Below are positions 1 to 31,331 of a stretch of DNA of 31,331 bases, piece after piece. The position numbers and the translations under genes are program-made. How positions within the stretch are numbered: the stretch's first letter is position 1; each line of letters starts with the position of its first letter. Location: the IMG/VR virus record IMGVR_UViG_3300043436_001304, positions 1-31,331 of that record; one strand, given 5' to 3'. Under the pieces are notes generated by a model. The model was not told where the DNA came from. It worked only from the letters and a program-made list of their open reading frames with translations, and made no database searches. This DNA comes from a virus.

Positions 1-286
1 TTCAACTATATCTGCAAATCAATGGGTGTGTTGGACAATTATTGGAGATGGAACTGCAAATACTCTTACACACTATATAAATGGTTCTTTAGATAAATTA
101 AATGGACCTGTTCAATCTGATCAACAAGTTAGAAATTGGCCGTCTTCATCTCAAATAGCGCTTGATACAAGATGGGGTGTATATAGTCAATTAGATATAG
201 GTATTTTAAAACAATATAACAGAAAATTAACTTCTACAGAAGTTATGCAAAATTTTGAAGCAGCAAAAGGGAGGTATGGTATCTAA
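1..286 (+). CDS. LamG-type adhesin, C-terminal fragment (5' end outside window)
   Basis: The frame is open from base 2 to the TAA at 284-286, so this is the 3' end of a gene that begins before the window; the GTG at 26 is only an internal codon. The visible 94 residues look like the last strands of a concanavalin A/LamG-type lectin fold: a YINGSL strand (typical of LamG), an IGILKQYNRKL strand, and a closing EVMQNFEAAKGRYGI motif. The same C-terminal motif ends the next two genes, so the three are tandem paralogues. LamG domains bind carbohydrate or protein ligands, and a tail or fibre adhesin is the likely role by position. The stop overlaps the next ATG by one base (TAATG), implying coupled translation. 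Confidence 0.75.
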   Translation, partial: STISANQWVCWTIIGDGTANTLTHYINGSLDKLNGPVQSDQQVRNWPSSSQIALDTRWGVYSQLDIGILKQYNRKLTSTEVMQNFEAAKGRYGI

Positions 287-999
287 TGGCACTATCACAT
301 TCGCCGCAAATGGTAAGAAGTGGTTTAATAGTTTATTTAGATTCACTTAATCCTAAATCATATCCCGGCACTGGAACTACATGGTATGACTTAAGTGGAA
401 ATAATAACCACGGAACTTTAACTGGTTTTACTGGCCCTTCAGCTGGTAGCACTAGTGGTTTTGACACGAATACAAAATATATGATGTTTGATAGACATTC
501 AGGTAATGGCAATGAAACAGCAAATAATAGGGTTACAATTAACAATAGCGAATCATTAGACGGTTGTGTAGTAACAACTGGAATGACTATTAGTTTTTGG
601 CTTAAGATGACTACATACGAATGCACAGCAATGACAAAATGGGCTGATTCTTGGGAAGTTTATTATTGCTCTAGTTTAGTTTGGAGAACAAATGGAACTG
701 GTGGTAGTGATGGCAATTCAGGTTTAGCAGCAAGTACAAATCTAAATAACTTTCATTTAATTACAGCCACACATTCAGGAACAGAAAGAAAATTTTATAT
801 TAATGGAGATTTATATTATACAAATTCAAATACAGTTACAACACAAAACTTAACTAATCAAGTTAGTATTGGCGGTTATAGTAATGGTTATTACGCTACA
901 ATAGGAGCAATACCTACATATTTACTTTATAATAGAGTTTTATCCACAGCTGAAGTTAAACAAAATTTTGAGGCACTTCGTGGAAGGTACGATGTATGA
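286..999 (+). CDS. LamG-domain phage adhesin (237 aa)
   Basis: Complete LamG/concanavalin A-like jelly-roll protein. Residues about 12-45 hold the entry motif (GLIVYLDS, TWYDLSGNNNHGTL) seen in many phage and secreted LamG proteins. The core includes GMTISFWLK (near 100) and FYINGDLYYTN (near 165). The chain ends in the family motif YNRVLSTAEVKQNFEALRGRYDV. There is no signal peptide or membrane segment, so it probably reaches the virion by assembly. The start overlaps the preceding stop (TAATG) and the end overlaps the next start (ATGA), placing it in the middle of a translationally coupled adhesin set. A receptor-binding or decorating role on the tail is inferred; the ligand is unknown. Confidence 0.75.
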   Translation: MALSHSPQMVRSGLIVYLDSLNPKSYPGTGTTWYDLSGNNNHGTLTGFTGPSAGSTSGFDTNTKYMMFDRHSGNGNETANNRVTINNSESLDGCVVTTGMTISFWLKMTTYECTAMTKWADSWEVYYCSSLVWRTNGTGGSDGNSGLAASTNLNNFHLITATHSGTERKFYINGDLYYTNSNTVTTQNLTNQVSIGGYSNGYYATIGAIPTYLLYNRVLSTAEVKQNFEALRGRYDV

Positions 1000-2249
1000 G
1001 TATAATATCCGGACCAAAAATTATTGATGATGGATTAGTTTTTTATATTGATTCCACAAATAGAAAAAGTATTTCTGCATTAGGTAATGCTTCATTTAAT
1101 ACTGCGCCGGAAGTTATTAGAAATTTAACATCTGGAGTTACTGTAAGCTCTTATAATGGAGTTAATGTCGGTAACTTAAATTATTATACAGTTTTTGCTA
1201 TTGATTACCCAGAAGGTACTTATGGTGGAGATGCGGCTGGAAGACACGGTATGACACCTGGGCTTAATGTTAGATCTGGAACAAAAACTTATGATTCTTC
1301 TAGGTCTTTACATATGTGGGTCTGGAATAATGAAACTAGTTCTTGGTTAGCAAGTTCTTTTTTTAACGGTTATAGATTGTCAGGACATTGTTATGATAAT
1401 TATACTGGAGCAGAAGATGGTTATGTAAATCAAATAAATAAATTTATAACAGATTTTAATAATATTAAAAAAAGATTTACTAACTGCACATATATTATAA
1501 CAGGCTCACATAGAGCAGATAGATATAATTCTACATTACGGGCAATACTTTATGATTTAGGAATGCCAACAGGAACAGCTTTAGATAGTGACTATGTTGC
1601 GGCTCCTGAATGGATATTAGTTGGAGAGCCTGGATTAGGCTCTGGAAATGCATATGGTTGGGTTTATCAAAACTATACAACAAATGCGGCACAAGTAGCA
1701 CATTTAAATTTTGGTTTACCAATTTATGGCAATAGTGGTAATTATTTAACTTTTGATGGGGTTAATGATTATGTTACAACAAACATATCTACAATTAATA
1801 CAAGTGCCACTTATAGTGTTTGGTTAAATAGAACAGCAAGCGCTAATGAATATAATATGTTTATGGGACAATATTTACCATATTTTGCATTTAGAGCAAA
1901 TGGTCAAATACATTTTTCTATGAGTATTGGTGGTCAACAAAGTTTGCTTAGTACAATAAGTCTTAGTAATAGTACTTGGTATAATTTAACTTTTGTTCAT
2001 AATTATAACGGCACAAATACTACTGCTTCTATATATATTAATGGCTCATTAAACGCGTCAGCATCTTATACCGGCTCTCAATCAACTAGTAGTGGAAGAA
2101 ACTTTATGATTGGAGGCTGGAGAACAGATGCTCCTACGGAATACCCTTTTTATGGAAAAATTAGTCAAGTCTCTATATATAATAGAGCATTAAGTGATTC
2201 TGAAATAAAACAAAATTTTGAAGCACATAGAAAAAAATACGGCATCTAA
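996..2249 (+). CDS. LamG adhesin with inserted ILEI/FAM3-like domain (417 aa)
   Basis: The N-terminus (GLVFYIDSTNRKS, residues 13-26) and the C-terminal part (YLTFDGVNDYV near 250 to the closing IKQNFEAHRKKYGI) match the LamG paralogue upstream. About 210 residues are inserted between the first strand and the rest of the jelly roll. Within the insert, residues about 100-226 follow the order of ILEI/FAM3-type domains: a strand pair with an Asn turn (LHMWVWNNETSSWLASSFF), a helix (VNQINKFITDF), a YIITGSHRAD strand, a helix (STLRAILYDLGM) and a WILVGEPG strand. ILEI-like domains occur in phage tail and other surface proteins as presumed carbohydrate binders. That assignment is by eye and moderate; the LamG call is firmer. 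The start is coupled to the preceding stop (ATGA). Confidence 0.7.
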   Translation: MSIISGPKIIDDGLVFYIDSTNRKSISALGNASFNTAPEVIRNLTSGVTVSSYNGVNVGNLNYYTVFAIDYPEGTYGGDAAGRHGMTPGLNVRSGTKTYDSSRSLHMWVWNNETSSWLASSFFNGYRLSGHCYDNYTGAEDGYVNQINKFITDFNNIKKRFTNCTYIITGSHRADRYNSTLRAILYDLGMPTGTALDSDYVAAPEWILVGEPGLGSGNAYGWVYQNYTTNAAQVAHLNFGLPIYGNSGNYLTFDGVNDYVTTNISTINTSATYSVWLNRTASANEYNMFMGQYLPYFAFRANGQIHFSMSIGGQQSLLSTISLSNSTWYNLTFVHNYNGTNTTASIYINGSLNASASYTGSQSTSSGRNFMIGGWRTDAPTEYPFYGKISQVSIYNRALSDSEIKQNFEAHRKKYGI

Positions 2250-2257
2250 GTTAAATC

Positions 2258-2286
2258 TTGACTTTGCGGCCCAAATATGCTACAAT
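2258..2286 (+). promoter_or_regulatory. Sigma-A-type promoter for the fibre operon
   Basis: TTGACT (2258-2263), a 17-bp spacer and TACAAT (2281-2286) form a near-consensus promoter in the gap after the LamG genes. The predicted transcript start near 2293 coincides with a small stem-loop, GATAG (2294-2298) with CTATC (2306-2310), which is followed directly by an AGAGGTGA ribosome binding site at 2312-2319. Confidence 0.75.
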
Positions 2287-2323
2287 AAAGAATGATAGAT
2301 AGTTTCTATCAAGAGGTGAATTT

Positions 2324-2575
2324 ATGGATTACTCAAACCGCAGATACGTAATATTTAGCGTATCAGAATTAAACAAAATTGATTTTGAAGAAGTCCTAGA
2401 GACCTCTGCAGAAACGGTCCGCAAATCAGTAGACCAAACAAAAACTTTTGTAAAATGGGAAGGTGAAGCACCAGCTTCAGTTCAAACCCTAACAACAAAA
2501 TCTAAATACCACACACACGAAGAAATACTAAACATACTCTCTGGACAGGAATGGACTGCTCCATTAGAGATTTAA
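2324..2575 (+). CDS. Small conserved phage protein (83 aa), function unknown
   Basis: An 83-residue soluble protein with a strong AGAGGTGA site at 2312-2319 and its own promoter just upstream. It has no signal peptide or membrane segment. The pattern YVIFSVSELNKIDFEEVL, then ETVRKSVD and a TFVKWEG strand, ending in a Tyr/His/Glu-rich helix (YHTHEEILNILSGQEW), resembles from memory small proteins located beside fibre genes in marine phages. No biochemical function can be assigned. As first gene of the operon that carries the 1273-aa fibre, it may be made with the fibre or help it assemble, which is inference only. Confidence 0.6.
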   Translation: MDYSNRRYVIFSVSELNKIDFEEVLETSAETVRKSVDQTKTFVKWEGEAPASVQTLTTKSKYHTHEEILNILSGQEWTAPLEI

Positions 2576-2584
2576 AAATATTGA

Positions 2585-6427
<3,843 letters not shown>

Positions 6428-6431
6428 ACAT

Positions 6432-6806
6432 ATGAAATTTTATATACAACACATTAATGAAAAAGTTATAGGTTATTTAGATTACAGAAAAAATGATAAT
6501 GATATTGAAATTGATATAGATGAAAAAGAAATACAAAATTTACCATTTTATAAAATAGAAAATAATAATGTTTTTCTTGATACTTTACTAAAAGAAAAAG
6601 TTTTTAAAAACGATAGTATTTTTAATAAAATTTGTGAACTTAAAAAACTGTTAGATAGTTCAGATTATCAAGTAATAAAATGCTATGAGGCTTCTTTACT
6701 TAATGAGGAAATGCCTTATGATTTACAAGAATTACTAACACAGAGAAAAGCATGGCGCGAAGAAATAAATGCATTAGAATTTGAATTATCAATGCTTGGT
6801 AATTAA
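6432..6806 (+). CDS. Possible tail-fibre assembly or chaperone-like protein (124 aa)
   Basis: A GGAGGT site at 6420-6425 runs into the fibre stop codon, so this gene is made directly after the fibre. The N-terminal half is a short Lys/Asp-rich beta-like region. The C-terminal half, from about residue 75, reads LLDSSDYQVIKCYEASLL, then LLTQRKAWREEINALE. The SxDYxxIKxxE ... QRxxWRxEIN pattern is common at the C-terminus of small phage tail-fibre assembly and tail-associated proteins. It is probably a fibre chaperone or a small protein bound to the fibre. Both the similarity and the role are judged by eye, so the call is tentative. Confidence 0.45.
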   Translation: MKFYIQHINEKVIGYLDYRKNDNDIEIDIDEKEIQNLPFYKIENNNVFLDTLLKEKVFKNDSIFNKICELKKLLDSSDYQVIKCYEASLLNEEMPYDLQELLTQRKAWREEINALEFELSMLGN

Positions 6807-6808
6807 TT

Positions 6809-7105
6809 ATGTCTGGTAAAATAAAATTAAATACCTCTAAGGTAATATTAAATACAGATAAAATAGTATTTGGAGTACAACAATGGAGTTTTGTAGAAAC
6901 AAATACAAATGCTACTGCTTACTCACCTCGTGTAGTTACTATTATTGTTATTGGTGATTTAGGTTGTACGACAGTTCAAGAAGCATTAGATGCTTTAGAT
7001 GCTGACTATCCTGCAAGAAACTATTCTATTGGAGACTACGCTAGAGTATCAGTTTTTGATGGTGCTTCAGGATGCGGTACTTTTCATTGGTTTGTGGTAA
7101 CCTAG
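6809..7105 (+). CDS. Hypothetical structural-region protein (98 aa)
   Basis: I do not recognise this protein. It begins with a polar beta-like stretch (KIKLNTSKVILNTDKIVFG), has a hydrophobic VVTIIVIGDL strand near the middle, and ends in GCGTFHWFVVT with two cysteines in the last quarter. The start is two bases after the preceding stop and lacks a good ribosome binding site, so translation is probably coupled. Its place between a fibre-associated gene and other small fibre-region genes suggests a minor virion component. Confidence 0.45.
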   Translation: MSGKIKLNTSKVILNTDKIVFGVQQWSFVETNTNATAYSPRVVTIIVIGDLGCTTVQEALDALDADYPARNYSIGDYARVSVFDGASGCGTFHWFVVT

Positions 7106-7114
7106 AGGTGAATT

Positions 7115-7321
7115 ATGAAAGTATATAAAAAAGTAGCATTAGATATAAACTATAATATAATTAGTTTTAACGATTTACCAAGAATAGAAGCCTTTTTAGT
7201 TTTTGAAGTAGATTCAGATAATCCAACGCCGCAAGAGTTTAATTTAAAATATAATGAAATAATTAATAATGGTATTAAAGTAGAAAATATAAGAATAACT
7301 AAAAATTATTATATAATATAA
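7115..7321 (+). CDS. Hypothetical small protein (68 aa)
   Basis: A short Asn/Ile-rich protein of unknown function with a clear GAGGTGA ribosome binding site just before the ATG. The sequence alternates short hydrophobic strands (EAFLVFEV, VENIRITKNYYII) with polar loops and has no membrane segment. It sits in a run of small genes between the fibre and a membrane protein. Confidence 0.45.
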   Translation: MKVYKKVALDINYNIISFNDLPRIEAFLVFEVDSDNPTPQEFNLKYNEIINNGIKVENIRITKNYYII

Positions 7322-7322
7322 T

Positions 7323-7691
7323 ATGAAAAAGTTAATCCTATTTCTGTCAAATTTGACAAAGCGTAGAGGTATATGGTATACTATATATTATATAACTATT
7401 GGATTTTTATTAAAGGTATTACGAAGAGCTTGGCTAGGTGTTAAATCACTTGGCTGGTTCTTCGGCTTTATTGCCTTTATAATATCTACAACAATATTTT
7501 TTAGCCCCACAATAGGTGGATTGATAGGATACTGGATCACAGGAAACGCATGGTTTTTAGGAGTGGCTACAAGCTACTTTACATGGGTGGTGCTACCAAC
7601 TGGCTCATCTGTTGTCTATGCATTTATAGTTGCGGCCACAATTCCTATTGTTAGTTTTTTTAAAAAACAATTTATTAAAAAGGAGGCATAA
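7323..7691 (+). CDS. Small membrane protein (122 aa), unknown role
   Basis: Hydrophobic segments are visible at about residues 18-33, 44-68 and 78-110, with basic ends (MKKLILFLSNLTKRR at the N-terminus, FKKQFIKKEA at the C-terminus), so it should span the membrane three or four times. Such size and topology would suit a holin, but no lysis gene lies beside it and nothing in the sequence is holin-specific. The start is one base after the preceding stop and has no clear ribosome binding site, so coupled translation is likely. The last codons contain the AAGGAGG site of the next gene. Confidence 0.5.
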   Translation: MKKLILFLSNLTKRRGIWYTIYYITIGFLLKVLRRAWLGVKSLGWFFGFIAFIISTTIFFSPTIGGLIGYWITGNAWFLGVATSYFTWVVLPTGSSVVYAFIVAATIPIVSFFKKQFIKKEA

Positions 7692-7696
7692 TATCA

Positions 7697-8386
7697 ATGA
7701 AATTGAACAATGGTTCTTTAAAATTAAAAGATAGTTCTTTAAAAAATTTTACTATTTATTCTTCTAATATTACTTTAGATTTTGCTTATACTAGTAATCA
7801 ATGGATTTTTAGCATTCAAGATATTGATCAAGATGCTCTAGTGGCTTTAAATGATGGTTATGAAATGCAAATACAATTAGTTAGATATCAACCGAGAGCT
7901 TCAAAAAACACAAGAACACCAAGGGCAACTTACATGGGTCCGGGTCCATCATTTATACATAAAGTAAAACCATCTTTTCCTAATTGGATAGGTATAGAAG
8001 GAGATACGTTAGACCCAATATCAGCAGATAAAAAAGCCAGAATAAATATAAATTCTCAATTAAATGTTAATCCATTAAACATAAATTTAACTACATGGGT
8101 TAATAATATGATTAAATATCAAGGTCGTGAGACAAGTTCCACTTTTCGTAAATTTAAAGGATTAAGGGCTAATGTTTTTGGTGGTGATATAGATGGTCAA
8201 GGATATGATAGTAGTAGTGGATTTTGGTTTTCAAAGTTTAGGTTTATTATTTTAATTAATAACAGAAAGTATGGTTTAACAAACAAAGAATTAATTATTA
8301 ATTATTATAATGCTGGTGATATATCATCAAACATTATATCAAATGTAGTTCAAACATCAAATTCAATTTCAATTGATGTGTCATAA
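7697..8386 (+). CDS. Hypothetical phage protein, probably virion-associated (229 aa)
   Basis: An unrecognised protein with a strong AAGGAGG ribosome binding site. The first 60 residues are beta-rich with a repeated LKLKDSSLKNF-type opening. The middle is basic and Pro-rich (RYQPRASKNTRTPRATYMG). It then becomes Asn/Ile-rich and ends in alternating polar and hydrophobic strands (SNIISNVVQTSNSISIDVS). No signal peptide or membrane segment is present. The composition resembles the adhesins and fibre at the start of the window, so a structural role is the simplest guess. It is the last gene before the structured gap at 8390-8474. Confidence 0.45.
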   Translation: MKLNNGSLKLKDSSLKNFTIYSSNITLDFAYTSNQWIFSIQDIDQDALVALNDGYEMQIQLVRYQPRASKNTRTPRATYMGPGPSFIHKVKPSFPNWIGIEGDTLDPISADKKARININSQLNVNPLNINLTTWVNNMIKYQGRETSSTFRKFKGLRANVFGGDIDGQGYDSSSGFWFSKFRFIILINNRKYGLTNKELIINYYNAGDISSNIISNVVQTSNSISIDVS

Positions 8387-8452
8387 AAAAAATTCTATAA
8401 AAACTGTTTGAAACGTCTCGGGCTTGAGACGTCGTCCAATATAGTTTATTAT
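8373..8452 (+). promoter_or_regulatory. Two candidate promoters for the small-protein cassette
   Basis: TTGATG (8373-8378), 17 bp, TATAAA (8396-8401) would start transcription near 8408, just before a stem-loop. TTGAGA (8424-8429), 17 bp, TATTAT (8447-8452) would start it near 8459. Both are embedded in the inverted repeats at 8390-8474. Which one is used cannot be decided from sequence. Confidence 0.5.
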
Positions 8453-8474
8453 ATTGTAAGTTTTTATAGAATTT
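8390..8474. repeat. 85-nt three-armed inverted-repeat element
   Basis: Perfect 16-bp outer arms (8390-8405 and 8459-8474) enclose two hairpins. The first pairs ACGTCTC (8413-8419) with GAGACGT (8426-8432). The second pairs CAATATA (8437-8443) with TATATTG (8450-8456). Each inner stem is 7 bp with a 6-nt loop flanked by a possible G-T pair. The element would form a cruciform in DNA or a three-way junction in RNA. It fills the gap before the small-protein cassette and overlaps both candidate promoters there. Confidence 0.8.
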
Positions 8475-8495
8475 AATTAACAAAGAGGTGAAATT

Positions 8496-8783
8496 ATGGC
8501 AGAAAAAGACCCACGTCTCGAAAGAGCTGGAGTAGAAGGTTTTAACAAACCTAAACGTACGCCTAAACACCCTACTAAGTCGCACATCGTTGTGGCTAAA
8601 GAGGGTAGTAAGATAAAGACTATTCGCTTTGGTGAACAAGGTGCTGAAACCGCAGGTGCGCCAAAAGCTGGCGAATCTGATAGAATGAAAGCTAAGCGTA
8701 AAAGCTTTAAAGCTCGACACGCTAGAAACATAGCTAAAGGAAAAATGTCTGCTGCTTATTGGGCTGATAAAGTGAAGTGGTAG
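8496..8783 (+). CDS. Small basic phage protein, DUF6321-like (95 aa)
   Basis: The sequence closely fits a family I recall as DUF6321, widespread in marine phages: an NKPKRTPKHPTKSH motif (about 17-30), an IKTIRFGEQGAET strand (about 40-52), then KAKRKSFKARHARNIAKGK and a terminal SAAYWADKVKW. It is rich in Lys, Arg and His, so nucleic-acid contact is plausible, but the function is unknown. The ribosome binding site AGAGGTGA lies at 8483-8490. It is the first gene of a compact cassette of tiny basic proteins and follows the structured element. Motif match is good; family name is from memory. Confidence 0.75.
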   Translation: MAEKDPRLERAGVEGFNKPKRTPKHPTKSHIVVAKEGSKIKTIRFGEQGAETAGAPKAGESDRMKAKRKSFKARHARNIAKGKMSAAYWADKVKW

Positions 8784-8784
8784 T

Positions 8785-8922
8785 ATGATAAGAAAACAAG
8801 GAACACAATATATTCTTTACAGTAAAGATGGTTCCCGCAAATTGGGAACTTTTCCCTCACGTAAAAAAGCCGAAGAAAGAGAATTACAAATTACTCGGAT
8901 TAAGTATGCGAAAGGTAAATAA
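8785..8922 (+). CDS. 45-aa basic phage protein
   Basis: A 45-codon ORF with its ATG one base after the previous stop. It reads MIRKQGTQYILYSKDGSRKLG, then TFPSRKKAEERELQ (broken here for length). This matches a small protein type I recall in many phages, in which a beta hairpin with an SKDGS turn is followed by a G-T-F/H-P-S/T-R-K-K-A helix. It has about a quarter Lys/Arg and no membrane segment. Function unknown; the shared form suggests a real gene and not a chance ORF. Confidence 0.7.
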   Translation: MIRKQGTQYILYSKDGSRKLGTFPSRKKAEERELQITRIKYAKGK

Positions 8923-8924
8923 CC

Positions 8925-9107
8925 ATGGCAGCAAAAACAAAGTCTCGTGTTAATGAAGCAGGAAATTATACAAAGCCGACAATGCGGAAAAGAATATTTG
9001 AAAGAATAAAAGCTGGTTCAAAAGGTGGCAGACCAGGACAGTGGTCCGCGAGGAAAGCACAACTATTAGCCCGTGAATATAAAGAAAAGGGCGGAGGGTA
9101 CAAATAA
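8925..9107 (+). CDS. 60-aa basic protein with KGGRPGQWSARKAQ motif
   Basis: The central motif AGNYTKPTMRKRIFERIKAG-SKGGRPGQWSARKAQLL and the terminal YKEKGGGYK are strongly conserved features that I recall in small proteins of marine phages and, in related form (DUF5872-type), in nucleocytoplasmic large DNA viruses. The protein is highly basic and presumably helical in the first half. Function is unknown; a nucleoprotein or structural role is a guess. An AAAGGT site lies about 9 bases upstream, and the stop overlaps the next ATG (TAATG). Confidence 0.7.
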   Translation: MAAKTKSRVNEAGNYTKPTMRKRIFERIKAGSKGGRPGQWSARKAQLLAREYKEKGGGYK

Positions 9108-9250
9108 TGACATATTACTTACCAGACGGAAAAGAATATAAAGGAAAGGTACACAAAATGGCCGACGGTAAAATCCACACAGGAGCAACACATACAAGCA
9201 CAAGCAAGGTTCTTACTACAAAGAAACCTATAATGAGAGGTGGTAGATAA
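9107..9250 (+). CDS. 47-aa small phage protein
   Basis: A short ORF whose ATG overlaps the previous stop (TAATG). It begins MTYYLPDGKEYKGKVHKMAD, followed by GKIHTGATHTSTSK. The YLPDGKxYxGxxHKMxxGxIHxGATHT pattern, with several spaced His residues, is a form I recall from other small phage proteins, which supports it being a gene. Function unknown. The His-rich hairpin could bind metal, but nothing shows that. It is translationally coupled at both ends. Confidence 0.65.
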   Translation: MTYYLPDGKEYKGKVHKMADGKIHTGATHTSTSKVLTTKKPIMRGGR

Positions 9251-9333
9251 TGCCATACAATGGTAAAGGATACGGCGGAAAAGGTAAAGCACCTAAAATG
9301 CCGATGCCACGTAGACCACGCGGACGAGGATAG
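9250..9333 (+). CDS. 27-aa Gly/Arg/Pro-rich peptide
   Basis: A tiny ORF beginning at the TAATG overlap with the previous gene and ending at the TAG at 9331-9333. The product alternates a GKGYGGKGK run with a PMPRRPRGRG tail and is strongly positive. Tight coupling between two likely genes and a codon pattern like its neighbours support translation. Because of its size the call remains tentative. Binding to nucleic acid or to an acidic partner is plausible. Confidence 0.5.
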   Translation: MPYNGKGYGGKGKAPKMPMPRRPRGRG

Positions 9334-9335
9334 TT

Positions 9336-9572
9336 ATGGCTAAGAAGGCTTCACAGCGTTCATTAGACGACTGGACAAAACAGGAGTGGACAACTTCTGA
9401 CGGTAAGCCTTCAAAAGGAAAGAAACGATATCTTCCTAAAAAGGCTTGGGAGTCTTTAAGTCCGGCGGAGAAGGCTGCAACAAATCGCGCCAAGGCCGCA
9501 GGCAATCGTAAAGGAAAACAGTTTGTAAAACAACCTGAAAAGATTGCTAAAAAAGTAAGTAGATATCGTTAG
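9336..9572 (+). CDS. 78-aa basic phage protein, conserved small type
   Basis: Carries the motifs SLDDWTKQEWTTSDGKPSKG, then KKRYLPKKAWESLSPAEKAA, and ends GKQFVKQPEKIAKKVSRYR. This W..EW..SDGKPS..RYLPKKA pattern is one I recall from small proteins of marine phages and some giant viruses. It is Lys/Arg-rich throughout with no membrane segment. A weak CGAGGA site precedes the ATG two bases after the previous stop. It closes the cassette of six tiny basic proteins. Function unknown; a DNA-condensing or internal virion role is speculative. Confidence 0.7.
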   Translation: MAKKASQRSLDDWTKQEWTTSDGKPSKGKKRYLPKKAWESLSPAEKAATNRAKAAGNRKGKQFVKQPEKIAKKVSRYR

Positions 9573-9581
9573 AGGTAAAAT

Positions 9582-9902
9582 ATGAATTGGACATTATTTT
9601 TTGACATCGCAATGATTGTTATCGTTGCATTAGGTTTTGCGGGAACTGTTTGGTATCTTATGACACATAATCCAAACTACGCCGCAAAAGAAATACTTAA
9701 GAATCCTTTAAAACTCTTTGATTTAATAGACCACGCTAAACAAAATGTTACAGAAGGTCTAAAGAAAATTAAAGAACAAACTCAAGATGCTATTGATACT
9801 ACAAAACAAATTAAAGCCGAAGTAGAACAAGTTGTAAAACAAGTTCAAGATACTATTAAAGAAACAAAAGAAGACATCAAAGAATTAGGCGATAAAAAGT
9901 AA
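9582..9902 (+). CDS. Membrane-anchored coiled-coil protein (106 aa)
   Basis: One N-terminal transmembrane helix (about residues 5-27, FFDIAMIVIVALGFAGTVWYL) is followed by a long charged helix. From about residue 50 to the end the heptad pattern of Lys, Glu, Gln and Ile/Val predicts a coiled coil (VTEGLKKIKEQTQDAIDTTK onward). The arrangement suits a membrane-tethered oligomer. It could be a spanin-like or holin-associated protein, or a scaffold at the membrane, but no lysis gene lies nearby and none of these is shown. An AGAGGT site precedes the ATG. The promoter for the following gene begins four bases after the stop. Confidence 0.5.
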   Translation: MNWTLFFDIAMIVIVALGFAGTVWYLMTHNPNYAAKEILKNPLKLFDLIDHAKQNVTEGLKKIKEQTQDAIDTTKQIKAEVEQVVKQVQDTIKETKEDIKELGDKK

Positions 9903-9905
9903 AAT

Positions 9906-9934
9906 TTGATTTTCACATATTAAAATGTTATAAT
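9906..9934 (+). promoter_or_regulatory. Strong sigma-A-type promoter
   Basis: TTGATT (9906-9911), a 17-bp spacer and a perfect TATAAT (9929-9934). The predicted transcript start near 9941 falls on the first base of a 9-bp stem-loop. It drives the structured leader, the 20-aa peptide and the 305-aa gene. Confidence 0.8.
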
Positions 9935-9940
9935 GCTAAT

Positions 9941-10003
9941 ATAAGGGAATATGGTTTTCCCTTATGGTTTTCTCATATAGAAACCATTGGCGAAACAAAC
10001 GCC
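9941..10003 (+). promoter_or_regulatory. Three-hairpin mRNA leader with alternative pairing
   Basis: Hairpin 1 pairs ATAAGGGAA (9941-9949) with TTCCCTTAT (9957-9965). Hairpin 2 pairs ATGGTTT (9964-9970) with AAACCAT (9981-9987). Hairpin 3 pairs GGCG (9989-9992) with CGCC (10000-10003) around an AAACAAA loop. ATGGTTTTC occurs twice (9951-9959 and 9964-9972), so AAACCAT can pair with either copy, the hallmark of a possible switch. A GGAGTG ribosome binding site follows at 10004-10009. I recognise no known riboswitch class. Confidence 0.6.
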
Positions 10004-10016
10004 GGAGTGTGATATT

Positions 10017-10079
10017 ATGAAATATATTAACTCTGATGTTCGTTATTTCGTCCAATGCCAAGGTGGACTAAATGAATAA
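10017..10079 (+). CDS. 20-aa upstream (leader) peptide
   Basis: A 20-codon ORF with a good GGAGTG site and an ATG eight bases later. It is placed directly after the three-hairpin leader and overlaps the start of the 305-aa gene by eight bases. Its last codons supply the AAGGTGG site (10060-10066) of that gene, so ribosomes finishing the peptide would feed the downstream start. It has no obvious run of a single amino acid. A regulatory role in coupled translation is inferred from the arrangement. Confidence 0.5.
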   Translation: MKYINSDVRYFVQCQGGLNE

Positions 10080-10989
10080 TGAGAATCCTTTCAAAGGAAT
10101 GATTACCGAATTGGTAGTCGGATTTGCAGGGGCGTTCTTATTAACAGATGGAATATCTTGGATTGCAGGAGCAAATGAATGGGCAGACTTCATCATTAGA
10201 TGGGGTATGGCCATTATAGTCGGGTACGGCGTACTAAAAATCTTGCTTGGCAATATCATGTGGCCTCTTCTCTTCGCGAAGAAATTTGAGTGGAAGGTAG
10301 GTTTGCTTGAGAGATTCTACAACATACTTAGGCCTATAAAGGCTCAAAAGATGATTGATGAATCTGACGACGAAGAACATGAACAACAAAAAACCATAGA
10401 GTATATTGACAGGATTGAGAAAACACGTCAATTATTCAATGGTGAACAACACGGAGGTGTTCAAAGAATGAATTTTAAAAACATTCTTAACGGAATTGTC
10501 GCTAATAAGTGGACAATTTTAGGTATTGCCGGTGTAACCGGTGCTGCGGTATTGGGTCAACCTTTAAATGTTGGAACAGTCGAAGCAGTTTTAGAAGGTG
10601 ACTTAGGTGTCACATTAGCGCTTGCTGGACAAATCGCAGCCGGATTCTTTGCAATTAAAGCTGCAATTGGACCTGGTTTAGAAACAGTAGAACAAGCCAA
10701 AGCACGCGAAATTAAAGCATTAGAACTTAAGAAAGCAAAAGCTGTTAACGCAGAAAAATTTGTAATCGAAACTAAAGCTCTTCAATTAGCAAAGCAATTA
10801 GGTATTGATTTAGAACAAGCTAAGACAGTAGTCAAAGCTAAAGAAGAAAAAGCTAAGGCTGATAAAGCCATATTAGTTGCTGGAAAAGAAAAGGCAATTA
10901 TCTTAAAATTAGCTAAAGCTCTTAATGTTACTGATGAACAAGCCAAAGCTATTCGCACTGCCCAATTAGCCAAGAAAGCTAAAAAGTAA
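10072..10989 (+). CDS. Membrane and coiled-coil protein with probable internal start (305 aa)
   Basis: An unrecognised two-part protein. Part one (1-132) has hydrophobic segments at about 11-33 and 40-64, then a charged linker. Part two (133-305) has hydrophobic segments at about 147-167 and 176-200 and a long Ala/Lys/Glu-rich helix in which short units recur (EQAKAREIKALELKKAKA, LEQAKTVVKAKEEKAKA, DEQAKAIRTAQLAKKAKK). M133 (10468-10470) is preceded at 10451-10458 by ACGGAGGT, stronger than the site of the full-length start, so a separate 173-aa C-terminal product is likely. Multimeric membrane assembly is plausible; the function is unknown. A perfect terminator follows. Confidence 0.55.
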   Translation: MNNENPFKGMITELVVGFAGAFLLTDGISWIAGANEWADFIIRWGMAIIVGYGVLKILLGNIMWPLLFAKKFEWKVGLLERFYNILRPIKAQKMIDESDDEEHEQQKTIEYIDRIEKTRQLFNGEQHGGVQRMNFKNILNGIVANKWTILGIAGVTGAAVLGQPLNVGTVEAVLEGDLGVTLALAGQIAAGFFAIKAAIGPGLETVEQAKAREIKALELKKAKAVNAEKFVIETKALQLAKQLGIDLEQAKTVVKAKEEKAKADKAILVAGKEKAIILKLAKALNVTDEQAKAIRTAQLAKKAKK

Positions 10990-11027
10990 CTTAAACGTTA
11001 TTAAATCATAGTAATTAGTTTACTACT

Positions 11028-11053
11028 AGCACCTGACCCCTCAGGTGCTTTTT
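11028..11053 (+). terminator. Rho-independent terminator of the plus-strand block
   Basis: A perfect 9-bp stem, AGCACCTGA (11028-11036) with TCAGGTGCT (11041-11049), and a CCCC loop, followed by a T run. It ends the plus-strand transcription unit 39 bases after the 305-aa gene. Confidence 0.92.
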
Positions 11054-11063
11054 ATTTGCAAAG

Positions 11064-11087
11064 AAAAAGCCCGCTAGAATGCGGGCT
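11064..11087 (-). terminator. Rho-independent terminator of the minus-strand block
   Basis: On the minus strand a 7-bp stem, AGCCCGC with GCGGGCT (11081-11087 and 11068-11074), and a 6-nt loop precede five T residues (11068-11064). The stop codon of the RuvC-like gene (11074-11076) lies inside the hairpin, so the terminator overlaps the coding end. Confidence 0.88.
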
Positions 11088-11778
11088 CAAAGGATTCTTG
11101 ATATTTAATGTCTGCTATGTAATGACCGATTAGAATTGCTTCTGCTATGTCATCTATAACGTCAATATTATACATTGTCTTTACTAACTGAACTGCTCTA
11201 CGTTTTACGTCATCACGCTTACCAGTGATCTGGTAGTGACTACGCCATTGAACCGGGGCTATAATTCTATAGTCTAGTTTAGCGCGTTTTGCGGCGACTG
11301 TAAGCACTCCAAGTAGCATGGCTAATTTTTTATATGTTTGATAGTTATTTTGATATTGAATATCTTCCATAACTATATAGTCAGGTTTCCAATTAGCTAT
11401 CATTACATCATTTACAACTTCAAAGATTTTTGTAATTCTGAAGTCAAAATTACCGTTAAAAGTAAGTAGGTGATAATAAACTAACTTGCCATTATCGTAA
11501 ATAGATAGTCCAAGTTTTTCTGTTGCGTTATCTAAAGCTAAAATTCTATAACCAGTTTTTTCTGGTGGATAAGCAGTTATTTTAACTTCGCCGCCGTCAC
11601 ACTTGGGACATCTAAAAGTATCTTTTCTAAAGGAGAAAAGGTTTGTTTCTAGAACATGTTCATTTTGGCATTTAATAACAAAAGGACTTCTAATAGTTTC
11701 ATAGTTTTGTAAATCTAAAACTATATAACCTTTACTTTCTACTTCATCAATAACCTTTTCTTCACTAAGCTTTGCCAT
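11074..11778 (-). CDS. RuvC-like Holliday junction resolvase with N-terminal zinc ribbon (234 aa)
   Basis: The C-terminal two thirds is an RNase H-fold resolvase of the RuvC/poxvirus-A22 type, which cuts Holliday and other branched DNA during replication and before packaging. Acidic residues stand where expected: D83 in ILALDNATEKLGLS, E138 in YIVMEDIQY and D209/D210 in VIDDIAEAILIG. The first 65 residues hold an extra domain with a probable zinc ribbon (C37, H41, CPKC at 57-60). The longer frame to 11826 is possible, but ATG 11778 has an AGGAG site and yields MAKLSEEKVI, so it is preferred. The start overlaps the 59-aa gene by 14 bases. It is the last gene of the polymerase operon. Confidence 0.8.
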   Translation of the reverse strand: MAKLSEEKVIDEVESKGYIVLDLQNYETIRSPFVIKCQNEHVLETNLFSFRKDTFRCPKCDGGEVKITAYPPEKTGYRILALDNATEKLGLSIYDNGKLVYYHLLTFNGNFDFRITKIFEVVNDVMIANWKPDYIVMEDIQYQNNYQTYKKLAMLLGVLTVAAKRAKLDYRIIAPVQWRSHYQITGKRDDVKRRAVQLVKTMYNIDVIDDIAEAILIGHYIADIKYQESFEPAF

Positions 11779-11944
11779 TAGCGGACTCCTGAGGTTCTTT
11801 TTGAAGGAACATTTCAATCGCTTCAATTTCCTCTAGTATTTCCGCAAGCTTTGGGTTCAAAGTTAAAATACCTATTTCTCGTTTTCTTTCTTCTAGCATA
11901 TCTTCCAATTCTTGATTGGTAAATTTACTCAAGTCTAATTTCAT
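11765..11944 (-). CDS. 59-aa acidic helical protein
   Basis: A short ORF between the exonuclease and resolvase genes with an AGAGGTGA site. The product is mostly charged helix: it opens MKLDLSKFTNQELEDMLEER, continues through KLAEILEEIEAIEMFLQ and ends PQESANGKA. A single coiled-coil hairpin is likely. Its end overlaps the resolvase start, and its sequence contains the resolvase ribosome binding site, so the two are coupled. Position in the DnaE-DnaQ operon suggests a small replisome or resolvase partner; there is no direct evidence for function. Confidence 0.6.
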   Translation of the reverse strand: MKLDLSKFTNQELEDMLEERKREIGILTLNPKLAEILEEIEAIEMFLQKEPQESANGKA

Positions 11945-11954
11945 AATATCACCT

Positions 11955-12527
11955 CTAGAAACCTAATAGGTTTCGTTTTACAGAACGTTGTTGAGTACCA
12001 GTCATTCTGTTATATATTTCTATTAATGCTTTAACATCTTCTATGGCTGAGTGGGCTTGATATGTTAAACCATATCCAGCCGCAATAGATTGTTGTTTGT
12101 AAGAAGGAGCTCCGCTTGCAGTTAGCATTGTTGTCGGTGCCTTAACTTGGCGCGCAACTTTTAGCGTATCAATACTTTTTATTAAAGGCCAGTTTAGAAA
12201 ATGAAATGAAGCTTTTGCTTTAAAGAACTCACCGTCAAAAGCGTCATAATTATGCCCTACAATTGCGTCAGGGACATATTCTTTAACGAATTGTATAAAG
12301 TCCTTAAGAACTTCAAACTCGCCTCTACAGCTCTCTACTTGCGCATTAGTAATGCCGGTAATCTTTTCTATTTCTTCTGGAATTTTTTTATATGGTTTTA
12401 TATACTCATGAAAAGTTATAATTTGTTTTTTCAAGTCAGTATTGTATAAGATAGCCGCAACTTCAATTATTGAGTCCCATCTTCTATCAAAACCTGTTGT
12501 TTCTATATCTACAAAAAGTAGCCTCAT
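11955..12527 (-). CDS. DnaQ-like 3'-5' proofreading exonuclease (190 aa)
   Basis: A DEDDh exonuclease of the DNA polymerase III epsilon type that removes mismatched 3' ends. All motifs are visible: FVDIETTG (D7, E9; Exo I), GHNYDAFDGEFF (D98; Exo II) and HSAIED (H159, D164; Exo III with the His form). At 190 residues it is about the size of the catalytic domain alone and lacks the longer polymerase-binding tail of E. coli DnaQ. Its start overlaps the stop of the upstream gene by four bases (ATGA), in the same operon as the DnaE polymerase two genes upstream. It most likely proofreads for that polymerase. Confidence 0.88.
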   Translation of the reverse strand: MRLLFVDIETTGFDRRWDSIIEVAAILYNTDLKKQIITFHEYIKPYKKIPEEIEKITGITNAQVESCRGEFEVLKDFIQFVKEYVPDAIVGHNYDAFDGEFFKAKASFHFLNWPLIKSIDTLKVARQVKAPTTMLTASGAPSYKQQSIAAGYGLTYQAHSAIEDVKALIEIYNRMTGTQQRSVKRNLLGF

Positions 12528-13726
12528 AACTCTTCACCTCGTTTTATTGCTTCCCCTATTTTGATTAATGTATCCTCTTTCTCGAAGTTGTATGTAAACT
12601 CAACCACTTTCTTGAAGTTAATATGGGTTATGTCAATACTATTGTCTCCCCATTTTCTTGTTGTATAGGGTAGAATTTCTGGATATTTTGTAATAACATG
12701 TAATAGAAAGTCTACGCGAGGAACAGACCATTTTATAGGATTGTTTAATATTTCTTGCCAACTAGTTTTAGTTCTGTTTGTTAGTGATAGTAACATCATT
12801 TCTATGTAAGAAATATATGGTGACTCTGTAGTCCAGTTCTCCATCATATCAAAGAAAAACCAGTAAGGAGTAATCATTCTATCTTTTGGAGTTTTAATGA
12901 TTACGTGTATTTTATTTCTTTTTGCATAGTCAGTAATCTTTAATAATCTCTTTAAATCTTTAATGCCATTAGTTTTATCTTTCCAATGGTCATAGATAAC
13001 TGCTTTGATTGGAAATCCTTGAACTTCTATATGCGGATGCAATTCTTTAAACTCTTTAAATTTATCTATGATTTGTTTAACTTCAGAATATTCTGAACCA
13101 AAGTCATTTTTGAATTTAAATATTGTCCCACCTTGGAAGTGTAGGTTTTTAAATTTAGACCAAAACCTATCTGTTGTAATTCTTTTTAAACTAATAGGAT
13201 GAGCAAATGCAATATCTTTATAGTCTTTAATTAAGTCAAAGTACTTTGTTAAGTCTTCAATACTTAAGTCCCAAATGTTTTCATCTACAATATAGGTTTT
13301 TTGTTTTCCTGATACTGCGGCATTTGTAGCGTCTTGCCAAACTGGAAGAAACTTAGTGCCATCGAGCATTTGAATAATGTGTGCATTGGCATATGCGTTA
13401 TTTTCAGGTACTTCGTATAAAGAATAATCGGGCCGCACCATCTTCATTTCAGAAGTTAGATCCCAATGATTATCATAAAAGTCAAAATCTGCTCCAACTA
13501 ATTTGATATTTTGTTTATCAATGTATTTTCTAGCTGGAAAAGGCGTTGCTTTCTTCTCTCTTATAATATACAACAAATCATACTCAAAAGTCAAATGTTC
13601 GCTTTCTTCAACAAAGTTAATGATATCTCCCTTTTGTTTATGAAAGGAAGATATCTTTTGTGCTTTATGATTAGGTATAAAGCTTTGTTTATTAAACCAG
13701 TCCATATCCCAAATTGTTATTCTCAT
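12524..13726 (-). CDS. Cysteine-free protein related to phage radical-SAM-type family (400 aa)
   Basis: The N-terminus (IWDMDWFNKQSFIPN, then KISSFHKQKGD) matches a B12-binding-like Rossmann opening that I recall in a phage and clostridial family annotated as radical SAM (D-x-D, PN, K-I/L-S-A/S-x-H-K-x-x-G-D). Yet the 400 residues contain no cysteine, so no CxxxCxxC iron-sulphur site can exist and radical SAM chemistry is excluded. The middle has barrel-like alternating strands and helices (AVIYDHW, KIHVIIKTP). It overlaps both neighbours by four bases (ATGA), sitting between polymerase and exonuclease genes. It may be a structural or nucleotide-binding relative; the function is unknown. Confidence 0.55.
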   Translation of the reverse strand: MRITIWDMDWFNKQSFIPNHKAQKISSFHKQKGDIINFVEESEHLTFEYDLLYIIREKKATPFPARKYIDKQNIKLVGADFDFYDNHWDLTSEMKMVRPDYSLYEVPENNAYANAHIIQMLDGTKFLPVWQDATNAAVSGKQKTYIVDENIWDLSIEDLTKYFDLIKDYKDIAFAHPISLKRITTDRFWSKFKNLHFQGGTIFKFKNDFGSEYSEVKQIIDKFKEFKELHPHIEVQGFPIKAVIYDHWKDKTNGIKDLKRLLKITDYAKRNKIHVIIKTPKDRMITPYWFFFDMMENWTTESPYISYIEMMLLSLTNRTKTSWQEILNNPIKWSVPRVDFLLHVITKYPEILPYTTRKWGDNSIDITHINFKKVVEFTYNFEKEDTLIKIGEAIKRGEEL

Positions 13727-16700
13727 AGTTTTTCATAGAAGTTTTTAAACTTCCCACCTTCGATTTCAATTTGTAAAATAGGTGCCGTTCCAACTTCTTT
13801 ATAGACTTTTGGAATAAACATATCTCCACGCTTAATTCCAGTAACCATTAAATGAACTCCTTTTTTAAAGAAGCTATCTTGAATTAAATTCTTAGTGCCG
13901 TCATCAGCCACAGTTGATAGAACTTGGTCATACTTTGAAAACTGGGAACGATAAACCTTAATCATAATAATACCTTCAGGAGTTGAAAGCGTTACAGTGT
14001 GCTTAAGCTTATCTTTATCTAATACGGTTCCTATAATATGTCTAATTTTATATTTAGGAAAAGACTTGCCGTCAATATTAAATGTTCCGATTACATCATC
14101 TTCTTTTATATTTTGTATAGGAGTAATTTCATGATGCATTGTTTTAGCCACGCCATTTAATTCATGACCGCTATGATAGAAGTTTAAAGCTTCTAGCTCC
14201 CATTGCAAAACATTACCTGCGGCGTACTTGTTCCATTCTTCTTCAAATGCTTTCTTATTATATTCTTCAAGCAATCTATCATGGTTTTCTACAATAAACT
14301 TACGAACATTTTCCATATGCTTATCATAAATCTTTTCCCACTTAATAGCGTCAATTGCCATAACTATTTCAACTCCGCGTTTGATGTTTTCAATATCTAA
14401 ACCAAAGTTGTTTTCAAAATAGAATTCCTGTGCAGATTCATCAAGGACATAATACTCTTTAAGTTTGCTCTTGCGAATATGCTTAGTAAAGTTAAATACT
14501 CTTTTTTCTAAATCAAGTTCAATAGGAAGCATCTCATATTTTACAAGCGACATTATATTTTGTAAAGTAATACGATTTTTCTTGTCATAAGTTTTTAAAA
14601 TAAAGCTTTCCATAATCTCTTCACGAGGCCGCATTTCAATTTTATCAAACGCGCCAGATTTGATTAAAGATATAATTCTATCTTTGCTTACTAAAGTTCT
14701 CGCTCCTGTTTTATTTAACTTCTCAATAAAGTTATCAACAGAAGTATACGGACGATTATTAATGATTTCTCTAATTAAGTCATCACCAATTCTGGAAATA
14801 CCTTTTAAACCAAACCAAACAACGTTCGCCTCTGAGTCTGGAGTAAATCCAAACTTAGCGCGATTAACATCTGGCAACTCAATCTTCATGCCGAGTTCAG
14901 TTTTAAATTTACCGATTGCTGCGGCGACCTTACCATATTGAACTTTATTTGCTTCACGTTTATTTTCATCGTCTTCTTCAATTTCTACTATACCTTCTTC
15001 TATAAGGTCTTCGTAATCTTCTTCATTAACCGCGCCTGCGTTTACAGACAAGCAAGCAGTATTCCAATAAATGACGGGGAATTTGTAGGCCATATTCATT
15101 TCTTGTAAAGCAATAGTCGAATAACCCATCGTGTGTAAAACACTAAATGAGTAACCAGCTTGCCGCATAACTTGAACACTCCAGACATAATCTAGAAGTT
15201 TCTTTCTTGTGCCTATTTCTTTTCCTTTTTCATAGAACATCTTTTTAATTTTATCGATGGTATCAAACTTCTTTTTAGCGATAGCTTTACGAAGACCGTT
15301 AGCTTCAACAACAGAAAAGTTTGTAATCTTTGGGTCCATAACAATCATCATGATTGATTCTTGAGAGTCTGCAACTCCAGATAATGGCTTAAGATATTTT
15401 TCAAGTATCTTAACTTCATCACTATTGATGCCGCTATTTTCTAATTCTCTATACCACATAACTTCTGAGTTTTTAAACTTAACATAAGTATTAAGTGGTA
15501 ACTCAGCGTTTTCATCCTGCGCCATAAGCCTCATTAAAGAGTTTGCGATAGCAAGTTGCGAAATAGATTGCGGCTTAATTGACCGCATTGCTTGTGAACC
15601 AACGCTTGTGTCGAATTGGAATAAATCAACAATTTCTCCGCGACCTGCCATAGCCCACATATTGGGATCTTTATATTCTAATTCTTTTGGTAATAAATAT
15701 TTATCATAAGTCGCTTTAAGATTTCCTTGCCATTCAATTTTGCCATCTTCTAAAAGAAGGTTCATAGTTGTGCGAAGTTTATCCAATGCGTTAATAGTTA
15801 AAAAGTCGTATTTTAAACCACCGGCATATTCAGTATCTTCTAGGTTATAGGCGGATACTAAAACACCACGACTAGTTTTCATTAACGAGTTGTGCTTTGT
15901 AAAGTCTTCATTAAATGCGATAACGCCAGAAGCGTGAACACCTAAACGAGTAATAAGTCCTTCAATACTATAGGCGAGTTTCCATAAGGATTTTTCTCTA
16001 CCCATTTCTTCTTGAAACTTAGCAATTGCTTTATGGTCTTCATCTCCATACATACATTGGTCAAGAGTCCAGTCAAAGCCTCTTTCGTTTGGAATCATTG
16101 AAACGATAAATGATATAACATCATCATCAACGTTAAGTGCGCGACCCGCAGTACGGATAGCTGACTTAGATTTTTCAGTACCGAAGGTGCAAACGTTAAT
16201 AACGTCACCACCTATTGAGTTAAAGTATTCTTTTACTTTATTAAAAACTCGTGTTCGTTTGCTGCCTTCAGTATCAATATCAATATCAGGAAGTTCTGGG
16301 CGATCTTTATGAATGAAGCGCCAATAGGGCATTATAAGCTCTTGGCGAAGCGGATCTAGTTGGGTAATACCTAAACAGTAGTTAAGTAAGAAACCGGCAG
16401 CAGAGCCACGGGAAACCCCTAAAAGAGAGTCTCCTTCATCCCATATGATGTCAATCATTTTAGCCATCGTAACAAAGTATTTAGATAATGGTTGTTTGAT
16501 TGTAATAGAAGTTTCCCAAACCTGTTCTAACTCATCGTTAAAGCGTTGTAGGTATTCTTCATTGAAAACATTTATCTTTGCGACGAAGCCTTCAAATATT
16601 TTATATATAAAAAATAAGTCTTGAGTTTCTGCGGCGTTTAGATAATTATGAATGTATTTATATTTAGTGGGGATTTGCAGTCTTAATTCACTTAGTTTAT

Positions 16701-17643
16701 TTTCTATGTCTTTAGTGATTAAAACTGGAACTGTAGGAACAACTTGAGGACTTTTTAAGTCATAGGTTTGAACAGAGTCAGCAATACGAATAGTATTTAG
16801 CCGCATCTCTTCAAGCTTATCTTCTGAAAAATAATTAAGACGTTCAAAGATTTGTTGTACGGACATGACAAAAGCAGACGCATAAAAGTTTTCCGCGTCT
16901 CTATCGCCATTAGATGCTGAGCTAAGAAACTGAGCATGTAAATCTTTATCTTCTTCGTTTAAGTAATGTGCGTCCGTGGTAAAAACAAAAGGGTATTTAC
17001 CCCAGAAATTATCAACCATGAACTTATTATAAGCTATTTGTTGTTCGTCCATAGATGGCTGCACTTCGATAAAGAAATTATCTTTACCGAAGAGTTGACC
17101 CATCTTTTCTAAGTGAGCAGCAATATCGTCCAAAGCTGCCGCACCATAGGAAATAAACAGACTGCCGGTTACACCACCTAAGCAGGCTGTTGTTGTGATA
17201 AGATGTCCCGGGTTTGAACCAATGACTTCTTTTAAATCGCTTCCATACGTTGGCGTTCTCATTACACCACGAATAAAAGAGCGTGACCAAGCACGCGATG
17301 AAAGTTTGCGAAGTTGTTCATGTCCTTCTGCATCTTTTGCAAGCAAAAGAACATGATAAAACTTTTCGCCTTTTTCATAGTTTTCAGAATTTAAACCTTC
17401 TCTTGTAAGATAGATTTCGTTTCCCAAGATAAGCTTAAAAGGTTTGTCTAAATACTTAGACTTAAAATGTTGAACTGCTTTTACGTGACCAGATAATGTA
17501 TCATGGTCAGTTAACGCAATGGCATGTAATCCCTTGTTGAAAGCACCATCTATTAAATCGCCAACTTTATTGATACTATCAATAACTTTGAGATTTGAAT
17601 AGTCGGAATGTGCGTGCAAACTTGAGTATTTGTTTTCTGACAT
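13723..17643 (-). CDS. dnaE: DNA polymerase III alpha subunit, DnaE type (1306 aa)
   Basis: Replicative family C polymerase. The N-terminal PHP domain retains its metal ligands (H10, H12; DHD at 46-48; DAH at 224-226), so it may be catalytically active. The palm has SRGSAAGFLLNYCLGITQLDPL (broken here: SRGSAAG at 411-417, then GITQLDPL), the catalytic pair in LPDIDIDTEG (D455, D457) and the third Asp in GLKYDFL (D613). The finger and helix-hairpin-helix regions follow, and an OB-like domain lies near the C-terminus. It is longer than E. coli DnaE (1160). No Exo insert is present, so it is DnaE and not PolC. A strong promoter and an AAAGGAG site precede it. Confidence 0.93.
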   Translation of the reverse strand: MSENKYSSLHAHSDYSNLKVIDSINKVGDLIDGAFNKGLHAIALTDHDTLSGHVKAVQHFKSKYLDKPFKLILGNEIYLTREGLNSENYEKGEKFYHVLLLAKDAEGHEQLRKLSSRAWSRSFIRGVMRTPTYGSDLKEVIGSNPGHLITTTACLGGVTGSLFISYGAAALDDIAAHLEKMGQLFGKDNFFIEVQPSMDEQQIAYNKFMVDNFWGKYPFVFTTDAHYLNEEDKDLHAQFLSSASNGDRDAENFYASAFVMSVQQIFERLNYFSEDKLEEMRLNTIRIADSVQTYDLKSPQVVPTVPVLITKDIENKLSELRLQIPTKYKYIHNYLNAAETQDLFFIYKIFEGFVAKINVFNEEYLQRFNDELEQVWETSITIKQPLSKYFVTMAKMIDIIWDEGDSLLGVSRGSAAGFLLNYCLGITQLDPLRQELIMPYWRFIHKDRPELPDIDIDTEGSKRTRVFNKVKEYFNSIGGDVINVCTFGTEKSKSAIRTAGRALNVDDDVISFIVSMIPNERGFDWTLDQCMYGDEDHKAIAKFQEEMGREKSLWKLAYSIEGLITRLGVHASGVIAFNEDFTKHNSLMKTSRGVLVSAYNLEDTEYAGGLKYDFLTINALDKLRTTMNLLLEDGKIEWQGNLKATYDKYLLPKELEYKDPNMWAMAGRGEIVDLFQFDTSVGSQAMRSIKPQSISQLAIANSLMRLMAQDENAELPLNTYVKFKNSEVMWYRELENSGINSDEVKILEKYLKPLSGVADSQESIMMIVMDPKITNFSVVEANGLRKAIAKKKFDTIDKIKKMFYEKGKEIGTRKKLLDYVWSVQVMRQAGYSFSVLHTMGYSTIALQEMNMAYKFPVIYWNTACLSVNAGAVNEEDYEDLIEEGIVEIEEDDENKREANKVQYGKVAAAIGKFKTELGMKIELPDVNRAKFGFTPDSEANVVWFGLKGISRIGDDLIREIINNRPYTSVDNFIEKLNKTGARTLVSKDRIISLIKSGAFDKIEMRPREEIMESFILKTYDKKNRITLQNIMSLVKYEMLPIELDLEKRVFNFTKHIRKSKLKEYYVLDESAQEFYFENNFGLDIENIKRGVEIVMAIDAIKWEKIYDKHMENVRKFIVENHDRLLEEYNKKAFEEEWNKYAAGNVLQWELEALNFYHSGHELNGVAKTMHHEITPIQNIKEDDVIGTFNIDGKSFPKYKIRHIIGTVLDKDKLKHTVTLSTPEGIIMIKVYRSQFSKYDQVLSTVADDGTKNLIQDSFFKKGVHLMVTGIKRGDMFIPKVYKEVGTAPILQIEIEGGKFKNFYEKL

Positions 17644-17671
17644 TTTTTTCTCCTTTTAAGTTTATACAATA

Positions 17672-17700
17672 ATTATAACATGACTTTAGATAAAAGTCAA
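17672..17700 (-). promoter_or_regulatory. Extended -10 promoter of the polymerase operon
   Basis: On the minus strand TTGACT (17700-17695), a 17-bp spacer and TATAAT (17677-17672) are preceded by TGT, an extended -10. It lies between the dUTPase stop and the DnaE start and would drive DnaE to the RuvC-like gene. Unlike most other promoters here, no stem-loop is obvious at its start site. Confidence 0.82.
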
Positions 17701-17701
17701 A

Positions 17702-18202
17702 TTAGTAGTTATTTCTTTGTCGTTCGATATTGACTTTAGCTTTTTGGTTATAAGCATAAATGATTTCAGTCCATTCACAATTAAGTGTTTTAATTGTTGC
17801 GGCCAAACCAGTTAGCATTAACACCATTGGTGGAAGTTGAGTTCCAGCTGTAACGCTTTCAGATACAAATCTAATTACATCAATTTCTGGGTCCATAAAC
17901 TTTTCAAAGTTATCATCCATCCATAACGCTGCTTGCGCCTGTTTGGTTGGTTCAAGTAAAAGCATATAAGATAAGAAGAAAGCAATAACGTCTGCTAGCT
18001 CATCAAGAATTCTATCTTTCTTTGGGATGTGTGAATGTTTCCACCATTTCCAAGTTCCAATTTCATTGAAGAGTTCAAACAATTCAATATGCATAGCAAG
18101 AGTGTGGTCTTCTTTAGTAGGAGCCGTTTTCAGCTTTTTCATTACTTCGTCGCGCACTTCCATTTGTACTTTTAATAATTCATCTAATTTCCAATTAATC
18201 AT
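17702..18202 (-). CDS. Dimeric all-alpha dUTPase (166 aa)
   Basis: It belongs to the MazG-related dimeric dUTPase type (dUTPase_2), which hydrolyses dUTP to dUMP, keeping uracil out of phage DNA and feeding dTMP synthesis. The metal-binding helices are visible: HIELFELFNEIGTWKWWKHS (about 38-57) and ILDELADVIAFFLSY (about 65-79), with acidic residues spaced E-xx-E and E-xx-D. The size is usual for the family. Its ribosome binding site is AGAGGTGA. It is the last gene of the replication operon, nine bases after the RecJ-like gene. A MazG-like NTP pyrophosphatase with another substrate is the main alternative. Confidence 0.8.
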   Translation of the reverse strand: MINWKLDELLKVQMEVRDEVMKKLKTAPTKEDHTLAMHIELFELFNEIGTWKWWKHSHIPKKDRILDELADVIAFFLSYMLLLEPTKQAQAALWMDDNFEKFMDPEIDVIRFVSESVTAGTQLPPMVLMLTGLAATIKTLNCEWTEIIYAYNQKAKVNIERQRNNY

Positions 18203-18211
18203 ATTTCACCT

Positions 18212-19999
18212 CTAAATTAAATCAGATTCAGCGGACTTTTCAAAGTTGAAATTGTCCATAATAATCTGAAGTGTTTTTGTTCCATTGAACTCATTGTATT
18301 GTGCTCTACCAATAATCTTTACGCGCAGCTTTGGATTAACATCCACAAAAGCGTCTTCTGTTTCCGCAAACAATTCTGGTATAATTTCTTTAGCATTGAA
18401 TTTAATAAACTCAATATTGTTATAATTAAACTTCATTGTATTGCGTTCTTTACCAATAAGATTAATCATATCTCTTGTAATAAAGATTTCAAAAGCGAAC
18501 TTTGGTTGTGGTATTCCCATTCCATATAAGTAGTTATATTTAGCGAAGTCTGTAAGAATGTCGTGAGATATTCTTCTGCCGCGCAAAATTGCGTCTACTT
18601 CAATTTCTTCTGTACCAAAATCAATATCTTTTAATTTATCGTTTAAGTACGCTGTTAATTTTTCTAAATCGTCTTCATGAACTCCAACCCCAAAGGCCAT
18701 ATCATGACCTTCTGCGAAATGAATTAAACCACTTTGTTGAAGTACTTCTCTAAATGACTTAAATCCTGGTCGCACATTAGCGCGAGCTGAGCCATAGAAG
18801 TAATTTTCTCCATCAATATTTCTTGGTCTTAATAACATTGCGGGTTTTTTATAATTCTTTACAATGTCCATTGCAACTAAGCCGGTCATTGTTTTTGGAA
18901 CGGTGACATCATCATTTTGAGAACTAATAACCGTAACAACTGTGTTTTGGTCTAATTTATCCTGTTCAATAATACCGCGAATAAAGTCCATTGATTTTTC
19001 TTTTTCTTTGTTTTGTTGATTACGAATATTATAAGCCATTCTTGCAATCATCTCATAGAAGGTTTCTGAACTTACATTTCCTTTGTATTGTTTTTCATAA
19101 GTTTCATCGTGATTATATTCTGTGAAACCTTGAAACAATTGCTCATTTTGTTCTACCGTACCTACGCGAATTACCGCATTGATAAGAGGTGTGATATAAA
19201 AAGCAACGTCAATTTTATTAGGAAGATCAACTGAACTAACACTATAAGATTGTTTTACTAGTAAAGCTTTAAACATGGCGTTTTTAATGGTTTTTAAGCC
19301 CGTAGCGATGAGAAAATTATTATCTAGGTCCCGTGTATCCATCATGTCAGAAATGAGCCCTAGCGCTGCTAAATCAATATATTCTTGATGATGTTTATTA
19401 TCACCGTATTTCTTGCTATAACATTGTATGACTTTATAAACCATACCCGCACCACTAAGAAACTTATTTTTAAACTTTGGCGAAAGTTGATTGTTTACAA
19501 CTATTGCGCCTGGAACTTCTTCGTAAGTATCAACTAAGTGATGGTCAATAACTAAAACCTTTTTACCTTTACGAACAAGCTCTTTTTGCTCATCAATTTG
19601 ATTTGAGCCGGCATCTGGTATGATAATATATTTTGCATCTTGCGGCACAGAATTCATTACAATTCCGTGTTCTTTTCCATTATGCACTCGGCACTTAATT
19701 TGTGCCGCAGGATAAAGGTCTTTAAAGTATCTATAAAATATTGAGGCAGATGTAAAACCGTCTACATCGCTGTCAATCTGCATAAAAAACTTTTGATTAG
19801 TTGTGAAACCTTCATGCAAGGTATCTACTAATTCATGTACTCGTTCAAGACCTTCATAGCTTTCTTCATCGTAGATTGACGGTTCCGACAAGAAGCTTTC
19901 GATCTTTTCAATTCCAAGAGACCTTAAGTAATCCTCGATAATGTTTCCACTATCGAGGTTTAAGGGTGTCTCTTTTAATTTATAATTAAATTTATTCAT
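18212..19999 (-). CDS. RecJ-like single-strand DNA exonuclease, DHH family (595 aa)
   Basis: DHH/DHHA1 phosphoesterase of the RecJ type, which degrades single-stranded DNA from the 5' end in repair and recombination. Motifs in order: DSDVDG (76-81, motif I), PDAGS (128-132, motif II), IDHHLV (151-156, the DHH motif), and further on GSARA and a GHDMAFGVGV loop of the DHHA1 domain. The C-terminal 130 residues resemble the OB-type domain of RecJ (RVKIIGRAQYNEFNGTKTLQ). Length is close to that of bacterial RecJ. An AAGGTGA site overlaps the end of the primase gene. It probably acts with the Sak4-like ATPase and SSB of the same operon. Confidence 0.88.
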   Translation of the reverse strand: MNKFNYKLKETPLNLDSGNIIEDYLRSLGIEKIESFLSEPSIYDEESYEGLERVHELVDTLHEGFTTNQKFFMQIDSDVDGFTSASIFYRYFKDLYPAAQIKCRVHNGKEHGIVMNSVPQDAKYIIIPDAGSNQIDEQKELVRKGKKVLVIDHHLVDTYEEVPGAIVVNNQLSPKFKNKFLSGAGMVYKVIQCYSKKYGDNKHHQEYIDLAALGLISDMMDTRDLDNNFLIATGLKTIKNAMFKALLVKQSYSVSSVDLPNKIDVAFYITPLINAVIRVGTVEQNEQLFQGFTEYNHDETYEKQYKGNVSSETFYEMIARMAYNIRNQQNKEKEKSMDFIRGIIEQDKLDQNTVVTVISSQNDDVTVPKTMTGLVAMDIVKNYKKPAMLLRPRNIDGENYFYGSARANVRPGFKSFREVLQQSGLIHFAEGHDMAFGVGVHEDDLEKLTAYLNDKLKDIDFGTEEIEVDAILRGRRISHDILTDFAKYNYLYGMGIPQPKFAFEIFITRDMINLIGKERNTMKFNYNNIEFIKFNAKEIIPELFAETEDAFVDVNPKLRVKIIGRAQYNEFNGTKTLQIIMDNFNFEKSAESDLI

Positions 20000-20007
20000 T
20001 ATTCACC

Positions 20008-21078
20008 TTATAAGTATATTCTTTTTAGCATTAGCTGTTCAAACAATTCTTTACCTTGATCTATTGGAGCATTTTTATGCTCTAGCACGAAGTCATAATC
20101 GACTATAATGCTTATGTTAAAGAAGTTCTTAGCGTACTTGAAGATTTCCATATACTCATTTAATTCTTTCTCTATTTCTTTATGTGATTTATAATCTCTA
20201 TCAAAACCAAGGATAATATTTTGTACTCCATATTTCATAAGTAGCGCCACATGTTCTTTGCTTAAGTTGCGGCCTGAAACAGCCACTGAGATATTATTTT
20301 CGCCATAAAGACTATCCATCTTCATAACGCTTTTTTCACCTTCAAATAGTATTATTGTTTGTAATCGTTGTATTGCATTTTTATTAACATCAAGACCGTA
20401 AAGTATTTTACTTGTTGGATGAGCTAAATACTCGCCATTATATTTCACTGGCATATATTTTGCTTTTGCGTCTGGGCTTAAAAACCTACCACGCACACCG
20501 ACAAGTTCTTTATTATCTGTATAGTAAGGTATAACAATGGCATTTGATATTGTATCAAACTTGATGCCGTACTTGACTAAAGTTTCCGGAGTAATTGCTT
20601 CAGAAATCCAGGGTGTAAGATAGTTTAAATCAAACACATATCTATTCATAATATCTTTAGATAATACTTTTAAAATAGTTGGATCATCTTCCGGGTGATT
20701 GTTTATTTCGTATAAATAATCTAATTGTTCCCGCACTCCATAGTATTCATTTTCATCTATGCTTTCGTTATTGTCTATACCACATAATTGTATTGCTTTA
20801 CGCAAAGAAATTTCTTCTCCTGCAATTCGTCGCATTTTAATAATTAATTCAAAGATATCAAACACTGCGTTGCACTCTGTATAACATTTAAACATGTTAT
20901 TTTTTTTGTAATAATATAACTTCTCACTTCCGTGGTCGTGAGTTGAATTATGGCATACCGTTGAGTAGACAATCATAGTATTATTTTCTCTAGCAGATTC
21001 AACCCCATGGTCTTTTAGAATTCTTTTAATGTCTTCTGGCGAGAGCATCTCGCGATAATCTCTAATTGATTTCGCCAT
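20008..21078 (-). CDS. dnaG: DnaG-type primase (356 aa)
   Basis: Makes RNA primers for replication. The N-terminal zinc-binding region has C42, H47, C65 and C69 (VCHNSTH, KCYTEC). The TOPRIM domain shows the catalytic EGEKS (246-250) and FDRD (292-295). At 356 residues it is shorter than cellular DnaG (about 600) and lacks the C-terminal helicase-binding domain. The frame is open to an ATG at 21090, but the ATG at 21078 follows a GGTGA site closely and is preferred. It overlaps the end of the helicase gene, which is upstream in the same operon, so primase and helicase are made together. Confidence 0.85.
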   Translation of the reverse strand: MAKSIRDYREMLSPEDIKRILKDHGVESARENNTMIVYSTVCHNSTHDHGSEKLYYYKKNNMFKCYTECNAVFDIFELIIKMRRIAGEEISLRKAIQLCGIDNNESIDENEYYGVREQLDYLYEINNHPEDDPTILKVLSKDIMNRYVFDLNYLTPWISEAITPETLVKYGIKFDTISNAIVIPYYTDNKELVGVRGRFLSPDAKAKYMPVKYNGEYLAHPTSKILYGLDVNKNAIQRLQTIILFEGEKSVMKMDSLYGENNISVAVSGRNLSKEHVALLMKYGVQNIILGFDRDYKSHKEIEKELNEYMEIFKYAKNFFNISIIVDYDFVLEHKNAPIDQGKELFEQLMLKRIYL

Positions 21079-22642
21079 CGTCATCACCATCTTTCTTAGG
21101 TTGAGTCATAATGTCTAATAGGTCAAATTCTTTTGTATCGTATTCAATCTTATCATAGTTTTTAAGTATATTGTGATTGAGACCGGTTAAGAACAAGTCT
21201 CGTGTTCTACAAGTACCGTAATCGAAGTATCTAAATAGCTTTACGCTAGTTAGTTCACCACGACGATTTTTATAAATATCAGTAACCACATTCGGTATTT
21301 CAATACCAGCGTGTTTACATAATTGTTCTACGATTTCTTTTTCTTCAGGAACTTCTTCAAGTTTTACTGTAATCATACCTACGTCAGCCTTATCAGCAAT
21401 AGCCTTACTACCGCGAATATGGTTAACATTTCTAATCATAGTTTGCTCCCAGCGCTCATTTAACTGAGTTGCTGACTGAACGAAGACATCGTATTGTGCC
21501 GCAATTTCTTTTAATGTATTTGACAACATCATAAGTGCAACGTCTTCACGAATCTTGCTTTGTTGATATTCAACAAGTAAACTAGGACTGGTAAAGATAT
21601 AATCATAAAATATAAACTGCACATGATTTTGAAATATGTGCTTAATTATTTTAGCTCTAATTAATGCAATAGAAGGGTCTGGTATTACTTCAATAATAAA
21701 GTTATTTTCATATTTTTTAATTAACTGTATAGCTTGTAATATCCTTTGCTCTTCTTCAAAATTAGCATTTCCATATAATATTTTTCTTTCATTAACACCA
21801 CTAACATAAGCAAGAATTAGTGTTTGTATTTCATCAGCCTGTTGCTCTGTAGTTACAAACAAAACAGGAGCTAAGTCATCTCTAATGACAACTTTATCCC
21901 CTTCAATTCTTGGTAGTGAAATCGCACAAGCATTGCCAACCATGAAGCGAGTTTTACCGTGACCTGATGGAGCGCTATTTATATACATTTTACCGAAGCG
22001 AGCTCCGCGCACAATGTAATTGAAAATATCGCCTTCAAGTGGTTTGCCAACTTCTGGTCTTTCTTTTAATTCTTGATATAATTCAAGAATGCCTAATGCG
22101 GCCTTTTGAGTTGTAGTAATAGCTCGTGATACGAAACTATCTTCTACCTTATTAACTTTCTTTAAAATAGTCTTGACAATGTCATCAACTGTAATGTTGT
22201 TAAGCTTTTCGCTTTCTTTGTCAAGGTGCATAAAGTCTACTTCTGGATTATAGAATTCTTTGGTTTCAATACCTGCTTTTTGCAAGTCTCTTAAAACGGT
22301 AAACTTTTTTAATCTTTCATAGTAAAAATTAAACTTACTAGAGTCCATACTATCAATGAAGGGTTGAAGCCCTCTAAGATATTCATAGCCACCAGCAGAT
22401 TTAAATACTTCATATTGTTTATTAAATTGACCAATGTAAAGGTCAATATCTTGCGGTGAAATGTTTTGTGAACCTTCAGCCGCAATATTAGCGATTGCAC
22501 CAAAAACTATTTTGTAAAATTCATTATCAAAATCGTTAGTTGTGAGTTTGAAATTTTCTTGGTCATGGACTAGCTCCGGATTTTTAATTAACCCAGCGAT
22601 AATCATCATGGCCGCATTTCTGTCGAATAGTGCTTTTGACAC
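21062..22642 (-). CDS. dnaB: DnaB-type replicative helicase (526 aa)
   Basis: A RecA-fold hexameric helicase. The Walker A loop is SAPSGHGKTRFM (225-236 of the longest frame), the Walker B region is VQFIFYDYI, and a later FVQSATQLNERW has the QxxQ-like sensor of DnaB. The N-terminal helical region contains ALFDRNAAMMIIAGLIKNPEL, like the DnaB opening. The longest frame begins at GTG 22648, but that codon touches the AGAGGTGA site (22656-22649). The GTG at 22642, six bases after it, is a better start (MSKALFDRN). The acidic tail KKDGDDDGEIN overlaps the primase start. Confidence 0.87.
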   Translation of the reverse strand: MSKALFDRNAAMMIIAGLIKNPELVHDQENFKLTTNDFDNEFYKIVFGAIANIAAEGSQNISPQDIDLYIGQFNKQYEVFKSAGGYEYLRGLQPFIDSMDSSKFNFYYERLKKFTVLRDLQKAGIETKEFYNPEVDFMHLDKESEKLNNITVDDIVKTILKKVNKVEDSFVSRAITTTQKAALGILELYQELKERPEVGKPLEGDIFNYIVRGARFGKMYINSAPSGHGKTRFMVGNACAISLPRIEGDKVVIRDDLAPVLFVTTEQQADEIQTLILAYVSGVNERKILYGNANFEEEQRILQAIQLIKKYENNFIIEVIPDPSIALIRAKIIKHIFQNHVQFIFYDYIFTSPSLLVEYQQSKIREDVALMMLSNTLKEIAAQYDVFVQSATQLNERWEQTMIRNVNHIRGSKAIADKADVGMITVKLEEVPEEKEIVEQLCKHAGIEIPNVVTDIYKNRRGELTSVKLFRYFDYGTCRTRDLFLTGLNHNILKNYDKIEYDTKEFDLLDIMTQPKKDGDDDGEIN

Positions 22643-22664
22643 GACCACTCACCTCTGCTTTCTG

Positions 22665-23033
22665 TTATAAATTCTCGATGTCTACTATATACCTACCACT
22701 GCTAGGTTTATTTTTTCTTGGCTTCACCTTTATAACTTTAGTGACTCCTTGAGTAATTTTTTGTGCCTCTTCTTTTATGCGGGCACGTTCGATAGCTTGA
22801 GAGCTATAGTAGCGTTGTGCTTCTTCCATGACATAGGGAACTATACCTATGCCCTTTCTTCGGTCAGGCACCTGACCTTGTACTTCAACATAATAAGCAA
22901 CCGCACGGGCAATATCTTTTTCAGAGTACCCGTGCAGTTTTTGGAATTTAGTAATTTGAGCATCAATCATTGAGTTAATAGCGTCTACACCGTATAGCTC
23001 GCAAATCAATTGCTCTAATTCTTTCCTTGTCAT
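22665..23033 (-). CDS. Unknown replication-operon protein (122 aa)
   Basis: A small helical protein between the Sak4-like ATPase and the helicase. The N-terminal half has HGYSEKDIARAVAYYVEVQ, followed by GIGIVPYVMEEAQRYY, a motif I recall in hypothetical proteins of phages of low-GC hosts. The C-terminus is basic (KVIKVKPRKNKPSSGRY). Its ATG overlaps the preceding stop (TAATG). The position just before a DnaB-type helicase would suit a helicase loader or another primosome factor, but no loader motif (no ATPase site) is visible. The role is therefore open. Confidence 0.55.
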   Translation of the reverse strand: MTRKELEQLICELYGVDAINSMIDAQITKFQKLHGYSEKDIARAVAYYVEVQGQVPDRRKGIGIVPYVMEEAQRYYSSQAIERARIKEEAQKITQGVTKVIKVKPRKNKPSSGRYIVDIENL

Positions 23034-24007
23034 TAAAGGTTTACTTTAATGTCTAAAAGTTCTTGTTGAAGTATTTTAAGTTGTGGTTCGTATACTTTAC
23101 TTGCTTGGCTAAGTTTAATTTCCGCACCCATAATTGTAATTATTTTTTGTTCAACAATTTGAAATGCATCTGTTTCTAAAAGCTCTTTAGCAAGATTAAC
23201 TACATCAAGCCTTAATTGTTCAAAATCTTCTTCTTGAAGTTCATGTAAACTGTATTCTTTTTCTTGAACAGTTACAATGCCTTCAACTTTCTTTTGTTCT
23301 TCAATTGCTTTCTTCATTTCTGCTTTAAGGTTATCATAAGTAAATTCAAACCTTGTCGAGAAATAACGAGAACGTGTTTTAGTTTCAATTTCTACTAATT
23401 GGTTATAAGCAAAAACTGTTTGGTTTTCAGTAGTTAAAGCACCATCTGTATTATCTTTATATTCTTTACGAACATAGAAAATAAAGTCCGCTAAACCTTT
23501 AATGATTGCGGCTGGACGCTTATCGATATCTACTTTTGATTTAATGTTGTTCTTTTCTTCAATTTCGTCTGCGTGTGCAATTAGGACTAACCCGTAGCCC
23601 ATTTGAGGAATAGATAGTATTGATTTTTCAAATTCTTTACGAATCGCTCTCCAACCTTTACCGAATCCAAGATCACCAGCATCAGTAACGCCGTATTGTC
23701 CTAAGACATATTCCATACATGCGCTGTAAGCTAAGGTAACTGTATCGACTATAATTGTTTTATAAATAGAACGAACTTCATCTCTTTTTAATTCTCTTAA
23801 AAATTGTTTGAAGTCTGACCAGCTTTGAATTGGCTGGGCTTGAACACCGTCAATAAACTTATAACCGATTTCAAAAGCTGCTAATAAGCTACCTTCGAAT
23901 CCTGCGGCTACTGTTGTTTTGCGTGTACCTGCTTCACCATAAAATAAAAAGATTTTATCATGAAGACTTTCCGAAATAATATGTGGTTTTAATTTAGTCA
24001 AATCCAT
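23033..24007 (-). CDS. Sak4-like RecA-fold ATPase, AAA_24 type (324 aa)
   Basis: The Walker A motif GEAGTRKTT lies at residues 24-32, the Walker B strand is KTIIVDTV and a sensor-like segment VLIAHADE follows. This combination, with the length, matches the phage AAA_24/Sak4 group, single-strand annealing and recombination ATPases that depend on an SSB. The C-terminal 100 residues are helical and charged and may be an extra oligomerisation or partner domain. The gene is immediately downstream of an SSB-like gene, which supports the call. A hairpin with terminator-like ends separates the two. The AGGAG site fits the chosen ATG. Confidence 0.75.
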   Translation of the reverse strand: MDLTKLKPHIISESLHDKIFLFYGEAGTRKTTVAAGFEGSLLAAFEIGYKFIDGVQAQPIQSWSDFKQFLRELKRDEVRSIYKTIIVDTVTLAYSACMEYVLGQYGVTDAGDLGFGKGWRAIRKEFEKSILSIPQMGYGLVLIAHADEIEEKNNIKSKVDIDKRPAAIIKGLADFIFYVRKEYKDNTDGALTTENQTVFAYNQLVEIETKTRSRYFSTRFEFTYDNLKAEMKKAIEEQKKVEGIVTVQEKEYSLHELQEEDFEQLRLDVVNLAKELLETDAFQIVEQKIITIMGAEIKLSQASKVYEPQLKILQQELLDIKVNL

Positions 24008-24031
24008 TTGTTCACTCTCCTGTTAATTAGT

Positions 24032-24062
24032 AAAAGGAGCCGCTTTATTAACGACTCCTTTT
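24032..24062 (-). terminator. Terminator- or attenuator-like hairpin between SSB and Sak4 genes
   Basis: An 11-bp stem with one wobble pair, AAAAGGAGTCG with CGGCTCCTTTT on the minus strand (24062-24052 and 24042-24032), and a 9-nt loop. The 3' arm ends in TTTT but no long T tail follows, so partial termination or mRNA end protection is more likely than full termination. It would adjust the amount of SSB relative to downstream replication proteins. Confidence 0.65.
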
Positions 24063-24071
24063 GTGTTTGGA

Positions 24072-24968
24072 TTAAAGTAAAGACGTTCTTGGAGTCTTTG
24101 CTGGTGCTGGAGCTGCAGTGGTTGTTTTACCACCTGTGGTTGTTTTACCAGTTGTAGCTTGACCTTTGGCCGCATTTTGAATTGCGATACCATCGTCATC
24201 ATAAGCACGAGTAAGTTCTAAGATATCTTGTGGCGAATAAGCGCCTTTGTCTAATGGTTGAGAACCGGTTTGAATAAGATAGTTCTTATATGTGTTGTGA
24301 TAAACACGAGTCGATTCACCAAAAGCTGTTTTTTCAGAAACTTCAACATCTTCATTGATAATTGAAATATTGCCACGAACACTAACGGTCATACCTTTTT
24401 CGTATAAGCGTTGAATTGCAGTAACAGCAGTTTTGTTTTCTTTAGCAACCGTAAACTTAACTAAGTTTGGCTTAGTGTTATTCCAGTTTGCTTGAGCTAC
24501 AAGCATTTCATAAGCAACTAATTGACCATCTTTAGAATTCTTTTCATAAAGTGGCTTTACGATATAACCAGCAAATGAGAAATCTGTTGTATCTTTTTCG
24601 CCAGTATCAGCTGCCGCAACATAACGTCCACGATTTACAACCGTAGAAACTAATTGCGAGTTTTGTGTTGAGAAGAAACGGCTTTCACCTAATTCTCCAG
24701 ATACACGAACACGTTTATTTAACAGCGCGCCTAAGTTGGCATACGTGTCAAAAAGCTTATTTCCTGTTCCGTCTTGTTTGAACTTATTAGAGTAAAGTTC
24801 GACTTCGGTAAGTTGTTGTCTTCCGTCAATTAATGATTTAATGACGATTTTTCCAGAGATAAAATCCTTACCTGTGCGACCAGAAGTTTTGTTTTCTAAA
24901 TTTACTTCTACTAAGTCACCTACGATTTTAAAACTGTTTTGTTTGGCTAATTCTTTTTCTGCGTTCAT
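24072..24968 (-). CDS. OB-fold single-strand DNA-binding protein, probable (298 aa)
   Basis: The opening NSFKIVGDLVEVNLE and the later VRVSGELGESRFF look like OB-fold strands. A second set (FSFAGYIVKPLYEKNS, then VSVRGNISIINEDVEV) suggests two OB domains. The C-terminus is low-complexity Thr/Gly/Lys/Ala (about 270-298, TTGKTTTGGKTTTAA) and lacks the acidic tip of bacterial SSB, though long linkers like this are common in phage SSBs. It sits directly before the Sak4-like gene, a common pairing. The ribosome binding site GGAGGAA is strong, as expected for an abundant protein. Binding to ssDNA is inferred from fold and context. Confidence 0.65.
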   Translation of the reverse strand: MNAEKELAKQNSFKIVGDLVEVNLENKTSGRTGKDFISGKIVIKSLIDGRQQLTEVELYSNKFKQDGTGNKLFDTYANLGALLNKRVRVSGELGESRFFSTQNSQLVSTVVNRGRYVAAADTGEKDTTDFSFAGYIVKPLYEKNSKDGQLVAYEMLVAQANWNNTKPNLVKFTVAKENKTAVTAIQRLYEKGMTVSVRGNISIINEDVEVSEKTAFGESTRVYHNTYKNYLIQTGSQPLDKGAYSPQDILELTRAYDDDGIAIQNAAKGQATTGKTTTGGKTTTAAPAPAKTPRTSLL

Positions 24969-24988
24969 TGTTATTCCTCCATAGAATA

Positions 24989-25007
24989 ATTATAGGTTTG
25001 TCCTATA
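24989..25007 (-). promoter_or_regulatory. Possible -10 and inverted repeat before the SSB gene
   Basis: On the minus strand a TATAAT (24994-24989) overlaps one arm of the inverted repeat TATAGG/CCTATA (24991-24996 and 25002-25007). No good -35 lies at the right distance. It could be a weak or activated promoter, or an operator bound by the winged-helix protein encoded just upstream. Confidence 0.3.
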
Positions 25008-25022
25008 TATTTTTTGTTGATA

Positions 25023-25310
25023 TTATTCAGCGTCAACTGTCGCTGCGTCTACGTCGAATGTCTCACCTTTAGGTGTAAGGTTATATGCTTTATATTCCTT
25101 GACGACATCGACTCCGTCTGTAGAAATCGTTCTTTCGGTATCAACCTTTTCGATCAAATCATTCTTCACTAATGAATTCAGAACACCGTGAATTCCTCGT
25201 GGATTTAAACCGACTGCGGCAGCGATTTCGTCACCGAAGTATTGGCCGTGATTAGCTTGTAAAAAACTAATAACGGAAGCTGTCTTTGCTGTTAGCGTAA
25301 TTTTTTCCAT
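25023..25310 (-). CDS. Small winged-helix DNA-binding protein (95 aa)
   Basis: The pattern LTAKTASVISFLQANHGQYF, EIAAAVGLNPRGIHGVLNSL and VKNDLIEKV is a classical winged helix-turn-helix of the MarR/replication-regulator kind: helix, recognition helix near residues 34-50, then a wing (about 60-75). The acidic tail (FDVDAATVDAE) is unusual for a DNA binder and may contact a protein. It is first in the replication operon, with a strong promoter and a GGAGG site. Operon regulation or origin binding is plausible; which is not known. Confidence 0.65.
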   Translation of the reverse strand: MEKITLTAKTASVISFLQANHGQYFGDEIAAAVGLNPRGIHGVLNSLVKNDLIEKVDTERTISTDGVDVVKEYKAYNLTPKGETFDVDAATVDAE

Positions 25311-25348
25311 CTTTTTTCCTCCTGTTCTCTTTTTTATATTTGCTATTT

Positions 25349-25396
25349 GATAAGGGGCTCTACTTATCCTTTAGCAGTAAAAGTATTTTCTTTTAC
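25349..25396 (-). promoter_or_regulatory. Two-hairpin mRNA leader of the replication operon
   Basis: On the transcribed strand a 7-bp stem, GTAAAAG with CTTTTAC (25396-25390 and 25383-25377, 6-nt loop), starts at about +1. It is followed by a 6-bp stem GATAAG/CTTATC (25368-25363 and 25354-25349, 8-nt loop). A long purine-rich run and a GGAGG site lead into the winged-helix gene. Confidence 0.6.
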
Positions 25397-25402
25397 ATAA
25401 TA

Positions 25403-25431
25403 AGTTTACCATAAAATAAAATAAAAGTCAA
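25403..25431 (-). promoter_or_regulatory. Promoter of the replication operon
   Basis: On the minus strand TTGACT (25431-25426), a 17-bp spacer and TAAACT (25408-25403) with a TGG just before it, an extended -10. The predicted start near 25396 is the first base of a 7-bp stem-loop. It would drive eight genes from the winged-helix protein to the dUTPase. Confidence 0.72.
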
Positions 25432-25455
25432 TTTCTACTAACCAAAATTGATAGT

Positions 25456-25965
25456 TCATTTAAGCTTTACAAAAGTAAGTTTTGCATCTTCACCGCACGT
25501 ACTACAGTAGTAGCCTTCTGCTTGTTTTTTGTATACCTTTGTCCTACGAAATATATAATGTCTATTGCTACACTTATGACAATCTGTATAAGCAACAGCC
25601 CTGTTCATAGCCGCGACTTCTTCACCTTCAGTGGATTCAGCATAAATTTTAATAGAGGTGTTAGTTTTGACAGATATCTCTCTAGCTAGCCGCATCCAGT
25701 TATGGTCGTGTGAATGTTTATTTCGATCTAATGCGTGAGATAACTCATGCATAATTGTATTTCTAACTTCTTCTGGTCCATTATTTTCCCAGTGAAATTT
25801 TGATATTTTAATAGTATATCGATCTCCATTTCTGACGCAAACCCCCATTGTTGATACGGAGTTATAGTTCATACTAAATGATAGATTTGTTGGTAGGTCA
25901 TATCCAAGTCCAATAAGTTCATCTCTACACTCAATAAATAAATTATAGGTTTCTTCTGCTGTCAT
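25456..25965 (-). CDS. SprT-like zinc metalloprotease (169 aa)
   Basis: A SprT/Spartan-type peptidase. The zinc site is MHELSHALD (HExxH at 73-77) with a third His in HSHDHNWMRLA (H88 by family position). A C-terminal zinc ribbon has CHKC and CSTC about 24 residues apart. SprT-type enzymes degrade proteins crosslinked to DNA in eukaryotes, while the bacterial and phage members are poorly characterised. Phage copies usually lie near replication genes, as here. The gene has its own promoter and a GGAG site. Length and domain order are normal for the family. Confidence 0.85.
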   Translation of the reverse strand: MTAEETYNLFIECRDELIGLGYDLPTNLSFSMNYNSVSTMGVCVRNGDRYTIKISKFHWENNGPEEVRNTIMHELSHALDRNKHSHDHNWMRLAREISVKTNTSIKIYAESTEGEEVAAMNRAVAYTDCHKCSNRHYIFRRTKVYKKQAEGYYCSTCGEDAKLTFVKLK

Positions 25966-25982
25966 TAGTGACTCCTTTAAAT

Positions 25983-26002
25983 GAAAAGACTTTTTTCTTT
26001 TC
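25983..26002 (-). repeat. 5' stem-loop of the SprT mRNA
   Basis: GAAAAG/CTTTTC (26002-25997 and 25988-25983 on the minus strand) form a 6-bp stem with an 8-nt loop a few bases after the predicted transcript start and just before the GGAG site. Confidence 0.5.
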
Positions 26003-26011
26003 TATACTATA

Positions 26012-26040
26012 ATTATAGCATATACTTTGAAAAAAGTCTA
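26012..26040 (-). promoter_or_regulatory. Promoter of the SprT-like gene
   Basis: TAGACT (26040-26035), 17 bp, TATAAT (26017-26012) on the minus strand, with TGC before the -10. It lies in the gap between the BMP lipoprotein stop and the SprT start. Confidence 0.75.
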
Positions 26041-26056
26041 ATTTTATAAAACTAAA

Positions 26057-27157
26057 TTAAGCAATCCAATTTAATTGTACTAAGTTTAAATCAGCATCTA
26101 AATCAGCTAAAGTAGATGAGGAGTTAACAGGATAAATATCATTAGCAAGAACAATATATAAACCTTCAGCTAAATCATTATAAATTTCTTCGTATTCTGC
26201 AACTGTAAAGTTTTCAAATCTCCAAGAGTCTTCTGCAGTTGGTAATCCAACGCCTCCATTAGTTGCGTCTAAAATTGTAATTTCTCCACCAGGAAATTCA
26301 TCATTATAAAAAGCATCAAGAGTTTGATAAACAGAAGTTGTAAGACCTTTCATTGCTGAAGTAATTACTGTTTCAGATAAACCAACTTGGTCAACGTCAA
26401 CACCAATCATCTTAGCACCGGCTTCTTCTGCTTCTTTAGCAACAGAGAAAGCCACCGCTCCACCTGCTACAAAGATTACTTCTGTACCCAATTGATACAT
26501 AGTTTCAGCTTTCGCTGCGTTTTCTGTAGTTGCGGCGAAATCACCAGTATAATGGTAATCAATAATAATTTGTTCAGTTAATCCTAAATCAACTGCTGCG
26601 GCTTCTGCACCTTGAGCAAATCCAATACCAAATCGGACAACTGCAGGAACTGCCATACCACCCATAAATCCTAGTTTTCTATAACCATCTGCAACTGCAG
26701 CATAACCTGCTAACCAACCAGATTCTTCTTCCGCATAAAGGATAGAAGCAACATTGTCTTCTAATCTAAATTCAGGTCCGTTTGGTCCTCCCCAGTTTCC
26801 GTCATTAGGAACTCCATCTAATAAAATAAATTTAGTATCTGGATATTCATCTTGAGCAAAAAAGATTGGAGTCTCAAATAAGAACCCAGGAGTAACTACA
26901 ATATCTGCTCCGTTATCAATTGCCATTCCTATTGTTGATATATATTCGTCTGCGTTTACTTCTAATGGTTTATAGTATGAGTAAGTTTTATCAAATTCTT
27001 CTGCAAATTCAACTACACCTTCCCAAGAGCCTTGATTAAAAGACCCGTCGTCAATGTCGCCTACGTCTGTAACTAATGCGATTTCATATGTTTCTTGTGT
27101 GGCGCATGCCGCTAAAAGTAGAGGCAAGGCTAATAATGGTAATAATTTTTTATTCAT
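26057..27157 (-). CDS. BMP/PnrA-family nucleoside-binding lipoprotein (366 aa)
   Basis: The N-terminus MNKKLLPLLALPLLLAAC is a lipoprotein signal with a LAAC lipobox (Cys18 lipidated), so the product should be anchored outside the cell membrane. The mature part matches BMP-type binding proteins of nucleoside ABC transporters: DVGDIDDGSFNQGSWEG (31-47), ADIVVTPGF, GWLAGYAA, FMGGMAVPAVVRFGIGF and IGVDVDQ. These proteins capture purine or other nucleosides. No permease or ATPase is visible, so it would have to use host transporter parts. It follows the PstS-like gene by 19 bases with an AAGGAGG site and is probably its operon partner. I recall no characterised phage example. Confidence 0.85.
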   Translation of the reverse strand: MNKKLLPLLALPLLLAACATQETYEIALVTDVGDIDDGSFNQGSWEGVVEFAEEFDKTYSYYKPLEVNADEYISTIGMAIDNGADIVVTPGFLFETPIFFAQDEYPDTKFILLDGVPNDGNWGGPNGPEFRLEDNVASILYAEEESGWLAGYAAVADGYRKLGFMGGMAVPAVVRFGIGFAQGAEAAAVDLGLTEQIIIDYHYTGDFAATTENAAKAETMYQLGTEVIFVAGGAVAFSVAKEAEEAGAKMIGVDVDQVGLSETVITSAMKGLTTSVYQTLDAFYNDEFPGGEITILDATNGGVGLPTAEDSWRFENFTVAEYEEIYNDLAEGLYIVLANDIYPVNSSSTLADLDADLNLVQLNWIA

Positions 27158-27176
27158 GAATTCCTCCTTATGAATA

Positions 27177-28178
27177 TTAGGCTGCTAATACTTCAGCCCA
27201 AGTACGAATTGGATTACTAGAACCCTTTTCATACATTCTTTTTAAGATGTCAGCAGTGACGTTATTAAGAGGATTGTCTTTGTGGATAATAGCAACAATG
27301 GCATCCCATGCTAATTGACCATATTGATCTAATGGTAATGCTTCCCCTGCTTGATTTAACTTTTCAGCTTCAGTAAATGGACGTGATGCAAAACCAACAT
27401 CTTTACCAACAGGTTCATCTTTTTGTAAACCAACTGTACGTTTCCAACCATCGCTAGAACCAGTATGTTCGTGTTCTGCAATAAAGTTGCCGCAACGGGG
27501 TTTAAAAGAAGCAGTAACTGCTTTAGCTACTTTTTCAATTGAATCTGAACCACCAAAACGAATTGTAACGGCACTGTTATTTTGTTGACAAACTGGATAT
27601 GTATCTTTAATATCGTCCCAACGTTCGTTGGCTTCAAGTGCTACAGCACCGGCACCAGCAATCGTTTCTTCACCTTCAATTGTTGTCATGAAAGTTACAA
27701 AAGCTTTAACTATTTGTTCAATTGTTTCATTTTCATAATCACCATCTGTTCTAGTTATCCAGTTAAATGGTCTTTTTAATCCGTAGGTATTGTCTAATAC
27801 TGTTTCTTCACTTGCTTCAACATCATTAAAACGTAATCCTTTTACGTTATTATTTACTGAAGACAAAGAAACATATCCTATACCATACTTATCACTACTA
27901 CTCATTGCTGTTAAAATTGCAGTATTATCAGCTGTAATGAAACCATCAGTAAGAAGAGTATCATTTTTTGCTGCGGGACCAAAACCTATACCATTCATAA
28001 AACCATCTCTAGTTCCTGAGCTAGTATCTCTTGTATATAATACAATCTTATTTGTATCTATAAAATTTACTAGTTGGCTACTTGTAGTCCCTTCTGAAGA
28101 ATCACCTCCTGTTGGAGTATTTACGCACGACGCTAGTACTAATAACGGCAAGGCAACAGCTAATAGTCTTTTCTTCAT
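27177..28178 (-). CDS. PstS-like phosphate-binding lipoprotein with permuted motif order (333 aa)
   Basis: A signal peptide with an LASC lipobox (Cys18) is followed by a Ser/Thr-rich linker and a periplasmic-type phosphate-binding fold. The motif TRDTSSGTRDGF (49-60), normally in the second half of PstS, comes first, then YGIGYVSLSSV (98-108) and TYGLKRPFNW (131-140). The motifs usual at the start of PstS come last: IRFGGSDSIEKVAKA (206-220), TGSSDGWKR, VGFASRPFTEAEKL (261-274), DAIVAIIHKDNPLNNVT (292-308) and a closing IRTWAEV. The order looks circularly permuted. The frame extends to TTG 28181, but ATG 28178 has a GGAGGA site. A structured leader precedes it. Confidence 0.82.
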   Translation of the reverse strand: MKKRLLAVALPLLVLASCVNTPTGGDSSEGTTSSQLVNFIDTNKIVLYTRDTSSGTRDGFMNGIGFGPAAKNDTLLTDGFITADNTAILTAMSSSDKYGIGYVSLSSVNNNVKGLRFNDVEASEETVLDNTYGLKRPFNWITRTDGDYENETIEQIVKAFVTFMTTIEGEETIAGAGAVALEANERWDDIKDTYPVCQQNNSAVTIRFGGSDSIEKVAKAVTASFKPRCGNFIAEHEHTGSSDGWKRTVGLQKDEPVGKDVGFASRPFTEAEKLNQAGEALPLDQYGQLAWDAIVAIIHKDNPLNNVTADILKRMYEKGSSNPIRTWAEVLAA

Positions 28179-28183
28179 CAATG

Positions 28184-28263
28184 TCCTCCATGAAATGTCT
28201 ATGATGAATTGTGGACATTTCTATATTTAAACCAGCCTCTCCTTTTCCAAGAAAGCTGTGTTT
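28184..28263 (-). promoter_or_regulatory. Structured leader A, upstream of the PstS-like gene
   Basis: Minus-strand RNA. Stem P1 pairs AAAC-A-CAGC (28263-28255) with GCTG-GTTT (28236-28229) around a conserved GGAAAAGGAGA (28248-28238). Stem P2 pairs GAAATGTC (28221-28214) with GACATTTC (28199-28192). The GGAGGA ribosome binding site (28189-28184) follows two bases later. The same layout precedes the 428-aa lipoprotein gene (29565-29641) with compensatory changes in both stems. Confidence 0.65.
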
Positions 28264-28272
28264 AATATTATT

Positions 28273-29559
28273 TTAATAGTAGACTTCTTCGGGTTGGTAG
28301 CCGAGCTCGATGAGTTCGTACTCTTCCTTATTTACAGGTAGGGCGATAGGTATTTCATTTGACAGCTCCGAAGTTTCCAAAGATATTTCTATGTCGTAAC
28401 TTGTCGAGTAGGACCAAGAATATGGGTACTGTTCGAAGCCAAGCTCGTCGGCATTAACACTTTCCGGGTTGTAGAACGACATTTCCCCGTCGTAAGAGTA
28501 GCCCGTTGACACGTCTATGTCTATTGTTAGGCTCTCTACTACGCTAGTGAGAAGGTCGACTGAAACCGATGCAAACATCCTATTGATTTGAAAACCAGCC
28601 ACGGCATCAGCTACCCACTGGTCAAGTTGTTGGAGGTACTCTTCGTCGAAGTCTTCCCTGCTGTAGCCACCGAGGTACCCCGTCTCAAAAATTTGGACAA
28701 GGTCATCCTGAGTAGCCTCGTAGGTTATCGACAGCTTTGTGCCAGATATCTCGCTCTGGAGTAAATTATAATTGAACATCGGCAGAATTGAAGCTGCGAA
28801 TGCCTCGATTTCTTCCTGAGTTAGAGGACCTCTCGGCTCCTGCTCCGGTTCTTCTTCTTCGCAAGGTGAGTTGCACTCAATCTCTTCAGTGCTTGGGTCG
28901 TCTAAGCACATCTTTATACAGACCTGCTGGTCGTTGCGACCTGGGAATAAGGGTAGAAGACCGCTCTCGATTATTTCCCTGGCGTTGAACCTGAGCTTTG
29001 ACGGTCTATCGATGCCTTCTATATAGTAGTAGCTCCACGAGGGGGCGATTCCGCTGTGAGCAAAAACGAATGCGAAGCCTTCTGCGTCCGTTAGGTCGAG
29101 AAATACCTCTGAGCCGTCATAATAGGCGACGATTCTCTCGTTTTCAAATGCTGTTCTATACAATTCATACTGAGGTCCGGAATCGTATATTACTTCTGAC
29201 TCGAAGTTGACTAGGTCAACCTCTGCGTAAATTTTAGCCTGGTCAGTGCCGAACCCCTCAGACCTCAGTAGTCCAGAGGCCTCGAAGTCGAAGATGTCTG
29301 TGTATTCTGCGCTCCAGTCGCCGAGAGTGTTTGACCAAGTACTAACTGTCCTTGAGTCGACAGATGCAACCGTCTCAGTCCTGGACGAGGATGTCGGCAT
29401 CATCAGAGCCGAAAGAAACATCCTACTTGGTTCGTTTTGGGCCATCATGAGGACATCATTTGGTATCGATATTCCTCCCTCAGATGAGGAAGAGGACGGT
29501 GACGCACACGAAACCATAGTTAGTGTCACTAGAAAGGCAAATAGATTTTTATTTTTCAT
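28273..29559 (-). CDS. Unknown lipoprotein of unlike base composition (428 aa)
   Basis: The signal peptide MKNKNLFAFLVTLTMVSC has a lipobox (Cys18) and is followed by a Ser run and a disordered linker, so it should be a surface lipoprotein. The rest is acidic, rich in Tyr, Ser and Glu, with beta-like repeats. A four-Cys region (CIKMCLDDP, CNSPCEEEE, about 211-237) may form disulphides or bind metal. I recognise no family. Base composition differs sharply from its neighbours: 28441-28500 has 29 G+C of 60, against 17 of 60 at 26161-26220. This suggests recent acquisition. Its leader is AT-rich and matches that of the PstS-like gene. Surface exclusion or host-interaction roles are possible. Confidence 0.65.
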   Translation of the reverse strand: MKNKNLFAFLVTLTMVSCASPSSSSSEGGISIPNDVLMMAQNEPSRMFLSALMMPTSSSRTETVASVDSRTVSTWSNTLGDWSAEYTDIFDFEASGLLRSEGFGTDQAKIYAEVDLVNFESEVIYDSGPQYELYRTAFENERIVAYYDGSEVFLDLTDAEGFAFVFAHSGIAPSWSYYYIEGIDRPSKLRFNAREIIESGLLPLFPGRNDQQVCIKMCLDDPSTEEIECNSPCEEEEPEQEPRGPLTQEEIEAFAASILPMFNYNLLQSEISGTKLSITYEATQDDLVQIFETGYLGGYSREDFDEEYLQQLDQWVADAVAGFQINRMFASVSVDLLTSVVESLTIDIDVSTGYSYDGEMSFYNPESVNADELGFEQYPYSWSYSTSYDIEISLETSELSNEIPIALPVNKEEYELIELGYQPEEVYY

Positions 29560-29564
29560 AGAAT

Positions 29565-29641
29565 TCCTCCTAAAATGCCAAAATAAATATTAGGCATTTT
29601 TATTTTAAACAATATCTCCTTTTCCATTAGAGTTCTTGTTT
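29565..29641 (-). promoter_or_regulatory. Structured leader B, upstream of the 428-aa lipoprotein gene
   Basis: Minus-strand RNA. P1 pairs AAACAA (29641-29636) with TTGTTT (29612-29607) around the conserved GGAAAAGGAGA (29625-29615). P2 pairs AAAATGCC (29600-29593) with GGCATTTT (29579-29572). The GGAGGA site (29570-29565) follows after one base. It matches leader A in layout, spacing and core sequence. Confidence 0.65.
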
Positions 29642-29647
29642 TATTAA

Positions 29648-31300
29648 CTAACCTTCGCAACTAGCGCAACCCTCACTCATAACTTTTTTACGAGAGAGTT
29701 CTTGCGCTTGACTCATACCAAATTGATAGTATAAAGTCTTGATACCCATGTCATGAGCGTAAAGCATAAGTGCGTTGATTTCTTTTACAGGCACATTTGC
29801 TGGCATCATAAGGTTTAATGATTGGGCTTGGTCGATATATTCTTGACGCACAGCAGCTTGGTCAATAATTGCATGTGGATTAATTTCCGCAAACGTTTTA
29901 AAGACTTCGCGCTCTTCTTGAGTCATGAATTTTAAATGTTGTACTGAGCCGTCTGCTTTTTGAATAGACTCCCAGATTTCGTCAGTGTCCTTATCATATT
30001 TTTTCAATAACTTTTTAAGGTATTGATTTTTAATTGTAGTTTTAGATTTAGCCAAGTCCTTCACATAGAAGTTAGAGAACTCTGGCTCAATAGATTGAGA
30101 TACTTGACCTAAGATTGAAGATGAGCTTTTTGTAGGAGCAATAGCCATCAACGTTGTGTTGCGGCGACCATAGCCTTTTAATAGTTCTGGTTCCCCATAC
30201 TTTACAGCTAGTTCAGCCGAAGCTTTATAAGTTCTTTCTTTTAAGGTTTTTGCAATCTCTAAATTCTTTTTAGCCGCACTACGACTTTCAAACGAAAGCA
30301 TATTTGATTGAAGATATGAGTGCCAACCAAGAACACCAAGACCTAAGGCCCGATGATTGATAGCAAAGTTTCTTGCTCTCTTATGGTATTCTTTACCTTC
30401 TGTTTTATTAATAAATTCTGTGACGACTGTATCTAAGAAATAAGTAAGCGTTTCAATTGCATCTGTTTCTTTAATCTCTTCCCAGTGAAGTAAGTTAATC
30501 GAAGATAATACGCAAGTAAAAGTTTCATTTGGATTAGATGGCAATGCAATTTCAGAACACATATTACTAGCAAAGATTTTCATATCTTTATCTTTATAAA
30601 TATCAGGTTTATTTTTATTCATATTGTCTGTAAATAAGATATATGGATAACCAATTTCACTTCTGCGCTGTAATACTTTTGCCCAGAGCTTTCTTGCATC
30701 CTTATCGCCAGCTTTTACGTTTTCTAAAAAAGCGTCTGTTACTGTGATACCGTGAGTAAGTCCCTGAATAGGGTTTCCTTCGGTGCCAATATCTAAGAAC
30801 TCTTCTGCGTCTGGATGTTCAATAGGTAAATAGGCACTGAAGAAACCTCTACGCACGCTACCTTGGGAAACAACTGAAGCTAAAGTGTCATACATTTTCA
30901 TAAAATGAACTGCGCCACTGGATTCTCCACTATTTTTAATTGGAGCTCCGCGTCCACGTAACTCACCAAAGTAGCCGGATGTTCCACCGCCACCTTTCAT
31001 AAGCATACCATTCTCTGCATGTCCATATAAGATAGATTGCATATCGTCTTCAATGTAAGAACCGAAGCACGATACAGGCAATCCTCTTTGTATTCCATAG
31101 TTAGACCACACTGGTGAAGACAGCGAGAAAAATCCTCTACCCATATAGTCATAAAATTTATCCGCATAGCCTGGAATACCTAAATATTCTTCAGCTTTGT
31201 TTGCGATTTGTCTAATTCTTTCTTCTGGAGTTTGTCCTTCCAGTAAGTAGCCGCGTGACAAAAACTTGCGCGACTCTTTGTTTAACCATTCAAATGCCAT
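29648..31300 (-). CDS. nrdA: Class I ribonucleotide reductase large subunit, compact form (550 aa)
   Basis: Reduces ribonucleotides to deoxyribonucleotides for phage DNA. Catalytic residues: C78 in PVSCFGSYIED, N246/C248/E250 in NMCSEIALPSN, C263 in FTCVLSSINLL, the paired Tyr of the radical path in GIKTLYYQFG, and the C-terminal redox pair in GCASCEG (C545, C548). No N-terminal ATP-cone is present, so overall activity regulation by dATP binding there is absent. The shape resembles from memory the short NrdA form known in some Bacteroidota and their phages. An AGGAGG site precedes the ATG. The gene upstream appears to be its partner NrdB. Confidence 0.93.
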   Translation of the reverse strand: MAFEWLNKESRKFLSRGYLLEGQTPEERIRQIANKAEEYLGIPGYADKFYDYMGRGFFSLSSPVWSNYGIQRGLPVSCFGSYIEDDMQSILYGHAENGMLMKGGGGTSGYFGELRGRGAPIKNSGESSGAVHFMKMYDTLASVVSQGSVRRGFFSAYLPIEHPDAEEFLDIGTEGNPIQGLTHGITVTDAFLENVKAGDKDARKLWAKVLQRRSEIGYPYILFTDNMNKNKPDIYKDKDMKIFASNMCSEIALPSNPNETFTCVLSSINLLHWEEIKETDAIETLTYFLDTVVTEFINKTEGKEYHKRARNFAINHRALGLGVLGWHSYLQSNMLSFESRSAAKKNLEIAKTLKERTYKASAELAVKYGEPELLKGYGRRNTTLMAIAPTKSSSSILGQVSQSIEPEFSNFYVKDLAKSKTTIKNQYLKKLLKKYDKDTDEIWESIQKADGSVQHLKFMTQEEREVFKTFAEINPHAIIDQAAVRQEYIDQAQSLNLMMPANVPVKEINALMLYAHDMGIKTLYYQFGMSQAQELSRKKVMSEGCASCEG

Positions 31301-31309
31301 ATAAGCCTC

Positions 31310-31331
31310 CTAGAAAAGGTCGTCTTCAGTG
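31310..31331 (-). CDS. 3' end of an upstream gene, possibly NrdB
   Basis: Reading out of the window on the minus strand, the frame ends ...T-E-D-D-L-F-stop (TAG at 31312-31310), nine bases before the NrdA start. A short acidic tail ending in D-D-L-F resembles the C-terminal peptide by which ribonucleotide reductase small subunits dock on the large subunit. Only seven codons are visible, so NrdB is a suggestion based on this tail and on the neighbour. Confidence 0.4.

Follow-up and report, generated by a model that had tools for sequence, protein, structure and literature searches.

What is a perfectly paired, three-armed element doing between two phage genes that are read in the same direction? 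The stretch of DNA analysed here, hereafter the window, is a virus record of 31,331 nucleotides (IMG/VR record IMGVR_UViG_3300043436_001304), and the element occupies a 109-nt gap between two co-directional + strand phage genes, where a closing stem of 16 bp encloses two hairpins (Table 1). The stem starts 3 nt past the stop codon of the upstream gene and ends 9 nt ahead of a strong Shine-Dalgarno sequence. Virion-type genes lie to the left of the element, one of them encoding collagen-like repeats, and small genes lie to the right; the + strand cluster ends at a facing pair of terminator-like sites near 11.05 kb. The original prediction offered a cruciform-controlled promoter, a recognition site for a phage protein, or a structured RNA. 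Our analysis favors the structured RNA and speaks against the cruciform promoter; no evidence was found for a protein recognition site.

Table 1. Coordinates of the element, its flanking genes, and the small ORF of the second leader
Feature	Position	Strand	Sequence or description	In the relative (G001)
Upstream gene, 229 aa	7697..8386	+	No family match
Three-armed element	8390..8474	+	85 nt
Closing stem, left arm	8390..8405	+	AAATTCTATAAAAACT	Same letters
Junction strand 1	8406..8413	+	GTTTGAAA	Same letters
Hairpin 1, 6-bp core	8414..8431	+	7 to 8 bp counting flanking A-T and G-T	Sequence variable, pairs kept in + strand RNA
Junction strand 2	8432..8436	+	TCGTC	CTGTC
Hairpin 2	8437..8456	+	CAATATA-GTTTAT-TATATTG	Same letters
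Closing stem, right arm	8459..8474	+	AGTTTTTATAGAATTT	Same letters
Shine-Dalgarno	8484..8490	+	AGAGGTG, 5 nt 5' of ATG at 8496
Downstream gene, 95 aa	8496..8783	+	phrog_7595 (unknown function); common in environmental phage contigs
20-aa ORF	10017..10079	+	MKYINSDVRYFVQCQGGLNE	Conserved

The Element Is Not Expected by Chance

The two arms of the closing stem pair with 0 mismatches, as had been claimed. In the window the two hairpins are built to the same plan, each with a 7-bp stem, a 6-nt loop, and a possible G-T pair at the loop; hairpin 1 (8413 through 8432) reads ACGTCTC-GGGCTT-GAGACGT. The original prediction held that such regularity is unlikely to arise by chance in a short gap. Dinucleotide shuffling, 200 times for the whole window and 2000 times for the local 1.6 kb, never produced an inverted repeat of 16 bp without mismatch at a distance of up to 100 nt; when the 109-nt gap itself was shuffled 5000 times, a 12-bp inverted repeat appeared in 10 versions. 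The three-armed element is real. RNA folding gives z-scores against shuffles of -3.7 for the + strand and -7.2 for the - strand.

Hairpin 1 Changes Fast and Can Still Pair in One Relative

Only one relative came to light. This 36-kb viral contig (G001) is mostly 83 to 88% identical to the window wherever the two share sequence. Its minimum-energy + strand structure is the same three-armed fold. Both arms of the closing stem and hairpin 2 are unchanged, as is most of the junction; they say little about structure, because the flanks are equally unchanged. At hairpin 1, 12 of 21 columns differ, compared with about 4 of the ~320 that surround it in the 340-nt interval from 8220 through 8560. Further downstream, the window and G001 have diverged strongly in the later part of the 95-aa gene. 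Directly 3' of this gene, G001 has what is probably an endonuclease gene of HNH type (by reading; L083:6070-6705), which the window lacks.

The stem of hairpin 1, CGTCTC/GAGACG in the window, has become CGGATT/AGTCTG in G001. Although 8 of its 12 stem bases differ, 6 of 6 pairs are kept: one is constant, two are retained as G-U and U-G, and three are altered on both sides. Random substitutions of the same number left every pair intact in 0.12% of trials (0.0012); when the G001 letters were permuted, six pairs formed in register in 1.5% (0.015) and a 6-bp stem formed anywhere in the 17 nt in 7.7%, giving p of ~0.001 to 0.08, depending on the null, for what is a single comparison. The matched design of the two hairpins is a property of the window only, as hairpin 1 of G001 has at most 6 bp and a 5-nt loop. 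Arms that drift without compensating changes, the pattern that would speak against a paired element, were not seen in this one relative; the outer arms show no drift, and hairpin 1 drifts with its pairs kept.

The G-U wobbles of hairpin 1 in G001 are possible in + strand RNA only, and the hairpin is lost on the - strand and in predicted DNA folds. These wobble pairs point to RNA of the + strand, and the pattern of hairpin 1 modestly supports a structure in that RNA over a cruciform. In G001 the hairpin is weak in + strand RNA (pair probability ~0.29, with competing folds), and at 15 °C a different fold is predicted in its place. Comparably dense change is found in the upstream gene (14 differences in the 40 positions from 8180 through 8219), so local bursts of change are not unique to the element.

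The same wobble pairs count against a site that acts as double- or single-stranded DNA, whether a cruciform, an operator, or a packaging or resolvase site. As DNA, hairpin 1 of G001 would contain two G-T or A-C mismatches. A perfect inverted repeat also functions at the DNA level, and the phage encodes a RuvC-like resolvase; the element, however, is present in one copy only and does not lie at a skew minimum or a gene-orientation switch. We regard a DNA-level site as unlikely.

Two further ideas about hairpin 1 were discarded. The GAAAC that opens it and the GUC that follows prompted consideration of a hammerhead ribozyme, for which the CUGANGA strand is absent (by reading). Its right strand can pair with ACGTCTCG in the next gene (8513 through 8520), a pairing that is not kept in G001.

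A Second Leader Shows the Same Pattern

The next long gap of the gene cluster, 1.5 kb downstream of the element, holds a second leader (9903 through 10071). Its promoter, TTGATT-17-TATAAT, is kept in G001. Next comes a hairpin that is perfect in both phages, with stem strands ATAAGGGAA and TTCCCTTAT around the loop in the window and GTAGGGAA and TTCCCTAC in G001. Ahead of a 20-codon ORF (Table 1) stand a Shine-Dalgarno site and what may be two additional hairpins. Three Watson-Crick pairs of the perfect hairpin have changed on both sides (permutation p 0.0015), and the combination of fast change and kept pairs is clearer here than in the element. That both long + strand leaders carry quick-changing, paired hairpins fits structure, rather than sequence, as what matters. 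The pairing of frozen flanks with fast-changing but paired hairpins, seen in two leaders of one phage, could guide the finding of such elements elsewhere.

The pattern could also be read as that of an undescribed phage RNA element with a fixed stem and hairpin, in which the fast-changing, still-paired third arm is a strain-specific tag; we think this highly improbable, and give no better odds to the accompanying idea that the arm serves a phage protein or evades a host RNA-targeting factor.

Promoter-Like Sites Are Not Conserved within the Element

Promoter-like hexamers overlap the element, and it might serve to start transcription of the downstream genes, the inverted repeat being either regulatory or incidental; the second leader does carry a conserved promoter. 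The best-scoring pair, TTGAGA-17-TATTAT, spans the two hairpins and loses its -35 in G001, where it reads TTAGTC. The pair in the left arm has a -10 (TATAAA) that ends in A and a -35 (TTGATG) that decays to TTAATG in G001, and it would initiate inside the element, leaving the left arm out of the RNA. Promoter-like sites abound in the AT-rich sequence here, with 36 found versus 23 expected. The cruciform-controlled promoter of the original prediction is therefore not upheld, and a promoter for the downstream genes has, in our judgment, little chance of being the explanation of the element.

Nor is the element among the terminator-like sites of a scan for intrinsic terminators (a GC-rich hairpin with a T run immediately after it). 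Elsewhere in the operon, TTGACA-18-TATACT (7353 through 7382; 11/12, with TG ahead of the -10) lies within a small gene and is kept in G001; it may be an internal promoter serving the part of the operon in which the element lies.

The Element Appears Confined to a Narrow Phage Group

Rfam gave no credible match to the element at gathering or loose E-value thresholds, and a tRNA/tmRNA search gave none. The 80 genes most closely related to the 95-aa gene lack the element in their upstream regions, so it does not travel with this gene. Pattern searches with the junction motif, hairpin 2, and the left arm returned G001 only, plus chance matches without the element's fold; a covariance model run on 160 genomes of the zrk7 order and on 22 records recovered the two known copies and no others. 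The exact arms have no copy in the genome collection, and neither the window nor G001 contains a second copy. Contigs that are 98.7 to 99.98% identical in the DNA polymerase region do not extend to the element. As no further copies were found, the element seems confined to a narrow phage group, within the collections searched.

These searches bear on two alternatives. The first is a functionless remnant at a module boundary, derived from the terminal inverted repeats of a mobile element or from a recombination joint. Divergence does jump inside the downstream gene, and the HNH endonuclease gene of G001 comes just after it; against this stand the lack of a second copy in either phage or in the 160 genomes of the possible host's order, the absence of any visible target duplication, and a gap that spares the stop codon and the Shine-Dalgarno site. 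We find a remnant improbable. A miniature mobile element, expected in several copies at different places, was likewise not found, each phage having a single copy.

The second is a cis-regulatory RNA whose junction would recognize a small molecule, or a protein of phage or host origin, and would govern translation of the 95-aa gene or read-through into it. The element forms a predicted three-way junction and sits at a ribosome site, and the unpaired GTTTGAAA and the GTC of the second junction strand are the same in both phages. The Rfam result and the restriction to two phages count against it, as does the predicted fold of a 125-nt stretch, in which the Shine-Dalgarno is unpaired and outside the stem and for which no alternative fold hiding it was predicted. 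Binding at the junction is doubtful on these grounds, and control of the 95-aa gene equally so.

A Probable Role in Late mRNA and a Possible Host

The explanation that we favor, at a probability of about 0.5, is that the element is an intercistronic structure on the + strand (late) mRNA that separates and stabilizes segments of the message. A strong predicted RNA fold between co-directional genes is what such a structure would present, and the element shows one. Were the gap transcribed with its neighbors, the late mRNA would be cut near or in it, either through RNase III acting on the stem or through RNase Y-like cleavage alongside. The structure would shield one or both of the new ends from exonucleases, 3' on the upstream message and 5' on the downstream one, and the 95-aa gene and the small genes that follow would thereby be expressed at a level of their own. 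It may also hold the sequence that leads to the next ribosome site out of other pairings. On this view hairpin 1 would serve as a structural arm, and its exact letters would be of little consequence.

The only match in the genome collection to the Bmp-type lipoprotein of the phage is on a Mycoplasmatota (zrk7) chromosome (53% identity), a weak hint, from one gene, that the host belongs to the zrk7 lineage. Genes for RNase III and for two RNase J-like proteins are present in this lineage. Intergenic stem-loops in Firmicutes, a group that has no RNase E, steer endonuclease cleavage and shield the resulting ends (PMC10311766), and 5' stem-loops with a Shine-Dalgarno site stabilize mRNA (PMC7509114). 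An intercistronic stabilizing structure is favored because stem-loops of Firmicutes act in this way and the possible host has the enzymes. If this is true, the element is a compact case of a phage with a low-GC host, possibly of the Mycoplasmatota, tuning the gene levels of one late operon through RNA structure.

Two transporter-type substrate-binding protein genes (Bmp and PBP-like) lie at 26057 through 28181 of the phage genome. Two contigs with 98.7% identity elsewhere lose their match to the window at 26060, where the Bmp gene ends, as would follow from the exchange of a cassette. Nearby, an inverted repeat, AGACTTTTTTC...GAAAAAAGTCT (25976 through 26050), flanks a minus-strand promoter-like TAGACT-17-TATAAT and is a possible operator.

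Comparison with Known Systems

The RNase III sites between the early genes of T7 are long hairpins with internal loops. Like them, the element places a long intercistronic stem in a phage operon; unlike them, it is a predicted three-helix junction. It also resembles cip-cel of Ruminiclostridium cellulolyticum and cggR-gapA of Bacillus subtilis, in which a stem-loop between co-transcribed genes, near a cut, guards the processed ends (PMC10311766); cleavage has been shown for these, whereas the element is a predicted three-way junction with an AU-rich 16-bp stem. The stabilizers of the aprE leader and of SP82 phage mRNA in B. subtilis act at the 5' end of the transcript, unlike our intercistronic element, and share with it a structure placed 5' of a strong Shine-Dalgarno (PMC7509114).
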